From Flavobacterium chilense (GTDB lineage: Bacteria > Bacteroidota > Bacteroidia > Flavobacteriales > Flavobacteriaceae), in assembly GCF_001602525.1 (NCBI RefSeq), contig NZ_LSYT01000002.1, positions 1-64,000 on the forward strand: a DNA stretch of 64,000 bases. Reading direction: 5' to 3'. Of this stretch, positions 1 to 64,000 are shown piece by piece. The translations under genes were made by a program, and so were the position numbers. Under the pieces are notes generated by a model. It was not told where the DNA came from, ran no database searches, and was given only the letters and a program-made list of their open reading frames with translations. Within the stretch, counting starts at the first letter, position 1; each line of letters starts with the position of its first letter.

Positions 1-45
1 TCTTATTACGTGAGAGAGTAGATTTTTCAGAATTTTGCATTTTTT

Positions 46-83
46 TTTATAGTTTAAAAAACTCACATTTTTTAAACTATAAA
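46..83. terminator. AT-rich 16-bp inverted repeat
   Basis: Two perfect 16-base arms (46-61 and 68-83) enclose a six-base loop, ctcaca. Runs of T lie on one side and A/T-rich sequence on the other, so the structure could end transcription in either direction. It probably serves a gene lying left of the window, since the tRNA has its own hairpin. Confidence 0.5.
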
Positions 84-85
84 TA

Positions 86-106
86 ATTTGACACAAATTT
101 GACACA
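86..106. repeat. tandem direct repeat ATTTGACACA x2
   Basis: Two identical 10-mers, ATTTGACACA, start at 86 and 97, giving an 11-bp period. They lie about 57 bp beyond the 3' end of the leftward tRNA-Ser. Direct repeats beside a tRNA 3' end can be recombinase arm sites, but no integrase is visible here, so the role is open. Confidence 0.5.
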
Positions 107-112
107 GCATTT

Positions 113-152
113 TCTTAAAAACCTTGTTAACCCTTTATTGAAAAGGGTTAAC
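113..152 (-). terminator. terminator of tRNA-Ser
   Basis: An 11-bp perfect stem (126-136 with 142-152) and a five-base loop lie just downstream of the leftward tRNA gene. On the minus strand the stem is followed by a short T run, as in an intrinsic terminator. Confidence 0.7.
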
Positions 153-162
153 GTTGTTTTTG

Positions 163-249
163 CAGAGAGGAAGGGATTCGAACCCTCGATACAGTTACCC
201 ATATACTAGCTTTCCAGGCTAGCTCCTTCAACCACTCGGACACCTCTCT
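163..249 (-). tRNA. tRNA-Ser (anticodon GGA)
   Basis: On the minus strand the 87-nt sequence folds as a class II tRNA. The acceptor stem AGAGAGG pairs with CCTCTCT, the anticodon loop CTGGAAA carries GGA, there is a long variable arm, and the T arm has the GGGTTCGAATCCC core. The discriminator base is G, as expected for serine tRNAs. The 3' CCA is not encoded and must be added after transcription. It reads UCC and UCU codons. Confidence 0.95.
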
Positions 250-308
250 AAATTGGTCTGCAAAGAACACAAAAAAAATTGAGTTACAAAAGTAAAATCT
301 AATAATAC

Positions 309-1178
309 TTAAATGCTTTTTCTAAATTCTTCCATAAACAGCTTTACTGCTTTCTTTTGATACCCGCCCATCGTCAGCATAAATGAATCTCTTCGGGTTG
401 CCACTCCTGTAATCTGGATTGCTCTGAGATCATCCCAGCCTTTTAAGGCTTTTTCGGCTACGATTGTTGCCCAATCGCTGTCCTGTACCATTTGCAATAA
501 AGCATGAATCGAGTTTAATTCAATCGAAATTTTAGGTTTCATCTTGTTTTTAGCAAATAACTCTTCTACAAATTCTCTCGAATTGGAGCCTTTTCCCGGA
601 AGAACCAGCGGTATTTCTTCTATTTTCTTGAAAGCAATTTTATCTAAAGCAGCCAAAGAATGGGATTTTGAAACTGCCATAACCATATGTGAAGTAAACA
701 AAGGTACTTTTTGAATTGGAAGTCCTATCTCATGTGATGAAATAACCAAAACCAAATCCAGTTCGTTGTGAATTAATTTCTGTTCTAATGCTTCTGTTGT
801 TCCATATTCTACCACTATTTTCAGTTTTTGATATGTTTTTGCAAATGCATTTATCACAGGCAGAATCAGTAAACCGAAAATATAAGTCACACCTATTCGC
901 AATTCACCCCCAATCATTTCATTCAAGTCATCAATTGCCTGTTTTCCGTTTTGCACATTTTCGATCACTTTTTTGGCGTGTATTAAAAAAACAGCGCCTG
1001 CTTCTGTAAGCTGTACTTTTTTCCCAATCCTGATAAACAAAGGCATTCCGAGTTCTTCTTCCAGTTTCTTGATTTGCTGCGAAAGTCCGGATTGCGTTAC
1101 AAAACACAATTCGGCAGCTTTTGTAAAGTGCAATACCTCAGCTGTTTTAATAAAATATTCTAATTGATAAATTTCCAT
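309..1178 (-). CDS. LysR family transcriptional regulator
   Basis: This 289-residue protein has the usual LysR layout. An N-terminal winged helix-turn-helix (about residues 3-60, with the segment TKAAELCFVTQSGLSQQIKKL) is followed by a periplasmic-binding-protein-like effector domain (about 90-289). Its length is normal for the family. It is divergent from the MFS exporter at 1270 with a 91-bp gap, the classic arrangement for a regulator controlling its neighbour. I see no clear T-N11-A LysR box in the gap. The ligand cannot be told from sequence. LysR membership is very likely; control of the exporter is inferred from position. Confidence 0.93.
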   Translation of the reverse strand: MEIYQLEYFIKTAEVLHFTKAAELCFVTQSGLSQQIKKLEEELGMPLFIRIGKKVQLTEAGAVFLIHAKKVIENVQNGKQAIDDLNEMIGGELRIGVTYIFGLLILPVINAFAKTYQKLKIVVEYGTTEALEQKLIHNELDLVLVISSHEIGLPIQKVPLFTSHMVMAVSKSHSLAALDKIAFKKIEEIPLVLPGKGSNSREFVEELFAKNKMKPKISIELNSIHALLQMVQDSDWATIVAEKALKGWDDLRAIQITGVATRRDSFMLTMGGYQKKAVKLFMEEFRKSI

Positions 1179-1269
1179 ATCGATAACTTTAAATACTTAT
1201 TATCAGTAAAATTATTAATTTTTCTAATGAAATCATAATTCCGAACTTTGTAAAAAAATATCAGGCATC

Positions 1270-2511
1270 ATGTTTAAGGCATTAAAATCAAAAAACTTCA
1301 AGCTATTCTTTTATGGACAATCTGTTTCTGTAATTGGAACATGGCTTCAAAAAACAGCTGTAAGCTGGATGGTCTACAGCGTGACAGGTTCTGTTTTTTT
1401 ATTAGGACTGGCTACATTTTTAAGCATGATTCCTTCTTTATTTCTGGCACCTTTGGCCGGTAGTATCATTGGCCGATACGACAGACATAAAGCCATGATT
1501 TTATTACAGTCTCTGGCTATGTTTCAGGCAGGAGCTTTGGCTTTATTGATATATTTAAAAATTTACAATATCAACTTTATTCTGGCATTAAGTCTTTTTC
1601 AGGGAATCATAAATTCTTTTGATATGACTTGCCGACAAACCATGATGATTGATATTGTCGACAATAAAGAAGATTTGCCAAATGCAGTCGCACTAAACTC
1701 GACTTTAAACAATTTCGCCCGAATTGCCGGTCCGGCTCTGGCAGGAATTATTCTGCATCAATATGGTGAAGACATTTGTTTTATTGGAAACTTCTTAAGC
1801 TATATCCCGGTTTTAATTTCGTTATTGATGATGAAAATCACTCCGCATATTAAAGCTACAGATAAGCTTAAAATGTATGATGACTTTATTGAAGGACTGG
1901 ATTATGTGAGAAAAGAAACTGAAATGGCAAAAATGCTTCTGATGCTCATGTGCAGTAGTTTATTTGTTATTTCTTTCAATACTTTAATGCCTGTTTTTGC
2001 CAAAGATATTTTTAGCGGAAATGCCCAGACTTTCAGTTGGTTCGAAAGCGCGGCCGGAATTGGTTCTATTTTATCTGCCATTTATCTGGCTAATCTTAAA
2101 AAAGCAGATAATATGAGTAAAATAATGATCGCTGCCAGCTTATTATTAGGTTTTAGTATTATTATACTTGCTTACTCAAATAGCTTAACTGTAGCGCTAA
2201 TTTGTATGGCTTTGAGCGGTGTAGGCATGATGGCCCAAACCTCATCTATAAATATTTACATTCAGACACAAAGTACTGTGAATATGAGATCCAGAAGTAT
2301 TAGTTATTATTTAATGGCCTATCAGGGAATGATTCCTGTGGGAAGTTTAATTATTGGTTATGTTTCTCATATTATCGGAACAAGAAATACAGTAGCCATT
2401 CAGGGAATTATTTGTATTGTTTCTGTTATTGTATATGTGTATTACAAAAAATATAAATCTTCAGAAGAGCTGGAAACTTGTCCTGTTCCTTACGAAAATT
2501 CTAAATTTTAA
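1270..2511 (+). CDS. MFS transporter, EntS/MFS_3-like exporter
   Basis: This 413-residue inner-membrane protein has about eleven to twelve hydrophobic helices. Its N-terminus, with a GQSVSVIGTWLQ segment in the first helix, is typical of the MFS_3 group that includes the enterobactin exporter EntS and macrolide efflux proteins. The cytoplasmic loop after TM2 carries GRYDRHK, a version of the MFS motif A. The substrate is unknown. It is divergent from a LysR regulator. The gene ends 95 bp before the convergent asparaginase gene, with a hairpin between them. Efflux rather than uptake is inferred from family resemblance. Confidence 0.85.
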   Translation: MFKALKSKNFKLFFYGQSVSVIGTWLQKTAVSWMVYSVTGSVFLLGLATFLSMIPSLFLAPLAGSIIGRYDRHKAMILLQSLAMFQAGALALLIYLKIYNINFILALSLFQGIINSFDMTCRQTMMIDIVDNKEDLPNAVALNSTLNNFARIAGPALAGIILHQYGEDICFIGNFLSYIPVLISLLMMKITPHIKATDKLKMYDDFIEGLDYVRKETEMAKMLLMLMCSSLFVISFNTLMPVFAKDIFSGNAQTFSWFESAAGIGSILSAIYLANLKKADNMSKIMIAASLLLGFSIIILAYSNSLTVALICMALSGVGMMAQTSSINIYIQTQSTVNMRSRSISYYLMAYQGMIPVGSLIIGYVSHIIGTRNTVAIQGIICIVSVIVYVYYKKYKSSEELETCPVPYENSKF

Positions 2512-2533
2512 TAAATTCCAATTGTACACATAC

Positions 2534-2562
2534 TTGTCATTTTTCGTTCCCCGAAATGACAA
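2534..2562. terminator. hairpin between convergent genes
   Basis: The arms TTGTCATTT (2534-2542) and AAATGACAA (2554-2562) pair perfectly between the ends of the MFS gene and the asparaginase gene. There is no long T tract, so termination in either direction is likely but not certain. Confidence 0.5.
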
Positions 2563-2606
2563 ATCAACTTATTTAAATAAATTTATAACCATTTATAGGG
2601 TAAAAT

Positions 2607-3638
2607 TTAAAGAGAAATCTCTCCGCGTAAAGCCGTTTCAAAAACATCTTTAAATTCATTTTGAGGTATATCATGTCCAAGCAAATACATCAGTTTTGTA
2701 ATTGCTGCCTCTGTAGTAATATCTTTTCCTGAAATAACACCAAGCGATTTTAAAGCTGTACTGGTTTCATATTGTCCCATATTAACGCTTCCGCCTGAAC
2801 ATTGCGTTACATTTACAATGTGCATTCCGGATTTGATTGCTTTTTCAATTAAGTTTAAAAACCAATCTTCGGTTGGAGCATTTCCTGAACCGTAAGTTTC
2901 TAAAACGATCCCCCGTAAACCTGGAGTTGCCAAAATCGAAGCCAAAACAACTTCACTCATTCCCGGAAACATTTTTATAATCGCTACATGATTGTCTAAG
3001 TTTTTGTGAACGATTAAATCTGCATTTTTGTTTATTGGAAGAAATAAATGAGTATTTAACTTTAAATGCACGCCAGACTCTACCAATTCTGGATAATTTG
3101 GTGCTGTAAAAGCTCTAAAGTGTTCGGCATTTACTTTTGAAGTTCTGTTTCCGCGGTATAATTTATATTCAAAATACAAGCAAACTTCGGTAATTACAGG
3201 TTTTCCGTTTTCCTGCAATGAAGCGATTTGAATTGCTGTAATCAGGTTTTCTTTAGCATCGGTACGCAGATCTCCAATTGGCAATTGCGAACCCGTAAAC
3301 ACAACCGGTTTAGCTAAATTCTCGAGCATAAAACTCAATGCTGAAGCCGAATATGACATGGTATCTGAACCATGAAGTACTACAAATCCGTCATAAGAAG
3401 CATAATTTTCTTCGATGATTTCTGCAATTTTCGTCCACTCTGCCGGATTCATGTTCGATGAATCTATTGGATTTTCAAAAGAAACCGTTTCAATCTCACA
3501 ATCTAATTGTTTGATTTCGGGGATTTTTTGCAACAATTTTCCAAAGTTGAACGCTTTGAGCGCTCCGGTTTCAAAGTCTTTGCTCATACCGATGGTTCCT
3601 CCGGTATAAATCAAAAGTATTTTTGCTTTAGATGACAT
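2607..3638 (-). CDS. ansA: type I L-asparaginase
   Basis: This 343-residue cytoplasmic enzyme hydrolyses L-asparagine to aspartate and ammonia. Both threonine sites are present: the N-terminal TGGTIGMS (Thr12 region) and HGSDTM at residues 89-94, which holds the second Thr-Asp pair. There is no signal peptide, so it fits the cytoplasmic type I group rather than the periplasmic type II enzyme. The start codon overlaps the end of the upstream acyltransferase gene by 11 bp, suggesting translational coupling. It is the last gene of the leftward tatD-acyltransferase-ansA cluster. Confidence 0.93.
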   Translation of the reverse strand: MSSKAKILLIYTGGTIGMSKDFETGALKAFNFGKLLQKIPEIKQLDCEIETVSFENPIDSSNMNPAEWTKIAEIIEENYASYDGFVVLHGSDTMSYSASALSFMLENLAKPVVFTGSQLPIGDLRTDAKENLITAIQIASLQENGKPVITEVCLYFEYKLYRGNRTSKVNAEHFRAFTAPNYPELVESGVHLKLNTHLFLPINKNADLIVHKNLDNHVAIIKMFPGMSEVVLASILATPGLRGIVLETYGSGNAPTEDWFLNLIEKAIKSGMHIVNVTQCSGGSVNMGQYETSTALKSLGVISGKDITTEAAITKLMYLLGHDIPQNEFKDVFETALRGEISL

Positions 3639-4764
3639 CTTGGTATTTTAATTTATTGACAACCGGATTGGCATACATTGCCAAAAATCCTTGTCTTGTA
3701 ACAGGATTATCACTTCCGATACGCATTTCTAAACGACGCTCAAAAAGTGATTTTTCATTTTCTTTATACAAATCAGAGAATCTGTTTGTTTCGTTTAAAA
3801 TATCGTAAGCGATAAAATTTGTTGGCCATAATTGATAATTCGTCAAGATAGAATCGTCAATAACTTGTGCCAAAGCCTGAACCTGTTTGTTTACATTATC
3901 ATTCTCTGCTACAATCTGATCAATTTCTTTATCCAAAACATCGCCAACAGAAATATGTATTCTTTTTTTGGTTCCCATGATACCACTTATAATGGTCATG
4001 AAATCTTCATTTTTATCTTTAACGTAAACTTCATTATTGGCTTCTGCCATTAATTGGGGCATTTTTAAAACATCTGTAGGATCATATTCATAAGAAATCG
4101 AAACCGGAACGATTTTTAATTTCTTAAAATAATCCATTAGATTTTCTTCATCAGAACCCATTCCTATCATTTTCAAAACTCCCGGATTGGTTTCGTCATT
4201 TCCGTCTTTGGTTCTGCCTTCTCTTTGTGCAATCCAAACCGAACGATTTTCGCGAAGCAGTAATTGCCCTATGTATTCTGAAAGCAATTTGGAACTTTGC
4301 AGCATTTCACGAGGCGTTAACCCTCTTAAAACCAAAAAGTTTCTATTTAGTTTTGCCAAAGTTGCCAAAAAAGCTTTTTTAACCAGATTATCTCCAATTG
4401 CTGATGCTGTCATAACCAAACCATGTTCGAATAAACAAACATTCAGCAAAGTAGTATCTAATAAAATATCTCTGTGATTAGAGATAAATAAATAAGAAGT
4501 ATTTTTTTCGAGTTTCTCAAAACCTGAAGTAGTAAGTCCTTCAGAACTTTTCTCCAGAACCTTTTGTATGGTGTTATAAATAAAATTGCATTGAAAATCA
4601 CGAATTGAGTGTGTTTTCTTAAGTTGCTCTTTCCAAACCTCATCTTCTACTTCCGGAAAAGTAAAGTTCATCATCGTTTTCATCATCGGATGGTTGGCCA
4701 CATCATGAAGTGCTTCATTTATTTCAGTATCATAAAATGGTCGAATGGCATCAAATTTCTGCAT
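3628..4764 (-). CDS. PlsC/PlsB-like glycerolipid acyltransferase
   Basis: This 378-residue protein contains the acyltransferase block 1 segment ISNHRDILLD (His97, Asp103) and a later REGRTKDGND segment resembling the EGxRS/EGGRS phosphate-binding block. It probably transfers an acyl chain to a glycerol-phosphate or lysophospholipid. The active-site motif is spaced H-X5-D instead of the textbook H-X4-D. I believe this form recurs in Bacteroidota homologues, but I could not check. No strong membrane helix is seen. It sits between tatD (64-bp gap) and ansA (11-bp overlap), so it is probably co-transcribed. The exact acceptor is unknown. Confidence 0.8.
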   Translation of the reverse strand: MQKFDAIRPFYDTEINEALHDVANHPMMKTMMNFTFPEVEDEVWKEQLKKTHSIRDFQCNFIYNTIQKVLEKSSEGLTTSGFEKLEKNTSYLFISNHRDILLDTTLLNVCLFEHGLVMTASAIGDNLVKKAFLATLAKLNRNFLVLRGLTPREMLQSSKLLSEYIGQLLLRENRSVWIAQREGRTKDGNDETNPGVLKMIGMGSDEENLMDYFKKLKIVPVSISYEYDPTDVLKMPQLMAEANNEVYVKDKNEDFMTIISGIMGTKKRIHISVGDVLDKEIDQIVAENDNVNKQVQALAQVIDDSILTNYQLWPTNFIAYDILNETNRFSDLYKENEKSLFERRLEMRIGSDNPVTRQGFLAMYANPVVNKLKYQDVI

Positions 4765-4828
4765 TATTTATATCGGATTTAAGAAGGCAAATGAACAAAA
4801 AAAAAATTACATTAAAGTAATGATTGGG

Positions 4829-5608
4829 TTAAATCCCAAAAACGTCTTTTGAATTTTGAGTTGTAATTGTGGCAATTTCTTCTTCAGAAACATTATATAT
4901 ATCTGCCAATTTGCTGATAACATTTACCAAATAACTGCTTTCGTTTCTTTTTCCTCTGTACGGAATTGGCGCTAAATAAGGCGAATCTGTCTCCAATACT
5001 ATATGTTTTAAATCGATTTGATTTAGAAACTGATCAATTTTTCCGTTCTTGAAAGTTACAACACCACCAATTCCTAATTTCATTTTATATGAGATTGCCT
5101 GCTGAGCTTGTTCTAAAGTTCCGGAAAAGCAATGAAAAATCCCAAATAAATCTTCAGATTTTTCTTCTTCCAGAATTTCAAAGATTTCATCAAACGCTTC
5201 ACGACAATGAATTACAATGGGCAACTTGTATTGTTTTGCCAGTTGAATTTGTCTCTTAAAAGCGATTTGCTGCTCTTTTAAATGTGTTTTGTCCCAATAC
5301 AAATCAATCCCTATTTCACCAACAGCATAGAATTTTCGTTTTGACAATTCAGTTTCAACATGCGCTAATTCATCTAAGTAATTATCTTTCACATAAGTGG
5401 GATGCAAACCCATCATCAGGAATACATTATCCGGATAATTTTGTTCTAAATCGTACATAGACTGTGTTGCAGCAGCATCAATTGCAGGAATAAAAAAGCG
5501 TGTAATTCCGGCATCGATAGCTCTCTGAATCATTTCGTCGCGATCCTGATCAAACTCTTCAGAATACAAATGCGTGTGGGTATCGGTAATAATTGGTGTT
5601 GAATTCAA
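4829..5608 (-). CDS. TatD family metal-dependent hydrolase (TTG start)
   Basis: This 259-residue TIM-barrel hydrolase belongs to the TatD deoxyribonuclease family. Metal ligands are visible: DTHTH at residues 9-13, GEIGIDLY, HCREA, HCFSG and ETDSPYLAP near the end. The family acts on DNA ends and possibly D-tyrosyl-tRNA-related substrates. The only start that keeps the DTHTH motif is TTG at 5608. The first in-frame ATG lies after the HTH motif, and an in-frame stop lies a few dozen bases upstream of the TTG. It heads a leftward cluster with the acyltransferase and asparaginase. Confidence 0.9.
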   Translation of the reverse strand: MNSTPIITDTHTHLYSEEFDQDRDEMIQRAIDAGITRFFIPAIDAAATQSMYDLEQNYPDNVFLMMGLHPTYVKDNYLDELAHVETELSKRKFYAVGEIGIDLYWDKTHLKEQQIAFKRQIQLAKQYKLPIVIHCREAFDEIFEILEEEKSEDLFGIFHCFSGTLEQAQQAISYKMKLGIGGVVTFKNGKIDQFLNQIDLKHIVLETDSPYLAPIPYRGKRNESSYLVNVISKLADIYNVSEEEIATITTQNSKDVFGI

Positions 5609-5734
5609 TGGTATACTTTTAAAGTTGTCAAAATTACGACAATATTAAAAGAATAGCAATTGCTTGTTTGCTTATGGATTTTAAGGATTCAATTTCATAA
5701 AAGTACAGATTGATACAGATTTTCGCATTGTTAC

Positions 5735-5865
5735 CCTTTTGAGGAAAGAAGACTCAAGCAATAACGAATAAACAAAGTAAATCACACTCGTAACCCGACA
5801 AAGGTTGGCGATTCTCTTTGTGGAATTTCTAGTGTGATTCCTCTTTCCTCAGAATGACATACAAA
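5735..5865. repeat. dispersed flavobacterial stem-loop repeat
   Basis: This gap between the peptidase and tatD has nested inverted repeats. AATCACACT (5780-5788) pairs with AGTGTGATT (5831-5839), and inside it ACAAAG (5798-5803) pairs with CTTTGT (5816-5821). GAGGAAAGA/TCTTTCCTC-type segments flank the whole. The sequence style matches mobile-looking intergenic repeats I recall from other Flavobacterium genomes. No open reading frame fits here. Confidence 0.5.
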
Positions 5866-5876
5866 ACGTTAAAACC

Positions 5877-7517
5877 TTACTTTCCAGTTTCAATAAAGAC
5901 TAAAGCACGGTCTAAAACCTCATCTTTTCCTTCCTGAATTCCTTTTATGGTTGGTTTTACTTCTATATCTGGTACGATTCCAATTCTTTGTGTTTCTCTT
6001 CCGTCAGGATAATACACTCCTATTGCTGAATATATCGTATGAAATCCTTTAAAATCAAATTCAAATGCATTTCCATCTGCTCCTGCAGTTTGACTTCCTA
6101 TTATTGTGGTATTATTAGCCGTTTGAAAACTCATGGCAGTCCATTCAGACTGACTTATCGAGTCTTCATTAAGCAATACAATTACTTTTCCTTTATAATT
6201 ATCTTTATTTTCAAAACCACATTTTCTTTCTTCAGTCCAAACATATCTGCCAGGATAATTTGGGTATGGCATTGTATAAATGCAAAAACTCTTTTCCTGA
6301 GAATTTAAAAAATCTGAAATCTCTTTCCATGTGTTTTGTGGATAATTTCGCATATCAAAAACAATTGCTTTTGTCGATTTTAAGGCTTGAATCATATCCG
6401 GAATATGTTTCTCTTTTATTATCCCCATATCTACATAGCCTATATTATTATCCAGAAGTTTAAATCTCTCCTTCTTTTTTGTGGCTCCTTTTTTAAATTC
6501 ATTTCTATGAGAATCATGGTAACTAAACCAAATCATTGACTTTGTTTCGTACTTCCCATTTTTTAGAAATTCTACTTCAACATTTTGAGAGTCATTTCTT
6601 AAAATTGGTGTAACTAATTTATCGAAATACGCAACTTCATTTGAAGCACAAATTAAATCCCGATTCTCTAAAGCTAACTCTTTTATCGTTTTGCCATTTA
6701 TTTTAGTAATTACAGTTCCTATTTTTATATTATCAGCTTCAGCAAGACTATCACCCAAAATATTGGTAACAACCAATTTTTCATCAATTATTTTACCTGT
6801 TGCCGGAAAATAGTATTTTAGACTTTTCAAAGATTTGTATAAAAAAAACTCAACATGACTGTCATTGAGATTAGTAACCATTTTTCTCATTGCAATATAA
6901 AAATCACTTTCATTTTTAGCATCACTAACAAGTGGTAACGTTTGTTCTAAACTCAGATCCCATTTTTGATCCATTATATATTTATATGGAAAATAATATT
7001 CAATCACATTCCAATAGACAAACAGCATTAAAATTCTGGAACCTTTACTATTATAATCAAGATCAAAATAGTTTTTAAGACTTTTAAAACTATCAAAATC
7101 AGGCCCAAATTCTACATTACTTTGAAATCTATTTTCTTCAATAAATTTGAGCTTCTTCGAAAGTCTCCTGGAAAACACCTTATTGTTAAACCAGCTTAAA
7201 TCGAAGTTTTTATCAAAGAACTTAACATCTTTGGGTGTAGGAATTGGTGCAATTTCTTTTATCGGACCAAGTTCGTCAATCCAGTTTTCGAGAATCAATG
7301 AAAATTCTTCTTTGGTTTGTGCCTTTTCTATTTTAGGAAGTTTTTCTAAAAGCTGGTTGTCCCAATTTACTTCTCCATTGGCTACTTTTGGGTGATAGTA
7401 TTTTAAGAATCCCCATACTTTGCAGGTTGCAGCAAGTTTTTCGGTTTCAGTAATTTTGGAAGCGCTAAAAATAATCTGTGAAAATACAAGAAGAAAAAAT
7501 AAAGCAATTTTTTTCAT
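5877..7517 (-). CDS. secreted S41 family serine peptidase
   Basis: This 546-residue protein begins with a signal peptide (MKKIALFFLLVFSQIIFSAS). A conserved N-terminal region follows (KYYHPKVANGEVNWD). A PDZ-like segment lies near residues 250-300 (GTVITKINGKTIKE). The C-terminal S41 tail-specific protease domain has the catalytic serine in NEDSISQSEW and GSQTAGADG behind it. It likely acts in the periplasm or outer membrane. The gene appears monocistronic, flanked by a dispersed repeat downstream and the anti-sigma operon's terminator upstream. The substrate is unknown. Confidence 0.88.
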   Translation of the reverse strand: MKKIALFFLLVFSQIIFSASKITETEKLAATCKVWGFLKYYHPKVANGEVNWDNQLLEKLPKIEKAQTKEEFSLILENWIDELGPIKEIAPIPTPKDVKFFDKNFDLSWFNNKVFSRRLSKKLKFIEENRFQSNVEFGPDFDSFKSLKNYFDLDYNSKGSRILMLFVYWNVIEYYFPYKYIMDQKWDLSLEQTLPLVSDAKNESDFYIAMRKMVTNLNDSHVEFFLYKSLKSLKYYFPATGKIIDEKLVVTNILGDSLAEADNIKIGTVITKINGKTIKELALENRDLICASNEVAYFDKLVTPILRNDSQNVEVEFLKNGKYETKSMIWFSYHDSHRNEFKKGATKKKERFKLLDNNIGYVDMGIIKEKHIPDMIQALKSTKAIVFDMRNYPQNTWKEISDFLNSQEKSFCIYTMPYPNYPGRYVWTEERKCGFENKDNYKGKVIVLLNEDSISQSEWTAMSFQTANNTTIIGSQTAGADGNAFEFDFKGFHTIYSAIGVYYPDGRETQRIGIVPDIEVKPTIKGIQEGKDEVLDRALVFIETGK

Positions 7518-7611
7518 TCGCCTGAAGTGGTTAGGTTTTAGATAGTTTTTGGATAGGTTCTTTTCAAAAGAAAATCGAATTTAGAATTAAAAATCCAAAA
7601 ACAGTTACGTT

Positions 7612-7654
7612 TTTACGTAAAAAAATTCGCAAAGTATCTTATCTCTTTGCGAAT
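7612..7654 (-). terminator. terminator of the sigma/anti-sigma operon
   Basis: A 10-bp stem (7625-7634 with 7645-7654, ATTCGCAAAG/CTTTGCGAAT) is followed on the minus strand by a run of seven T. It lies 35 bp past the stop of the TPR anti-sigma-like gene. A palindrome, TTTTTACGTAAAAA, overlaps the T tract. Confidence 0.75.
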
Positions 7655-7688
7655 CTCTATATAAAATCTTGATGTGTTTATGAAATCA

Positions 7689-8411
7689 CTAATCTAACTG
7701 ATCTAAAAGGTCCTGAACCTGATCATATCCTTCATAATCTTCAGAAATCGTCTGCAGGATTTCTTTACATCCATCATAATCTTTTTGTTTCAACTTAGAT
7801 AATGCTAAATACCAGACTGCTTTTTCTTTGTAGGCTGAAGTTCCTGATTTCAGTTCGTTAAAAACAGTTTCCGCTTTTTTATAATGACTTTCTTCTAATA
7901 AGGAAACACCATAAAAAAATTGAATTTCTGCTGTCTTTTGCTTTTGCAGTACTGTTTCAAAAAACGGAATTGCCTCATTATATCTTTTGTTGTTATATGC
8001 AGTTTCAGCTCCTTTTAATGCCTCATCAACAGTACCTCTTTCGGTAAAAGAAGCATGTTCCGGATCATTATAATCTGCAAAAACCGGATTTAGATTATAA
8101 TTAAAAAAGAACAATCCAAAAAGAACCACAACCGAAGCCGCAGCAGCAAAATACCATGGTTTTAATCCAATTACTTTTGGTTTCTTATTAAAATGCTGGT
8201 TAGATATGTTGGTTAGATTTTCTTTGAATGCAGCTCTTTCCTGTTCCAGTCCAAACTTATGTTCTACCTGAGATTGTACATTTTTGAACGTCTCAAATTC
8301 CGAGGCAAATTCCGGATTTTCAGACAGCTGTTTTTCAAAATCATTTTTGGCATCAATCGTTAATTCGTCCTGAAGATATTGATCAAATAATATGTAGCGT
8401 TCTTCACTCAT
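7689..8411 (-). CDS. TPR membrane protein, probable anti-sigma factor
   Basis: This 240-residue protein has three parts: a charged N-terminal region (1-100) that resembles the sigma-binding end of Bacteroidota anti-sigma proteins, one membrane helix (about 107-127, WYFAAAASVVVLFGLFFF), and a C-terminal region of TPR-like helix pairs (about 130-240). The expected topology is N-terminus in the cytoplasm and TPR domain in the periplasm. It starts 2 bp after the stop of the ECF sigma gene, so the two are co-translated. I infer that it holds the sigma factor at the membrane until a periplasmic signal arrives. No zinc-binding HxxxCxxC motif is visible. Confidence 0.78.
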   Translation of the reverse strand: MSEERYILFDQYLQDELTIDAKNDFEKQLSENPEFASEFETFKNVQSQVEHKFGLEQERAAFKENLTNISNQHFNKKPKVIGLKPWYFAAAASVVVLFGLFFFNYNLNPVFADYNDPEHASFTERGTVDEALKGAETAYNNKRYNEAIPFFETVLQKQKTAEIQFFYGVSLLEESHYKKAETVFNELKSGTSAYKEKAVWYLALSKLKQKDYDGCKEILQTISEDYEGYDQVQDLLDQLD

Positions 8412-8413
8412 GA

Positions 8414-8998
8414 CTAATTATTTTTTAGAGATTTAAAGTTTTTTGCTTCCTGAATCCACTGTGTTAACTGACCTACACATAACGATTTCTTTTTACGCAC
8501 ATATCCGTAAGTAACGTTTAGTTTTTCGGCAACCTCTTCCATCGATTTAATTTCAAAACTCAGCTTCAGGAGTTCTTTGCATTTGTCTCCTAATTTCTGA
8601 AACATCGTATCAAATAGTTGTTGCTTTTCATCAAATTCTTCGGTTTGTCCAATTAACTGTAGAGCAGATTCATTCATAGATACTGCATCTTCTATAATTG
8701 TTACCCCTTTGTTGGATGTTTTTTTCAGCTCGTTAAGCCATTTTCTTTTACACAATAAGAAAAAGTAGGCATCAAACGGACAAGTTAACTGCAACGTATT
8801 GGCTCTCGCCTGATTAAAAAGCAAAATCAAAACTTCCTGAACCACATCCTGCGCCTGATCCCTGTCGCCGGAATTGTTCATAATAAACAGTACGACTTTT
8901 GGAACAAACTTTTTATATATAGACTGAATAATTGCCGAGTCGTTTGAGGCAAGTCCGTCAATATATATTTGGTCAGGATGTAATTTGGTTTTATCCAT
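8414..8998 (-). CDS. ECF-type RNA polymerase sigma factor
   Basis: This 194-residue protein has a region 2 helix set (residues about 20-90, with GDRDQAQDVVQEVLILLF as region 2.2 and FDAYFFLLCKRKWLNEL as 2.3-2.4) and a region 4 helix-turn-helix (about 130-180, SMEEVAEKLNVTYGYVRKKKSL). Length and layout fit the ECF class. It shares an operon with a membrane TPR protein that probably restrains it. Divergent genes start 130 bp away and carry a repeated promoter-like motif (9059-9085, 9451-9477, 9519-9545) that I assign to this sigma factor by proximity. Its own promoter does not show that motif. Confidence 0.9.
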   Translation of the reverse strand: MDKTKLHPDQIYIDGLASNDSAIIQSIYKKFVPKVVLFIMNNSGDRDQAQDVVQEVLILLFNQARANTLQLTCPFDAYFFLLCKRKWLNELKKTSNKGVTIIEDAVSMNESALQLIGQTEEFDEKQQLFDTMFQKLGDKCKELLKLSFEIKSMEEVAEKLNVTYGYVRKKKSLCVGQLTQWIQEAKNFKSLKNN

Positions 8999-9058
8999 AA
9001 ATAAACTTTTGATTAGCTAAAGTTAAAAAAGAATCTCAAATAAATTTCAAATAAAGGG

Positions 9059-9085
9059 GTAACAATTCATTCTACAGGTTGATAT
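9059..9085 (+). promoter_or_regulatory. putative ECF promoter, copy A
   Basis: GTAACAAT, then 12 bases, then TTGATAT. The same words with the same spacing recur at 9451 and 9519 and at no other place I found in the window. The GTAAC block would be the -35 and the TTGATAT block the -10 of an ECF promoter. The expected start site near 9092 gives a leader of about 36 nt for the gene at 9128. Confidence 0.65.
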
Positions 9086-9127
9086 AAAGGAAACAAAAGT
9101 CTTTTAAACATTTAAAATTAAGAGAAA

Positions 9128-9427
9128 ATGGATACTTATCAATTTACAAACGAAAAGACATTAAATCAATTTCACGAAATGATTTCTGCCAAAAAAAGAA
9201 ATGGTTTTGTAATTGTAGAGCAAAATGAAAAATTGCCATATGTTGTTTTATCCAAAGAGAAAAAAGCAATCAAACACACTTTACACCTCTTTCTTACCTG
9301 CCTCACATTAGGTCTTTGGTCTGTTGTCTGGATCTATTTAATTATTACGCTTTCGCAGAAAAAAAGCATCCTTGTCGCTGTTGACGAAGATGGAAATCTG
9401 TTTGAAGACAAGTGTCTTTCGGCATAA
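9128..9427 (+). CDS. small single-pass membrane protein, unknown function
   Basis: The protein has 99 residues. A soluble N-terminal half (about 1-52) containing the phrase NGFVIVEQNEKLPYVVLSKEKK is followed by one long hydrophobic helix (about 55-78, LHLFLTCLTLGLWSVVWIYLIITL) and a short acidic tail. I do not recognise the family. It is the first gene divergent from the ECF sigma gene and has a copy of the putative sigma promoter about 43 bp before its start, so it is probably a direct target. It could be a membrane sensor or a sigma-pathway modulator; nothing in the sequence decides this. Confidence 0.75.
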   Translation: MDTYQFTNEKTLNQFHEMISAKKRNGFVIVEQNEKLPYVVLSKEKKAIKHTLHLFLTCLTLGLWSVVWIYLIITLSQKKSILVAVDEDGNLFEDKCLSA

Positions 9428-9450
9428 AATAAAAAAACGAAAAAACAGAG

Positions 9451-9477
9451 GTAACAATTTTATGCTCCTGTTGATAT
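9451..9477 (+). promoter_or_regulatory. putative ECF promoter, copy B
   Basis: GTAACAAT-N12-TTGATAT, identical in both blocks and spacing to copies A and C. It lies 142 bp upstream of the lipoprotein start and would give a start site near 9484. Confidence 0.6.
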
Positions 9478-9518
9478 ACCATTATAAACACAGATTGAAA
9501 TAAATTTTAAAAACAAGG

Positions 9519-9545
9519 GTAACAATATCAAACCCAAATTGATAT
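9519..9545 (+). promoter_or_regulatory. putative ECF promoter, copy C
   Basis: The third GTAACAAT-N12-TTGATAT copy, preceded by AAAACAAGG, which resembles the bases before copy B. It lies 74 bp before the lipoprotein start, so the lipoprotein gene has two tandem copies. Confidence 0.65.
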
Positions 9546-9619
9546 TAAAATATAATTAAAAACCAAAATCTGAAAACCGCCTGAAAAAAATCAGGACAGA
9601 TTTATAAAACCTGGAAATT

Positions 9620-10606
9620 ATGAACACAAATTTTAAAAAAATCGGACTTCTATTTTTATTAGTTATCAGTTTTGTAAGTTGCGACAACAGCGACGGCGAT
9701 AACAACAATCTTGTACTTCCTCCAACCGGAGCAGCTTTTAAAAGCATTAGCGAAAAAGGAGTATCGGCAAATACACAAAAATTCACCATCACTGCCGGAA
9801 ATGGTACTAAAACCATAACATCTGCCAAAGGAGTAAAATTAACCATCAATGGCGATTGTTTGACCAAAAACGGAGTTCCTGTAACCGGACAAGTTGATAT
9901 TGAATACATTGAACTTTTCGACAAAGGAACCATGTTAATTACCAACAAACCAACAATGGGAATCACAGCTGACGGAAAGAAAAACTTACTCATTTCAGGA
10001 GGAGAATTTTTTATCAAAGCCACACAGGGCGGTGTTGAACTTCAAACTTCCTGCTATATGAATCTAGTTGTTCCAACTGCTTTAACTAATGGTTTAGACA
10101 ATGCTATGACTTTATGGAATGGGGTTATCGATGATAAAGGAGAATTAGCCTGGAAAGAGAATAAACCTGATGCTACAGGAAATGGCGGAAAAGGAGGCGT
10201 ACAAGGAGAAGGAGCTAATTATTATGTAACTTTTGGAAACTTTGGATGGACAAATGTTGACCGTTTTTACAGCGATCCAAGACCTAAAACAACAATTTTG
10301 GCAAAAGCTCCAGACGGTTATGACAATAATAATAGTGCTATTTACTTATCTTATGATGGTGAAGGAACAAATGCTCTTGCGAAATTAGATACTTATACTC
10401 CTGCCGGATTGTTTAGTGAGCACTACGGACAAATTCCAATTGGACTAAAATGTCACGTTATTTTTGCTACAGAATCTAATGGTCAATGGCGTTATGCAAT
10501 CAAAGCGGTAACTGTTGCTGCCAACGATGTTTATACCTTTACTCTTGCTGAAACAATAATAGGTACCGAAGCTCAGCTTGTAGCCGCAATCAATGCTATT
10601 CAGTAA
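9620..10606 (+). CDS. lipoprotein of unknown function
   Basis: This 328-residue protein has a lipoprotein signal (MNTNFKKIGLLFLLVISFVSC) with Cys21 as the lipidation site and a DNSDGDNNN tail after it, which would favour export to the outer membrane or surface. Residues about 45-150 look like a beta-sandwich resembling ZU5-type domains (TKTITSAKGVKLTING... GQVDIEYIELFDKG), but that is tentative. The gene has two tandem copies of the putative ECF promoter. It is followed by a strong terminator, so the next gene may need its own promoter or read-through. Confidence 0.75.
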   Translation: MNTNFKKIGLLFLLVISFVSCDNSDGDNNNLVLPPTGAAFKSISEKGVSANTQKFTITAGNGTKTITSAKGVKLTINGDCLTKNGVPVTGQVDIEYIELFDKGTMLITNKPTMGITADGKKNLLISGGEFFIKATQGGVELQTSCYMNLVVPTALTNGLDNAMTLWNGVIDDKGELAWKENKPDATGNGGKGGVQGEGANYYVTFGNFGWTNVDRFYSDPRPKTTILAKAPDGYDNNNSAIYLSYDGEGTNALAKLDTYTPAGLFSEHYGQIPIGLKCHVIFATESNGQWRYAIKAVTVAANDVYTFTLAETIIGTEAQLVAAINAIQ

Positions 10607-10628
10607 CTTATGAATACTTTTTTAAGAA

Positions 10629-10658
10629 AAAGTGGTGATTTGCTCATCACTTTTTTTT
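10629..10658 (+). terminator. terminator after lipoprotein gene
   Basis: The stem AAGTGGTGA/TCATCACTT with a short loop is followed by eight T. It ends the lipoprotein transcript, or lowers expression of the downstream PKD gene. Confidence 0.75.
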
Positions 10659-10717
10659 ACATTTAATCCTGTTTTAAAATTGATCCTTAAGATTTTAGAA
10701 CCCAAAACTATCTAGTT

Positions 10718-12670
10718 ATGAAACCACAACTGTCTATTTTCTTTATTCTATTCTCTATTTTCTCAATGGGACAAACCAAAGTAAAAGACACCATAACCCG
10801 AAGAGCCAATATTGTTTTTATTCAAAACGGAAATACTGTTACTTACAAACCTGAAACACCTCTTTTAATACCAATTGCAGGAGCACCAAAACCCAGTTAT
10901 TCGTATTTGTGGGAATTGGGCGATGGACATTACAGTAAAGAAGCTGAACCTAAACATGTCTATAAAAACAAAGGCACTTATACCACAAGACTTGCCGTAA
11001 CCAACAATTACGACAACGGGAAACCTCCGGCAACACGACCTAAAAAAGTAGCTGTAAATGACATTATTGATACCAATTATAAAGATATTGCTTCGATTGC
11101 AGATCAAAACGGATTTGCCATTTTAAAAAACTGTGATCCTGTTCCGGATCAGGAAATGGTAGTTGTAGTAGGTTATCAAAATCTGGAAAATTATGTAACA
11201 AGCGGAAAGCTGTATTTATTCTATAATGAAAAACAATTTAAAAACAATAATTTCGAATTAGTCGATTACAGAACGTATGCTAACGAACGCGAAGTAAAAG
11301 AAAATACTATTGCTTCTGTTAACGATCTTGACGATTCTAATCGTTATCTGGCCAGTGCCGAAAACACTTTCAAACTTAAAAAATATAGAAATACCACTAC
11401 CGAAGAAGATCTGGATGCTTCGTTATCAGATGCTCACAAAACTTATCACAATGTTTCGGTTCTGGAATTTGACGATGCCAATCCCGGCGAAACCCACAAT
11501 GTTTTTTATACGTTTAAAACCACTCCGGAAATGATTAAAGATACCAGTGCAACAGTTACCATGCGCGGCATTTTTGTTCCTAACCGAAGTTATAAAAACC
11601 ATAAAATAAAAAACCTCGAGATGGAAATTGTAACCTCTCATGATCCCAATAAAATGGGTTCTAACGGAAGTTTTATGAATTACAGACTAGTGCGTTTTAA
11701 AAGAGTCAATTTCAAAACCCGTTTCCAAAACAACGGCGAAGGTCCGGCCAGAATGATCAGACTTGAAACAGATATTCCGGATATGTTTGACAAAAAAACA
11801 TTTCAGGTCGAAGATATGTATCCAAAATGTCCTATTTGTCCAAAAGGCGAAGAACCAACCGTAAGTTGCCTGGATACTATTATTAAAAAAAATCAAATTT
11901 TCTTTACCTTCAAAAACATCTATTTACCCGGAAGTGAGCAAAAAAATGTAAAGGAAAAAGACAGTACAAAAGGATTTGTAAAATACTCCATGAAATTTGC
12001 AGAAGACTTTCATAAAGTAAAAACCAAAAGCCGAACCGCCATTATCTTCGACAAAAATGAACCTATAATTACGAATTATGCCACTACCCGATTTTTACCC
12101 GGAATCTCGATTGGGGCAAAAGCAGGTTATAATGTATATCCTGATCTCGAAAAGTCAACAAGTTATTTTGTGGGAGCGACCATTTCACCTTTTAAATCTT
12201 ATCGTTTTTACTGGCAGGCAGAATGGTTAAATGCCATAAATAAATATGAAAGTGGTGCAACGGTAATCGATCAGACTGTTTTAGGCGCAAATGGTGTAAA
12301 ACAATTTCAGCGAACCACAACCACCACAGAAAACAAAAATGTAAACTGGGAAGTTCCGGTTCTTATTCGGTATAATATTAACAATTATATTGGAGTTGGT
12401 GCTGGTGTACAAGCGAATTTTGATGTTTCATCAGAACAAAACCAAACCAGAAAAATTGAAACTTTTGAAGGTGGAACGGATCAGTTTTTAATCGACACCA
12501 AAACAGAATCAAGTTCAGTCAAAAACTCATTTGCCAATTTAAAAACAGGACTTTTATTTGATCTTACATTAGGTTTCGCAAGAATAGGTCCGAGTTTGGG
12601 CGCACGATATGTCATGAACTTTGAGCAAAATTTCAATTACTTTCAGTTTTATGGAATCTGGAAGTTTTAA
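10718..12670 (+). CDS. PKD-domain protein with C-terminal beta-barrel
   Basis: This 650-residue exported protein starts with a signal peptide (MKPQLSIFFILFSIFSMGQ). A PKD fold follows at about 45-110, with the hallmark WELGDGHYS and YKNKGTYTTRLAVTN segments. The middle region (about 110-460) has no domain I recognise and contains a CPICPKGEEP cysteine pair. The last 190 residues alternate polar and aromatic residues and end in YFQFYGIWKF, which looks like an outer-membrane barrel with a terminal aromatic. It may anchor a periplasmic or surface complex in the outer membrane. It lies between the lipoprotein and the CHAT protein. Confidence 0.75.
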   Translation: MKPQLSIFFILFSIFSMGQTKVKDTITRRANIVFIQNGNTVTYKPETPLLIPIAGAPKPSYSYLWELGDGHYSKEAEPKHVYKNKGTYTTRLAVTNNYDNGKPPATRPKKVAVNDIIDTNYKDIASIADQNGFAILKNCDPVPDQEMVVVVGYQNLENYVTSGKLYLFYNEKQFKNNNFELVDYRTYANEREVKENTIASVNDLDDSNRYLASAENTFKLKKYRNTTTEEDLDASLSDAHKTYHNVSVLEFDDANPGETHNVFYTFKTTPEMIKDTSATVTMRGIFVPNRSYKNHKIKNLEMEIVTSHDPNKMGSNGSFMNYRLVRFKRVNFKTRFQNNGEGPARMIRLETDIPDMFDKKTFQVEDMYPKCPICPKGEEPTVSCLDTIIKKNQIFFTFKNIYLPGSEQKNVKEKDSTKGFVKYSMKFAEDFHKVKTKSRTAIIFDKNEPIITNYATTRFLPGISIGAKAGYNVYPDLEKSTSYFVGATISPFKSYRFYWQAEWLNAINKYESGATVIDQTVLGANGVKQFQRTTTTTENKNVNWEVPVLIRYNINNYIGVGAGVQANFDVSSEQNQTRKIETFEGGTDQFLIDTKTESSSVKNSFANLKTGLLFDLTLGFARIGPSLGARYVMNFEQNFNYFQFYGIWKF

Positions 12671-12780
12671 TGTTATTGCACAGAGATGCACGAAGATTCG
12701 CAGAGAATTTGCCACGAATTATTATAAAAATTTAAAAATCAAATTCGTGAATTCTTGGCGAAAAAACTTTAAAGCTATGC
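12671..12780. repeat. intergenic stem-loop repeat (CACGAATT/AATTCGTG)
   Basis: Between the PKD and CHAT genes there is a phrase of the CACAGAGATGCACGAAGATT type, followed by CCACGAATT and its inverted partner AATTCGTG about 25 bases later. This is the kind of small flavobacterial intergenic repeat that folds into an mRNA hairpin. I see no promoter motif of the GTAACAAT type here. Confidence 0.45.
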
Positions 12781-12793
12781 GCAGCAAATTAAT

Positions 12794-15457
12794 ATGAACT
12801 TATATAACTTATATGGTTTGATTTTTCTTTTTTTTAGTCTGAATCTGTCAGCACAGCATCAGGAAGATAAAATATACCATACAATTGATGTTTTTGTTGC
12901 ACATCCTTCGGTGAAAGCCATAGAAAACTTAAAGAATACAGAAGCTGATTTCTGGAAAAATCCAGGACCAAAAACCAAAGACGAATTACTGGCGATTGTA
13001 GTTTTAAATTGCAATAAAGCGTATTATGAAAACCAATTCGGGCAAACCGAAAAAGCAATTTCAAGTTATGAAAAAGCATGGCAAATTTATCAGAAATACA
13101 AACTGAACAGCTATGACATCATCGAATATTGTCTGAAACCTTTAGGAAATTTATATACGATTTTAGGCGATTATGACAGTGCAGAAAATACGATAAAACA
13201 ATATTTTTTTATTGTAAATACTTCTAAAAATTATCCTGATGCACAAAGACAAAAATTTGCTGCGATTTTAAATTTATCGAATGTTTATCAAAGTTCCGGA
13301 AAAACGGCTCTCGCTATTGAATTATTAGAAAGTACCTTAAAAACAGAACCATTATCAAACTCTCAGAAAGGAATTTTATGGAATAATCTGGGAAATAGTT
13401 ATTGGCTAGGCTCAAAACAACTTGTGTTCATTAAAAACTCGCCAAACAATGCCGAAAAGGCTTTTGAATCCTCACTAAAATACCTCAAAAACGAAAAAGG
13501 ACAATCAGAAACTTTATCCAATTCTTATCGTAATCTGGCTTCGATGAACAGACAATGGCAACGATTTGAGATTGCTGATTCTTATATGCAAAAGGCTGAA
13601 GAATTATTTTCAGAAACAACAAATCATCAACCCAGAAAACGGGCAAAATTATATTATGAAAAAGCTTTGTTACTTTTTGATGAACAAAAATATGATGAAA
13701 GCGCAAAACAGATTCAGCTTATTTTTAAAATCCTGATTCCGAATTACAGTTCAAAAAATATTCTTCCGAATCAAAATCAATTGTACGCCGAAACAATTTT
13801 GATGGATGTTCTGGATTTACAGGCAGAAATCTTCTCTATACAAAATCAATCTAAAAAAGCAATTGAAACTTTTGTACTTTCTTTTCATATCGAAGACTTA
13901 CTGATGAATGTTCTGGTTTATGAAAACTCAAAAATCATTACACAAATCAGAGCCCGAAATCGTACTGAGAAATGTATTTCGATTTATGATGATTTATTTA
14001 AAAAGGAAAACAAAACTCAATATCTTGAAGAAGCTTTTCAATTATCTGAAAGAACGAAATCAGGAATTTTAAAAGGGTACCGATCGAATATTAAAAATGC
14101 TTCCGCAGAAGAAAAACAGCTTTTGCAGGAACTTCAAAATTTAAATAATGCCATTTTAAAAGAACAGCAAAAAGGAGATCGGGCTGATATTTCTAACATT
14201 AATTCGGCAATAAAAAAACAAAATGAACTGATGCTTTCCCTCAAGAAAATTCAAACCAAAAGTTCCAATTATATTCCTGAAAATTGTGATATAAAAGCAC
14301 TTTTATCAAAACTGGAAAAAGATAAAGCAGGAATGGTTTACTATTTTATGGGTTCTGAGAATCTGTATTATTTCATTGTAGAAAATAAAAAAATTAATCT
14401 AAATCACATTAATATTACGGACACTGCAATTCCAAAAATTGTACAATTTATAGATTATTTCAATAATGTAAACAACATAACAAATGATATTTCCGGATAT
14501 AATCATTGCGGAAAAAGAGCTTATAATATTCTGAAATTACCTCAAAAAACAATCTACAATAACCTTATCATTGTTCCGGATGGTATTTTGAATTTTCTTC
14601 CTTTTGAAGCTTTGATCACACAGGAATCATCAACAACTAATTTTGCTAAAATGCATTATTTACTAAATGATTTCAAGATTGCTTATAATAATTCGGCTAG
14701 TAATTATCTGAATTCAAAACCAATTTCAGAATCAGAAAAAACGGTTTTAGGTGTTTTTCCGGTTTTCGAAGGCACCTTTTTTGAATTGAGTTATTCGAAG
14801 AAAGAATTACAATCTATCAAAAGTAATTTTAAAGGGAAATATTTAGAAAATTCTGAAGCGAGTTTTTCTAACTTTAAAAATAACGCAAACCAATATTCCA
14901 TTTTACATTTAAGTACACATGCTTCTTCGGGCGATATTGAGACACCGGCAAGTATTAAATTTTACGACCAGGAGGTTTTGTATTCTGAATTATACAACCT
15001 CAACATTAATCCTGATTTGGTTGTTTTAAGTGCCTGCGAAACCGGAATTGGAAAACTCTACAAAGCCGAAGGCGCGATGAGTATTGCAAGAGGTTTTCAG
15101 TTTGCCGGAGCACAGAATTTATTGTTTTCTTTATGGAAGGTAAATGATTTTACAACATCTGTTTTTATGGCTGATTTTTATAAAAACATTAAAAATGATG
15201 TTCCGTATTTTGAAGCTAATACGAATGCCAAGATTGCTTTTTTGAATGATAAATCAATTTCTAATGCGAAGAAATCTCCTTATTACTGGAGTTCTTTTGT
15301 GTATTACGGATCGATTTCATCTGAACAAGAATCAGGAAATTATATCTATTATGTGATTAGTTTATTGACTCTAATTGGCTTATTTTTGATATTCAATCAC
15401 TATCGAAAATGGAAAATCTTCACGAGGTTCTCAAAAAAGAGAATTATAAAAAAATAA
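12794..15457 (+). CDS. TPR-CHAT protein, caspase-like protease
   Basis: The 887-residue protein begins with a signal peptide (MNLYNLYGLIFLFFSLNLSAQ). TPR helix pairs run from about 50 to 420, then a charged coiled-coil (about 430-490). The CHAT domain (about 580-840) shows both catalytic residues: His709 in HLSTHASS and Cys748 in VVLSACETGIG. A single membrane helix (about 850-870) and a basic tail follow. With a cleaved signal peptide and a C-terminal anchor, the CHAT domain should face the periplasm. CHAT enzymes are clan CD cysteine peptidases related to caspases and separase. The substrate is unknown; the anti-sigma TPR domain is one guess. The last 49 bp overlap the aspartic protease gene. 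Confidence 0.85.
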   Translation: MNLYNLYGLIFLFFSLNLSAQHQEDKIYHTIDVFVAHPSVKAIENLKNTEADFWKNPGPKTKDELLAIVVLNCNKAYYENQFGQTEKAISSYEKAWQIYQKYKLNSYDIIEYCLKPLGNLYTILGDYDSAENTIKQYFFIVNTSKNYPDAQRQKFAAILNLSNVYQSSGKTALAIELLESTLKTEPLSNSQKGILWNNLGNSYWLGSKQLVFIKNSPNNAEKAFESSLKYLKNEKGQSETLSNSYRNLASMNRQWQRFEIADSYMQKAEELFSETTNHQPRKRAKLYYEKALLLFDEQKYDESAKQIQLIFKILIPNYSSKNILPNQNQLYAETILMDVLDLQAEIFSIQNQSKKAIETFVLSFHIEDLLMNVLVYENSKIITQIRARNRTEKCISIYDDLFKKENKTQYLEEAFQLSERTKSGILKGYRSNIKNASAEEKQLLQELQNLNNAILKEQQKGDRADISNINSAIKKQNELMLSLKKIQTKSSNYIPENCDIKALLSKLEKDKAGMVYYFMGSENLYYFIVENKKINLNHINITDTAIPKIVQFIDYFNNVNNITNDISGYNHCGKRAYNILKLPQKTIYNNLIIVPDGILNFLPFEALITQESSTTNFAKMHYLLNDFKIAYNNSASNYLNSKPISESEKTVLGVFPVFEGTFFELSYSKKELQSIKSNFKGKYLENSEASFSNFKNNANQYSILHLSTHASSGDIETPASIKFYDQEVLYSELYNLNINPDLVVLSACETGIGKLYKAEGAMSIARGFQFAGAQNLLFSLWKVNDFTTSVFMADFYKNIKNDVPYFEANTNAKIAFLNDKSISNAKKSPYYWSSFVYYGSISSEQESGNYIYYVISLLTLIGLFLIFNHYRKWKIFTRFSKKRIIKK

Positions 15458-15846
15458 AATTCAAGGTTACCAAAACCCAGCATCTTTTAATAAAAGCGAA
15501 AATTAACGGTGTTTCCGGTAATTTCATTTTAGACACGGGCGCTTCAAACACCTGTATAGGTTTTGAAAGTATTGAGCGTTTTGAAATGGCAGCAAAAAAA
15601 TCGAAGACAAAAGCATCAGGAGCTGGCGGAACGGGAATGAAAACCCAGATTTCATCTCAAAATAAACTACAATTAGGAAGCTGGAAAAACAAGGACTTCA
15701 GCATCGTTATTTTTGATCTCTCGCATGTTAACGAGGCTTTAGAATCGCACAAAGCAAAACCGGTTCACGGTATTATTGGCGCTGATGTTTTGTTAGAAGG
15801 AAAAGCAATTATTGATTATTTTAATCATTATGTATATCTGAAATAA
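15409..15846 (+). CDS. retropepsin-like aspartic protease
   Basis: This 145-residue protein is a single-lobe clan AA protease. The catalytic DTGAS motif (Asp42) follows FIL, and HGIIGADVLL near residues 124-133 is the hydrophobic-Gly flap/psi-loop partner. It must dimerise to be active. No signal peptide is seen. Its start lies inside the last 49 bp of the CHAT gene in another frame. No later methionine precedes the active site, so the overlap is real and the two are translationally coupled. A terminator follows. The coupling suggests that both proteases act in one pathway. Confidence 0.87.
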   Translation: MENLHEVLKKENYKKIKFKVTKTQHLLIKAKINGVSGNFILDTGASNTCIGFESIERFEMAAKKSKTKASGAGGTGMKTQISSQNKLQLGSWKNKDFSIVIFDLSHVNEALESHKAKPVHGIIGADVLLEGKAIIDYFNHYVYLK

Positions 15847-15848
15847 TT

Positions 15849-15876
15849 TTTCAGGTTTCAGGTTTCAGGTTTCAGG
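15849..15876. repeat. heptamer array TTTCAGG x4
   Basis: Four perfect copies of TTTCAGG in a row, then a degenerate TTTCAAA. Similar 7-bp arrays with other letters occur at 19132, 37024, 49122, 53588 and 60641. Confidence 0.8.
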
Positions 15877-15886
15877 TTTCAAATAA

Positions 15887-15924
15887 AAAAATCCCAAACT
15901 CCAATTAAGGAATTTGGGATTTTT
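15887..15924. terminator. bidirectional terminator
   Basis: A 12-bp perfect stem (15887-15898 with 15913-15924, AAAAATCCCAAA/TTTGGGATTTTT) lies between the rightward aspartic protease gene and the leftward RND pump gene. It has A/T runs on both sides and probably ends both transcripts. Confidence 0.85.
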
Positions 15925-15943
15925 CAGTCTAAAATTAAATCAA

Positions 15944-18900
15944 TTAATGGGTATGTTTAGGATTAAAACCGTCTTCACTAACTTCAGTTGGCGTATAATC
16001 GGCAACCATTTCAGCTTCGTAATCGATTTTTTCTCCTTTAGAGAATTTATGGATAATTTTCTCCATGATATTATAAATTACCGGAACTACAATCAGGGTT
16101 AAGAATAACGAAGAAATTAATCCTCCGATGATTACCCATGCCAATCCGTTTTTCCATTCTGCTCCTGCTCCTGATGCTAATGCAATTGGGAACATACCAA
16201 ATACCATCGCAATTGTTGTCATTAAGATCGGACGTAAACGAGCGTGGTTTGCCTGAATTAATGCCGTTCTGATTGATTCTCCGGCAGCTCTTCTTTGGTT
16301 GGTATAATCGACAAGCATGATCGCATTCTTACACACCAGACCAATCAACATGATGATACCTAAAATGGTAAAGATATTTAATGAGTTGTTTGTTAATGCC
16401 AGTGCTAACATCGCTCCGATGAACGAAAGCGGAATTGCAAACAATACTACGAATGGATGCACGAAACTGTCATACAAACTCACCATTACAAGGTATACCA
16501 AAATAATAGCGGCAAGTAAAGCGATTCCTAAAGTACCAAATCCTTCTGATTGGTTCTCCTGGTCACCTCCCCAGATATAGTTAACTCCTGCTGGTTTTTT
16601 AAGTTTATCTAACTTAACCTGCCATTGTTGAACGATTGTTCCTGATGGCACCCCAACGTTTTGTCCTTTTACTGTTACCGAAGCTGATTTATCTCTACGC
16701 TCTAACTGGCTAGGTCCTGAACCTTCTGTAATATCTGCAAATTGAGACAATTTAATTTGTTGTCCTGCTGCATTGATGAAAATTAAATTACTAACATCCG
16801 TAATACTTTTTCTGTCAAAAGCATTGTATCTGATGTTGATATCGTATTCGTATTCACCTGCTCTGTATTTACCGTCAGTGTTACCACTAAAAGCAGTTTG
16901 CATTGTTAAACCAACTGTTTGAAGTGTTAAGCCTAAAGCAGCCATTTTATCACGATCTACTTTTACGTTGATCTCAGGGTTTCCGTCTTCAACAGTTAAT
17001 TTAATCTCTGTTGTTCCCGGAATTGTACGTAATTCTGCTTCGGCTTGTTTAGCAAAAGCCATAGCTGCTTCTGTTGAAGGACCTGTTACAATTAATCCTA
17101 AAGTAGCATCTTCTGCAGTTCCTAAAATACCAACCGGAACTGTTTTTACTTTTGCTCCAACTAATACTTTTTCTAATTTACGTTTGATTTTTGCTGCATA
17201 AACATTCGCATCATCTGTACGATCTTTTTGCTCAATCATTTTTACGTCAATCTCTGCTTTGTAAGCTGTAGCCTGAGATGCTCCAAAACCTTCACTGGTT
17301 TGTCCTACTGTTGTAATTTGACTGTGAACATATTCTTGTGCTTTCAAATAAGCTTCTGCTTTTTGAGTCATGAAATTCGTTTGTTCTAACGAAGCATCTT
17401 TTGGCATTTCAATCTGAACAAGGAACTCTCCACTATCAGATGATGCGAAAAACTCTCCTCCAATAAAACCACCACCCATTAATCCAACAGTTGATGCAAA
17501 GAATAATATAATTACAACTATAAAGGTTTTAATATAGTGATCTAAACACCATGTCAATAAATGAGAAACCCAATCCGTGAAACGTGTTAAATAATTTTCG
17601 AAGCCAAGAATGATTCTTCCAAATAAATTTTTTCCTTCGATATGCTCTAATTTACCAAAACGAGATGATAACCATGGAATAATAGTAAATGAAGCTAATA
17701 ATGATAACATCGTTGAGATAATTACCGTAACACAGAATTGTGTAATAATATTAGAAACCAATCCGGAACTCATTGCAATAGGCAAGAATACCACGACAAT
17801 TACTAATGTAATCGAAGTTACTGTTCCACCAATTTCGGCAGTTCCGTCATAAGAAGCACGAATTCTGCTTTTACCCATCTCCATGTGCCTGTAGATATTT
17901 TCCAATACCACAATCGCATCATCCACAAGGATACCTACAACCAGAGACAATCCAAGTAAACTCATTAAGTTTAAGGTATATCCCATTAAATAAATACCAA
18001 TAAAGGTCGCAATCAAAGATGCAGGAATCGAAACCATTACGATCAACGAGTTTCTAATACTGTGCAGGAAGAACAACATTACAAATGCTACCAGAACTAC
18101 TGCTATTAATAAATCGTGAACTACAGAATCTGCAGCTTCAAGAGTAAAAACAGTACTGTCTTTTGCAACTTCTAATTTTAACTGGTTTACTTTATAGTCT
18201 TTTTCAAGAATTGCAATTGTTTTTAATAACTGCTCACTTACTGCAACGGCATTCGCATCAGATTGTTTTACGATTTGTAAAACAATAGCGCTTTTTTGAT
18301 CTACACGTGAGATTTTTTCGGCAATTTTTTGTGTATCCTGAACATCAGCAATATCACTTAAACGAACCTGAATTCCGTTTTGAGAAGAAACTACTAAGTT
18401 TCTTAATTCATTTACACTTTTATATTTACCCGCTAAACGAATTAATATTTTTTGATTACGAGTCTGGATGTTTCCTGTTGGGAAATCTAAGTTCGAAGTC
18501 AAAATAGTCTGTTGTACCTGCGGAACAGATAATCCGTAACCCTGCATTTTTACAGCATCAAGGTTTACCTGAATTTCACGCTCAGAACCACCAATGATGT
18601 TTACCTGAGCAACACCTTGTACACGGGATAAAATAGGAGCAATTTTTTTGTCAATTAAGTCATAAAATGCTGCTTCGTCCATTTTTCCGTTGGCACCAAG
18701 CGTCATAATTGGTAAATCACTCAACGAGAATTTGGTTAATGCCGGCGTTTTAACATCATCTGGTAAATCACTAATGATGGCATTAATTTTTCGCTGTGCA
18801 TCATTTAATGAGAAATCGACTTTTGCATTTGATGTTAGTGTAATCGAAACGATAGATAAACTTTCGTACGATTTTGAGTCAATTTTCTTGACATTTTCCA

Positions 18901-19120
18901 GGGATGCAATCGCATCCTCAATTTTCTTGGTTACAGTATTTTCTACCTCACTTGGAGAAGCTCCCGGATAAACTGTAGAAATGGTAATAACGTTTTGTTC
19001 AAATTTTGGGATCAGCTCATAGCCTAATTGGCTGTAACTGAACAATCCACCAAGTGTCAGAATTGTAAACAATACAATTACCAACGACGGACGTTTTATG
19101 GATATTTCGGCTAATTTCAT
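15944..19120 (-). CDS. RND efflux pump inner-membrane subunit (AcrB/HAE1 type)
   Basis: The 1058-residue protein matches the AcrB family length. It starts with the usual MKLAEISIKRPSLVIVLFTILT first helix and has twelve membrane helices in two halves. The proton-relay motif GILVDDAIVVLEN is in TM4, with a second-half KNAIMLVDYTN. It exports hydrophobic compounds by proton antiport as part of a tripartite pump. It is the last gene of the leftward tetR-tolC-acrA-acrB operon, separated from acrA by a repeat-rich gap of 141 bp. A TetR repressor heads the operon. Confidence 0.95.
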   Translation of the reverse strand: MKLAEISIKRPSLVIVLFTILTLGGLFSYSQLGYELIPKFEQNVITISTVYPGASPSEVENTVTKKIEDAIASLENVKKIDSKSYESLSIVSITLTSNAKVDFSLNDAQRKINAIISDLPDDVKTPALTKFSLSDLPIMTLGANGKMDEAAFYDLIDKKIAPILSRVQGVAQVNIIGGSEREIQVNLDAVKMQGYGLSVPQVQQTILTSNLDFPTGNIQTRNQKILIRLAGKYKSVNELRNLVVSSQNGIQVRLSDIADVQDTQKIAEKISRVDQKSAIVLQIVKQSDANAVAVSEQLLKTIAILEKDYKVNQLKLEVAKDSTVFTLEAADSVVHDLLIAVVLVAFVMLFFLHSIRNSLIVMVSIPASLIATFIGIYLMGYTLNLMSLLGLSLVVGILVDDAIVVLENIYRHMEMGKSRIRASYDGTAEIGGTVTSITLVIVVVFLPIAMSSGLVSNIITQFCVTVIISTMLSLLASFTIIPWLSSRFGKLEHIEGKNLFGRIILGFENYLTRFTDWVSHLLTWCLDHYIKTFIVVIILFFASTVGLMGGGFIGGEFFASSDSGEFLVQIEMPKDASLEQTNFMTQKAEAYLKAQEYVHSQITTVGQTSEGFGASQATAYKAEIDVKMIEQKDRTDDANVYAAKIKRKLEKVLVGAKVKTVPVGILGTAEDATLGLIVTGPSTEAAMAFAKQAEAELRTIPGTTEIKLTVEDGNPEINVKVDRDKMAALGLTLQTVGLTMQTAFSGNTDGKYRAGEYEYDINIRYNAFDRKSITDVSNLIFINAAGQQIKLSQFADITEGSGPSQLERRDKSASVTVKGQNVGVPSGTIVQQWQVKLDKLKKPAGVNYIWGGDQENQSEGFGTLGIALLAAIILVYLVMVSLYDSFVHPFVVLFAIPLSFIGAMLALALTNNSLNIFTILGIIMLIGLVCKNAIMLVDYTNQRRAAGESIRTALIQANHARLRPILMTTIAMVFGMFPIALASGAGAEWKNGLAWVIIGGLISSLFLTLIVVPVIYNIMEKIIHKFSKGEKIDYEAEMVADYTPTEVSEDGFNPKHTH

Positions 19121-19131
19121 ATTTTTTTAAT

Positions 19132-19261
19132 GCTATAGGCTTTAGGCTGTAGGCTTTAAGCTTTAAGGTTTAATTTCATATTTTTTTTCAGGCTGTAGGC
19201 TTTAAACTATATGCATTAGGCTTTTTAAAAAGCTTATTGCTTATTGCCTATAGCTTAAAGC
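19132..19261. repeat. heptamer array with inverted partner
   Basis: Six consecutive 7-bp units (GCTATAG, GCTTTAG, GCTGTAG, GCTTTAA, GCTTTAA, GGTTTAA; 19132-19173) are followed near 19243-19261 by their inverted form (GCCTATAGCTTAAAGCTTA). The transcript between the acrA and acrB genes can thus fold into a long imperfect hairpin. Confidence 0.7.
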
Positions 19262-20329
19262 TTACTTAATAATTTCTACTGTATTACCGTCTTGCAGGTT
19301 AATTTGACCTGTAACAATTACAGTTTCTCCGTCAGATAATCCGTTGATAATTTCTACCTGGTCTCCTAAAATTCTTCCTGCAGTTACTTTTTTCAATTTT
19401 GCAATACCTTTTTCAACTACAAAAATTTCATTACTGCTCACACTTCCAACAAATGCATTTCTAGGTACAACCATTAAGTGTTGTTTTTGTTGTTTTGATG
19501 CAAAGTTTGCAGTTCCGTACATACCTGCTTTCAGGTCATTGTTAACGTTATTTGTAATTTCAATTTCAACCGGGAAGTTCAAAGATTCGTCTGCTTTTGC
19601 AGCGATAAAAGTAATTTTTCCTGAAAAAGTTTTGTCAGGATAAACACTTGCAGTTACATTAATATGATCTCCAACTTTTAAGCTCGCTACCTGATTTTCG
19701 TTTACTGTAACTACTAATTTTAGTTTAGAAACATTTACAATATCAAACAATGCAGTTGCCGGCATTCCGGTTAAAATAGATCCTGGCTCAATGTATTTTT
19801 TATTGATAAATCCGTTAATTGGTGCTTTTACTTTTGTATCACCAACATTAATGTTTGCTTGTTTTAAGCTTGACTCAGCATTTGTTAATGCTAATCTTGC
19901 CTGATCTAATTGTTGTTTTGTAACACCACCCGTTTTAAAGGCATTTTCGTATCTGCTGTAATCTGATTTTGCATTTTGGTAAACTGCCTGTGCTTGTTGT
20001 GCACTTACATTAATAACATCACCTCTCATTGTTAATAATGTCTGACCAACTTTTACGTAATCTCCTTCTTTCGCCAAAACGCTAATTACTTTTCCTGATT
20101 TTTCAGCAGAGAAAGTTAATTGTTGAGTAGGCTGAAAGTTTCCGTTAGCTACAAAGTCCAATGAAACTTCTTCTGTTTTTACCGGAGCCACTTTTACAGA
20201 AACAGCTGCATTTTTTTCTGCTACGATGTCTGTTTTTTCTTTGTTCTTTTTCTTATTATTATTTAAGACATATCCAATCACACCCAACGCTGCAATTATG
20301 ATTACGATTGTTATAATAGTTTTCTTCAT
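19262..20329 (-). CDS. RND efflux periplasmic adaptor (AcrA/HlyD type)
   Basis: This 355-residue membrane-fusion protein links the pump to the outer-membrane channel. An N-terminal membrane helix (about 5-24) anchors it, and there is no lipobox cysteine. A biotinyl-lipoyl half (GKVISVLAKEGDYVKVGQTLL), an alpha-hairpin (about 105-160), the second lipoyl half (VKAPINGFINKKYIEPG) and beta-barrel and membrane-proximal domains follow. It begins 9 bp after the tolC stop, so it is co-translated. Order and spacing fit one efflux operon. Confidence 0.93.
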   Translation of the reverse strand: MKKTIITIVIIIAALGVIGYVLNNNKKKNKEKTDIVAEKNAAVSVKVAPVKTEEVSLDFVANGNFQPTQQLTFSAEKSGKVISVLAKEGDYVKVGQTLLTMRGDVINVSAQQAQAVYQNAKSDYSRYENAFKTGGVTKQQLDQARLALTNAESSLKQANINVGDTKVKAPINGFINKKYIEPGSILTGMPATALFDIVNVSKLKLVVTVNENQVASLKVGDHINVTASVYPDKTFSGKITFIAAKADESLNFPVEIEITNNVNNDLKAGMYGTANFASKQQKQHLMVVPRNAFVGSVSSNEIFVVEKGIAKLKKVTAGRILGDQVEIINGLSDGETVIVTGQINLQDGNTVEIIK

Positions 20330-20338
20330 TTTATTTAG

Positions 20339-21673
20339 TTATTTAATAAGAGATTTAAGTTCGCCTTTTGATTTGATTAGTGCTACTTCGGCAATTTTGT
20401 AATTTAAGATTGCTCTGGTATAGTTATTTTGAGCTTCAAGTGATGCATTTTCTGCATCTAACAAGTCTGTTAATGATGCTAATCCCTGAAGATAATTGTT
20501 TTTTGTATTGCTTAATATTTCAGTTGCCAAACGCATGTTTTCTTTTTGGTTCTCGATTGTTACAAGGTTGTTCTCGATCTCAGCCATTGCATTTCGGTAA
20601 TCCAAATCAAGCGAAAGTTTGGTGTCTTTAATATCTTCCTGAAGCGATCTGATTTCTACATCGGCCTGTCTTACTTTAGCACGGGTTCCAAAACCTGTAA
20701 AAATTGGTACATGTAAGTTTAATCCAATTGCGGAGTAATCTGACCAGTACACTCCATCTGAAGGTTTTGCAAACCAAGGCATTTGCGGCCCCTGACCAAT
20801 ATAATTGTAACCAGCCGTTAAAGAAAGTGTTGGGTAATATCCTGCTTCAACTGCTTTCTTGTTGTATACTAAAAGCTGTTCTTGTTTTTTCAAAAGCAGG
20901 TATTCTGTTCTGTTTTCTACATTTGGTGCTTCTGTCAAAGCTGCAGGCACCACTTCAAATTCTTCTTTTGGAATCTCGATTTGAGTTTCAATAGGCATTC
21001 CCATATAAAACTTCAAAGCATTTTCCTGTAAAGTAATTTGGTTTTTAATTTGTTGACGCTCTGTATCGATGTTTGACATTTTAACGATAATACGGTCTAA
21101 ATCAATTTTTTTAGCCAGTCCGTTATCAAATTGTCCTTTTACAATGTCACGAACTTTAGTTGTATTAACATAGTTACTGTCTAATAAAACTAATCTTTCG
21201 CGTTGTACATATACTGAATAATAGTTATTTGCAACTCTTTCGATTACCTGCTCTTCTGTTAACTGATCGTTGATCTGATAAAATTCGCGGGTAGTTTTTG
21301 CAGCTCTTAATCCTGTAAAAACAGATTGATCAAATATGGTCTGAGTTAATGAAATCCCTGCGTTTGAAGTCCATTTTTGACCAAATGCTGCCTGAATAGT
21401 AGTTCCTGGCTGACCAAATCCGGCACCATCAATAACTGTTGTCTGAATTATTGGATTGTGCGTTAAGTTTCCGTTTGCAGAAATCTGAGGTAATGCTCTT
21501 GAACGTACTTCCTGAATTTTATACTCACTGTTTTCAACCTGTAACTTTGCTTTTTTCGCATCGGCTTTGTTTTCAAGCGCGTACGTAATAGCCTCTTTTA
21601 AGGTTAGAGATTTGACTTGTGCGTTGGCACTCAAGCCAATTGTACACAAAAATATAAGAATTATTCTTTTCAT
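20339..21673 (-). CDS. TolC-family outer-membrane efflux protein
   Basis: This 444-residue protein has a signal peptide (MKRIILIFLCTIGLSANAQ) and two OEP repeats of long amphipathic helices, ending in a coiled-coil with DLLDAENASLEAQNNYTRA, a phrase typical of the family. It forms the trimeric exit duct for the RND pump encoded downstream. It lies 10 bp after the tetR stop and 9 bp before acrA. Confidence 0.93.
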   Translation of the reverse strand: MKRIILIFLCTIGLSANAQVKSLTLKEAITYALENKADAKKAKLQVENSEYKIQEVRSRALPQISANGNLTHNPIIQTTVIDGAGFGQPGTTIQAAFGQKWTSNAGISLTQTIFDQSVFTGLRAAKTTREFYQINDQLTEEQVIERVANNYYSVYVQRERLVLLDSNYVNTTKVRDIVKGQFDNGLAKKIDLDRIIVKMSNIDTERQQIKNQITLQENALKFYMGMPIETQIEIPKEEFEVVPAALTEAPNVENRTEYLLLKKQEQLLVYNKKAVEAGYYPTLSLTAGYNYIGQGPQMPWFAKPSDGVYWSDYSAIGLNLHVPIFTGFGTRAKVRQADVEIRSLQEDIKDTKLSLDLDYRNAMAEIENNLVTIENQKENMRLATEILSNTKNNYLQGLASLTDLLDAENASLEAQNNYTRAILNYKIAEVALIKSKGELKSLIK

Positions 21674-21683
21674 AGATTGATGA

Positions 21684-22283
21684 TTAAATGGTAATTTTTT
21701 TAAGTTGTTTTTCTAATTCCAGTATTCCTTTTTCTGTTGCCATAGCTCTGGTGTGATATTCCAGCGCTTCTAATTCTATTTTTTGTGCTTCTCTTTCTGA
21801 AACTGTAGTTTCATTAATATGAAAAATCAAAGTGTAATAAAACTTCACATACAAATCGATATTTAAATCTGCTCTGTATAAATCTTCACGGATTCCTTTC
21901 AGGATGTTATCTCTGAAATAATGATTACACTGATCTATTTCATGAGTCATTATATTTTGATAGATTTCAGGATAATGTTTTTTTAACTGATAAAGAGGCG
22001 AAGTATCGGTTGCGTTTTTAAACATATCCCGAAAACTTTCTCTTATCTCAAAATTCTCATGAATCGCATTATAATCTTTAGCTACAATAGTATCAATAAC
22101 CTGATGTACTTGTTTATGAACTGTCGCTGTACTCTCTTCAATTAAAACCTCTTTATTGCAGAAATATTTGTAAATCGTTTTTTTCGAAATACACATTTCT
22201 CCTGCGATATCATCCATGGTAACACTTTTAAAACCCAGTTTTAAAAATAACTCACTCGCTTTTGATATTATTTTCTCTTTCAT
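21684..22283 (-). CDS. TetR family repressor of the efflux operon
   Basis: I place the start at the ATG at 22283 (199 residues). A TTG four codons upstream is the only alternative. The N-terminal helix-turn-helix (about 8-52, MDDIAGEMCISKKTIYKYFCNKEVL) is the TetR DNA-binding domain; the rest is a helical ligand domain. It heads the tolC-acrA-acrB operon. An inverted repeat GGAAACT-N14-AGTTTCC overlaps the operon promoter (22318-22345), and two more copies flank the yceI promoter. Autoregulation plus control of yceI is inferred from those sites. The inducer is unknown. Confidence 0.92.
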   Translation of the reverse strand: MKEKIISKASELFLKLGFKSVTMDDIAGEMCISKKTIYKYFCNKEVLIEESTATVHKQVHQVIDTIVAKDYNAIHENFEIRESFRDMFKNATDTSPLYQLKKHYPEIYQNIMTHEIDQCNHYFRDNILKGIREDLYRADLNIDLYVKFYYTLIFHINETTVSEREAQKIELEALEYHTRAMATEKGILELEKQLKKITI

Positions 22284-22305
22284 CTTAATTTTCAAAATTG
22301 TACTA

Positions 22306-22335
22306 CAAATATACTTAGGAAACTAAAATTAGAAA
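22306..22335 (-). promoter_or_regulatory. promoter of the tetR-efflux operon
   Basis: On the minus strand TATATTTG (22306-22313) matches the Bacteroidota -7 box TAnnTTTG, with a T-rich -33 at 22333-22335 after 19 bases (TTT rather than TTG). The spacer is covered by a TetR-type operator. Confidence 0.6.
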
Positions 22336-22345
22336 AATAGTTTCC
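22318..22345. promoter_or_regulatory. TetR operator O1
   Basis: GGAAACT (22318-22324) and AGTTTCC (22339-22345) form a perfect inverted repeat with a 14-base spacer across the -33/-7 spacer of the tetR promoter. The same repeat occurs twice upstream of yceI. Confidence 0.7.
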
Positions 22346-22392
22346 TTGAATTTTGTAATAATTTTACATTAATTTATTGCGTTCTGTAAGAT

Positions 22393-22914
22393 TTATATAC
22401 TAAATTCAAGATTTGCAATAAGTTTAATATCTTTTCCCATAGCCAAACCTCCATTATGATTAAAAGAATTATAGTCTAAGCCAAAATCCTGGCGTTTAAT
22501 ATCTCCTTTAATTTCGAATGCTACTTTTTTCTCCCCGTTATAAGAATTGATACCAATAAACTCAGCATCAAGTTCTACTACTTTGGTAACATCTTTTATG
22601 GTTAAGTCTCCTTTAAAAAAATTGATGTTATTGTTTACTTTTTGAAAAGAAGTCGATTTAAAACTGATAATTGGATGTTCATCTACATCGAAAAAATCCT
22701 GAAGTTGCAAATACGTATCGATTTGTTGAAAACTATCTTTTTTGTTATTGATGTCTAAGGAAAACTCAACAGAAGCATCTTCAATTTCATTGTCTTCAAT
22801 ATCCACGTATCCATCAAATTTATTGGTAGTTCCTCCCATATAAGCAATTATCGAATGTCTCATTTTGATTAAAACATCTGATTGGCTAGAATCTAAGGTC
22901 CATGTTGTTTTCAT
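22393..22914 (-). CDS. YceI family lipid-binding protein
   Basis: This 173-residue protein matches the YceI family, whose members form a lipocalin-like barrel that binds polyprenoid or other amphipathic lipids. Visible signatures are WTLDSSQSDVLIKMRHSI at the start and GDLTIKDVTKVVELDAEF in the middle. Most characterised members are periplasmic, but this one lacks a signal peptide and should be cytoplasmic. The gene lies just upstream of tetR on the same strand with its own promoter, bracketed by two TetR-type operators. It therefore seems to belong to the efflux regulon. Confidence 0.9.
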   Translation of the reverse strand: MKTTWTLDSSQSDVLIKMRHSIIAYMGGTTNKFDGYVDIEDNEIEDASVEFSLDINNKKDSFQQIDTYLQLQDFFDVDEHPIISFKSTSFQKVNNNINFFKGDLTIKDVTKVVELDAEFIGINSYNGEKKVAFEIKGDIKRQDFGLDYNSFNHNGGLAMGKDIKLIANLEFSI

Positions 22915-22958
22915 AAATATTTGATTTTACTGAGTTTATAAATTGTTCAAACTCTTGC

Positions 22959-22986
22959 GGAAACTTTTTCAGTGTTCTTAGTTTCC
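22959..22986. promoter_or_regulatory. TetR operator O2
   Basis: GGAAACT (22959-22965) and AGTTTCC (22980-22986) with a 14-base spacer. It lies just downstream of the yceI -7 box, over the expected start site. Confidence 0.68.
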
Positions 22987-22998
22987 AAATTAACGGTG

Positions 22999-23028
22999 CA
23001 AATATAGACAGGAAACTCTAAACACCAA
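22999..23028 (-). promoter_or_regulatory. promoter of the YceI gene
   Basis: On the minus strand TTG, exactly 19 bases, then TATATTTG (22999-23006): a full match to the Bacteroidota sigma-ABfr consensus TTG-N19-TAnnTTTG. It is flanked by operators O2 and O3. Confidence 0.72.
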
Positions 23029-23038
23029 AAAAGTTTCC
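23011..23038. promoter_or_regulatory. TetR operator O3
   Basis: GGAAACT (23011-23017) and AGTTTCC (23032-23038) with a 14-base spacer, lying across the -33 and spacer of the yceI promoter. Confidence 0.68.
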
Positions 23039-23148
23039 AAGTTTTTTTAGAAATAATTTTAACATCTTAAGAATTAAGCGTTTTAGGGGCTATTTTTGAT
23101 GGAAACCAGCATTTAAAATTTAAAAAAGGAATAATTCATAATGAATCG

Positions 23149-23156
23149 TATCTTTG
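23149..23156 (+). promoter_or_regulatory. -7 box for the polyprenyl synthetase gene
   Basis: TATCTTTG fits TAnnTTTG and lies 26 bp before the start codon. No clear TTG is found at the -33 distance. Confidence 0.45.
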
Positions 23157-23181
23157 AGCCTCGCAATTCAGATTAAATTTT

Positions 23182-24156
23182 ATGCACGATATTAGTCAAT
23201 ACCAAGATTTTTTTATTAGTTATTTAAAAAACCAAAGCATACAGAAAAATCCAAAAAACCTATACGAACCTATTGAATACATTTTAGGACTTGGCGGAAA
23301 ACGCATGCGTCCTGTTCTTACTTTAATGGCTGCAGAGGTTTTTGATACTGATTATAAAGTAGCGCTTCCGGCCGCAATGGCTGTCGAAGTTTTTCATAAT
23401 TTCTCATTGGTTCACGATGATATTATGGATGACGCTCCTTTGCGAAGAGGACAGGAAACGGTACACGAGAAATGGGATTTAAACACCGGGATTCTTTCCG
23501 GAGATGCAATGCTTATTTTAGCTTATCAATATTTTGAACAATACGAACCGGTTGTTTTCAGGGATTTGGCAAAATTATTCAGCAAAACTGCTCTTGAGGT
23601 TTGCGAAGGACAACAATGGGATGTTGATTTTGAAAAAAGAAACGATGTCACGATTCCGGAATATCTAAAAATGATCGAATATAAAACAGCGGTTTTGGTT
23701 GCCGCAGCTATGAAAATGGGTGCCATTGTAGCCAAAACTTCTGAAAAAGAAGGAGATTTAATTTATAATTTCGGATTAAATTTAGGATTGGCTTTCCAGC
23801 TTCAGGACGATTATTTAGATGCTTTTGGTGATCCTGAAACTTTTGGAAAACAAGTTGGAGGAGATATTATGGTGAATAAAAAAACCTATTTATATCTAAA
23901 AGCACGTGAGTTTTCATCTCCGGAAAAAGCTTCTGAATTAGAAAAATTATTCAGTTTACAACTGAAAGACAATATTGAAAAAATAGAAACTGCCAAAAAC
24001 ATTTTTAATGAATCAGGCGCTTCAAAAGCGACTCAGGATGCTATTGAAACGTATACTTTTAAAGCTTTTGAAACTTTAGAAAAAATGGATATTAACGCTG
24101 AAAAGAAAGATATTCTCAGAACTTTTGGTGAGAATTTAATGGGAAGAAAGGTTTAG
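23182..24156 (+). CDS. polyprenyl (trans-isoprenyl) diphosphate synthase
   Basis: This 324-residue enzyme condenses isopentenyl diphosphate onto an allylic primer. The first aspartate-rich motif is in VHDDIMDDAP (Asp79, Asp80, Asp83), and the second is QLQDDYLDAFGD near residue 212. The GGKRMRP segment at residues 38-44 binds pyrophosphate. Chain length (geranylgeranyl, or octaprenyl for quinones) cannot be fixed by eye. The gene stands alone between the yceI gene and a terminator. Confidence 0.92.
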   Translation: MHDISQYQDFFISYLKNQSIQKNPKNLYEPIEYILGLGGKRMRPVLTLMAAEVFDTDYKVALPAAMAVEVFHNFSLVHDDIMDDAPLRRGQETVHEKWDLNTGILSGDAMLILAYQYFEQYEPVVFRDLAKLFSKTALEVCEGQQWDVDFEKRNDVTIPEYLKMIEYKTAVLVAAAMKMGAIVAKTSEKEGDLIYNFGLNLGLAFQLQDDYLDAFGDPETFGKQVGGDIMVNKKTYLYLKAREFSSPEKASELEKLFSLQLKDNIEKIETAKNIFNESGASKATQDAIETYTFKAFETLEKMDINAEKKDILRTFGENLMGRKV

Positions 24157-24169
24157 TTTTCAAAAGGGC

Positions 24170-24418
24170 TTCGACTTCGCTCAGCCTGACATTACAAGTT
24201 CCTGTCTAAACGATTAAGAGAACACTAAAATTTTAAGCTACAGACTAAAATGATTATCACAGGTTAAATCCTTGAAATCTTTTTAGTCTGTGTTTTTTTA
24301 TACATAAGAAATTTAACAGATTTGTCACTTTCAGAACCTAAAAAGACCTCAACTTCGCTTGGCCCGATAAATATTATAATAAAACCGAGTGTTATCCTGA
24401 GCGAAGTCGAAGGCTTGT
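24170..24418. repeat. inverted pair of dispersed CTTCGACTTCGCTCAGCCTGAC repeats
   Basis: CTTCGACTTCGCTCAGCC near 24170 and its inverted relative CCTGAGCGAAGTCGAAGG near 24397 bracket the gap. A diverged copy, CTCAACTTCGCTTGGCCCGA, lies near 24350. This family of short repeats recurs between genes in many Bacteroidota. No gene is seen in the gap. Confidence 0.6.
24240..24299 (+). terminator. long-loop terminator of the prenyl synthase gene
   Basis: ACAGACTAAAA (24240-24250) pairs with TTTTAGTCTGT (24281-24291), followed by a run of seven T. The loop is about 30 bases. Confidence 0.7.
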
Positions 24419-24422
24419 TTGA

Positions 24423-26288
24423 CTAAAAAAGTTCATCCGGATCTACTAAATCTGATAATTTTTGCTTTAAATCGTCTTCTAAAATCGTTAATCCGTATTG
24501 ATACGAAGCATTCATCCATCCAAAACCTTCTTCGGTAATAAAATCAAATTCGGTTCCTACGTTTCCATATTCGGCAAAGATTTTATGTGAGCTTATCGAT
24601 AAATCAAATTTCTCCGGAATGGTTCCGTTGTAATCAACTGCGTTTCTGGTAATGAGCCAAAGCCAGCGATAGACCATTTCCTGTGCTTCTTCGCTAAAAT
24701 TATAATTGAGTAAACCTTCCCACAAAAGCATTTGATGCGGTGCCCATCCAAATGGATAATCCCATTGTCGAATTGGCGCATTTTCATCAACACCGGCAAT
24801 TGATTCTTTTGTACTTCCGGCAATTCCGCCTTTCATTTTAAATCTCGGAAGCGTCTTTTTAACCAAAATTTCTGCTTGTTCCTGTGTGCTTATTTTCGCC
24901 CAAAGCGGATAAAAAGTTGGTGCAGCTTCAAAGAAATGCTGTTTTTCATTCACAAAATCATAATCCAGATAACATCCATATTCTGGATTCCAGCATAATT
25001 CATTGATTTTGTCTTTTCTGGAAGCAGCTTTCGAAAGCCAATATTCACTTGAAAATGATTTATCCTCAAAATACTGAAATTCGTTTTTAAAATATTTCTT
25101 AATCAAAAAAGCAATATCAGTTTCATATTTAAAAAGCAAACTATTGATAGCAACTGTATTTAAATTGGCACAAATTCCAACCAGTCTATTGGTCGTATCA
25201 TGTCCGCTTTCGCGCATGCTTCGGTCATGAATAAAATATTTGTCCAGCTCAGGATCAACAACTTCTCTTTCCAGGTATTTCTTTTCAAACTCGCGTGTTG
25301 ACAGATTGTATTTTGGTGCATATTGTTCCAGAATATCATCAAAATGCCCTTCTTCTACTTCAAACGGAAGTCCAATTCCTTCTGCTTTATAGCGATTTAA
25401 TCCATTTGCCGTTAGTCGTTTACCTTCTTCCATCCAAACTGTCTGATATTCTTTTATGGCAGTTTTTAAATGTCTTTCAATCCAGAAAATATCCGGATCA
25501 GACTTTTCAATAACATCCATAATCAGCGATGTGTAAAGCGGTGGTTGTGTTCGGGTTAAATAATAACTCCGGTTGGCATTTAGAATTTTTCCGTAATGAT
25601 CAATTTGATATTTAAAGTTTTCGGCAATACCCAAGGCAAGTTCAATTTTATCATCGATCAAAAGTCCTTTGGCAATAAAATAACTGTCCCAACCGTACAT
25701 TTCGTTGAATCTTCCGCCAGGAACGACAAACGGAACTCCTGAAATTTCATTGTTTTTGATCTGAAGTGCCAAGGCCAGGATTCCGGGTTTTTTATTCAAC
25801 GACAAAACATATTCCGGTGTAATGTTTTTAGGCATTTGCACTACTTTCAATTTTGGTGTGACAGCTTCTAATTTCTTGAAATAATCAAAAACAATTTCAT
25901 CACCAAAAGGCACATACAAATAAGCCAGTTCATTTTCGATCTTATTGTCTTCCAGAATCTTTTTTACGCCAACAGCGTCAATAGTACGTGTGAGTCCTTT
26001 CCAATACAGTTCTTTTATTTTTCCTGAGATTCTTTTTACCGGATCTTCGGTAATTTCATTCAGGTCAATTTCGGCAAATTCGGTATTGCTTTTTTTGGCT
26101 AAAGCCAATTCCTGTAACAAATTCGAAAGCTGATACGTTCCCTCTATCAAAGCAGAATTTCCGTTTTCATCATTCAACAAAAACTTTTTTGGACCATGAT
26201 CATCGATCGTTATTTTTTTATCACCGTCAGTATCTTCCTGAGCCAATAATTTTTCGATGGTTTGGGTTATATGTAATTTAAATTTCAT
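24423..26288 (-). CDS. treF: GH37 alpha,alpha-trehalase, cytoplasmic
   Basis: This 621-residue enzyme splits trehalose into two glucose. Both family signatures are present: PGGRFNEMYGWDSY (190-203) and QWDYPFGWAPHQ near residue 510. The N-terminal 35 residues hold DTDGDKKITIDD (19-30), which fits an EF-hand calcium loop. The glycine-rich segment near the C-terminus seems shortened (GNVGTEF before GFGWMN). There is no signal peptide, so trehalose must enter the cytoplasm first. The start overlaps the upstream MFS gene by 11 bp. It is part of the leftward receptor-carrier-trehalase operon. The symbol follows the cytoplasmic E. coli enzyme. Confidence 0.92.
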   Translation of the reverse strand: MKFKLHITQTIEKLLAQEDTDGDKKITIDDHGPKKFLLNDENGNSALIEGTYQLSNLLQELALAKKSNTEFAEIDLNEITEDPVKRISGKIKELYWKGLTRTIDAVGVKKILEDNKIENELAYLYVPFGDEIVFDYFKKLEAVTPKLKVVQMPKNITPEYVLSLNKKPGILALALQIKNNEISGVPFVVPGGRFNEMYGWDSYFIAKGLLIDDKIELALGIAENFKYQIDHYGKILNANRSYYLTRTQPPLYTSLIMDVIEKSDPDIFWIERHLKTAIKEYQTVWMEEGKRLTANGLNRYKAEGIGLPFEVEEGHFDDILEQYAPKYNLSTREFEKKYLEREVVDPELDKYFIHDRSMRESGHDTTNRLVGICANLNTVAINSLLFKYETDIAFLIKKYFKNEFQYFEDKSFSSEYWLSKAASRKDKINELCWNPEYGCYLDYDFVNEKQHFFEAAPTFYPLWAKISTQEQAEILVKKTLPRFKMKGGIAGSTKESIAGVDENAPIRQWDYPFGWAPHQMLLWEGLLNYNFSEEAQEMVYRWLWLITRNAVDYNGTIPEKFDLSISSHKIFAEYGNVGTEFDFITEEGFGWMNASYQYGLTILEDDLKQKLSDLVDPDELF

Positions 26289-27498
26289 CTTTTGCAGTTA
26301 TTTTTTTAAGAATAAAAAAGGATATTAATAATAAAGACATTGGAATTAAAGTAAAGTAAAAGGCTTTTTCCGGTCCTTCATTTTTAAACAGCCAACCTGT
26401 TATCCTGGAACCTAAGGTTCCGCCAAGAGCCGAAAAAATTACAATTAATCCGGTCATGGAACTTTGTAAATTCTTGGGTAAAGCACTCAATACAATTGAA
26501 TTTAGTAACGGATAAATAGGCGCAATAAATAATCCTATTAATGGAAACGCAAAACCTATTAATGGAATATCTGAAAGTGTATTGATGTTTTTGACTTCTA
26601 ACCCTACTGTTTTTGGAAGTACAAAAGTGACAAGCAGCATAGCCGAAATAATACAAAAACTTAAAACCCAGATCCAATTGACTTTTTTGGTCACAATACC
26701 CGCAATCATTCTGCCAATTGCCAGTGAAACTGCTAAGATACTCGCCATCATAATGCTAATATTCTCGGGTAAATGAAGCACTTTGGTATTGAATGTGGGC
26801 AACCAGGAAAGGATTCCCTGTTCGATCATGACAAACAAAAAGACACTAATTACAAAAATTACGGTAAGCAATTTTGCCATTAACCGAAACATTTGCATGA
26901 AGTCATCTTTGAGATTCGCTCCTGCAGAAACTTCGGGTTCTTTGAATTTTACAAAAAATAAAAACAAAAATGACAGGAACGATAATGCAGCCAAAAACCA
27001 ATATACATTTAACCATGAATTAGCATCGTTTTCGTTATTAAAAGCGGGAAATAAAAAATAAGCCAGGGCAATTCCTACCATAAAAAAACCTTCAATACTG
27101 CTCATTAAAGCATTGTGTTCTTTTTTGGTTTCGGTCACGGTTCCAATCAAAGAGTAAACAGAAACTTTGATCAGTGCAAACGAAACTCCTACGGTTGCAA
27201 AAAGAATCTTAGCATTGTCGAATGAGTTTCCAAAATACATAGAAATACAGGCTAAAGTAACCAGACCTAAACCAATGAGCATCGATTTTTTATAGCCTAT
27301 TCTGGGTAAAAAAGAGGCTATAAAAAAAGATACAATAGCAATAGGCATGTCTTTAAAGGCTTCTAAAATACTAGCCTGAACTTCATCTACTCCGTAATTT
27401 TTCTGCGATTTTAAAATCACAATGCCCACGCTGTTTAATAGAATAGCGAAGACAAAATAATTAAGATAGAGTGAGATTTTAATTCCTATGTTTTTCAT
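26278..27498 (-). CDS. MFS sugar carrier, probably trehalose
   Basis: I choose the ATG at 27498 (406 residues). The reading frame extends to a GTG at 27594, but that would run through an intergenic hairpin and add a non-membrane tail. The protein has about twelve helices. The cytoplasmic loop IASFLPRIGYKKSML after TM2 resembles motif A. It overlaps the trehalase gene by 11 bp and follows a TonB receptor, so I infer that it moves trehalose (or a related disaccharide) from periplasm to cytoplasm. The gene order is receptor, carrier, hydrolase. Confidence 0.82.
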   Translation of the reverse strand: MKNIGIKISLYLNYFVFAILLNSVGIVILKSQKNYGVDEVQASILEAFKDMPIAIVSFFIASFLPRIGYKKSMLIGLGLVTLACISMYFGNSFDNAKILFATVGVSFALIKVSVYSLIGTVTETKKEHNALMSSIEGFFMVGIALAYFLFPAFNNENDANSWLNVYWFLAALSFLSFLFLFFVKFKEPEVSAGANLKDDFMQMFRLMAKLLTVIFVISVFLFVMIEQGILSWLPTFNTKVLHLPENISIMMASILAVSLAIGRMIAGIVTKKVNWIWVLSFCIISAMLLVTFVLPKTVGLEVKNINTLSDIPLIGFAFPLIGLFIAPIYPLLNSIVLSALPKNLQSSMTGLIVIFSALGGTLGSRITGWLFKNEGPEKAFYFTLIPMSLLLISFFILKKITAKDEI

Positions 27499-27580
27499 TT
27501 TTGAATGTGATTTGGTTGCCGATATTTTATTTTTGCGGCACAAAAATGCTTTTTTATACATCTCTGAATTCCCGTATATT

Positions 27581-27612
27581 TTGTAAAGACGCACATTTGT
27601 ACGTCTTTACAA
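27581..27612. repeat. intercistronic hairpin TTGTAAAGACG/CGTCTTTACAA
   Basis: A perfect 11-bp stem (27581-27591 with 27602-27612) and a ten-base loop lie between the TonB receptor and the MFS gene. It resembles the AGACGCAC...GTGCGTCT repeats common in flavobacteria and could adjust expression of the downstream carrier and trehalase. Confidence 0.65.
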
Positions 27613-27619
27613 TATAAAT

Positions 27620-30259
27620 TTAGAAATTAATTGCAACCGAAAATCTAAACGCGCGTCCTAAAATAGGTCTTGCCATAAACACATCACTTGCCGCAGATGT
27701 TGTTTGTCTAGGATCTCCTTCTGTTAAACCAATTTCATTGAATAAATTCGAAGCATCGACTGCAAAACGGAGATTGTTGTATTTATAATTTAAACCTGCT
27801 CCTACTTCTTTGTAAGCCGGCAAAACTTGTTTGTTATCCTGATTGGTGAATTTTTTATCGTAATAAGAGAATTGAACATAAGCTGTCAAATCTTTAGTAA
27901 TATCTACTTCAGGTCTTAGGTTACAGAAAAATTTAGGGATTCTTCTGGCTGTATTTCCGTTAAAATTAAACGTAGAACCATCTGCATTTGTACCTGTAAA
28001 ATTATCATATTCTGGTTTTTGAACGGTAAATGTAAAGTTCAGTTTTACAAACTCATATCTGGCATTGGTTTCTACCTCAAGACCAATATTGTTTACATCT
28101 GCAAATTTATTTTCTGAAGATCCATCAGACAAAATATCCGTAAAAGCAACGTTTTTTAAGTTCATATGAAACAAATTGGCATTTACAGAGAAAAACGAAC
28201 TTGCATATTTATACCCTAATTCAAACTGGTTTACTTCGGTATTCTGAAGTTTGCTTAAATCAGCAGCATTGTCATAAAAAGATTCTTCGATTGGAGATCT
28301 GAATCCGTGACTGTAACGAACATACGAAGCCATATTGTCATTAAACTTGTAATTCCCTGCAGCCGTATACGACCATTCGCTTACATCATATCTCCAGTAT
28401 GTATACGGATTTCCTTTTACTGTTGTTACCGCATCATCGGCCGTATTATTGTCTAAAACTCCTAAATTTTCTGCAAAAAATCTCGCGTTATCTCTGTAAC
28501 CTGAGTATTTGTCTTTGTTGTATCTTAAACCTGCATTGAAGGTCAGATTATCTGTAGCTTTAATTTCGGCATCAGCATAAATATCATTCAAAAGCCCTTT
28601 AGTTTGTGCGTCTCTTTCTAACCAGGTGATTCGTTCGATACCATTCCAGGTATGATTAACTCCGGTGGTATTGTCTTTTACATTTAATAATCTCGGGTTG
28701 TCTGAAACTCCAACTAAATATGAATTCCAGTTCCAGTATTGATTCGATTTCCAGTTAGAATAATAGTAACCCGCAGTTAATTTTACAGGATCTAAATCAA
28801 AAGCAAAAGAGAAATTATTCGCAAAATTGTTCATCTTTTTTTCGATATGCCAAAGATCAGCTCTCATAATTAAAGCATTTGGATCTAATTTTTGTCCGTT
28901 ATCTACATACGAATAAGTCAGATTACTAGCTGTTGTATTTTGAACGCTTGTAGCATAAGCATCTTGTGTCCACGGACCTCCATTTGGAAAAATCGCATTA
29001 TAATTCAAATCGATATTCGTGTTTTTGAAAGCATTTTTGAAGGTTACTTTCTCCGATATTTTCTTTTTAAACTCTGCTCCAATAGAATTGATAATTGGAT
29101 GAGAACCATCTTCTAAATCAGCGCTAAAAGTTCCGCCGCCATATTGAGGCACATTTAAATGACTTAAATTTACTGAAGTCAATGTTCCGTAATTCGGATT
29201 AAATCCGGGAATACCTTCTACTTTTCCATTATTACTTTTTAACGGAATTGGTAAATAGAATGTATTTCTGTCGTCAAGATGTTTGAAGTTAACTCTTAAA
29301 TAATCGTCATCATCAAATTTATAGGTGATGTTTCCTTTTATTTGTCCGCCTTTATTGGCTGTAAAACCTGTATTTCTAACACCGTTATCGGCTCTGTAAA
29401 AACCTCCGATATTGAAAAATAATTTATCCTGAATTAAAGCACCTGATAAGTTCAGATCTGTTCTTAACATTCCATAATCTGAAGTGGTAAATTTTGCTCG
29501 TCCCTGAAAATCATTTTGTCCTGTTTTCGAAATAAAGTTGATAATTCCACCCGGAGCATTATTTGCAAATATAGATGCAGAACCTCCACGAACGGCTTCC
29601 ATTTTACTTACGGTTTCATCTAGTCTGTAAAAAGTATCGGCATTGGCAAATTGTAATGCACCATCTTCAAAAACCGGTAATCCGTCTTCCTGAATCTGTA
29701 CATATTCATAAGCTCCTGCAGACGGGATTCCTCTTGCAAAAAGGTTATTTCCAATTTCTCCTCCTGATGCTTCAACCACAAATCCTGGAATGGTTTGCAA
29801 TAAAGCAGCTGTACTTGATGGCGCTCTGTCTTCGATTGCTTTTGCTCCCATTGTTGTTATGGCAACACTCGATTCTAATTTTGATCTCGGGCTTGACGAT
29901 CCGGTCACGACAACTTCTTTTAAACTTTGCGATTCTCCTTCGAGAAGCAGGTTTACCTCTAAAGATTCTCCTTCTTTTATTGCAATTCGCTTTTCGAATG
30001 TTTTATATCCCACATTTGATGCAATAATAGTATAGGTTCCGGCAGTAACATTTGAGAATGAATATCCTCCATTGATATCTGTTACGGTATTCATGCCCGT
30101 TTCTTTAATCGATACATTGGCTCCCGGAACTGTTACTCCGCTATCGTCAAGTACTTTTCCTGAAACTGTATTTTTATTTTGGGCAAACAGATTATCGGGT
30201 AAAAAAAATAGGCAAAACATTAAAAGAAATGTACCTAAATAATGGTGTAGCTTTTTCAT
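27620..30259 (-). CDS. TonB-dependent receptor of the trehalose locus
   Basis: This 879-residue outer-membrane protein has a signal peptide (ending near LFAQN) and a carboxypeptidase-regulatory-like domain (about 30-115, VSGKVLDDSGVTVPGANVSI). A plug (about 120-240) and a 22-strand barrel ending in RFSVAINF follow. It is too short for SusC and has no SusD partner, so it is a plain sugar receptor. It is first in the leftward operon with the MFS carrier and trehalase and divergent from a LacI regulator with twin palindromes between them. Trehalose or a trehalose-containing ligand is inferred. Confidence 0.9.
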   Translation of the reverse strand: MKKLHHYLGTFLLMFCLFFLPDNLFAQNKNTVSGKVLDDSGVTVPGANVSIKETGMNTVTDINGGYSFSNVTAGTYTIIASNVGYKTFEKRIAIKEGESLEVNLLLEGESQSLKEVVVTGSSSPRSKLESSVAITTMGAKAIEDRAPSSTAALLQTIPGFVVEASGGEIGNNLFARGIPSAGAYEYVQIQEDGLPVFEDGALQFANADTFYRLDETVSKMEAVRGGSASIFANNAPGGIINFISKTGQNDFQGRAKFTTSDYGMLRTDLNLSGALIQDKLFFNIGGFYRADNGVRNTGFTANKGGQIKGNITYKFDDDDYLRVNFKHLDDRNTFYLPIPLKSNNGKVEGIPGFNPNYGTLTSVNLSHLNVPQYGGGTFSADLEDGSHPIINSIGAEFKKKISEKVTFKNAFKNTNIDLNYNAIFPNGGPWTQDAYATSVQNTTASNLTYSYVDNGQKLDPNALIMRADLWHIEKKMNNFANNFSFAFDLDPVKLTAGYYYSNWKSNQYWNWNSYLVGVSDNPRLLNVKDNTTGVNHTWNGIERITWLERDAQTKGLLNDIYADAEIKATDNLTFNAGLRYNKDKYSGYRDNARFFAENLGVLDNNTADDAVTTVKGNPYTYWRYDVSEWSYTAAGNYKFNDNMASYVRYSHGFRSPIEESFYDNAADLSKLQNTEVNQFELGYKYASSFFSVNANLFHMNLKNVAFTDILSDGSSENKFADVNNIGLEVETNARYEFVKLNFTFTVQKPEYDNFTGTNADGSTFNFNGNTARRIPKFFCNLRPEVDITKDLTAYVQFSYYDKKFTNQDNKQVLPAYKEVGAGLNYKYNNLRFAVDASNLFNEIGLTEGDPRQTTSAASDVFMARPILGRAFRFSVAINF

Positions 30260-30340
30260 TTTTTTTGTTTGGTTAGTTAGTAATTATGGTTATCACTGTC
30301 AAACTTAACAACAAATTATAAGGAATATGGGAATTAAAAA

Positions 30341-30356
30341 TCGAAAACGTTTTCGA
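30341..30356. promoter_or_regulatory. LacI operator 1
   Basis: TCGAAAACGTTTTCGA is a perfect 16-bp palindrome with the central CG typical of LacI-family sites. It lies between the divergent receptor and LacI genes. Confidence 0.75.
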
Positions 30357-30364
30357 AATGACCT

Positions 30365-30377
30365 AAAACGTTTTCGG
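30365..30377. promoter_or_regulatory. LacI operator 2
   Basis: AAAACGTTTT with flanking CGG repeats the core of operator 1. The two centres are 21 bp apart, or two helical turns, so two dimers could sit on one face of the DNA. Confidence 0.7.
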
Positions 30378-30423
30378 AAGTTAATTTTTTATTGATGCAG
30401 TTTATTTTTAGTACATTTATTTC

Positions 30424-31449
30424 ATGAATGACACAAAATTAATAGATATAGCCTCTGCACTGGGAATTTCAGTTACTACGGTTTCAAAAGCGTTAAAAGG
30501 ATATACAGATATTAGCAAGTCTACCCGCGCCAGAGTGATCGAAATGGCCGAAACTATGAACTACATGCCTAATTCTGTTGCGGTTAACCTGAGAACCAAT
30601 GAAACCAAAACCATTGGTGTTATTATTCCTGCAACAGTGCATCATTTCTTTTCAAGTGTGCTCAATGGTATTCTCGAAGAGGCTGAAAAAAGAGGTTATC
30701 TGGTTATTATTTTACAATCGAATGAAAAATACGAACTGGAGAAAAAACAACTTGCCTTGTTGATTCAAAAGCGGGTTGATGGTGTTTTGATGTCGCTCTC
30801 AAATGAAACGGACGACTTCTCTCATATTAATGAGGCCATCCGAAAAAATACACCTGTTGTTTTATTTGATAAAATTGCGAAAAGAGTAGACTGCTCCAAA
30901 GTAGTTATCAATGATGCTAAAGCGGCTTTTGATGCGGTTTCGTACCTTATTAATAAAGGCTATAAAAAAATAGCTCATTTTAGAGGTTCCTATGTTCCGC
31001 AAAATTCTATTGATCGTTTTTTAGGGTATAAAAGAGCACTGGAAGCTCATGGAATTGAGTACGATTCGAAATTGGTGTATGTATGCGATAACAACACTGA
31101 CTTTGAAGACGGTTACGAAAATGCCCAGAAAATAATGACGGAACATCCGGATATCGATGCCATTTTTGCCATTACAGATTTAGTCGCCATTGGGATTATA
31201 AAATATTTTAATGAAGCCGGAATAAAAACACCGGAACAGGTTGCGGTTTTTGGCTTCAGTAATTGGTTTATGAGCACGGTTATTTCTCCTAAATTAACTA
31301 CAATTGATCAGCCCGGATTTGAAATGGGACATCAGGCTGTTTCGCTTTTAATTGATGAAATTGTCGATATAAAAGAACACCGGCCGGTAACACATCAAAT
31401 TATCGAACTTCCAACAAGAATCATTGAAAGAGAATCTACTGTTAAATGA
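30424..31449 (+). CDS. LacI family transcriptional regulator
   Basis: This 341-residue protein has the LacI helix-turn-helix at residues 4-50 (LIDIASALGISVTTVSKALKGY), a hinge helix near 52-60 and a periplasmic-binding-protein-like sensor domain. It is divergent from the trehalose receptor operon with two palindromic operators between, so it most likely represses or activates that operon in response to a sugar. A TACATTTA box lies only a few bases before the ATG, hinting at a very short or absent leader. Confidence 0.93.
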   Translation: MNDTKLIDIASALGISVTTVSKALKGYTDISKSTRARVIEMAETMNYMPNSVAVNLRTNETKTIGVIIPATVHHFFSSVLNGILEEAEKRGYLVIILQSNEKYELEKKQLALLIQKRVDGVLMSLSNETDDFSHINEAIRKNTPVVLFDKIAKRVDCSKVVINDAKAAFDAVSYLINKGYKKIAHFRGSYVPQNSIDRFLGYKRALEAHGIEYDSKLVYVCDNNTDFEDGYENAQKIMTEHPDIDAIFAITDLVAIGIIKYFNEAGIKTPEQVAVFGFSNWFMSTVISPKLTTIDQPGFEMGHQAVSLLIDEIVDIKEHRPVTHQIIELPTRIIERESTVK

Positions 31450-31460
31450 TTTTTTAGTTT

Positions 31461-31468
31461 TAACTTTG
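31461..31468 (+). promoter_or_regulatory. -7 box before the 117-residue gene
   Basis: TAACTTTG matches TAnnTTTG, 23 bp upstream of the start codon. It suggests that the small gene is transcribed on its own and not only from lacI. Confidence 0.5.
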
Positions 31469-31490
31469 CGCCAATTCTTAAAAAGCCTCA

Positions 31491-31844
31491 ATGTTTCCAA
31501 TTCCTGAAAATACCGATTTTTTATTGGCCGATGCCGAAAAAGAAAATTTATATTTAAGCTTAATTGAGCAAATTAATAAAGATTTTAATCTGGCTAATGA
31601 AGGAATTGATTTTCCGTTAAGTGTTACTCCTGAAGAACTAAAAATTCAGCTTCACGAAAAAATTTACCGAATGATTCAGTACAAATTTGCTGAGTACCTG
31701 AACCTTCTTTATATTATCGATGTTCCTGAAATCGAGGTAAAAAAACTCGACGGATCTGACTTAGTAATCCTTGCCGAACAGGTTTCTTTTTTGATTTTAA
31801 AACGAGAATGGCAAAAGGTCTGGTATCGAAATTATTATAAGTAG
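31491..31844 (+). CDS. conserved hypothetical protein, 117 residues
   Basis: I do not recognise a named domain. The protein is acidic and helical with no signal peptide or membrane segment. The C-terminal half (YLNLLYIIDVPEIEV... SFLILKREWQKVWYRNYYK) is rich in aromatic residues and ends in a basic stretch. A decayed copy of this C-terminal half lies 1 kb downstream (32815-32970), so the locus has undergone a duplication. It has its own -7 box. Confidence 0.65.
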   Translation: MFPIPENTDFLLADAEKENLYLSLIEQINKDFNLANEGIDFPLSVTPEELKIQLHEKIYRMIQYKFAEYLNLLYIIDVPEIEVKKLDGSDLVILAEQVSFLILKREWQKVWYRNYYK

Positions 31845-31863
31845 AGGTACTCAGTTGTTAAGT

Positions 31864-32664
31864 TTATTTTACTGCTATTTTCACTGATTTTTCTCCTTCA
31901 TCAGATTTTACTTTTACAATATACAATCCCGCATTCAATCCAAAAGAAGTATCTGTATTTGTTTGTACTGATTTCGTTAATGCACCTGTCATATTGTAAA
32001 CATCTATTTTTGTATTTGATTTTACTCTGGTTACAAAAACTTCTTTTCCGTTAGAATATACATTTGCTGACCAATCTTCTTTAAAATCATTTACACCAAG
32101 TGTTGCTATTAATGCTGTAGTACCCGTTGCTCCGGTTATTTCAATTTTATAAATATTAACACCTGTACCCACACTGGTATAAATAAAAATATTACCACTG
32201 GTTTGAGTATATTCAGCTTCGAGGATTGCAGGCGTTGTAGAATTGGCAGAACTAACTGTAGCAATCTCATTTGTCCCATCTGTAACCTTGATAGAACGGC
32301 TCCCGCCACCGCCACTTGTAAACCATATTTTTATGGTTCCTGCTCCGGCTGTAGCAAAATACAAATAACGTTCTGATGGTTTATTACCTGAAAACACAGA
32401 GGATTGTCCCATTCTAAAATATCGTGAGGCAACAAACCCGTCTGAAAAAGTTATTGTCGACGGAATAATTCCTCCTATTGATGGTGTAGTGATCGTAACG
32501 CCCGGATAAATTCCCAAATTATCTTTGATTGTATTGGTAGTGTAACCTACTGTAGAAGTCGTCCAGTTTGAAGTATCGTTAGAAAAATTCCAAACTTTTT
32601 GAGCATTAACATAGCTTACTGAAGATACTACAGTAAACAGTAAAAGAAGTAGTTTTTTAGTCAT
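31864..32664 (-). CDS. secreted protein with T9SS type A sorting domain
   Basis: The start is placed at the ATG at 32664 (266 residues), because it begins a clean signal peptide (MTKKLLLLLFTVVSSVSYVNAQ); the frame extends to a TTG at 32733. Residues about 25-175 are a glycine- and threonine-rich beta domain resembling carbohydrate-binding or lyase-accessory domains. The last 75 residues have the type IX sorting pattern (NVYSNGKEVFV... GLYIVKVKSDEGEKSVKIAVK). It is probably exported by the T9SS and attached to the surface or released. The ligand is unknown. Confidence 0.8.
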   Translation of the reverse strand: MTKKLLLLLFTVVSSVSYVNAQKVWNFSNDTSNWTTSTVGYTTNTIKDNLGIYPGVTITTPSIGGIIPSTITFSDGFVASRYFRMGQSSVFSGNKPSERYLYFATAGAGTIKIWFTSGGGGSRSIKVTDGTNEIATVSSANSTTPAILEAEYTQTSGNIFIYTSVGTGVNIYKIEITGATGTTALIATLGVNDFKEDWSANVYSNGKEVFVTRVKSNTKIDVYNMTGALTKSVQTNTDTSFGLNAGLYIVKVKSDEGEKSVKIAVK

Positions 32665-32814
32665 AATAGAAAGTATTGTGTTAGAAAATATTTTTGTCTG
32701 ATTGATTGTTTTCTCTACAATCATTACGCACAAACATAAATTTTAATCCTAACTCACACTTTCAGTTTTATTTATAAAACTTTTGATTTTGTCTACAACA
32801 ACATAAAATCATTT

Positions 32815-32970
32815 GTTTTTTATTATAATATGGTAAAGTTTACTAAATATCTTAATCTGCTTTATATTGCCTATATCCTTGAAATAAAGGTAAAAAAACC
32901 GATGAAGAGATTCCTTTTTTGATTTAAAAAAGAGAATGACAAAAGGTTTGGTTTCGAAATTATTATAAGT
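32815..32970 (+). pseudogene. decayed copy of the 31491-31844 gene
   Basis: From about 32830 the sequence aligns with the 3' half of the 117-residue gene. ATGGTAAAGTTTACTAAATA corresponds to the YKFAEYLNLLY region, and GAAATAAAGGTAAAAAAACC to EIEVKK. After a deletion of about 45 bases, TTTTTTGATTTAAAAAAGAG to TTCGAAATTATTATAAGTA corresponds to FLILKRE...FRNYYK, now with in-frame stops. It is a broken partial duplicate lying on the other side of the T9SS-sorted gene. Confidence 0.75.
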
Positions 32971-32976
32971 AAGTTT

Positions 32977-32989
32977 CTAAGGTACTGAG
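32977..32989. repeat. 13-mer CTAAGGTACTGAG, inverted at 33551
   Basis: The reverse complement CTCAGTACCTTAG occurs at 33551-33563. The two copies bracket the 169-residue gene and belong to the flavobacterial CTTAGCACCTCAGTACC-type intergenic repeat family. Confidence 0.65.
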
Positions 32990-33017
32990 ACGCTGAGTTT
33001 ATAGCTTTTTTTTAAAG

Positions 33018-33527
33018 CTATCTAGCAATTTCTATTTTTAGAATTTCATGATTTTCTTTTGCATAAGTTATTCTAATTGGTAAATCATTTTTAAAAACTC
33101 GATTTCTTGTTTCACCAAAATGATTAAATCTTCCTAATAATACATCATTATATCTAAACTGAATAGAATCGACCATAAAGCTTTCCCAAGTAATAGTTGC
33201 CATTTTTTTAACTTGTTCTTCCCTTTTAAAATCAGTAATTTTACCTTCTATCACAAACACATTTGGAGAATTAAAAAGGTTCTGAATTCTTTTTTCCGTA
33301 GTATCTGTTGTATATAATTTCAAATAAAAAAACATAACTGCTGATAAACTAAAAACGACACCAGTAGTCCATAATAGTATCAACTTTTCATAATCATTAT
33401 TTTTTCTTTTGAACTTTTTAATCAAAATCCAAAAAACCAGAGAGCCAATTGCAACCCAAAAAAAGACATCAAAGGATCTTGTGTTAGATGGCAATTCCGA
33501 AATAGACCAGTAAGTATAATAATTCAT
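33018..33527 (-). CDS. membrane protein of unknown function, 169 residues
   Basis: Two membrane helices (about 22-38 and 50-69) are followed by a soluble C-terminal domain (about 80-169) with VFVIEGKITDFKREE and a closing ENHEILKIEIAR. This beta-rich region resembles DUF3592-like extracytoplasmic domains, but I am unsure. It is flanked by inverted copies of a short repeat and shares no clear operon. Confidence 0.7.
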   Translation of the reverse strand: MNYYTYWSISELPSNTRSFDVFFWVAIGSLVFWILIKKFKRKNNDYEKLILLWTTGVVFSLSAVMFFYLKLYTTDTTEKRIQNLFNSPNVFVIEGKITDFKREEQVKKMATITWESFMVDSIQFRYNDVLLGRFNHFGETRNRVFKNDLPIRITYAKENHEILKIEIAR

Positions 33528-33573
33528 AAAAAAACTTAGAATCTTAGCACCTCAGTACCTTAGCATCTTTAAA

Positions 33574-34125
33574 TTAAAAATAAACCCTCACAAAAGGCAT
33601 AAAATCTGATCCGTAAAGACTTTTGTCCGGATTATACAAAACATCGTATCGTGCACCAATAGTAACACTTCCGGTTCTGTAACCTGCTCCCAGATATAAA
33701 GCGGTATTCCAGTAATTATCAGAATAACTTGGTCTGTAATTAGTAGCATTGTAATCTGTATTGACCCTCACCTGCTCTAATTCTGCAGACAACTGAATTT
33801 CAGGAATTGGATTGACAAGTCCAACCAGACTTCCTCCATAAACAAAGGAATTATAATAACTTTTTGAAGACAAATAACCAAATTGCAGTCCAACACCTAC
33901 AGCTACAATTTCGTTTACATTATAAATGGCACTTGGCATTACCGAAATATCAGTGTAGCCCGAACCAATTCCCACACCAAGACCACCTCCAAACTGAACT
34001 TTATCCCAGAAATGATTACTGTTATCTATAATGTATTTTTGCTGTGCATTTAGAGAACCTGAAAACACCAACACCAAAATCACAAAAAAAGATTTGAAAA
34101 CGATTGAAATTTGATTATTATTCAT
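33574..34125 (-). CDS. outer-membrane beta-barrel-like protein
   Basis: The start is taken at the ATG at 34125 (183 residues). The frame extends to 34221, but that would overlap the sucA promoter and bury the signal peptide (MNNNQISIVFKSFFVILVLVFSGSLNAQ). The rest alternates glycine and aromatic residues (FGGGLGVGIGSGYTDISVMPS, LYLGAGYRTGSVTIGARYDVLY) and ends in FMPFVRVYF, a barrel-like terminal strand. The function is unknown. It is divergent from sucA. Confidence 0.72.
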   Translation of the reverse strand: MNNNQISIVFKSFFVILVLVFSGSLNAQQKYIIDNSNHFWDKVQFGGGLGVGIGSGYTDISVMPSAIYNVNEIVAVGVGLQFGYLSSKSYYNSFVYGGSLVGLVNPIPEIQLSAELEQVRVNTDYNATNYRPSYSDNYWNTALYLGAGYRTGSVTIGARYDVLYNPDKSLYGSDFMPFVRVYF

Positions 34126-34197
34126 AGTTAAGTCTATTTTTAACAAATTTTTACGTAAAAGTACGTAAAAAAAGGATTTAAATAAATGCGATTGTTG

Positions 34198-34205
34198 TAC
34201 TTTTG
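34198..34205 (+). promoter_or_regulatory. -7 box of sucA
   Basis: TACTTTTG fits TAnnTTTG and lies 37 bp before the chosen ATG at 34242. Because it overlaps the longer frame's TTG, it supports the downstream start. Confidence 0.55.
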
Positions 34206-34241
34206 CCATTCTATTTAACAAAAAGTATATTCACTAATATT

Positions 34242-37016
34242 ATGGATAGGTTTTCATTTTTAAATGCAGCGCATACCGAGTTTTTTGCACAATTATACGA
34301 TCAATATTTAGTTAACCCAGACAGCGTTGAGCCTAGCTGGAGAAGTTTCTTTCAAGGTTTTGACTTTGGACAAACGACTTATAATGACGAAAATCCAGTG
34401 CAAACGATTGTTGAGTATGTGACTAGCCCAAACACAGATTACAGTCAGGTTTCAGACAAACTGCAAAAAGAATTTAACGTTCTAAAATTAATCGATGGAT
34501 ACCGTACCCGCGGACATTTGTTTACCAAAACAAATCCGGTTCGTGACCGCAGAACTTCATCTCCAACTTTAGACATCGAAAACTTCGGATTATCATCAGC
34601 TGACCTTTCAACTGTTTTTGATGCTGCACAAACAATCGGAATTCCACCTTCTTCACTAGAAGCTATCGTAAATCGTCTTAAAGCTATTTACTGCCAGCAT
34701 ATTGGTATCGAATATATGTACATCAGGAATCCTGGTGTTGTAAAATGGATTCAGGAAAAATTAGCTGTAAATGTTAACCAGCCTAATTTCTCTACAGAAG
34801 AAAAGAAAACGATCTTAAATAAATTAAATGAAGCTGTTTCTTTCGAGAACTTCCTTCACACTAAATATGTTGGGCAAAAACGTTTTTCACTAGAAGGTGG
34901 AGAATCAATTATCCCGGCTCTTGACGCTTTAATCGAGCAAGCTGCTGAAAAAGGTGTTGAACAATTCGTAATGGGAATGGCTCACCGTGGTCGTTTGAAC
35001 GTTTTGGCAAACATCTTCGGAAAATCAACTCAGGATATTTTTGGCGAGTTTGACGGTAAAGATTACGATCAGGAATATTTTGATGGTGACGTAAAATACC
35101 ACTTAGGTCTTACAGCTGACAAAAAAACAAGATCTGGAAAAAGCATCAATATCAATTTAGCACCAAACCCTTCTCACTTAGAAACTGTTGGAGCTGTTAT
35201 TGAAGGAATCACAAGAGCAAAACAAGATAAATATTATGCTGACGATTTCTCTAAAGTATTACCTATCGCCGTACACGGAGATGCTGCAATTGCAGGTCAG
35301 GGTATCTTGTATGAAATCATTCAGATGGCACAGCTTGACGGTTACAAAACCGGAGGAACAATTCATATTGTAATCAACAATCAGGTTGGATTTACCACTA
35401 ACTACTTAGACGCTCGTTCATCTACTTATTGTACAGATGTTGCCAAAGTAACTCTTTCACCAGTTTTACACGTAAATGCTGATGATGCTGAAGCTGTTGT
35501 ACATGCAGTTTCTTTTGCATTAGATTACAGAATGCAATTTGGACGTGACGTATTTATTGACTTGTTAGGATATAGAAAATACGGTCATAACGAAGGTGAC
35601 GAACCTCGTTTTACACAACCGGTATTATATAAAATCATCGCAAAACATAAAAATCCAAGAGATATTTATGCAGAGAAATTATTGTCTGATGGCGTAATCG
35701 ATGCATCTTATGTAAATGCTTTAGAAAAAGAATACAAATCTGCTTTAGAAGAAAACTTAGAAGCTTCACGTAAAAAAGATTTGACTATTATAACTCCATT
35801 CATGAAAAACGAATGGGACGGATTTGTTCAGGTAACAGATACGCAAATGCTTCAAAAAGTAGACACTACTTTTGATAAAAAAGGACTGGATTCTATCATC
35901 AATACAATTTCAACGTTACCATCTGATAAGAAATTCATCAGTAAAATAACGAAAATTGTTACTGATAGAAAAACAGGATACGACAATAACACACTTGATT
36001 GGGGAACTGCAGAAGCATTAGCTTACGGATCTCTTTTAACAGAAGGATTTGATGTTCGTATTTCAGGTCAGGACGTAGAGCGTGGTACATTCTCTCACCG
36101 TCATGCTGTAGTTAAAGTTGAAGATTCTGAAGAAGAAGTAATCTTATTGAATGGAATCGAAAACAAAAAAGGAAAATTTGGTGTATTCAATTCGCTTTTA
36201 TCTGAATATGGTGTTCTAGGTTTTGATTACGGATACGCATTAGCAAATCCGAAAGCCTTAACAATATGGGAAGCACAATTTGGAGATTTCTCAAATGGAG
36301 CTCAAATTATGATTGACCAGTATATTTCTTGTGGAGAAGATAAATGGAACAACCAAAATGGTATCGTTTTATTATTGCCACACGGATATGAAGGACAAGG
36401 TGCAGAACACTCTTCTGCAAGAATGGAACGTTACTTACAACTTTGTGCAAGACAAAATATGTATGTTGCTGACTGTACAACACCGGCAAACTTCTTTCAC
36501 TTGTTAAGAAGACAAATGAAAACTAATTTCCGTAAACCTTTGGTGGTTTTCTCTCCAAAAAGTTTATTGCGTGATCCAAGATGTGTATCAACAGTTGACG
36601 AATTAGCAAACGGAAGTTTCCAGGAAACTATCGATGACAATACAGTAGATAAAAAAGGAGTAAAAACTTTAGTTTTTGTTACCGGTAAATTCTACTATGA
36701 CATCGTTGCTGAAAGAGAAAACAATGGAAGAAATGATGTAGCAGTTGTTCGTATCGAACAATTGTTCCCATTACCTGTAGAACAATTAAAAGCAATCATC
36801 GCACAATATCCAAACGCTGATGATTATGTTTGGGCTCAGGAAGAACCTAAAAACATGGGAGCTTACAGCTTTATGTTAATGAACTTTGATCTTGTAAAAT
36901 GGAGATTAGCTTCATTAAAAGCATATGCTGCTCCAGCATCTGGAAGTTATACACGTGCAAAACGTCGTCATGCAGATGCAATTAGAATGGTATTCGATAA
37001 AAATTTATTCAGATAA
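34242..37016 (+). CDS. sucA: 2-oxoglutarate dehydrogenase E1 component
   Basis: This 924-residue thiamine-diphosphate enzyme decarboxylates 2-oxoglutarate in the TCA cycle. Visible marks are the N-terminal E1o peptide (FLNAAHTEFFAQLYDQYLVNP) and the RGHLFTKTNP segment. MGMAHRGRLNVLANI and the ThDP-binding HGDAAIAGQGILYEIIQ region follow, and the transketolase-like C-terminal half has GYEGQGAEHSSARMERYLQL. I use the ATG at 34242, since the longer frame begins with TTG inside the promoter. sucB follows after a 78-bp hairpin-bearing gap. Confidence 0.97.
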   Translation: MDRFSFLNAAHTEFFAQLYDQYLVNPDSVEPSWRSFFQGFDFGQTTYNDENPVQTIVEYVTSPNTDYSQVSDKLQKEFNVLKLIDGYRTRGHLFTKTNPVRDRRTSSPTLDIENFGLSSADLSTVFDAAQTIGIPPSSLEAIVNRLKAIYCQHIGIEYMYIRNPGVVKWIQEKLAVNVNQPNFSTEEKKTILNKLNEAVSFENFLHTKYVGQKRFSLEGGESIIPALDALIEQAAEKGVEQFVMGMAHRGRLNVLANIFGKSTQDIFGEFDGKDYDQEYFDGDVKYHLGLTADKKTRSGKSININLAPNPSHLETVGAVIEGITRAKQDKYYADDFSKVLPIAVHGDAAIAGQGILYEIIQMAQLDGYKTGGTIHIVINNQVGFTTNYLDARSSTYCTDVAKVTLSPVLHVNADDAEAVVHAVSFALDYRMQFGRDVFIDLLGYRKYGHNEGDEPRFTQPVLYKIIAKHKNPRDIYAEKLLSDGVIDASYVNALEKEYKSALEENLEASRKKDLTIITPFMKNEWDGFVQVTDTQMLQKVDTTFDKKGLDSIINTISTLPSDKKFISKITKIVTDRKTGYDNNTLDWGTAEALAYGSLLTEGFDVRISGQDVERGTFSHRHAVVKVEDSEEEVILLNGIENKKGKFGVFNSLLSEYGVLGFDYGYALANPKALTIWEAQFGDFSNGAQIMIDQYISCGEDKWNNQNGIVLLLPHGYEGQGAEHSSARMERYLQLCARQNMYVADCTTPANFFHLLRRQMKTNFRKPLVVFSPKSLLRDPRCVSTVDELANGSFQETIDDNTVDKKGVKTLVFVTGKFYYDIVAERENNGRNDVAVVRIEQLFPLPVEQLKAIIAQYPNADDYVWAQEEPKNMGAYSFMLMNFDLVKWRLASLKAYAAPASGSYTRAKRRHADAIRMVFDKNLFR

Positions 37017-37023
37017 AAAGAAT

Positions 37024-37069
37024 GTTTCAAGTTTCAGGTTTCAGTTTTAACAACATGAAACCTGAAACC
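37024..37069. repeat. hairpin of heptamer repeats between sucA and sucB
   Basis: GTTTCAGGTTTCA (37031-37043) and TGAAACCTGAAAC (37056-37068) form a perfect 13-bp stem built of TTTCAGG-type 7-mers. It lies within the sucAB transcript and could affect mRNA processing or stability. Confidence 0.75.
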
Positions 37070-37094
37070 ATAAAAACCTTAAACAAAAACAAAG

Positions 37095-38339
37095 ATGATT
37101 TTAGAAATGAAAGTCCCATCACCAGGGGAATCAATAAAAGAAGTTGAAATTGCAACTTGGTTAGTAAAAGACGGAGATTATGTAGAAAAAGATCAGGCTA
37201 TTGCTGAAGTTGATTCAGACAAAGCTACTCTTGAATTACCTGCTGAAATGAGCGGAGTTATTACGCTAAAAGCTGAAGAAGGTGATACAGTAGCTGTAGG
37301 CGCTGTAGTTTGTTTAATTGATACAGATGCTGCTAAACCAGCAGGAAATGCTACAGCTGCACCAGCAACTGAAGCTCCAAAAGCTGAGGCTCCTAAGGCA
37401 GAAGTAAAAGCTGAAGCTCCAAAAGCAGCTCCGGTTCAGGCTCCAGCAGCTACAAGTTATGCAGCAGGAACTCCATCTCCAGCAGCAAGAAAAATATTAG
37501 ACGAAAAAAATATTGCTCCGGCAACAGTTTCAGGAACTGGTAAAGGTGGAAGAATTACTAAAGATGATGCTGTAAATGCAGTACCTTCTATGGGAACTCC
37601 AACTGGTGGAAGCCGTGGAACTGAGCGTACAAAATTATCAATGTTACGTCGTAAAGTAGCAGAAAGATTAGTTTCGGCTAAAAACGAAACAGCTATGCTT
37701 ACTACTTTCAACGAAGTGAACATGACACCAATCAACCAAATTCGTAATGAATACAAAGATGCTTTCAAAGCGAAACATGGTGGTTTAGGATTAGGTTTCA
37801 TGTCATTCTTTACAAAAGCAGTTACAAGAGCTTTACAATTATATCCGGATGTAAACTCAATGATGGACGGTGATTACAAAATCGCTTACGATTTTGCTGA
37901 TATCTCTATCGCAGTTTCTGGACCAAAAGGATTAATGGTTCCTGTTGTTCGTAATGCTGAATTATTAACGTTCCGTGGAATTGAAGCCGAAATCAAAAGA
38001 TTAGCTTTAAGAGCTCGTGATGGCCAGATTACAGTTGACGATATGACTGGAGGAACTTTTACAATCACTAATGGTGGAGTTTTTGGAAGTATGTTATCTA
38101 CCCCAATTATCAACCCTCCTCAATCAGGAATTTTAGGAATGCACAATATTATTGAGCGTCCGATTGCTGTAAACGGAAAAGTTGAAATTCACCCAATGAT
38201 GTATGTGGCACTTTCTTATGATCACAGAATCATTGACGGACGTGAGTCTGTTGGTTTCTTAGTAGCTGTAAAAGAAGCTTTAGAAAACCCATTAGAATTA
38301 TTAATGAATGGCGATGCTAAACGTGCTTTAGAATTGTAA
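37095..38339 (+). CDS. sucB: dihydrolipoyllysine succinyltransferase (E2o)
   Basis: This 414-residue protein has a lipoyl domain (1-75) with lipoyl-lysine Lys43 in DSDKATLE. An Ala/Pro/Lys linker (about 78-120) leads to a peripheral-subunit-binding domain (about 122-160, [15 protein letters not shown]). The catalytic acyltransferase core (about 180-414) ends with [16 protein letters not shown], containing the active-site His and Asp. It transfers succinyl to CoA in the 2-oxoglutarate dehydrogenase complex. A strong terminator follows. Confidence 0.97.
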
Positions 38340-38364
38340 TTGTAATAATTTTCAACAATACTTT

Positions 38365-38398
38365 AAAACCTGTTCATTGCTTTGAACAGGTTTTTTTT
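38365..38398 (+). terminator. terminator of sucAB
   Basis: AAAACCTGTTCA (38365-38376) pairs with TGAACAGGTTTT (38383-38394) and is followed by more T. Confidence 0.88.
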
Positions 38399-38497
38399 CT
38401 TAATATTGGCTTAATTTTAGCTTAAGATGTTAATTTTTTAAACAAATTAAAATTTTACCCTTTAAAAAATATTTTATTTAGAATAAATAAGAATAGC

Positions 38498-38528
38498 TTG
38501 TATAGTTGGCATTCAACAACTAAATTTG
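38498..38528 (+). promoter_or_regulatory. promoter of the siderophore receptor gene
   Basis: TTG (38498-38500), 20 bases, then TAAATTTG (38521-38528) matches the Bacteroidota promoter pattern. A GTTG...CAAC repeat lies in the spacer. I see no clear Fur box. Confidence 0.6.
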
Positions 38529-38555
38529 CGCTATTAAAATCAATTCTAAATAAAA

Positions 38556-41024
38556 ATGAAATATAAATTGACAATTTCCTTTTTGAGTTTTTGTTTTTTT
38601 CTATTAGCAGCTACAACAATCTCAGCGCAGGAAAAAGCAACCATTAAAGGTAAAATATCTTTAAGCGACAAAGAATCTCCTGAAGGAATTTCGCTGGCAC
38701 TAAAAGGAACAAGATTTGGAACAACTACAGATGAACAGGGAAATTACAAGTTAAAAAATGTAAAACCCGGAACCTACACTTTAAAAGTTTCTTATGTAGG
38801 CTATACTTCAACCGAAAAGAAGATTATAATAAAAGAAGGTGAAGAATTGACTGAAAATTTTAAACTTACTTCAAATTCAGAAGAATTAACAGAAGTAGTT
38901 GTAAACGGAAGAAAAAATCATTTTGCCCGAAAAGAAAACCAACAAGTATCAAGATTACCACTTAAAAATCTTGAAAATCCACAAGTTTATACTACTATTA
39001 CCGGAGAAGTTTTAAAAGAACAAGTTGTAACTACTTTTGATGATGCATTGAAAAATGCACCTGGTATTACACAACTTTGGGCTTCAACAGGTCGTGGCGG
39101 AGATGGTGCCGGATATTACTCTCTTAGAGGATTTGCCGTTCAGCCAACAATGGTAAACGGATTACCGGGATTAACAAACGGAAGTTTAGATCCTGCTAAT
39201 GTTGACCGAATCGAAATCATCAAAGGACCATCAGGAACTTTATTTGGCAGCAGCTTAATCTCATACGGAGGATTAATCAATACCACTACAAAAAGACCTT
39301 ACAAAGGTTTTGGTGCAGAGCTAAACTATACTGTTGGAAGCTATGGCTTAAACCGTGTTACTGCAGATATTAATACATCATTAAACGAGAAAAAAAGTTT
39401 AAATTTCAGAATTAACTCAGCATACAACAAACAAAATAGTTTTCAGGATGCCGGTTTTAGAGAATCTTTCTTTGTTGCACCTTCATTATCTTACGAAGTA
39501 AACGACAGATTATCATTCTTGGTAAACACAGAGTTTATGAGCAATGAATCGACTAATCCAACAATGTTGTTTTTAGACAGATCGAATCCTTTAAGAGTTC
39601 ATAATATTGCTGAATTAAAGTACGACAACAAACGTTCTTATACCAGTAATGAATTGACAATAAAAACACCATCTTATAATATTCAGGGTCAAATGAATTA
39701 TAAGATTTCTGATCAATGGAACTCGCAAACTGTTTTCTCTACAAGCTCTTCTAAATCAACAGGAAATTATGCTTATTTATACGAAGGAACAGCATACCAG
39801 CCAAAAATTACAGAAGGAATTGTACTGAACAGATTTTTTAACTACCAGGACAATACAAACTTAACTACAGATATTCAACAAAATTTTATTGGTGACTTTA
39901 AAATTGGAAGTTTAAGAAACAGACTTGTTGTAGGTTTTGATTATTTTAAAAGAACAGCAACAGATCAAAGTTCAGGATATTTTGGTAATGGATCTGTTTA
40001 TATTGGAGATAACTTAGCTTCTTTTAATGCTGTTTTTGGCCCATCAAATGGTGATACCGGAGTTTTAACAAAAGCTGCATCTGACGCTATCGTAGGAAAC
40101 AGTCCAAGAAACGACAACAAAACAAAACAAGAAGTTTACAGTGCTTATTTCTCAGATGTAATCAACTTTACACCGGCTTTATCAGCAATGGTAAGTTTAC
40201 GTGCAGACCGTTTCATTAACACAGGAGATGTTTCTACAGATGCAGACAACTATAATCAAACTGCTTTTTCTCCAAAATTTGGTTTAGTATACCAGCCTAT
40301 TATTGACAAAGTATCTCTATTTGCTAATTACATGAATGGTTTTACTAACGTAGCTCCTGGTGCAAATCGTGTAAATGGAATTTCAACTCCAAAAACATTC
40401 AATCCTGAGCACGCTAATCAATTTGAAGCAGGTACAAAACTGAATCTTTTTAAAGATAAACTTTATGCTACATTCAGCTATTACGACATTCAGGTAAAAG
40501 ATCAGGTGTATGTTATAGAAACACCAAGTTCTGATCCTGCTAATATACCAAACGATCAGACTTCATATCAAAATGGAGCACAACACAATAAAGGTTTTGA
40601 AGCTGAAATCGTGGCTAACCCAATTAATGGTTTAAATATTATTTTTGGATACAGCTACAACAATGCTATTTTAACTGCAGGTGATCCGGATTTCGTAAAT
40701 CACAGACCAGAAAGTGCAGGACCACAAAACCTGGCAAACTTATGGGCTAGTTACAAATTCACACAAGGTTTATTAAGAGGATTTGGTGTAGGATTTGGAG
40801 GAAACTATGTGGGTGATAATAAAATCATGAACAGAACTACTTCCGGAACATTTACAATTCCTGCATATACAGCATTAAACTCATCTTTATTCTACAGTGC
40901 TGAGAAGTTTACCATTACGCTTAAAGCCAACAATCTTACAAACGAGCAAATTTATGATGGATGGTCAACTATTCATCCAAAAGATCCTAGAACTTTTGCA
41001 GCAAGTTTCACGTACAGATTCTAA
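38556..41024 (+). CDS. TonB-dependent siderophore receptor
   Basis: This 822-residue outer-membrane receptor has a signal peptide (ending ISAQE) and a carboxypeptidase-regulatory-like domain (about 30-110). A plug with TFDDALKNAPGITQLW and RGFAVQPTMVNGLPG, the pattern of siderophore receptors of the FecA/FhuA type, follows. A barrel ends in FAASFTYRF. It is followed, after a hairpin, by small membrane proteins and PepSY proteins that recur next to ferric-siderophore receptors, so ferric siderophore uptake is likely. The particular siderophore is unknown. Confidence 0.9.
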   Translation: MKYKLTISFLSFCFFLLAATTISAQEKATIKGKISLSDKESPEGISLALKGTRFGTTTDEQGNYKLKNVKPGTYTLKVSYVGYTSTEKKIIIKEGEELTENFKLTSNSEELTEVVVNGRKNHFARKENQQVSRLPLKNLENPQVYTTITGEVLKEQVVTTFDDALKNAPGITQLWASTGRGGDGAGYYSLRGFAVQPTMVNGLPGLTNGSLDPANVDRIEIIKGPSGTLFGSSLISYGGLINTTTKRPYKGFGAELNYTVGSYGLNRVTADINTSLNEKKSLNFRINSAYNKQNSFQDAGFRESFFVAPSLSYEVNDRLSFLVNTEFMSNESTNPTMLFLDRSNPLRVHNIAELKYDNKRSYTSNELTIKTPSYNIQGQMNYKISDQWNSQTVFSTSSSKSTGNYAYLYEGTAYQPKITEGIVLNRFFNYQDNTNLTTDIQQNFIGDFKIGSLRNRLVVGFDYFKRTATDQSSGYFGNGSVYIGDNLASFNAVFGPSNGDTGVLTKAASDAIVGNSPRNDNKTKQEVYSAYFSDVINFTPALSAMVSLRADRFINTGDVSTDADNYNQTAFSPKFGLVYQPIIDKVSLFANYMNGFTNVAPGANRVNGISTPKTFNPEHANQFEAGTKLNLFKDKLYATFSYYDIQVKDQVYVIETPSSDPANIPNDQTSYQNGAQHNKGFEAEIVANPINGLNIIFGYSYNNAILTAGDPDFVNHRPESAGPQNLANLWASYKFTQGLLRGFGVGFGGNYVGDNKIMNRTTSGTFTIPAYTALNSSLFYSAEKFTITLKANNLTNEQIYDGWSTIHPKDPRTFAASFTYRF

Positions 41025-41032
41025 TAAAAAAC

Positions 41033-41070
41033 AAAAACACCTTTCTGTTCAGTCAGAAAGGTGTTTTTTA
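41033..41070 (+). terminator. terminator/attenuator after the receptor gene
   Basis: A 15-bp perfect stem (41033-41047 with 41054-41068) with a six-base loop and a T tract lies between the receptor and the membrane-protein genes. It probably reduces read-through so that the receptor is made in excess. Confidence 0.88.
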
Positions 41071-41083
41071 AATTCATAAAATC

Positions 41084-41416
41084 ATGATAACAATTGCAAG
41101 TCTTATCGTTTTTTTAGCTTTTTATACTCTTTATTATACCTCAAAAAGAGCCGTTTTATCTTATGATTTAGGTTTTGAAAAATGGATGAAAAGCAATCTT
41201 AAGCCAACTAAAATTATAGGTTTAGGACTTCTTTTATTAGCTTACTCCTTTTGGCTGTTTAGTCAGTCTTTAGGCTGCGGAACCTTCATGTTTCTTATAC
41301 AGCTCATGACAATTGGCAGCTTAATTATCATTTTAACCCCTCTGAAAAAAATAAGCAAATATGCTATTATTGCTCTTTTTGTACTTGTTGCTTTATTAGA
41401 GTTCTATTACAACTAA
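41084..41416 (+). CDS. DUF3325-like small membrane protein
   Basis: This 110-residue protein has four hydrophobic helices (about 1-18, 43-60, 66-84, 91-107) and a short loop with the YTSKRAVLSYD motif. I match it to the DUF3325 family, found near siderophore receptors and PepSY proteins, from memory. It starts 13 bp after a terminator hairpin. Its role may be assembly or support of a ferric-siderophore reductase; this is inference from context. Confidence 0.68.
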   Translation: MITIASLIVFLAFYTLYYTSKRAVLSYDLGFEKWMKSNLKPTKIIGLGLLLLAYSFWLFSQSLGCGTFMFLIQLMTIGSLIIILTPLKKISKYAIIALFVLVALLEFYYN

Positions 41417-41434
41417 CCTGTTTCTAACCAAAAT

Positions 41435-41737
41435 ATGCCAGCAAATCCTAAATACCTAACCCCATCATTTTGGCCGCGTTTTGCCAAAATTACAGCAGCC
41501 ATACTAGGCGGCTATTTTGTTTCGGTCAGTTTTCATCTGGCACTGGCTGCGTGGTTCAATCGCGCTGCAATCCTGATGACAATGGCTTTTAGCGGATTTA
41601 TTCTTTGGGTTGCACTAATGGTAATTGCTTTTTTAGCAAAAAGCGGATGGAAAATCTGGGGTCTTTATATACTCCTTACTTTATTTTTTTCTCTTTTTAT
41701 TTACTTAGGTCAAACCTACAATCCGATAGCCAAATAA
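41435..41737 (+). CDS. DUF3649-like small membrane protein
   Basis: This 100-residue protein has three helices (about 18-38, 44-65, 70-92) and an N-terminal WPRFAKITAAILGGYFVS segment that resembles DUF3649. It lies 18 bp after the DUF3325-like gene and 3 bp before the PepSY gene, so it is co-transcribed. It probably takes part in iron handling with its neighbours. Confidence 0.68.
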   Translation: MPANPKYLTPSFWPRFAKITAAILGGYFVSVSFHLALAAWFNRAAILMTMAFSGFILWVALMVIAFLAKSGWKIWGLYILLTLFFSLFIYLGQTYNPIAK

Positions 41738-41740
41738 CTT

Positions 41741-43297
41741 ATGAATAACCGTCATTATAATATCTATTTTCACACACATACTGTTAGCGGAATTGTGATT
41801 AGCGTGGTGCTTTTTGTGATTTTTTTCGCAGGATCCTTTTCTTTTTTTAGAGATGAAATCATCAATTGGGAAAGAAGTGAATCTACTGCTATTACCAGAG
41901 AAATCCAGTTAGACTACAACAAAGCGCTGAACAAACTTGACAAAGAGTATGTTTTGCATGGAAGAAATATCACTATTTCTAAACCATCCGTAGAAAACAG
42001 AGTTGCGGTTTATATGGAAGGTACCAAAGACACTTTGGCTCCAGCCAAACAAAAAGAAGGCACATTCTTTTACCTTGACACAAAAAGCTTCAAAACTTTC
42101 ACTTACGAAGAATCATATTCGTTAGGTGAGTTTTTATACCGTTTACATTTCTTCGCACAGATTCCGTATCCTGTGGGTTATTATCTGTCTGGTTTTACTG
42201 CCCTGTTCTTTTTATTTGCTATTGTAACGGGACTTTTGTTGCATTGGAAAAAAATCGTTTCTAATTTTTATATTTTCCGTCCAAAAGAAAAATTAAAAAC
42301 ACTCTGGACAGATGCGCATACAGCTTTAGGAATGATTGGATTGCCTTTTCAGTTTGTATATGCTGTTACAGGTACATTTTTTATGATCAAACTTCTCATT
42401 GTAGCTCCGGCAGTAATGGCTTTGTATCAGGGTGACGACAAAAAATTATATCAGGAATTAGAATACAATGATCCAGAATATAAATTTGACAATAAAGAAC
42501 TCGCGACACCTTTTAATATAGAACAGCTGGTTGCAAAAGCAAAAAGCAACTGGAAGGACTTTGAAATTACAAAAGTTTTTATTCAGAATTATGGTGATGC
42601 AAACATGCATGTGATCGTTGAAGGTGAAATGCCAAACCAAAAAAAATTTACAGGAATAGGAAAAGTAATTTATCGAATTGTTGACGGAAAAGAAATCGCA
42701 AGAAAAAATCCTGTTACCCAAACCAACTATTTAGATATAGTAAAAAATGTTTTGTACCGAATTCATTTTGGCGATTATGGCGGATATGCCTTAAAAATTA
42801 TAAGTTTTGTTCTGGGAATTATTACCTGTTTTGTAATCATTTCGGGGGTTATGATTTGGCTTGTTGCCAGACAAAAAAATAATTTACCGGAGAAAAAACG
42901 TCGTTTTAATGCAGCAGTTGTTCGCATTTATCTTGCCATTTGTTTAAGCATGTATCCAATTACAGCACTTGCTTTTATTGTTACCAAAATATTTTATCCA
43001 TTAACTCAAAATGATCTCTATTGGGTTTATTTTAGTGGATGGCTAATTCTTACGATCTTTTTTATTCTTAAAAAGAATGATACTTTTACCAATAAGTTCT
43101 GTTTAATTTCGGGAAGTATTTTAGGTTTCCTAATCCCGATAACAAACGGGATTGTTTCAGGAAACTGGTTTTGGACATCATTTATAGAGAATAAAATCCA
43201 GGTTTTCTTTATAGATGCTTTCTGGATTGTGTTGGCTTCTATAACGCTTTATGTTGCTTTTTCATTAAAACCTAAAGTTCCTGCTTCTCAAAAATAA
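41741..43297 (+). CDS. PepSY-associated membrane protein, 518 residues
   Basis: The protein has an N-terminal helix (about 15-35) and PepSY-like periplasmic loops. The helices in the middle (about 140-165 and 350-375) carry histidines that could bind haem (HFFAQIPYPVGYY, RIHFGDYGGYA), and further helices lie at the end. Such PepSY_TM proteins are thought to act as ferric reductases for siderophores, but that is not shown here. It is third in the membrane cluster after the receptor. Confidence 0.82.
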   Translation: MNNRHYNIYFHTHTVSGIVISVVLFVIFFAGSFSFFRDEIINWERSESTAITREIQLDYNKALNKLDKEYVLHGRNITISKPSVENRVAVYMEGTKDTLAPAKQKEGTFFYLDTKSFKTFTYEESYSLGEFLYRLHFFAQIPYPVGYYLSGFTALFFLFAIVTGLLLHWKKIVSNFYIFRPKEKLKTLWTDAHTALGMIGLPFQFVYAVTGTFFMIKLLIVAPAVMALYQGDDKKLYQELEYNDPEYKFDNKELATPFNIEQLVAKAKSNWKDFEITKVFIQNYGDANMHVIVEGEMPNQKKFTGIGKVIYRIVDGKEIARKNPVTQTNYLDIVKNVLYRIHFGDYGGYALKIISFVLGIITCFVIISGVMIWLVARQKNNLPEKKRRFNAAVVRIYLAICLSMYPITALAFIVTKIFYPLTQNDLYWVYFSGWLILTIFFILKKNDTFTNKFCLISGSILGFLIPITNGIVSGNWFWTSFIENKIQVFFIDAFWIVLASITLYVAFSLKPKVPASQK

Positions 43298-43354
43298 TTG
43301 AAATAATTTGTGCCTAACTGATTTAGCGTATACTTTTACGGTTTGATTCAGAAA

Positions 43355-44467
43355 ATGGGCTTTAAAACACAAATACGATTTTTACATAAATGGCTCGGAT
43401 TAATTTCCGGGCTTATTGTTTTTATCGTAAGCGTTACCGGATGTATCTTTTGTTTTCATGATGAAATAAAAGACATTACCCGCAAAGAATGGCGATTTGT
43501 TGAACCACAAAACAAACCTTTTTTAACTCCATCAGTTTTACAGGAAAAAGCCAGGAAAATTGCTCCAAAAAATAAATTGTCGATGGTTTCGTATTACGGA
43601 AAAAACCGATCTGCAATAGTTTATACCTTTTCTGATGCTGGAAATCTTTATCTCTACTTTAATCCATACACTGGAAAATATTTAAAGACTGAAAATCCCG
43701 AAACTGATTTTTTTATTATTGTCGAATACATTCATTTGTATTTACTGCTTCCGGATTATATTGGTAAACATATTGTGGGCGGAGCTACTATCATTTTTAT
43801 TTTATTATTGATTTCGGGAATTATTCAGTGGTGGCCCAAACGCAAAAGCGATATCAAACGAAGTTTTACTGTTAAATGGTCTGCAAAATGGCGCCGTGTA
43901 AATTACGACTGGCACAATACATCCGGATTTTACATTACAATTATTGCTGTCATTATTGCAATTACAGGTTTAACCTTTACCTACGAATGGGTTGGAGACG
44001 GGATTTATAAAATTTTCAATTTTGGAGGTAATAAGACCTTAGAAACAAAAGCACCGGTAATTGATACGACTACATTTGACAAGAATAAAACTAATGCTGT
44101 AGACCGCGCTTTTATTCAAACCATAAAACTACAGCCAAAAGCCGAAATGTTTTTTGTAACATTTCCACAACAAAAAGGCGACATCATCAATACCGGAGCT
44201 TATCCGCATACTTTAAGATACGATCATCAGAGTAATTATTACTTTCATCCCGAGAATGGAAATTTGATTCAGAGTCAGCCTTTTGATAAAAAGAGTTTAG
44301 GTTTACAGGTTGTCGAAATGAATTATGGAATTCACACAGGGCAAATTCTAGATTTACCGGGCAAAATTATTGCATTTGTAATTAGTTTAATTGCGGCTGC
44401 TTTACCCGTAACTGGTTTTACAATCTGGTATGGCAGAAGAAAGAAAACTAAAAAAATCAAGGCATAA
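43355..44467 (+). CDS. PepSY-associated membrane protein, 370 residues
   Basis: The ATG at 43355 is preferred over the TTG at 43343, since MGFKTQIRFLHKWLGLISGL is the usual start of the family. It has four helices and PepSY-type loops. Candidate haem or metal histidines are in the FLHKWLG, YDWHNTSGF and NYGIHTGQI segments. It is shorter than its upstream partner. Together they probably reduce iron from an imported siderophore at the inner membrane. A bidirectional terminator follows. Confidence 0.83.
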   Translation: MGFKTQIRFLHKWLGLISGLIVFIVSVTGCIFCFHDEIKDITRKEWRFVEPQNKPFLTPSVLQEKARKIAPKNKLSMVSYYGKNRSAIVYTFSDAGNLYLYFNPYTGKYLKTENPETDFFIIVEYIHLYLLLPDYIGKHIVGGATIIFILLLISGIIQWWPKRKSDIKRSFTVKWSAKWRRVNYDWHNTSGFYITIIAVIIAITGLTFTYEWVGDGIYKIFNFGGNKTLETKAPVIDTTTFDKNKTNAVDRAFIQTIKLQPKAEMFFVTFPQQKGDIINTGAYPHTLRYDHQSNYYFHPENGNLIQSQPFDKKSLGLQVVEMNYGIHTGQILDLPGKIIAFVISLIAAALPVTGFTIWYGRRKKTKKIKA

Positions 44468-44469
44468 AA

Positions 44470-44492
44470 AAACCGCCAGTTAAAGGCGGTTT
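44470..44492. terminator. bidirectional terminator
   Basis: AAACCGCC (44470-44477) pairs with GGCGGTTT (44485-44492) between the rightward PepSY gene and the leftward MORN-type gene, with A and T runs on the two sides. Confidence 0.8.
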
Positions 44493-44512
44493 ATAAATTA
44501 TTCGAAATCTTA

Positions 44513-44860
44513 TTAATTTCTATTAGCTAAAGCATTTCTTTGTAAATTCTTAACTGAACTGATTTTACTGTTATCATAAGCAACTTCACAAAGGCTTTTT
44601 TCGTTAAAAAACATCCATTTTCCAGTTTTCAATCCGTTTGTGTATTCGCCTACTGCTACTTTATTTCCTTTTTCGTCATACGATACCCAAACACCATCTA
44701 ATTTACCATCCTTAAAAAAGCCTTCTTGTTGTACTCTGCCATTTTCATAATAATAGGTAGCTTTTACTTTGTTTCCAACAGCTTCTAATTGAGGATTTAC
44801 TTCTTGTGCAACTAAAATTCCAGAGAACAATATTGCAACTAAAATTACACACTTTTTCAT
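44513..44860 (-). CDS. exported MORN/YwqK-type repeat protein
   Basis: This 115-residue protein has a signal peptide (MKKCVILVAILFSGILVAQ) and two MORN-variant repeats (YYENGRVQQEGFFKDGKLDGVW and YDEKGNKVAVGEYTNGLKTGKW). Such proteins are often labelled toxin-antitoxin YwqK antitoxins, but there is no toxin gene here and the signal peptide argues for a periplasmic role. A TATATTTG box lies about 33 bp upstream. The function is unknown. Confidence 0.78.
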   Translation of the reverse strand: MKKCVILVAILFSGILVAQEVNPQLEAVGNKVKATYYYENGRVQQEGFFKDGKLDGVWVSYDEKGNKVAVGEYTNGLKTGKWMFFNEKSLCEVAYDNSKISSVKNLQRNALANRN

Positions 44861-44892
44861 ATCTTAGGTATTTAATGTTATCAAATCTTTAT

Positions 44893-44900
44893 CAAATATA
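44893..44900 (-). promoter_or_regulatory. -7 box of the MORN-type gene
   Basis: On the minus strand the box reads TATATTTG, matching TAnnTTTG, with a T-rich -33 about 20 bases upstream. Confidence 0.5.
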
Positions 44901-44982
44901 CCTAATTGTTTACATTAAAAAAACTTTTACTTAACAATTTGGTAACATTGAATAAAAACTTAACATTGAAAATTCCTTTAAA

Positions 44983-45013
44983 ACAAAAAAACCAAAGCTC
45001 ATGCCTTGGTTTT
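44983..45013 (-). terminator. terminator of the thioredoxin-like gene
   Basis: AAAACCAA (44988-44995) pairs with TTGGTTTT (45006-45013). On the minus strand a T run follows, 58 bp past the stop codon. Confidence 0.72.
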
Positions 45014-45070
45014 ACTGACTTTTTATAAAAAAGCTATTTTTACGATAACGTTGTAAATTTGATCAATAAA

Positions 45071-46066
45071 TTACTTCAATAATGAATCTAACTTCGTTTG
45101 AAGCTCTGGAGACGAAGGTCGCTCTGCATCAGCACTTAAAACATTTCCTTTTGGATCTACGATAATAAATCTCGGAATTCCTGTTACACCATAACTGGTT
45201 ACAAACTCAGATTCCCAATCTTTATCAGCAAACAATTGTACTCCGCCCAGGTTTTTATCCGTTACGAACTTTTTCCATTTTTCGTTATCCTTCAATTTAT
45301 CAATTGAAATACTAACGAACTCAATGTTTTTTCCGTGATACTTCTCTTCTATCTTTTGCAAATACGGAATTTCGGCTCTGCATGGCGCACACCATGTTGC
45401 CCAAAGATCGATATAAACATATTTACCTTTTAAATCAGAAAGTTTTGTTTTTCCGCCTTTGTGATTATCATATTCAAAATCCGGAGAAGGTTTTCCGTTT
45501 AATTTATTTGCTTTTGCAGCTCTTTCATATTCCTGAACAGCATATTGATTAAAACTTTCGAAATTACGTTTTAAAGCCGTTTTAAATTCAGGATCAAAAT
45601 TGCCTTTTTCAACATTTTCAATATCCGATTTTTTCTTAGCTTCTAAAACCGTAGCAAACTCAGTTGCTTCTTTGGCAAAAGCTTCTTTTTGAAATTGTTC
45701 ATCTTTTAAAGCTTGTTGTGCCAGAAAATTGCTTTCGTCTACACCTTTACCTTTGTACACAATGGTTTCATCAAATTCTTTAGCGTTCATTGTCAGATTC
45801 ACTTCAGAATTTGGTTTTAAATATAAATTAGAAGATTCTGTACCATCAGAAAACACATAAAATCCTTTTGGAGCATCAAAAGAAGCAACAAAAATTTCTT
45901 TTTTATTAATTGGAATAACCTGTTTAAAATTATCCTTACCTCTAATAACCAAAGTATCACTGTTTCTATTGGCGATTTTGGCTGTAAATTTTATTTGATT
46001 CTTAGTTTGACCAATGATAGTTAGTGTGCTGAAAACCAATAAACCTGTAACAAAAAGTTTTTTCAT
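45071..46066 (-). CDS. TlpA-like thiol-disulfide oxidoreductase
   Basis: This 331-residue protein has a signal peptide (MKKLFVTGLLVFSTLTIIGQ), an N-terminal beta domain of the DUF4369 kind (about 25-120), a helical linker and a C-terminal thioredoxin fold (about 190-331). The active-site WATWCAPCRAE is near residue 222, with the cis-proline in TGIPRFI. It works in the periplasm, reducing or shuffling disulfides. It stands alone with its own terminator and a TAGATTTG -7 box at 46093-46100. Confidence 0.9.
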   Translation of the reverse strand: MKKLFVTGLLVFSTLTIIGQTKNQIKFTAKIANRNSDTLVIRGKDNFKQVIPINKKEIFVASFDAPKGFYVFSDGTESSNLYLKPNSEVNLTMNAKEFDETIVYKGKGVDESNFLAQQALKDEQFQKEAFAKEATEFATVLEAKKKSDIENVEKGNFDPEFKTALKRNFESFNQYAVQEYERAAKANKLNGKPSPDFEYDNHKGGKTKLSDLKGKYVYIDLWATWCAPCRAEIPYLQKIEEKYHGKNIEFVSISIDKLKDNEKWKKFVTDKNLGGVQLFADKDWESEFVTSYGVTGIPRFIIVDPKGNVLSADAERPSSPELQTKLDSLLK

Positions 46067-46227
46067 AAGTATTAAAGTTTATTTTACTGACTCAAATCTA
46101 AAAAATTACGGCCATGAAATTTCAGAATTAACAAAATATTTCATTTTTATAGGTCATTGCTTATCACTTTACTGGTTTATTCCTGTTTAAAGTTAGATTT
46201 AAAATGCTGTAATTTGAATTTTGTGTT

Positions 46228-46235
46228 TATTTTTG
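46228..46235 (+). promoter_or_regulatory. -7 box of aspS
   Basis: TATTTTTG fits TAnnTTTG, 18 bp upstream of the ATG at 46254. It lies inside the longer frame that begins at a TTG at 46221, so the ATG is the better start. Confidence 0.55.
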
Positions 46236-46253
46236 CAGTCTAAAATTGAGATC

Positions 46254-48005
46254 ATGTATAGAAGTCATAATTGCGGCGAATTAAACGCTTCAAATATTAA
46301 TACCGAAGTAACACTTGCGGGCTGGGTTCAAAAATCACGCGATAAAGGATTTATGAATTGGGTCGATTTACGCGACCGTTATGGAATCACACAACTTATT
46401 TTCGACGAAAGTCGTACTAATAAAACCGTTTTTGAATTAGCCAAAACCCTTGGTCGTGAATTCGTAATTCAGGTAAAAGGAACTGTTATTGAGCGTGAAG
46501 CCAAAAACAAAAACATCCCGACTGGTGATATCGAAATTTTAGTTTCTGAATTAACTATTCTTAATTCGGCATTAACACCTCCATTTACAATTGAAGATGA
46601 AACTGATGGTGGTGAAGATATTCGAATGAAATATCGTTATTTGGATATTCGTAGAAATCCGGTAAAAAACAGCTTATTGTTCCGTCATAAAGTAGCGATG
46701 GAAGTTCGTAAATATCTATCTGATTTAGATTTCTGCGAAGTTGAAACGCCTTACTTAATCAAATCGACTCCCGAAGGAGCGAGAGATTTCGTTGTACCAA
46801 GCCGTATGAACGAAGGACAGTTTTATGCATTGCCACAATCTCCACAAACTTTCAAACAACTTTTGATGGTAGGTGGAATGGATAAATATTTCCAAATCGT
46901 GAAATGCTTCCGTGACGAAGATTTACGTGCAGACCGTCAGCCTGAGTTTACACAAATTGACTGCGAAATGGCATTTGTAGAACAAGAAGACATTTTGAAT
47001 GTTTTTGAAGGATTGACAAGACATTTATTAAAAGAAATTAAAGGTATAGAAGTAGAGAAATTCCCAAGAATCACCTACGACTACGCCATGAAGACATACG
47101 GAAATGACAAACCGGACATCCGTTTCGGGATGAAATTTGGCGAATTGAACGAATTTGCGCAACACAAAGAATTCCCTGTTTTTAATGCAGCAGAATTAGT
47201 TGTTGGAATTGCAGTTCCGGGAGCAGGAAATTATACCCGTAAAGAAATCGACGGATTAATTGACTGGGTTAAGCGTCCGCAAGTTGGAGCGTCTGGAATG
47301 GTTTATGTAAAATGTAATGAAGACGGAACCTACAAATCATCTGTAGATAAATTCTACGATCAGGATGATTTAACAAACTGGGCAAAAGCTACTGAAGCAA
47401 ACCCGGGAGATATGATTTTTGTACTTTCTGGTCCGGCTAATAAAACACGCGCTCAGCTCTCGGCACTTCGTATGGAATTGGCTACTCGTTTAGGATTACG
47501 TAATCCTGAAGAATTTGCCCCATTATGGGTTGTAGATTTTCCATTATTAGAATTAGATGAAGAAAGTGGTCGTTATCACGCAATGCACCATCCGTTTACA
47601 TCTCCAAAACCAGAAGATATGGCTTTGTTAGAAACAGAACCGGGAAAAGTTCGTGCAAACGCATACGATATGGTTTTAAACGGAAATGAAATTGGTGGAG
47701 GATCGATTCGTATTCACGACAAGGCAACACAGCAGTTAATGTTTAAATACCTGGGCTTTACTGAAGAAGAAGCAAAAGCACAATTTGGATTCTTAATGGA
47801 TGCTTTCCAATTTGGAGCACCGCCTCATGGTGGATTAGCTTTTGGATTAGACAGATTAGTTGCCATTTTAGGTGGTCAGGAAACTATTAGAGACTTTATT
47901 GCTTTCCCAAAAAACAATTCAGGACGTGATGTCATGATCGATGCACCTGCTGCAATAGACGAGGCTCAGTTAAAAGAATTGCATATTAAAATTGATGCTA
48001 TTTAA
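46254..48005 (+). CDS. aspS: aspartyl-tRNA synthetase
   Basis: This 583-residue class II synthetase joins aspartate to tRNA-Asp. It has the N-terminal OB-fold (about 1-105, [22 protein letters not shown]), class II motif 2 in [18 protein letters not shown] and the bacterial GAD insertion (about 285-420). Motif 3 lies in [16 protein letters not shown] near the end. The length is normal for bacteria. The start at ATG 46254 is preferred, since the upstream TTG precedes the -7 box. Confidence 0.96.
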
Positions 48006-48037
48006 TTCTCAGGAATAACAATTAGAATAAAGATAAG

Positions 48038-48065
48038 GCAGCTGAAATTTCAGCTGCTTTTTTTA
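48038..48065 (+). terminator. terminator of aspS
   Basis: A 20-bp perfect palindrome (48038-48057, arms GCAGCTGAAA/TTTCAGCTGC) is followed by a run of T. Confidence 0.88.
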
Positions 48066-48277
48066 TTTCAGAAGATGATATGAACAAATCCAAATTTTAT
48101 ATTTTTCAAATTATCAAATTCCTACATTTTTATCGTTTTTATATTCTTACAATTAATGATTCTCAAATTATGGTATTTCATATAAAATTTGATGCAATAA
48201 ACGACGTAAAAACACTGTAAATCAATAATTTTTACAAAAAATTAACAGGTTCATGTCTTTTGTATGAATTTATATAT

Positions 48278-48285
48278 TACATTTG
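48278..48285 (+). promoter_or_regulatory. -7 box of the cold-shock gene
   Basis: TACATTTG, 29 bp before the ATG, matches TAnnTTTG. Confidence 0.55.
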
Positions 48286-48314
48286 CTTTATTATAAATTA
48301 TTATTACAATTACA

Positions 48315-48509
48315 ATGCGTACAGGTACAGTAAAATTTTTCAATGAATCTAAAGGTTATGGATTCATTACAGACGAAGAAACAGGAAAGGACATCTTCGT
48401 TCACGCTTCAGGAATTAACGCGGAAGAATTACGCGAAGGTGACCGTGTAAGCTATGAAGAAGAAGAAGGAAGAAAAGGGAAAGTTGCTGCTAAAGTAGCA
48501 GTAATCTAA
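48315..48509 (+). CDS. cold-shock domain protein
   Basis: This 64-residue single OB-fold protein has RNP1 KGYGFIT and RNP2 IFVHAS, the two RNA-binding motifs of CspA-type proteins. It binds single-stranded RNA and keeps it unfolded. It is slightly shorter than E. coli CspA (70). It is monocistronic, with a strong terminator after it. Confidence 0.95.
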   Translation: MRTGTVKFFNESKGYGFITDEETGKDIFVHASGINAEELREGDRVSYEEEEGRKGKVAAKVAVI

Positions 48510-48550
48510 GAAAAATATAGCAATTTATTTTTTTTGCCTCTGAATGGTTT

Positions 48551-48585
48551 AAAACGTTTCGATTAATTTCGAAACGTTTTTTTTT
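48551..48585 (+). terminator. terminator of the cold-shock gene
   Basis: AAAACGTTTCGA (48551-48562) pairs with TCGAAACGTTTT (48569-48580) and a T tract follows. Confidence 0.87.
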
Positions 48586-48687
48586 GCCCATTTCTTAAAA
48601 AAATATTAAAATTTTCAAATCTTATTTATAATCAATAAAAATTACACATAAACGCGGTTTCATACCCTACTTATATCCTCCTTTAGT

Positions 48688-48718
48688 TTGTGATTTACAT
48701 AGTTGAAAGTTATCTTTG
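48688..48718 (+). promoter_or_regulatory. promoter of the nuo operon
   Basis: TTG (48688-48690), 20 bases, then TATCTTTG (48711-48718) fits the Bacteroidota promoter consensus. It lies 32 bp before the nuoA ATG and probably drives all fourteen nuo genes. Confidence 0.7.
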
Positions 48719-48750
48719 TGGCTTATTCTTTAAGTAAAAATCCTAAGTTT

Positions 48751-49116
48751 ATGCAATCTGATCAATACAGTTACATTCCTATTTTAATGCAGTTCATTCT
48801 GGCTGTTGGTTTTGTGGTAGGAACAATCATTATTTCCGGAAAATTAGGCCCAAAAAGAACCTCTGAAGTAAAAGATAAAAACTTCGAGTGTGGTATCGAA
48901 TCTGTTGGTAATGCCCGTATTCCTTTTTCTGTAAAATATTTTCTTGTTGCGATCTTATTTGTATTGTTTGATGTAGAGGTTATTTTCCTTTATCCTTGGG
49001 CAGTAAACTTTAAAGATCTTGGTGTTGAAGGAATGCTAAAAATGATTGTTTTTATGTCATTGCTTTTAGTTGGTTTTTTCTACATCATCAAAAAGAGAGC
49101 TTTAGACTGGGAATAA
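48751..49116 (+). CDS. nuoA: NADH-quinone oxidoreductase subunit A
   Basis: This membrane subunit of complex I has 121 residues from the ATG at 48751; the frame runs back to a TTG inside the promoter. It has three helices. The KNFECGIESVGNARIPFSVKYFLVAILFVLFDVEVIF loop is the conserved part that links the membrane and peripheral arms. It is the first gene of the operon. A 148-bp repeat-filled gap precedes nuoB. Confidence 0.96.
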   Translation: MQSDQYSYIPILMQFILAVGFVVGTIIISGKLGPKRTSEVKDKNFECGIESVGNARIPFSVKYFLVAILFVLFDVEVIFLYPWAVNFKDLGVEGMLKMIVFMSLLLVGFFYIIKKRALDWE

Positions 49117-49121
49117 AGAAA

Positions 49122-49259
49122 TTTTAGATTTCAGATTTTAGATTGTTTGATTTAGAATTTAAGATTTGAAAAATAATTTCTCAAAACACAATATTGATTT
49201 TTAAAATATTGATTTCGATTTCAGAATTAAATCTAAAATCAGAGATCTACAATCTAAAA
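49122..49259. repeat. heptamer arrays and inverted copies between nuoA and nuoB
   Basis: The units TTTTAGA, TTTCAGA and TTTTAGA (49122-49142) and diverged 7-mers up to about 49171 are followed by inverted counterparts near 49229-49259 (ATCTAAAATC, AATCTAAAAT). The transcript can form a long imperfect hairpin. Confidence 0.65.
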
Positions 49260-49264
49260 TAAAA

Positions 49265-49813
49265 ATGAGCGATTCAAATGTAAATATGGTTGCGCCACCG
49301 GAAGGAGTTGTAGGAGAAGGTTTCTTCGCTACAAAACTAAATGATGTTGTTGGTTTGGCACGCGCGAATTCTCTTTGGCCTTTACCTTTTGCAACATCTT
49401 GTTGCGGAATTGAGTTTATGGCAACAATGGCTTCACATTATGATTTGGCACGATTTGGATCTGAGCGTGTGAGTTTCTCTCCTCGTCAGGCAGATATGTT
49501 GTTAGTAATGGGAACGATTTCAAAAAAAATGGCTCCAATTTTAAGACAAGTTTACGAACAAATGTCTGAACCTCGCTGGGTAATTGCTGTAGGAGCATGT
49601 GCTTCTTCAGGAGGTGTTTTCGACACTTACTCAGTTTTACAAGGAATTGACAAAGTAATCCCGGTTGATGTTTATGTTCCCGGATGCCCTCCAAGACCTG
49701 AACAAATTGTTGACGGAGTAATGAGATTACAAGAATTGGTAAAAAGCGAATCTGTGAGACGCAGAAGCTCTCCGGAATACCAAGAATTATTAGCTTCCTA
49801 TAACATTTCATAA
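49265..49813 (+). CDS. nuoB: NADH-quinone oxidoreductase subunit B
   Basis: This 182-residue peripheral subunit holds the N2 4Fe-4S cluster, the last electron carrier before quinone. Its ligands are the tandem cysteines in ATSCCGIEFM, the Cys in GACASSGGVFD and the Cys in PGCPPRPEQI. It abuts nuoC with a one-base gap. Confidence 0.97.
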   Translation: MSDSNVNMVAPPEGVVGEGFFATKLNDVVGLARANSLWPLPFATSCCGIEFMATMASHYDLARFGSERVSFSPRQADMLLVMGTISKKMAPILRQVYEQMSEPRWVIAVGACASSGGVFDTYSVLQGIDKVIPVDVYVPGCPPRPEQIVDGVMRLQELVKSESVRRRSSPEYQELLASYNIS

Positions 49814-49814
49814 G

Positions 49815-50336
49815 ATGGCTTTAGAAAACACCCTGATCCAAGATAAACTTACAGAAACATTCAACAACGATGTTTTTAACTTTCAGCAGGAAAGAGATAT
49901 TTTCTCTCTTGAAGCATCAGCTGATAAAATTACAGCGTTGATTCTATTCCTTAAAAACGATTCTGATTTACGTTTTCACTTTTTAACAGATTTATGCGGA
50001 ATTCATTATCCGGATAACGATTCAGAACGTCAGTTTGCTGTTGTATATCATTTACATAACTGGTACGAAAACAAACGTTTGAGAATAAAAGTTTACCTTA
50101 ATGGTGAAAAACCGGAAATTAAATCTATTTCAAATATTTTCTTAAGTTCAAACTGGATGGAAAGAGAAACATACGATTTCTTCGGAATCAATTTTATTGG
50201 TCACCCGCAATTGAAACGTATTTTGAATATGGACGAAATGGTCTCTTTTCCAATGAGAAAAGAATTCCCAATGGAAGACAGCGGAAGAACTGATAAAGAC
50301 GACAGATTCTTCGGAAGAACAGTATCAAATAGCTAA
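49815..50336 (+). CDS. nuoC: NADH-quinone oxidoreductase subunit C
   Basis: This 173-residue peripheral subunit (30-kDa type) contains the LTDLCGIHYPD and NWMERETYDFFGINFIGHPQLKRIL segments typical of NuoC. It is a separate gene here, not fused to nuoD as in E. coli. The C-terminus is acidic and charged (EDSGRTDKDDRFFGR). Confidence 0.95.
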   Translation: MALENTLIQDKLTETFNNDVFNFQQERDIFSLEASADKITALILFLKNDSDLRFHFLTDLCGIHYPDNDSERQFAVVYHLHNWYENKRLRIKVYLNGEKPEIKSISNIFLSSNWMERETYDFFGINFIGHPQLKRILNMDEMVSFPMRKEFPMEDSGRTDKDDRFFGRTVSNS

Positions 50337-50354
50337 ATAATTCAACATTATAAA

Positions 50355-51593
50355 ATGTCAGAACTATTATTACCACCAGAGCATCGTTATGCTAAAATAA
50401 TTAAGGAGAAACTAAACGAAGACGGAAGCGAACTTTCGGTATTGAATTTAGGTCCTACTCACCCTGCGACTCACGGTATTTTTCAAAATATCCTGTTAAT
50501 GGATGGTGAAAGAATTTTAGAAGCTGAACCAACCATTGGTTACATTCACAGAGCTTTTGAAAAAATCGCCGAAAATCGTCCGTTTTACCAAATCACTCCT
50601 CTTACAGACCGTATGAACTATTGCTCCTCTCCTATTAATAATATGGGATGGTGGATGACATTAGAAAAACTATTAGGCGTTGAAGTTCCAAAAAGAGCAC
50701 AATATTTAAGAGTTATTGTAATGGAGCTTGCTCGTATTACAGATCACTTAATCTGTAACTCAATTCTTGGTGTTGATACTGGTGCGTATACTGGTTTCTT
50801 ATACGTTTTTCAATTTAGAGAAAAAATCTACGAAATCTACGAAGAAATTTGTGGAGCTCGTTTGACTACAAATATGGGAAGGATTGGTGGTTTTGAGAGA
50901 GACTGGTCTCCGGAAGCTTTCAAAAAACTAGACACTTTCCTTGAAGAATTTCCAGTTGCCTGGAAAGAATTCGAAAACTTATTCGAAAGAAACAGAATTT
51001 TCCTTGACAGAACTGTAAACGTAGGTGCAATCTCTGCAGAAAAAGCAATGGCTTACGGATTTACAGGTCCAAACTTACGTGCTGCCGGAGTTGACTACGA
51101 TGTTCGTGTGGCTCAGCCTTATTCCTCTTACGAAGATTTCGATTTTATTGTTCCTGTTGGAAAATCAGGTGATACTTACGATCGTTTCTGTGTACGTAAT
51201 GCTGAAGTTTGGGAAAGTTTAAGCATTATTCGTCAGGCATTAGAAAAAATGCCGGCTGGAAACGAATATCATGCAGAGGTTCCTGATTATTACCTTCCTC
51301 CAAAAGAAGATGTATACAATTCGATGGAATCATTAATCTATCACTTTAAAATCGTAATGGGAGAAGTTCCTGTTCCCGTTGCCGAAATTTACCATCCTGT
51401 TGAAGGTGGAAACGGTGAGATCGGTTTTTATTTAGTTACCGACGGAAGCAGAACTCCATATAGATTACATTTCAGAAGACCTTGCTTTATCTATTACCAA
51501 GCATATCCGGAAATGATTAAAGGATCGTTGCTTTCTGATGCAATTGTTATTTTATCAAGTTTAAATGTAATTGCAGGAGAATTAGACGCCTAA
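50355..51593 (+). CDS. nuoD: NADH-quinone oxidoreductase subunit D
   Basis: This 412-residue 49-kDa-type subunit forms the quinone pocket with NuoB. It has the LGPTHPATHGIFQNILLMDGE segment (His-containing quinone loop), GYIHRAFEK, MNYCSSPINN and the C-terminal DGSRTPYRLHFRRPCF. It lies 18 bp after nuoC. Confidence 0.97.
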   Translation: MSELLLPPEHRYAKIIKEKLNEDGSELSVLNLGPTHPATHGIFQNILLMDGERILEAEPTIGYIHRAFEKIAENRPFYQITPLTDRMNYCSSPINNMGWWMTLEKLLGVEVPKRAQYLRVIVMELARITDHLICNSILGVDTGAYTGFLYVFQFREKIYEIYEEICGARLTTNMGRIGGFERDWSPEAFKKLDTFLEEFPVAWKEFENLFERNRIFLDRTVNVGAISAEKAMAYGFTGPNLRAAGVDYDVRVAQPYSSYEDFDFIVPVGKSGDTYDRFCVRNAEVWESLSIIRQALEKMPAGNEYHAEVPDYYLPPKEDVYNSMESLIYHFKIVMGEVPVPVAEIYHPVEGGNGEIGFYLVTDGSRTPYRLHFRRPCFIYYQAYPEMIKGSLLSDAIVILSSLNVIAGELDA

Positions 51594-51596
51594 AAA

Positions 51597-51622
51597 AATT
51601 GTGCCTTTGCGCCTTTGTGGCA
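51597..51622. repeat. TGTGCCTTTGCGCCTTTGTGGC repeat
   Basis: This short phrase between nuoD and nuoE is one of the common flavobacterial intergenic repeats (CTTTGCGCCTTTGTGGC type). It lies within the operon transcript. Confidence 0.55.
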
Positions 51623-51635
51623 AAACAAGAATAAA

Positions 51636-52166
51636 ATGGAAAGAAAACATTACAAACAAGAAATAAATATGACTGACGCATTGATCGCCCGTATCAATGA
51701 ATTAATCAGTCATTATCCTGAAGGCAAACAAAAATCGGCTTTACTGCCTGTTTTGCACGAAGTTCAGGATGCACACAACAACTGGCTTAGTACTGAACTA
51801 CAAGATAAAGTTGCTGAAATTCTTCAGATCAAACCAATTGAGGTTTATGAAGTAGTTACTTTTTACACCATGTTCAACCAAAAACCAATTGGAAAATACA
51901 TGTTTGAGTTTTGCCAGACTTCTTGTTGTTGTTTACGTGGTGCAGAAGATTTAATGGATTATACTTCTGAAAAATTAGGCATTAAAATGGGCGAAACCAC
52001 TCCAGACGGAATGTTCACCATTGCCGGAGTTGAATGTTTAGGTGCTTGCGGATACGCTCCGATGATGCAGTTAGGCGATTTCTACAAAGAGAAACTGACA
52101 GAAGAAAAAATCGATCAGATCATTGCTGATTGTAGAGATGATAAAATAATATTACACGATAAATAA
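51636..52166 (+). CDS. nuoE: NADH-quinone oxidoreductase subunit E
   Basis: This 176-residue thioredoxin-like 24-kDa-type subunit holds the N1a 2Fe-2S cluster. Its four cysteines are in CQTSCCCLRGAEDL and LGACGYAP. I chose the ATG at 51636 (MERKHYKQEIN) over a TTG at 51615 that lies in an intergenic repeat. A second ATG at 51669 is a possible alternative. It abuts nuoF. Confidence 0.95.
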   Translation: MERKHYKQEINMTDALIARINELISHYPEGKQKSALLPVLHEVQDAHNNWLSTELQDKVAEILQIKPIEVYEVVTFYTMFNQKPIGKYMFEFCQTSCCCLRGAEDLMDYTSEKLGIKMGETTPDGMFTIAGVECLGACGYAPMMQLGDFYKEKLTEEKIDQIIADCRDDKIILHDK

Positions 52167-52167
52167 G

Positions 52168-53538
52168 ATGTCACAAAAAATATTATTAGATAAAATCAAT
52201 ATTCCTGGAATTAAAACCTACGAAGTTTATCGTCAAAATGGCGGTTATGCTTCTGTAGAAAAAGCTTTAAAAACACTAACACCGGATGAAGTTACTGAAG
52301 AAGTAAAAAAATCAGGTCTTCGTGGTCGTGGTGGTGCAGGTTTCCCTGCCGGAATGAAATGGAGCTTTATTGACAAAAAATCAGGAAAACCAAGACATTT
52401 AGTTTGTAACGCTGACGAATCAGAACCAGGAACTTTCAAAGATCGTTATTTGATGGAATTTATTCCTCATTTATTGATCGAGGGAATGATCACTTCTAGT
52501 TACGCTTTAGGTGCTAACCTTTCGTATATCTACATTCGTGGAGAATATATGTGGGTTTTCAAAATTTTAGAAAGAGCAATCGCCGAAGCTAAAGCTGCAG
52601 GCTGGTTAGGAAAAAATATATTAGGTTCAGGTTACGATCTTGAACTTCATGTTCACTGTGGAGCCGGAGCTTATATCTGTGGAGAAGAAACTGCACTTAT
52701 TGAGTCTTTGGAAGGTAAAAGAGGAAATCCTCGTATTAAGCCACCATTCCCAGCGGTTTCAGGGCTTTGGGCAAATCCAACAGTAGTAAACAATGTTGAA
52801 ACTATTGCAACGGTGCCATGGATTGTAAACAATTCTGGTGACGATTATGCTAAAATTGGAATTGGACGTTCAACTGGAACTAAATTAATTTCTGCTTCTG
52901 GACATATCAAAAACCCTGGGGTTTACGAAATTGAATTAGGTTTAAGTGTAGACGAATTCATGAATTCTGATGAATATTTAGGAGGAATGTCTTCAAGCAG
53001 ACCTTTGAAAGCATTTGTACCTGGAGGTTCTTCTGTGCCAATTTTACCAGCTGAATTGATTTTCAAAACAGCAAACGGTGAAGACAGATTAATGACTTAC
53101 GAATCTTTAAGTGACGGTGGTTTTGCTACCGGATCTATGTTAGGTTCCGGAGGATTTATTGTTTACAATGATACCGCTTGTGTTGTAAGAAACACCTGGA
53201 ACTTTGCACGTTTTTACCACCACGAATCTTGCGGTCAATGTACGCCTTGCCGTGAAGGAACAGGATGGTTAGAAAAAATCTTATGGAGAATTGAAAACGG
53301 TCAAGGCCGTGAAGAAGATATCGAATTACTTTGGAGTATTCAGAGTAAAATTGAAGGAAACACAATTTGTCCGCTTGGTGACGCCGCTTCCTGGCCAGTA
53401 GCAGCAGCGATTCGTCACTTTAGAGATGAATTTGAATATCACGTTCGTTTCCCTGAAAAAATCAAAAATAGAGATCACTTTGTTGCTGAACCTTTTTCGC
53501 AAGTAAAGCATTTAGTAGGCGGTAAAGTAATAATATAG
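52168..53538 (+). CDS. nuoF: NADH-quinone oxidoreductase subunit F
   Basis: This 456-residue subunit oxidises NADH. It has the FMN/NAD-binding glycine-rich segment GRGGAGFPAGMKWSF, a second AYICGEETALIESLEG region, and the N3 4Fe-4S motif ESCGQCTPCREG with a later Cys in GNTICPLGDA. It is followed by an 89-bp gap of repeats before nuoG. Confidence 0.97.
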   Translation: MSQKILLDKINIPGIKTYEVYRQNGGYASVEKALKTLTPDEVTEEVKKSGLRGRGGAGFPAGMKWSFIDKKSGKPRHLVCNADESEPGTFKDRYLMEFIPHLLIEGMITSSYALGANLSYIYIRGEYMWVFKILERAIAEAKAAGWLGKNILGSGYDLELHVHCGAGAYICGEETALIESLEGKRGNPRIKPPFPAVSGLWANPTVVNNVETIATVPWIVNNSGDDYAKIGIGRSTGTKLISASGHIKNPGVYEIELGLSVDEFMNSDEYLGGMSSSRPLKAFVPGGSSVPILPAELIFKTANGEDRLMTYESLSDGGFATGSMLGSGGFIVYNDTACVVRNTWNFARFYHHESCGQCTPCREGTGWLEKILWRIENGQGREEDIELLWSIQSKIEGNTICPLGDAASWPVAAAIRHFRDEFEYHVRFPEKIKNRDHFVAEPFSQVKHLVGGKVII

Positions 53539-53540
53539 TC

Positions 53541-53615
53541 AAAAGTTAAAAAGTCGAAAGTTGAAAAGTTTAAAAGTTATGTAGATTGACTTTAGACTTT
53601 AGACTTTAGACATTA
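53541..53615. repeat. heptamer array with inverted partner between nuoF and nuoG
   Basis: Left units of AAAAGTT/GAAAGTT type (53541-53580) face three perfect GACTTTA copies and a GACATTA (53588-53615). The two halves are complementary and can pair in the mRNA. Confidence 0.72.
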
Positions 53616-53627
53616 AGACATAAAGAA

Positions 53628-54659
53628 ATGAAAGTAACCATAGACGGTCAAAGTATAGACGTAGAGCCAGGAACAACAATCCTGCAGGCTGCACGTATGA
53701 TTGGTGGAGATTTGGTTCCGCCAGCCATGTGCTATTACTCAAAATTAAAAGGCAGCGGTGGAAAATGCCGTTGTTGTTTAGTTGAAGTTTCTAAAGGTAG
53801 TGAGGCTGACCCAAGACCAATGCCAAAATTAATGGCATCTTGCGTAACAGGATGTATGGACGGAATGGAAGTAAACAGTAAATCTTCTGCCAGAGTTACC
53901 GAAGCGCGTAAATCTGTAACAGAATTTTTATTAATTAACCACCCATTAGACTGTCCTATTTGTGATCAGGCTGGTGAATGTGATCTTCAGAATTTAAGTT
54001 TTGAGCACGGAAATCCAAAATCACGTTATATTGAAGAGAAAAGAACATTTGAACCAGAAAATATTGGTCCAAATATTCAACTGCATATGAACCGTTGTAT
54101 TTTATGCCAAAGATGTGTACAAGTTGCAGATCAATTGACAGACAACAGAGTTCACGGTGTATTAGACCGTGGTGACCACGCTAATATTTCGACAGGAATT
54201 TCTAAAGCGATCGACAATGAGTTCTCCGGAAACATGATTGATGTTTGTCCGGTTGGAGCTTTAACCGATAAAACTTTCCGTTTTAAATCAAGAGTTTGGT
54301 TTAACAAACCTTTTAACGCACACAGAGAATGTACAACTCCTGGATGTTGTGGTAAAACTACGGTTTGGATGTTTGGTGGAGAAATTCAACGTGTGACTGG
54401 TCGTAAAGATGAGTACCATGAAGTAGAAGATTTTATTTGCAACAGCTGTCGTTTTGATCACAAAGATGTTAAGGACTGGGTTATCGAAGGACCAAGAGAA
54501 TTTGAAAAAGATTCTGTGATCAACCAAAACAATTACACTCAAAAATTAGAGAAAGTTGAAATCGATACTGAAAAGAATATTCTTTTAGGTAGAGATATTG
54601 ACCGTAAAAAAATTAGTATGGCGGCAATTCCATTAACTGCTAATGATAAAAATTCTTAA
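53628..54659 (+). CDS. nuoG: NADH-quinone oxidoreductase subunit G, short form
   Basis: This 343-residue protein has only the iron-sulphur part of the 75-kDa subunit. It has a 2Fe-2S domain (Cys in CYYSKLKGSGGKCRCC), the His-Cys N5 region around FLLINHPLDCPICDQAGECDL and the N4 ligands CILCQRC and DVCPVGAL. A C-terminal cysteine set (CTTPGCCGK, CNSC) follows. The large molybdopterin-like domain of E. coli NuoG (908 residues) is absent. This short form is, to my knowledge, normal in Flavobacteriia. The gene is complete, with nuoH 3 bp after it. Confidence 0.93.
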   Translation: MKVTIDGQSIDVEPGTTILQAARMIGGDLVPPAMCYYSKLKGSGGKCRCCLVEVSKGSEADPRPMPKLMASCVTGCMDGMEVNSKSSARVTEARKSVTEFLLINHPLDCPICDQAGECDLQNLSFEHGNPKSRYIEEKRTFEPENIGPNIQLHMNRCILCQRCVQVADQLTDNRVHGVLDRGDHANISTGISKAIDNEFSGNMIDVCPVGALTDKTFRFKSRVWFNKPFNAHRECTTPGCCGKTTVWMFGGEIQRVTGRKDEYHEVEDFICNSCRFDHKDVKDWVIEGPREFEKDSVINQNNYTQKLEKVEIDTEKNILLGRDIDRKKISMAAIPLTANDKNS

Positions 54660-54662
54660 GAA

Positions 54663-55715
54663 ATGGAAAGTGCATTTATTATAGAAAAAAGTGTTGTTAT
54701 TGTTGTCGTTTTTGCGGTAACCATGATTATGGCGATGTATTCTACGTGGGCAGAACGTAAAGTTGCTGCTTTTCTTCAGGATCGTGTTGGACCAAACCGT
54801 GCAGGTTGGGGAGGTTTATTACAACCGCTTGCCGATGGTATGAAATTATTCTCTAAAGAAGAGTTTTTTCCAAACACGCCAAATAGATTTTTATTTATTG
54901 TAGGTCCTGCGATTGCAATGAGTACAGCCCTAATGACAAGCGCTGTAATTCCATGGGGAGACAGACTTCATGTTTTTGGAAGAGATGTAATCCTTCAGGC
55001 AACTGATGTAAATATTGCTTTATTATACATTTTTGGAGTTCTTTCTGTTGGAGTTTACGGTATCATGATTGGTGGATGGGCTTCTAACAATAAATTCTCC
55101 TTAATGGGAGCTGTTCGTGCAGCATCTCAAATGGTTTCTTATGAGATTGCAATGGGATTATCAATGATCGCATTATTGATGATGACCGGAACAATGAGTT
55201 TAAAAGAAATCTCTTTACAGCAACAAGGAATGAACTGGAATGTTTTCTATCAGCCAGTATCATTTTTAATCTTCTTAATTTGTTCGTTTGCAGAAACAAA
55301 CAGAACTCCTTTTGACTTAGCAGAATGTGAAAACGAATTAATTGGAGGTTACCATACAGAATATTCATCCATGAAAATGGGATTCTATTTATTTGCTGAA
55401 TATGCAAGTATGTTTATCTCTGCTACTATTATTTCTGTATTATTCTTTGGAGGTTATAACTATCCTGGAATGCAATGGATGGTAGAAAATGTTGGAGTAA
55501 ACACAGCTAATCTTTTAGGAATTGCAGTATTATTTGTAAAAATATGTTTCTTCATATTCTTTTACATGTGGGTACGTTGGACAATTCCAAGATTTAGATA
55601 TGACCAATTAATGAACTTAGGCTGGAGAATTTTGATTCCGCTTTCGATTATTAATATTATGATTACGGGCGCTGTTATTTTAAGACACGATATCGCAGCA
55701 GCTTTAGGATTCTAA
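54663..55715 (+). CDS. nuoH: NADH-quinone oxidoreductase subunit H
   Basis: This 350-residue membrane subunit has eight helices at the quinone entry site. Visible are WAERKVAAFLQDRVGPNRAG, the cytoplasmic loop with FAETNRTPFDLAECENEL (acidic residues of the E-channel) and WVRWTIPRFRYDQLM. A dispersed palindromic repeat separates it from nuoI. Confidence 0.97.
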   Translation: MESAFIIEKSVVIVVVFAVTMIMAMYSTWAERKVAAFLQDRVGPNRAGWGGLLQPLADGMKLFSKEEFFPNTPNRFLFIVGPAIAMSTALMTSAVIPWGDRLHVFGRDVILQATDVNIALLYIFGVLSVGVYGIMIGGWASNNKFSLMGAVRAASQMVSYEIAMGLSMIALLMMTGTMSLKEISLQQQGMNWNVFYQPVSFLIFLICSFAETNRTPFDLAECENELIGGYHTEYSSMKMGFYLFAEYASMFISATIISVLFFGGYNYPGMQWMVENVGVNTANLLGIAVLFVKICFFIFFYMWVRWTIPRFRYDQLMNLGWRILIPLSIINIMITGAVILRHDIAAALGF

Positions 55716-55726
55716 GAACCGTAATG

Positions 55727-55804
55727 TCCTAGCCCTGATAGAAGCGGCATCCTTTTATGGTGGGGTTCACCATAAAAGATAAAGCGGATAGCAGGATTAG
55801 CTTT
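55727..55804. repeat. 78-bp dispersed palindromic element in the nuo operon
   Basis: The inner stem CTTTTATGGTG/CACCATAAAAG lies within outer partly complementary arms (TCCTAGCCCTGATAG...GGATAGCAGGATTAGC). The words AGCCCTGATAGAAGCGGCATCC and GCGGATAGCAGGATTAGCT recur, as I recall, between genes in many Flavobacteriia genomes. It might be a REP-like element or a structured RNA; I could not check the Flavo-1 RNA model. It sits between nuoH and nuoI in a transcribed position. Confidence 0.65.
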
Positions 55805-55873
55805 AAATAAAAACAAAATAGATTTTGAATTTGATTGATCTCAAATTGTAAATCATAAATCATAGATTAAAAA

Positions 55874-56419
55874 ATGTCAATAGAAACTATATCATTATCG
55901 GGTAGAAAAAAAGTGGTCTCTAACAAAGAGATGACTTTTTTGGAACGATTGTATCTTGTGGCGATTGTAAAAGGTCTTGCTATTACACTTAAGCACCTTT
56001 TTAGAAAAAAAATTACGATTCATTATCCGGAACAGGTTCGTGAGATGAGTCCGGTTTATCGTGGTCAGCATATGTTGAAACGTGATGAGCAGGGTCGTGA
56101 AAATTGTACAGCATGCGGATTATGTGCTTTATCATGTCCTGCAGAAGCAATCACAATGAAAGCTGCTGAACGTAAGCCAGATGAGAAACATTTATACAGA
56201 GAAGAAAAATATGCTTCGATTTATGAAATAAACATGCTTCGTTGTATTTTCTGTGGTTTATGTGAAGAGGCTTGTCCAAAAGATGCTATTTATTTAACAA
56301 CTTCTAAGGTTTTGGTTCCTGCAAGTTACGAAAGAGAAGATTTCATCTTTGGGAAAGACAAATTAGTGATGCCTTTAGAAATGGCTATTAAAAACTCACA
56401 ATTAAATAACGCTAACTAA
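55874..56419 (+). CDS. nuoI: NADH-quinone oxidoreductase subunit I
   Basis: This 181-residue subunit holds two 4Fe-4S clusters (N6a and N6b) with the classic motifs CTACGLCALSCP and CIFCGLCEEACP. It passes electrons from NuoG towards NuoB. The stop overlaps the nuoJ start by one base (TAATG). Confidence 0.97.
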   Translation: MSIETISLSGRKKVVSNKEMTFLERLYLVAIVKGLAITLKHLFRKKITIHYPEQVREMSPVYRGQHMLKRDEQGRENCTACGLCALSCPAEAITMKAAERKPDEKHLYREEKYASIYEINMLRCIFCGLCEEACPKDAIYLTTSKVLVPASYEREDFIFGKDKLVMPLEMAIKNSQLNNAN

Positions 56420-56958
56420 TGATACATATTCCTGATTTTGCACACGCAACAACTGTACAAATTATATTTTGTTTCTTAGCGTTTATCACGGTAATAACTG
56501 CTTTTTTAACTATTTTTAGCAGAAACCCTATTCATTCTGCTATTTACCTGGTGATTTGTTTCTTCTCAATTGCCGGACATTATTTATTATTAAACTCACA
56601 ATTTTTAGCCATTGTACATATAATAGTCTACTCCGGAGCGATTATGATTTTGTTCCTGTTTACGATTATGTTAATGAACTTAAACGAGCAGCGAGAAGTT
56701 CACAGACCAAGAATTACACGTTTAGGGGCGATCGTTTCTTTTTGTCTTATTGTTATTGTTTTGATTGCAATATTCATCAATTCGAAACCAATTATGGGCG
56801 AATACGATTCGACTGGAGAAGATTTCCAATCTATTAAAGTATTGGGTAAAATATTGTTGAACGAATATATGGTACCATTTGAATTTGCTTCGATTTTACT
56901 TTTGGTTGCGATGATTGGAACTGTATTATTGTCTAAAAAAGAAAAATTAAATAAATAA
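56419..56958 (+). CDS. nuoJ: NADH-quinone oxidoreductase subunit J
   Basis: This 179-residue membrane subunit has five helices and the [26 protein letters not shown] and [20 protein letters not shown] segments typical of NuoJ. It shares one-base overlaps with nuoI and nuoK, so these three genes are tightly coupled. Confidence 0.96.
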
Positions 56959-57278
56959 TGGGTAATATATTAAATCAAATAGGTATTGAAAATTACATCT
57001 TTTTAAGTGTTGTACTTTTTTGTATTGGTGTTTTTGGTGTATTGTACAGACGAAATTCAATTATCGTTTTTATGTCTATCGAGATCATGCTAAATGCAGT
57101 TAACCTTTTATTTGTGGCTTTTTCAACTTATCATCAGGACGCACAAGGACAAGTTTTTGTATTCTTTTCGATGGCGGTTGCTGCTGCTGAAGTTGCGGTA
57201 GGATTAGCTATTCTGGTTTCTATTTTCAGAAACATTGGCTCAATTAGTATCGATAATTTAAAAAATTTAAAAGGATAA
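56958..57278 (+). CDS. nuoK: NADH-quinone oxidoreductase subunit K
   Basis: This 106-residue subunit has three helices with the conserved glutamates of the proton path ([14 protein letters not shown] and [12 protein letters not shown]). The start overlaps the nuoJ stop by one base. Confidence 0.96.
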
Positions 57279-57285
57279 AATAGAA

Positions 57286-59169
57286 ATGGATACCAATTTA
57301 GCTTTAGTTTTAGTTTTAGCTCCTTTTTTAGGATTTTTAATAAATGTTTTCTTTGGGAAAAGCTTAGGAAAAACAGTTTCCGGAATTATCGGAACTGCTG
57401 CCGTGGCTGTTTCTTTTATAGTTACTCTTGTTCTTTTTAATCAAATAACTTCAACCGGAAAAGGAATTGAAGTTACTTTATTTGACTGGATTCAAATTAG
57501 TAATCTAAAAATCAATCTTGGATTTTTATTAGATCAGCTATCTGTTCTTTGGTTGCTTTTCGTGACCGGAATTGGATCTTTGATTCACTTATACTCTATC
57601 AGTTACATGCATGACGATGAAAATATGCACAAGTTTTTTGCGTATTTAAATCTGTTCGTATTCTTTATGATTACGCTTGTAATTGGAAGCAACTTATTAG
57701 TATTATTTATCGGTTGGGAAGGTGTTGGACTTTGCTCTTATTTACTAATCGGATTCTGGCATAAAAACCAGGATTATAACGATGCTGCAAAAAAGGCTTT
57801 CATCATGAACAGAATTGGAGATTTAGGTCTTTTAATTGGTATGTTCATCATTGGTTCAATGTTCTCAACTTTAGATTATACAACTTTAAAAACGGCAATT
57901 GCCGGAGCTGCTAACTTAAATATTCCGTTGCTTTCATTAGCAGCATTATGTTTGTTTATTGGAGCTTGTGGTAAATCTGCACAAATTCCGTTATATACCT
58001 GGTTACCTGATGCGATGGCTGGACCAACTCCGGTTTCGGCATTGATTCACGCTGCAACAATGGTTACAGCCGGTATTTTTATGGTAACAAGATTAAATTT
58101 TGTATTTGATTTAGCACCAGACGTTCAAACCGTAATTGCTGTTATTGGAGCTATAACTTCTTTGGTTGCTGCTACAATTGGTTTAGTACAAACAGACATT
58201 AAAAAAGTATTAGCTTACTCTACCGTTTCTCAATTGGGTTTAATGTTTTTAGCATTAGGTTTTGGAGCTTACGAAGTAGCTGTATTTCATGTAATTACTC
58301 ACGCTTTCTTTAAAGCTTGTTTATTCTTAGGATCTGGTTCTGTAATTCACGGATTACACGGTGAACAGGATATGCGTAAAATGGGCGGATTGCGTAAAGC
58401 AATGCCAATTACTTTCTGGACCATGTTGATTTCTTCATTGGCTATTTCAGGAGTTCCGTTTTTCTCAGGTTTCTTCTCAAAAGATGAAATTTTACTGACT
58501 GCTTTCCACCACAGCATTCCATTATATGTTGTTGGATCTGTTGCTTCAATTATGACTGCTTTCTATATGTTTAGATTAATGTTCTTAACTTTCTTTAAAG
58601 ATTTTAGAGGAACTGAAGAGCAAAAGCATCATTTACATGAAAGTGACGGTTTAATTACTTTCCCTTTAATGATTTTAGCTGTTTTAGCAACTTTTGGAGG
58701 ATTGATTAGTTTACCCGGAAACAGCTGGTTAAATGGATATTTAGCTCCTCTTTTCACAAAAGTAGCTGGCGAAGAACACCATTTGGGCGCAACAGAATAT
58801 ACTTTAATGGGTGTTGCTGTTTTAGGTGGATTATTAGGAATTTTAATTGCTTACATCAAATATTTCAAACAGGATAATGTTCCTGAAACAGACGAAAATA
58901 TTACAGGTTTAACAAAAGTATTATACAACAAATATTATGTTGACGAAGCTTATGATGCCATTTTTGTTCGTTCTGTAAACGGATTATCAAGATTCTTTAG
59001 AGACTATATTGAAACTGGCTTATCAGCACTTGTTTTTGGATTAGGAAAAATTGCAAATGAATTAGCTTTTCAGGGTAAAAAACTTCAAACCGGAAGTATC
59101 GGATTATATCTTTTCGTTTTCGTTTTAGGTCTTTGTGCCATTGTTTCTTATATATTTTTAGCTCAATAA
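57286..59169 (+). CDS. nuoL: NADH-quinone oxidoreductase subunit L
   Basis: This 627-residue antiporter-like proton-pumping subunit has the conserved GWEGVGLCSYLLIGFW, LPDAMAGPTPVSALIHAATMV and VFHVITHAFFKACLFLGSGSVIHGLHGEQD segments, with the lateral helix and last TM near residues 560-625. The length is normal. Confidence 0.97.
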   Translation: MDTNLALVLVLAPFLGFLINVFFGKSLGKTVSGIIGTAAVAVSFIVTLVLFNQITSTGKGIEVTLFDWIQISNLKINLGFLLDQLSVLWLLFVTGIGSLIHLYSISYMHDDENMHKFFAYLNLFVFFMITLVIGSNLLVLFIGWEGVGLCSYLLIGFWHKNQDYNDAAKKAFIMNRIGDLGLLIGMFIIGSMFSTLDYTTLKTAIAGAANLNIPLLSLAALCLFIGACGKSAQIPLYTWLPDAMAGPTPVSALIHAATMVTAGIFMVTRLNFVFDLAPDVQTVIAVIGAITSLVAATIGLVQTDIKKVLAYSTVSQLGLMFLALGFGAYEVAVFHVITHAFFKACLFLGSGSVIHGLHGEQDMRKMGGLRKAMPITFWTMLISSLAISGVPFFSGFFSKDEILLTAFHHSIPLYVVGSVASIMTAFYMFRLMFLTFFKDFRGTEEQKHHLHESDGLITFPLMILAVLATFGGLISLPGNSWLNGYLAPLFTKVAGEEHHLGATEYTLMGVAVLGGLLGILIAYIKYFKQDNVPETDENITGLTKVLYNKYYVDEAYDAIFVRSVNGLSRFFRDYIETGLSALVFGLGKIANELAFQGKKLQTGSIGLYLFVFVLGLCAIVSYIFLAQ

Positions 59170-59179
59170 TTTTATAACT

Positions 59180-60619
59180 ATGAACGTTTCTCTTATATTA
59201 ATTATTCTTTTAGTTGGTGCCTTTATCACCTATTTTGCTGGTGACAAACTCGCTTCAAAAGTAGCTTTGTTCTTTAGTTTGGCAGCCTTAGGTTGTTCGG
59301 TTGTATTGTTAAACCATTTTAATGCTGGTGAGAATATCAGCCTTATCAATGCGTGGATCACACAACCTAAAATTTCATTTGCTCTAAATGCTGATGGATT
59401 GGCACTTGCAATGCTTTTATTGACTACAGCTTTGACTCCAATTATTATATTCTCTTCTTTTGGAAATGAATATAAAAACTCAAAAGCTTTTTATGCTCTG
59501 ATTTTATTTATGGCGTTTGCAATGACAGGGACTTTCCTTGCTGCAGATGGTCTTTTATATTATATTTTCTGGGAATTAGCTCTTATCCCTATTTATTTTA
59601 TTGCTCTTATCTGGGGTAATGGAGATGCTGAAGAAAGAAGAAAAGCAGTAGTTAAATTCTTTATTTACACACTTGCCGGATCTTTATTCATGTTGACTGC
59701 TTTTATTTATTTATACCAAAAAGCAGGTAGTTTCTTAATTGAAGATTTGTACAAAGTAAACTTATCTGCTTGTGAGCAACTTTGGATTTTCTTAGCATTC
59801 TTCTTAGCTTACGCGATTAAAATTCCAATTATTCCTTTCCACACATGGCAGGCAAATGTATACCAAAAAGCACCAACTGTTGGAACAATGCTTTTGTCCG
59901 GTATCATGCTTAAAATGGGATTATACAGTGTTATTCGTTGGCAATTGCCAATTGCACCTCTTGCTGCAAAAGAATACATGAATATTTTTATTGCTTTAGG
60001 AATTGCCGGAGTTATCTATGGTTCTATCGTTGCATTAAGACAAAAAGATCTGAAAAAATTACTGGCGTATTCATCTCTTGCTCACGTTGGATTAATTGCT
60101 GCCGGAACTTATACTTTAACTATTGATGGTTTCCGAGGAGCAGTTTTACAAATGATCGCGCATGGTTTTGTGGTTGTTGGATTATTTTATGCTGCAGAAA
60201 TTATCTACAGAAGATTTGAAACCAGAGAAATTGCAGAATTAGGCGGAATCCGTACACAATCTCCAAAATTTACTTCTATGTTTTTAATTTTGGTTTTAGC
60301 TTCTGTTGCTTTGCCAACTACTTTTAATTTTGTTGGAGAATTTACTGTATTGTATAGCCTTTCTCAAATTAATATTTGGTTTGCTGTTTTAGGCGGAACA
60401 ACTATTATTTTAGGAGCTTACTATATGCTGAAAATGTTTCAAAACGTAATGTTGGGCGAAACCAATTCAAAAATATTTGCAGACGTTACTATGAATGAAG
60501 GAATTTCTATGGTAGCAATTATTGGAGTTTTGATATTCTTTGGTTTTTATCCAAAACCAATTACAGATTTGATTACTCCAAGTTTAGAAACGATTTTAAA
60601 CGTTATCAATAAAAATTAA
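59180..60619 (+). CDS. nuoM: NADH-quinone oxidoreductase subunit M
   Basis: This 479-residue antiporter-like proton-pumping subunit has the FWELALIPIYFIALIWG, PFHTWQANVYQKAPTVGTMLLSGIMLKMGLYSVIRW and SLAHVGLIAAG segments that mark NuoM. It lies 10 bp after nuoL. Confidence 0.96.
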   Translation: MNVSLILIILLVGAFITYFAGDKLASKVALFFSLAALGCSVVLLNHFNAGENISLINAWITQPKISFALNADGLALAMLLLTTALTPIIIFSSFGNEYKNSKAFYALILFMAFAMTGTFLAADGLLYYIFWELALIPIYFIALIWGNGDAEERRKAVVKFFIYTLAGSLFMLTAFIYLYQKAGSFLIEDLYKVNLSACEQLWIFLAFFLAYAIKIPIIPFHTWQANVYQKAPTVGTMLLSGIMLKMGLYSVIRWQLPIAPLAAKEYMNIFIALGIAGVIYGSIVALRQKDLKKLLAYSSLAHVGLIAAGTYTLTIDGFRGAVLQMIAHGFVVVGLFYAAEIIYRRFETREIAELGGIRTQSPKFTSMFLILVLASVALPTTFNFVGEFTVLYSLSQINIWFAVLGGTTIILGAYYMLKMFQNVMLGETNSKIFADVTMNEGISMVAIIGVLIFFGFYPKPITDLITPSLETILNVINKN

Positions 60620-60661
60620 GATTTTAGAATAATGATTAACGATTTTTGATTTCAGATTTTT
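60619..60661. repeat. heptamer array GATTTTT/GATTTCA between nuoM and nuoN
   Basis: GATTTTT, GATTTCA and GATTTTT (60641-60661) follow a GATTTTAGAA. These are 7-bp units as in the other operon gaps. Confidence 0.6.
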
Positions 60662-60755
60662 CCGAAACTTAAAAAGTTAAGTATTAAAAAATAAAAATAT
60701 ATTTTAAATAAAATAAATTAGGGCGTTTTAGATTTCCTAAATCAAAAAAACAAAA

Positions 60756-62147
60756 ATGAATACATTAATAGCTATAACAGGATTGGGTATTTTTTGCCTA
60801 TTGTTTGAAATTCTAAATTTTAGAAAGGGCATCGTTCCGTTTACCATTGTTGGTTTATTGGGCGTTTTAGCACTTAACTTTTACGAATTTGGATTAACAG
60901 CAAGTTATTACAATAATATGATTGCAGTAGATAAATTCTCAACTGCTTTTTCATCATTATTTATCATACTGACGATCTTCCTGGTAGCTTTAAGTCATAA
61001 TTTTTACGAGAATCATCCAACTAAAATCTCTGATTTTATTGCCATAAAAGTATTTTTATTAGCAGGAGGAGTTGCTATGGTTTCTTTTGGAAACTTAGCT
61101 ATGTTTTTCCTTGGAATTGAGATTTTATCAATTGCATTATACGTGCTTGCAGCAAGCGACCGCTTGAATATAAAAAGCAATGAAGCGGGTATGAAATATT
61201 TCCTAATGGGATCTTTTGCCTCAGGAATTATCTTATTCGGAATTTGTTTGATCTACGGAGCTATGGGAACTTTTGATATTACAGAAATTCACGAAAGCTC
61301 TTTGTCTGCCGAATTGCCAATCTGGTTTCCAATCGGAATGATCTTAATGACTATCGGAATGCTGTTTAAAGTTGCAGCTGTACCATTTCACTTCTGGGCA
61401 CCTGATGTTTACGAGGGTTCGCCAGCTTTAACTACTGCCTTGATGAGTACTTTGGCAAAAGTGATAGCAATTGCAACACTTTATAAATTAGTTGCCGGAT
61501 TAAATTTAATCCCGTCTTTAGAAAATCAGGATCTTTTAGGAACATTCGAAAATATTATTGTTATCATTTCAATTGCTTCTATGACAGTTGGAAACATAAT
61601 GGCATTACGCCAGGTAAATGTAAAACGTATGTTAGCATTTTCCGGAATCTCACATGCAGGTTTTATGTTAATGACCTTCTTATCTATCGCAACATCTGCA
61701 GGTACTTTATTGTATTATACATCTGCTTATGCTTTAGCGGGAATTGCGGCTTTTAGTGTTATTTTATATGTATGCAAAAATCAGGACAACGAAGACATTA
61801 CTAATTTTCACGGTTTAGGAAAAACAAATCCGTTGTTGGCTGCAATTTTGACTGGTTCATTATTGTCTATGGCCGGTATTCCTATTTTCTCAGGATTCTT
61901 TGCAAAATTATTCTTGTTCAATCAAACCATTCAGGCAGGATATATTGCTTTAGTTATCGTAGCAGTAATTAACTCCATTATAAGTGTTGGATACTATTTC
62001 AAACTTATTTTAGCAATGTACTCTAAAGAACCTAATGAAAAACGTACAGGAAAACCATTCCTTATTTATGCAGTTGCTGTTATTTCGATTGCTTTAAATA
62101 TTGCTTTAGGTTTATTTCCTTCATTAGTTTTAGATTTATTGAAGTAA
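60756..62147 (+). CDS. nuoN: NADH-quinone oxidoreductase subunit N
   Basis: This 463-residue antiporter-like proton-pumping subunit has the FFLGIEILSIALYVLAASDR, PFHFWAPDVYEGSPALTTALMSTLAK and LAFSGISHAGFMLM segments. It lies 136 bp after nuoM and is the last nuo gene, with a terminator after it. Confidence 0.96.
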   Translation: MNTLIAITGLGIFCLLFEILNFRKGIVPFTIVGLLGVLALNFYEFGLTASYYNNMIAVDKFSTAFSSLFIILTIFLVALSHNFYENHPTKISDFIAIKVFLLAGGVAMVSFGNLAMFFLGIEILSIALYVLAASDRLNIKSNEAGMKYFLMGSFASGIILFGICLIYGAMGTFDITEIHESSLSAELPIWFPIGMILMTIGMLFKVAAVPFHFWAPDVYEGSPALTTALMSTLAKVIAIATLYKLVAGLNLIPSLENQDLLGTFENIIVIISIASMTVGNIMALRQVNVKRMLAFSGISHAGFMLMTFLSIATSAGTLLYYTSAYALAGIAAFSVILYVCKNQDNEDITNFHGLGKTNPLLAAILTGSLLSMAGIPIFSGFFAKLFLFNQTIQAGYIALVIVAVINSIISVGYYFKLILAMYSKEPNEKRTGKPFLIYAVAVISIALNIALGLFPSLVLDLLK

Positions 62148-62169
62148 AAATTTACTCAAATTATATACT

Positions 62170-62202
62170 AGTCCATCAAGATTTTTTTTGATGGACTTTT
62201 TA
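62170..62202 (+). terminator. terminator of the nuo operon
   Basis: AGTCCATCAA (62170-62179) pairs with TTGATGGACT (62188-62197) and a run of T follows. Confidence 0.87.
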
Positions 62203-62277
62203 TTTATACCCGCTTTTATAGCCCAAAAAATCATGTTAAAAATTTAACTCAAATCATTAGACTTCAAAAAAACTCCA

Positions 62278-62285
62278 TATATTTG
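62278..62285 (+). promoter_or_regulatory. -7 box of the BI-1 family gene
   Basis: TATATTTG, 24 bp before the ATG at 62310, matches TAnnTTTG and overlaps the TTG that opens the longer frame, so the ATG is preferred. Confidence 0.6.
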
Positions 62286-62309
62286 GGTTCAATTAAATGT
62301 ATTAAAACT

Positions 62310-63080
62310 ATGGCCTTCAATTCAAACAACCCATTTTTAAGCAACAAGCGTTTTTCATCAAATGCTGTTTCAAAAACTGAACAAGTACATCAGGCACAAA
62401 TTATTGATTACAATCAGGAAATGACTGTGTCAGGCACTATTAATAAAACAGCTATTTTGTTTTTAATTTTATGCGGATCTGCAATGATAACATGGTGGAT
62501 GGCATTTAACCAGATGAATGTGATGTTACCAGCAATGGGTGGTGCTATTGTTGGATTAATTTTAGTTATAATTTCGGCTTTCAAACCACAATACTCCCCT
62601 TATCTTGCACCAGGTTATGCATTATTTGAAGGATTGTTTATTGGTGGAATATCAGCAATTTTTGAAGCAATGTATCCTGGTATTGTAATTAATGCCGTTG
62701 GAGCAACTCTGGTAACTTTTTTAGTTTGCCTAGGATTATATAAATTTAAAATCGTTAAAGTTACAGAGCAATTTAAATCAGTTGTTGTAGCTGCGACTTT
62801 AGCAATTGCAACCTATTATTTAATTTCGTGGTTATTCTCGATGTTTACCAGCTTTACTCCTGTTCATTACGGAAATTCAATGATGAGTATCGGAATTAGT
62901 GTTTTTGTAATTATCGTTGCTGCTTTGAACTTATTTTTAGACTTTGATCTTATCGAAAAAGGGGCTCAGCAAAAAATGCCAAAATTCATGGAATGGTACG
63001 GTGCTATGGGATTAATGATAACGTTAGTATGGTTGTATATTGAATTCCTTCGACTTTTACTTAAATTATCCAAAAAATAG
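62310..63080 (+). CDS. Bax inhibitor-1/YccA family membrane protein
   Basis: This 256-residue protein (from ATG 62310) has seven hydrophobic helices and the family's SAIFEAMYPGIV segment after TM3. The late NLFLDFDLIEKGAQQKMPKFMEWYGAMGL segment carries the aspartates of the BI-1 calcium-leak channel. Bacterial members are ion-leak channels or quality-control partners of FtsH. The N-terminus is an unusually long polar stretch (about 50 residues). It is monocistronic with a terminator after it. Confidence 0.9.
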   Translation: MAFNSNNPFLSNKRFSSNAVSKTEQVHQAQIIDYNQEMTVSGTINKTAILFLILCGSAMITWWMAFNQMNVMLPAMGGAIVGLILVIISAFKPQYSPYLAPGYALFEGLFIGGISAIFEAMYPGIVINAVGATLVTFLVCLGLYKFKIVKVTEQFKSVVVAATLAIATYYLISWLFSMFTSFTPVHYGNSMMSIGISVFVIIVAALNLFLDFDLIEKGAQQKMPKFMEWYGAMGLMITLVWLYIEFLRLLLKLSKK

Positions 63081-63102
63081 TTTTTATCACCTTATATAAG
63101 TT

Positions 63103-63134
63103 AAGCCTTTTTGAAATTCAAAAAGGCTTTTTTT
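63103..63134 (+). terminator. terminator of the BI-1 family gene
   Basis: AAGCCTTTTTGAA and TTCAAAAAGGCTT form a nearly loop-less perfect stem, followed by seven T. Confidence 0.83.
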
Positions 63135-63139
63135 ATATC

Positions 63140-63469
63140 GTTTATATAATTATATCTTCTTCTATTCTTATTAAAAAGACGATTTTACAGCTCATAAATA
63201 TTTCTTATAATTCTAGCCCTTTCTTCTTTTATTTAAAGAAATTTTCTTTTCTAAATCCTTTTAAAATTCCTGAATAAAAGAACTATTCAGGGATAAAAAA
63301 CACATTGCCTGATAGCACAAAACGAGCAACTTAGAATACTTTTCTTTCAAATAAATGAAATAAAGTGTTTTCTAAAGTAAAATTATCTGTTTACTCAGCT
63401 TGTTAAAATAGTTATTAAAAATACAAGAAAAACATTTCAAAAAACCTGCCAACCCCTTATTTTTATCAA
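63140..63469. other. A/T-rich gap before the pectate lyase gene
   Basis: No gene is seen. One hairpin, CCTGAATA (63269-63276) with TATTCAGG (63284-63291), has no T tract. The rest is A/T-rich, with no repeat that I could align to the families elsewhere in the window. The control sites of the downstream gene begin at 63470. Confidence 0.6.
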
Positions 63470-63506
63470 TATGTAATAAATTACATTTTGTGCAATTTAT
63501 TACATA
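63470..63506. promoter_or_regulatory. twin TGTAAT-N2-ATTACA sites within a 13-bp inverted repeat
   Basis: TATGTAATAAATT (63470-63482) and AATTTATTACATA (63494-63506) form a perfect inverted repeat. The same stretch also contains TGTAATAAATTACA (63472-63485) and TGCAATTTATTACA (63491-63504). They resemble the palindrome at 63591 and may be upstream binding sites of one regulator. Confidence 0.6.
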
Positions 63507-63582
63507 TTCAATAATTAAAATAACTTTTTTTTATATTATGTGTTTTTTATTTCTAAAATAATCATAATTCAAAAATTATATA

Positions 63583-63590
63583 TATTTTTG
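63583..63590 (+). promoter_or_regulatory. -7 box of the pectate lyase gene
   Basis: TATTTTTG fits TAnnTTTG. It ends just before the palindrome at 63591, so a bound regulator would cover the start site. The leader would be about 80 nt. Confidence 0.55.
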
Positions 63591-63604
63591 TGTAATCGAT
63601 TACA
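63591..63604. promoter_or_regulatory. TGTAATCGATTACA palindrome
   Basis: A perfect 14-bp palindrome with central CG, as in LacI-family operators, placed on the expected transcription start. No LacI gene is in the window next to it; the regulator is probably encoded to the right. Confidence 0.68.
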
Positions 63605-63679
63605 ATTTCAACACTTTTCAGTTTAGGAATTTAGATCACAAAAAACCACAAACTAAACAACCTTAAAAAACCACTAACC

Positions 63680-64000
63680 ATGAAAAAAAAACTACTTTAT
63701 CTCATTTTGCTATTTGCTTCTATACAGATAGCAGCACAGCAGATAACTTTTACCGAATCTTCAGGCTGGCTAGAGTCAGCTTTTGTAAAATGGACACCAC
63801 TTTCCGGTGCTGACAGTTATAATGTATATTATACAGGAGGAGGTCAGACAAACAAGAAAATTGACAATGAACTCATACGCAGTTATGGCTCTTATTTCCG
63901 TGCTGATGTACCGGGAATTGCAGCCGGAAATTATACGATTACAGTTAAACCAGTAACTGCTGGTGTAGAAGGAACAGGATCAACAACTTCAAGCTTAACA
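63680..64000 (+). CDS. secreted pectate lyase-like protein, N-terminal part
   Basis: The gene runs off the window; 107 codons are visible. There is a signal peptide (MKKKLLYLILLFASIQIAAQ), then ITFTESSGWLESAFVKWTPLSGADSYNVYYTGGG. This fibronectin-like opening domain is, as I recall, found at the start of many flavobacterial pectate lyases (PL1). The catalytic domain lies outside, so the call rests on the N-domain only. It is preceded by a -7 box and a palindromic operator. Confidence 0.6.
   Translation, partial: MKKKLLYLILLFASIQIAAQQITFTESSGWLESAFVKWTPLSGADSYNVYYTGGGQTNKKIDNELIRSYGSYFRADVPGIAAGNYTITVKPVTAGVEGTGSTTSSLT

Follow-up and report, generated by a model that had tools for sequence, protein, structure and literature searches.

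The locus at 7689..15846 of the window (the whole 64,000-nucleotide stretch of Flavobacterium chilense DNA analysed here) raises the question of whether either of two proteases encoded beside an ECF sigma factor and its putative membrane-bound inhibitor acts to free that sigma factor. An ORF check agreed with the first-pass annotation of seven genes, and both protease active-site motifs are intact:

7689-8411, minus strand: TPR anti-sigma (ORF, profile searches; predicted topology)
8414-8998, minus strand: ECF sigma factor (TIGR02937 above cut-off)
9128-9427, plus strand: 99-aa protein with one transmembrane (TM) segment (ORF, hydropathy)
9620-10606, plus strand: lipoprotein (lipobox read by eye; no family match; beta-rich AF2 model)
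10718-12670, plus strand: PKD-DUF7619-DUF7849 protein (family profiles)
12794-15457, plus strand: TPR-CHAT protease, predicted to be membrane-anchored (PF12770, dyad, hydropathy, AF2/Foldseek)
15409-15846, plus strand: retropepsin-like aspartic protease, D42TGAS, no signal peptide seen (profile, alignment, hydropathy)

The sigma factor scored 56.4 bits against the sigma-70 ECF profile TIGR02937 (cut-off 42.9) and 61.8 bits against the Bacteroidetes subfamily TIGR02985, under its cut-off of 126.4; it was also under cut-off for the Pfam sigma domains in the profile search. A plasmid search returned two remote sigmas. Directly 3' of the sigma gene in the loci examined lies the anti-sigma gene, whose product has one TM segment at about residues 80-103 by hydropathy, shows weak NCBIfam anti-sigma matches, far below cut-off, across N-terminal residues 11-105, and would place its N-terminus in the cytosol and its TPR domain in the periplasm; its profile found nothing in the PDB by sequence. 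The CHAT protein (PF12770, 156.5 bits, cut-off 24) and the retropepsin (Asp_protease_2, PF13650, 54 bits, cut-off 24.3) both exceeded their thresholds, and the TPR_19 and PKD_4 families were also matched in the locus. For the lipoprotein, whose AF2 model reached a pLDDT of 73, the Foldseek candidates, a glycosyltransferase at best (E 7.8e-4, TM-score 0.18) and an ankyrin ZU5 tandem (0.03), were set aside as not conclusive. In PADLOC searches for an anti-phage system (E up to 1) five of the seven proteins had no match, the 99-aa protein had one (E 0.017), and the retropepsin matched PDC-M08B models (E 2.7e-9 at best), which are themselves small and aspartic-protease-like.

Closer inspection of the CHAT protein located three features:

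14918..14920, plus strand: catalytic His709 (alignment)
15035..15037, plus strand: catalytic Cys748 (alignment)
15338..15394, plus strand: C-terminal TM helix, residues 849-867 (hydropathy)

Both dyad residues are present in 97/97 aligned CHAT sequences. The C-terminal helix ends in a basic tail, and a signal peptide, MNLYNLYGLIFLFFSLNLSAQ, was read by eye where a 19-residue hydropathy window gave no call; helix, tail and signal peptide together would put the catalytic domain in the periplasm. Around residues 660-671, 747-761 and 777-786 confidence in the AF2 model is low, so pocket geometry is unreadable from it. By sequence, the CHAT protein alone had no match in the PDB; a profile of it brought up TPR and designed repeat proteins there, and the VIA-align rows obtained with the model covered the TPR part.

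Among 80 cassette loci fetched, the order anti-sigma, sigma, lipoprotein, PKD, CHAT and retropepsin, on strands --++++, was identical in all 71 with the six genes called. Seven of the remaining nine are cut at contig or locus ends, L076 has no lipoprotein match, and L072, on a MAG contig, has no PKD or lipoprotein gene before CHAT, its cassette-type CHAT and retropepsin being preceded by 3.5 kb of unrelated genes. The locus is complete in L021, a strain of F. johnsoniae. Cassettes from other genera retained anti-sigma, sigma, lipoprotein-type, PKD and CHAT genes in 16/16 cases, with sigma identities of 53-62%; the 99-aa protein was not found in distant cassettes. A check set beforehand, whether homologues of these genes are neighbours elsewhere, was thus answered positively by the 71 loci and the other genera. 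Some of this synteny reflects plain inheritance, because a TatD and an acyltransferase gene are also retained at the left flank; the right flank and an S41 gene differ between loci that keep the cassette.

The association of CHAT with sigma and anti-sigma extends beyond the cassette. An ECF sigma gene lies within 5 kb of 61 of 85 CHAT ORFs elsewhere, a set that also counts incomplete ORFs and, as two entries, the fragments of a broken CHAT (L232), and an anti-sigma of the same type stands behind the sigma in 61/61, with one TM segment in 59; 57 of these 61 CHAT proteins have a C-terminal TM segment. Three of the other 24 have a sigma gene farther away. Four long CHAT proteins (L233-L236) and L237, missed by the CHAT profile, fall outside the 85. 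The reverse survey found CHAT within 10 kb of 64 of 70 anti-sigma places, and together the three genes recur in four arrangements. Among CHAT loci fetched from other classes of the phylum, a sigma gene lay within 5 kb at 1/15. The window's own genome also has a small second CHAT match, at C1:678141.

Ahead of the rightward genes we identified three copies of an ECF-type motif, GGTAACAAT-N12-TTGATAT, with no other exact copy in the genome:

9058..9085, plus strand: predicted sigma-dependent promoter 1, 42 nt upstream of the ATG at 9128
9450..9477, plus strand: predicted sigma-dependent promoter 2, same motif
9518..9545, plus strand: predicted sigma-dependent promoter 3, 74 nt upstream of the ATG at 9620

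Allowing two mismatches, the motif occurs in 74/74 loci with both sigma and PKD genes (exact in 64), as 190 sites, counted with a 12-nt spacer only, all directed towards the rightward genes; the remaining 1.5 Mb of these loci held 7, all weaker. With spacers of 11-13 nt, it was found at 19/19 sigma orthologue loci (own included) versus 0/6 paralogue loci. The motif thus tracks the sigma orthologue, which is predicted to bind it. In the same-strand class of other modules, TGATGACA-N13-TCGATG (up to two mismatches) was directed towards sigma at 7/20 loci and also occurred elsewhere in them; in the convergent and divergent classes, a de novo promoter search returned no clear -10 box. The main text of a transcription start site paper on F. 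psychrophilum contains neither GTAAC nor TTGATAT (PMC9723704).

The evidence linking protease to substrate comes from residue covariation, at the following positions:

8034..8039, minus strand: anti-sigma Arg125-Gly126 codons, predicted scissile bond (P1/P1'; covariation)
14804..14806, plus strand: CHAT Glu671, predicted S1 residue (alpha1; covariation column)
15029..15031, plus strand: CHAT Ser746, Cys748 minus 2, predicted S1 residue (L4; covariation column)
15146..15148, plus strand: CHAT Asp785, predicted S1 residue (L5; covariation column)

The anti-sigmas share one conserved residue just beyond the membrane, mostly Arg (24/24 aligned cassette sequences at position 125) and Met in one clade. 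Across 84 CHAT/anti-sigma pairs (62 Arg, 19 Met, 2 Lys, 1 Gln), only CHAT columns 671, 746 and 785 split Arg from non-Arg partners; the tree requires two independent specificity switches, and only these two back the covariation. The three columns fall in alpha1, L4 and L5, on which S1 specificity depends in clan CD (PMC4357240). Two rows, conv_L197 (R/D) and same_L230 (M/S), were re-read by eye because MAFFT had shifted them. As a control, run on the domain alignment alone, the Lys/Gln trio was exchanged for 14 other trios, which yielded no column in 13 cases and one in the other. Further pairs outside the column discovery, read by eye and unblinded from an output that also showed the pockets, had Asp785 in 13/13 Arg pairs and Glu785 in 2/2 others, and two additional Arg pairs and one Met pair also fit. 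Departures comprised an Arg pair with Ser671 (L266), a Met pair with Ser746 rather than Thr (L267), and two Lys pairs (L157/L250 and L210/L251) with an Arg-type pocket, so that Lys follows no single rule. Among anti-sigmas apart from CHAT, the orphan G132, in a genome with no CHAT match, has lost the Met-Ser motif; G003, likewise in a genome with no CHAT match, keeps Arg-Gly beside a sigma ORF of only 81 aa with CHAT absent from the stretch; and the degenerate G122:C108 keeps Arg-Gly though CHAT is absent from its stretch.

Because the predicted pocket changes together with one anti-sigma residue, CHAT likely cuts the sigma factor's holder at that residue. We consider it probable that the locus encodes a conserved module for envelope signalling, where CHAT cleaves the anti-sigma at Arg125/Gly126 and frees the ECF sigma factor, CHAT being most likely the site-1 protease. 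The membrane-anchored, periplasm-facing TPR-CHAT protein would cut the TPR anti-sigma just outside the inner membrane; intramembrane and cytosolic steps would follow, as expected from the RseA/RseP paradigm, and the freed sigma factor would drive transcription of all five rightward genes, from the small protein to the retropepsin. Since CHAT would then be made by the sigma factor that it frees, positive feedback is predicted. As a candidate signal, the TPR domains may sense what state the lipoprotein or PKD protein is in. CHAT proteases in modules of this kind would gain a predicted substrate and a predicted bond, most bacterial CHAT proteases having neither to our knowledge, and the finding points towards a new class of site-1 protease in ECF sigma activation.

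The first-pass proposal that proteolysis frees the sigma factor is therefore strongly supported for CHAT, by module conservation, promoter motif and P1/S1 covariation, and finds no support for the aspartic protease. DTGAS is retained in 93/93 aligned retropepsins, and the gene overlaps CHAT (by 49 nt in the window) or directly follows it. As hydropathy gave neither signal nor TM segment, the retropepsin should be cytosolic. A sequence of two proteases, in which CHAT acts outside and the retropepsin then clears the anti-sigma remnant, would extend rather than exclude CHAT cleavage, and draws on this adjacency, on the intact motif and on SpoIIGA, a retropepsin-like protein that activates a sigma factor in Bacillus. 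We regard it as unlikely, given that two of the 16 other-genus cassettes (L136 and L139) keep sigma, anti-sigma and CHAT with no retropepsin, and that tblastn (1e-5) found no retropepsin match at any of 60 other CHAT/sigma loci. The retropepsin would be an accessory, perhaps one that trims cytosolic products.

Less probable is that CHAT is merely an output of the regulon, processing envelope proteins such as the lipoprotein and PKD protein after another protease has made the site-1 cut. Cassette CHAT does lie in an operon downstream of the motif, and other genes with the motif resemble lipoproteins and outer-membrane proteins; however, CHAT accompanies sigma and anti-sigma at the 60 loci where tblastn matched neither the cassette lipoprotein nor the PKD protein, and the CHAT pocket changes in concert with the anti-sigma. 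Lower still we place a juxtamembrane motif that is bound uncut as a docking or structural element, with CHAT as an allosteric co-repressor. Covariation indicates coupling, not catalysis, and in the Craspase system cutting of Csx30 survives every alanine change (PMC10028731), but the coupled columns fall at S1 specificity regions beside an invariant His/Cys dyad, and P1' is small (Gly/Ser/Ala) in 24/24 cassette rows. That unrelated genes merely cluster here, by chance or by hitch-hiking, is rejected as very improbable despite the retained left-flank genes and the isolated CHAT-retropepsin pair of L072, since cassette order is conserved beside a variable right flank and S41 gene and CHAT accompanies sigma/anti-sigma in four different arrangements and in both survey directions.

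How, then, does CHAT cleavage of the anti-sigma compare with known systems? No characterised system combining these genes was known to the first-pass annotation, which holds for the set within the searches made; the logic has precedents in Craspase and DdvA. Whereas Csx29 of Craspase is located in the cytosol, the window CHAT is predicted to be periplasmic and anchored by its C-terminal TM helix, facing a TM TPR anti-sigma as inhibitor; that helix, and the absence of any Cas family match among the seven locus proteins, set it apart from Craspase. Foldseek matched its AF2 model to Csx29 chains 7y9x, 8d9h and 8eex. In PMC10028731, the only openly licensed literature found for CHAT with ECF and anti-sigma, Csx29 is a TPR-CHAT protease of type III-E CRISPR, RNA-activated via Cas7-11, that cuts Csx30, an inhibitor of CASP-sigma; both systems thus set a TPR-CHAT protease against a sigma-factor inhibitor, with three sigma motifs in the locus itself. 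Csx30 is cut at 427-429, and deletion of M427 blocks cutting where no alanine change does (PMC10028731), in contrast to the window system, in which P1 appears coded. For CHAT with Flavobacterium, openly licensed literature yielded only Bacteroides T6SS work.

DdvA of Myxococcus xanthus is the transmembrane anti-sigma of the ECF sigma DdvS (PMC4374960, PMC12288465). It ranked first in Foldseek for the CHAT model (PDB 8rw5 and 8rot; E 1.6e-7), with a TM-score of 0.16 and the CHAT part at low confidence. DdvA is reportedly a single fused polypeptide with a periplasmic TPR-CHAT domain and an incomplete active site, for which caspase-like autoproteolysis in trans is said to have been proposed. In the window, by contrast, separate genes encode protease and anti-sigma, unlike the DdvA type, which joins anti-sigma, TM and TPR-CHAT in a single chain; neither dyad residue is missing, and a P1/S1 code can be made out. 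In the RseA pathway a PDZ-domain serine protease makes the site-1 cut, whereas the candidate here is a caspase-fold cysteine protease; in RseA/DegS/RseP, too, protease cutting of a membrane anti-sigma releases an ECF sigma factor (PMC10028731). Among Arg-specific clan CD proteases, MALT1 (Asp365 in alpha1, Asp462 in L4, Glu500 in L5) and RgpB (Asp163 in alpha1) have acidic S1 residues (PMC4357240). Separase chains also matched the model; the window CHAT, with its predicted acidic S1 residues, resembles this group there and differs in architecture and substrate, with one CHAT clade switching to Met.

More tentatively, a class of Bacteroidota may use a family of caspase-fold site-1 proteases with a P1/S1 code for each TPR anti-sigma, a cytosolic retropepsin completing release in the window's version. 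Glu671-Ser746-Asp785 would then specify Arg, hydrophobic-x-Glu Met and x-Asp-Glu Lys/Gln, a code that single-residue changes could test; with each protease matched to its own anti-sigma, parallel sigma channels would therefore be insulated. Craspase would be a soluble-CRISPR offshoot and DdvA a fused offshoot of an ancestral envelope module, a non-CRISPR setting that is a possible source of the Craspase sigma switch.

The seven genes that the first-pass annotation had placed back to back at 7689-15846 were found there, with family matches in agreement: a leftward anti-sigma and ECF sigma pair and, rightward, a 99-aa protein, a lipoprotein, a PKD protein, a TPR-CHAT protein and a retropepsin. 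The genome assembly (5.92 Mb) is Flavobacterium-type, and the named top homologues of the sigma factor and retropepsin are Flavobacterium proteins. By hydropathy, the anti-sigma possesses one TM segment (about residues 80-103), as does the 99-aa protein, and CHAT carries a C-terminal TM segment (849-867) followed by a basic tail. By eye, CHAT and PKD show signal peptides and the lipoprotein a lipobox, the hydropathy window having given no call for the CHAT signal peptide; the sigma factor and retropepsin show neither signal peptide nor TM segment. On these readings, the CHAT domain is predicted to sit at the inner membrane on its periplasmic side, as is the anti-sigma's TPR half, and the retropepsin is predicted to be cytosolic. 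Both proteases retain their active sites, with catalytic His709 and Cys748 kept in 97/97 CHAT sequences and DTGAS in 93/93 retropepsins. The lipoprotein (9620-10606) had no match in Pfam, NCBIfam or PHROG; its AF2 model is beta-rich, with a weak and inconclusive likeness to ankyrin ZU5 tandems. Behind the anti-sigma stands an S41 (tail-specific type) peptidase (5877-7517), likewise present in many Flavobacterium loci and without a match in others.

Among 80 loci fetched via the CHAT protein, the six core genes (the 99-aa gene not included) were all called in 71, with identical order and strands in 71/71. Of the remaining nine, seven are truncated at contig or locus ends, one (L076) has no lipoprotein match and one (L072, a MAG contig) has 3.5 kb of unrelated genes ahead of its CHAT and retropepsin, which reflects either a real rearrangement or misassembly; in L072:1-6544, an acyl-CoA-dehydrogenase-like gene occupies the place of PKD beside a cassette-type CHAT and retropepsin. 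The left-flank S41 gene and right-flank RND gene vary among loci; TatD and acyltransferase genes are constant, so that synteny is partly due to inheritance. All 16 other genera with long contigs keep the anti-sigma, sigma, a lipoprotein relative, PKD and CHAT; among these 16 cassettes the retropepsin is absent from two (L136 and L139), and the 99-aa protein was not found in any of them. In distant Flavobacterium cassettes that lack the 99-aa gene, 22-codon ORFs of the MKKYIKKIRSYFTKRIWKIITR type are present, each preceded by its own instance of the sigma motif described below, in some loci in tandem at a spacing of about 156 bp; by eye, the product would be a cationic amphipathic microprotein.

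22-codon ORFs in distant Flavobacterium cassettes
L057: 5993-6061, 22-codon ORF
L073: 3700-3768 and 3857-3925, two 22-codon ORFs
L076: 5178-5246 and 5335-5403, two 22-codon ORFs
L077: 3612-3680, 22-codon ORF
L080: near 5980, 22-codon ORF

Extra genes also stand behind their own motif copies within some cassettes (L076:5634-7505; L077:3763-5640; 5' of the lipoprotein in L081 and L082), reading by eye as an OmpA-like-tailed protein and small lipoprotein-like genes.

Reading of the divergent intergenic region identified three copies of GGTAACAAT-N12-TTGATAT (9058, 9450 and 9518), each pointing to the rightward genes. The motif occurred 0 times in 100 shuffles of the window, and exact copies in the whole genome are confined to these three sites; allowing one or two mismatches adds 12 genome sites (reversed control, 5). 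In the 74 fetched loci containing both sigma and PKD, the motif lies between these genes in 74 with up to two mismatches, in 73 with up to one and in 64 exactly. These comprise 190 sites (124 exact, 45 with one mismatch, 21 with two), all directed toward the rightward genes, compared with seven sites, every one with two mismatches, in the other 1.5 Mb of these loci. With other genera included, the motif (up to two mismatches) was present in 19/19 loci of sigma orthologues (50% identity or more, own locus counted) vs 0/6 loci of paralogues (28-34%), and we infer that the sigma factor binds it. Exact GGTAACAAW-N12-TTGATAT was found at 34 sites in 149 family genomes (reversed control, 2), 24 of them inside the cassette. 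Seven of the 10 sites outside fall in the 19 cassette genomes, and six stand 26-43 nt before an ATG (L147, L148, L151, L152, L154, L155), that of L151 also lying within a long open frame on the opposite strand. By eye, the genes behind these six are mostly lipoproteins or outer-membrane-type proteins, one being a relative of the cassette lipoprotein, which suggests a small putative regulon beyond the cassette. A further copy of GGTAACAAT lies within the sigma ORF, on the coding strand (window 8696-8705, minus strand), and others within the sigma genes of L102, L105, L106, L109, L110 and L113, with a partial -10 in other genera; this is either a coincidence of the coding sequence or an internal promoter driving the anti-sigma.

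CHAT (PF12770) was detected in 68 of the 149 Flavobacteriaceae genomes, mostly one per genus. A profile search of the regions retrieved around non-cassette places yielded 85 CHAT ORFs, 61 of them with an ECF sigma within 5 kb; the chance expectation is about a fifth, a rough figure that assumes 50 sigma-70 homologues per 3.5 Mb (those scored number at most 22-23 per genome; loose candidate lists reach 123). Directly 3' of that sigma, a cassette-type anti-sigma (profile E under 1e-3) was found in 61/61 cases (60 loci, L209 having two CHATs). One TM segment was predicted in 59 of these anti-sigmas; among the CHATs, 57 carry a C-terminal TM segment and 41 an N-terminal hydrophobic stretch. Relative to sigma, CHAT is convergent in 26 arrangements, on the same strand (sigma first) in 21, divergent in 13 and otherwise placed in one. 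The cassette lipoprotein, PKD and retropepsin gave no tblastn match at 1e-5 at the 60 loci. Part of the same-strand class has its own two-box motif before sigma, TGATGACA-N13-TCGATG (L146, L209, L211, L212, L221, L226, L228).

A reverse survey from the anti-sigma (E up to 1e-10) recovered CHAT within 10 kb at 64/70 places. Three of the other six are near contig ends (G058, G079:C582, G015:C287). In G003 (L238, G003:C21) the sigma ORF has 81 aa, the anti-sigma retains Arg-Gly and CHAT matches nowhere in the genome; in G122:C108 (L253) a degenerate anti-sigma retains Arg-Gly, with CHAT absent from the stretch; both apparently represent module decay. The sixth is an orphan anti-sigma in G132, without sigma and no longer carrying the Met-Ser motif. 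A draw of 148 genomes across the phylum supplied 40 further regions, picked by hand from the CHAT places listed; they gave 41 CHAT ORFs, of which 18 have sigma within 5 kb and 16 an anti-sigma next to them. These further modules occur in Flavobacteriaceae and three other families of the class, where sigma lay within 5 kb at 9/16 fetched loci, compared with 1/15 (L291) in other classes of the phylum.

In an alignment of 84 anti-sigmas, the otherwise variable stretch between TM and TPR contains a single conserved site whose sequence depends on the class: for the cassette, ..R|G/S (window FTER|G); for the convergent class, YPNvvhPITR|G/S; for most divergent-class members, DLPSlvtR|G/S; and for most same-strand members, PDPGLPTtM|S/G. 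If the conserved residue is the P1 of the partner protease, the protease pocket is expected to vary along with it. With 84 CHAT/anti-sigma pairs (Arg in 62, Met in 19, Lys in 2 and Gln in 1), we scanned the window protein's CHAT positions, leaving out columns gapped in more than a fifth of Arg rows. Exactly three columns have disjoint residues between Arg and non-Arg partners: 671 (Glu in 62/62 Arg pairs; otherwise Leu/Val/Ile or Asp/Val/Lys), 746 (Ser/Asn in Arg pairs; Thr or Asp otherwise) and 785 (Asp in 62/62 Arg pairs; Glu in 22/22 others). Residue 671 falls where the helix after the first strand begins, and residue 785 comes after the strand following the catalytic Cys and after Trp781, invariant in 84/84. 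Residue 746 stands two before Cys748; MALT1 Asp462 and caspase-7 Gln184 likewise stand two before the catalytic Cys. According to a clan CD review, S1 specificity is set solely by alpha1/L1, L4 and L5 (MALT1 Asp365, Asp462, Glu500; caspase-7 Arg87, Gln184, Arg233), with a conserved aromatic on L5 (PMC4357240).

The Met clade alone, compared with Arg in the same alignment, gives 12 separating columns, and clade identity itself thus produces further such columns. Of 14 other trios, mainly tree clades, tried in place of the Lys/Gln trio, 13 gave no column and one gave a single column. The CHAT tree needs two separate switches away from Arg, in the Met clade (100/100) and in the Lys/Gln clade (97/87), which adjoins divergent-class Arg rows; statistically, the covariation is limited mainly by how few such events there are. 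Further pairs came from CHATs at first recorded without sigma and later paired with anti-sigmas. The pocket pattern holds in two Arg pairs and one Met pair; of three Lys pairs, one has a Lys/Gln pocket (Gln671-Asp746-Glu785) and two an Arg pocket. For the Met pair and for one of the Lys pairs, the match consists solely in occurrence in the same genome, on different contigs. In the phylum-wide draw, where juxtamembrane segments were read by eye and not blind, 12 Arg anti-sigmas accompany 13 CHATs (Asp785 13/13, Ser746 13/13, Glu671 12/13), one Lys anti-sigma a Met671-Asp746-Glu785 CHAT and one Met anti-sigma an Ala671-Ser746-Glu785 CHAT; the L291 anti-sigma was left out of the tally, its segment not being confidently readable.

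The best reading of these sequences is that CHAT would act as the site-1 protease of the anti-sigma, with a predicted cut at Arg125|Gly126. Release of the sigma factor would then follow through the usual intramembrane and cytosolic steps, and the freed factor would transcribe the operon, CHAT included. A search of the openly licensed literature for a CHAT domain with an ECF sigma and anti-sigma found nothing besides Craspase. The closest known systems are Csx29/Csx30/CASP-sigma and DdvA of Myxococcus. In the former, the inhibitor of a sigma factor is cleaved by a TPR-CHAT protease, and the locus contains three sigma motifs (PMC10028731); the DdvA structure ranks first among Foldseek matches to the CHAT model, with a low TM-score. 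The window system differs from both in its predicted location, and in possessing protease and anti-sigma as two genes.
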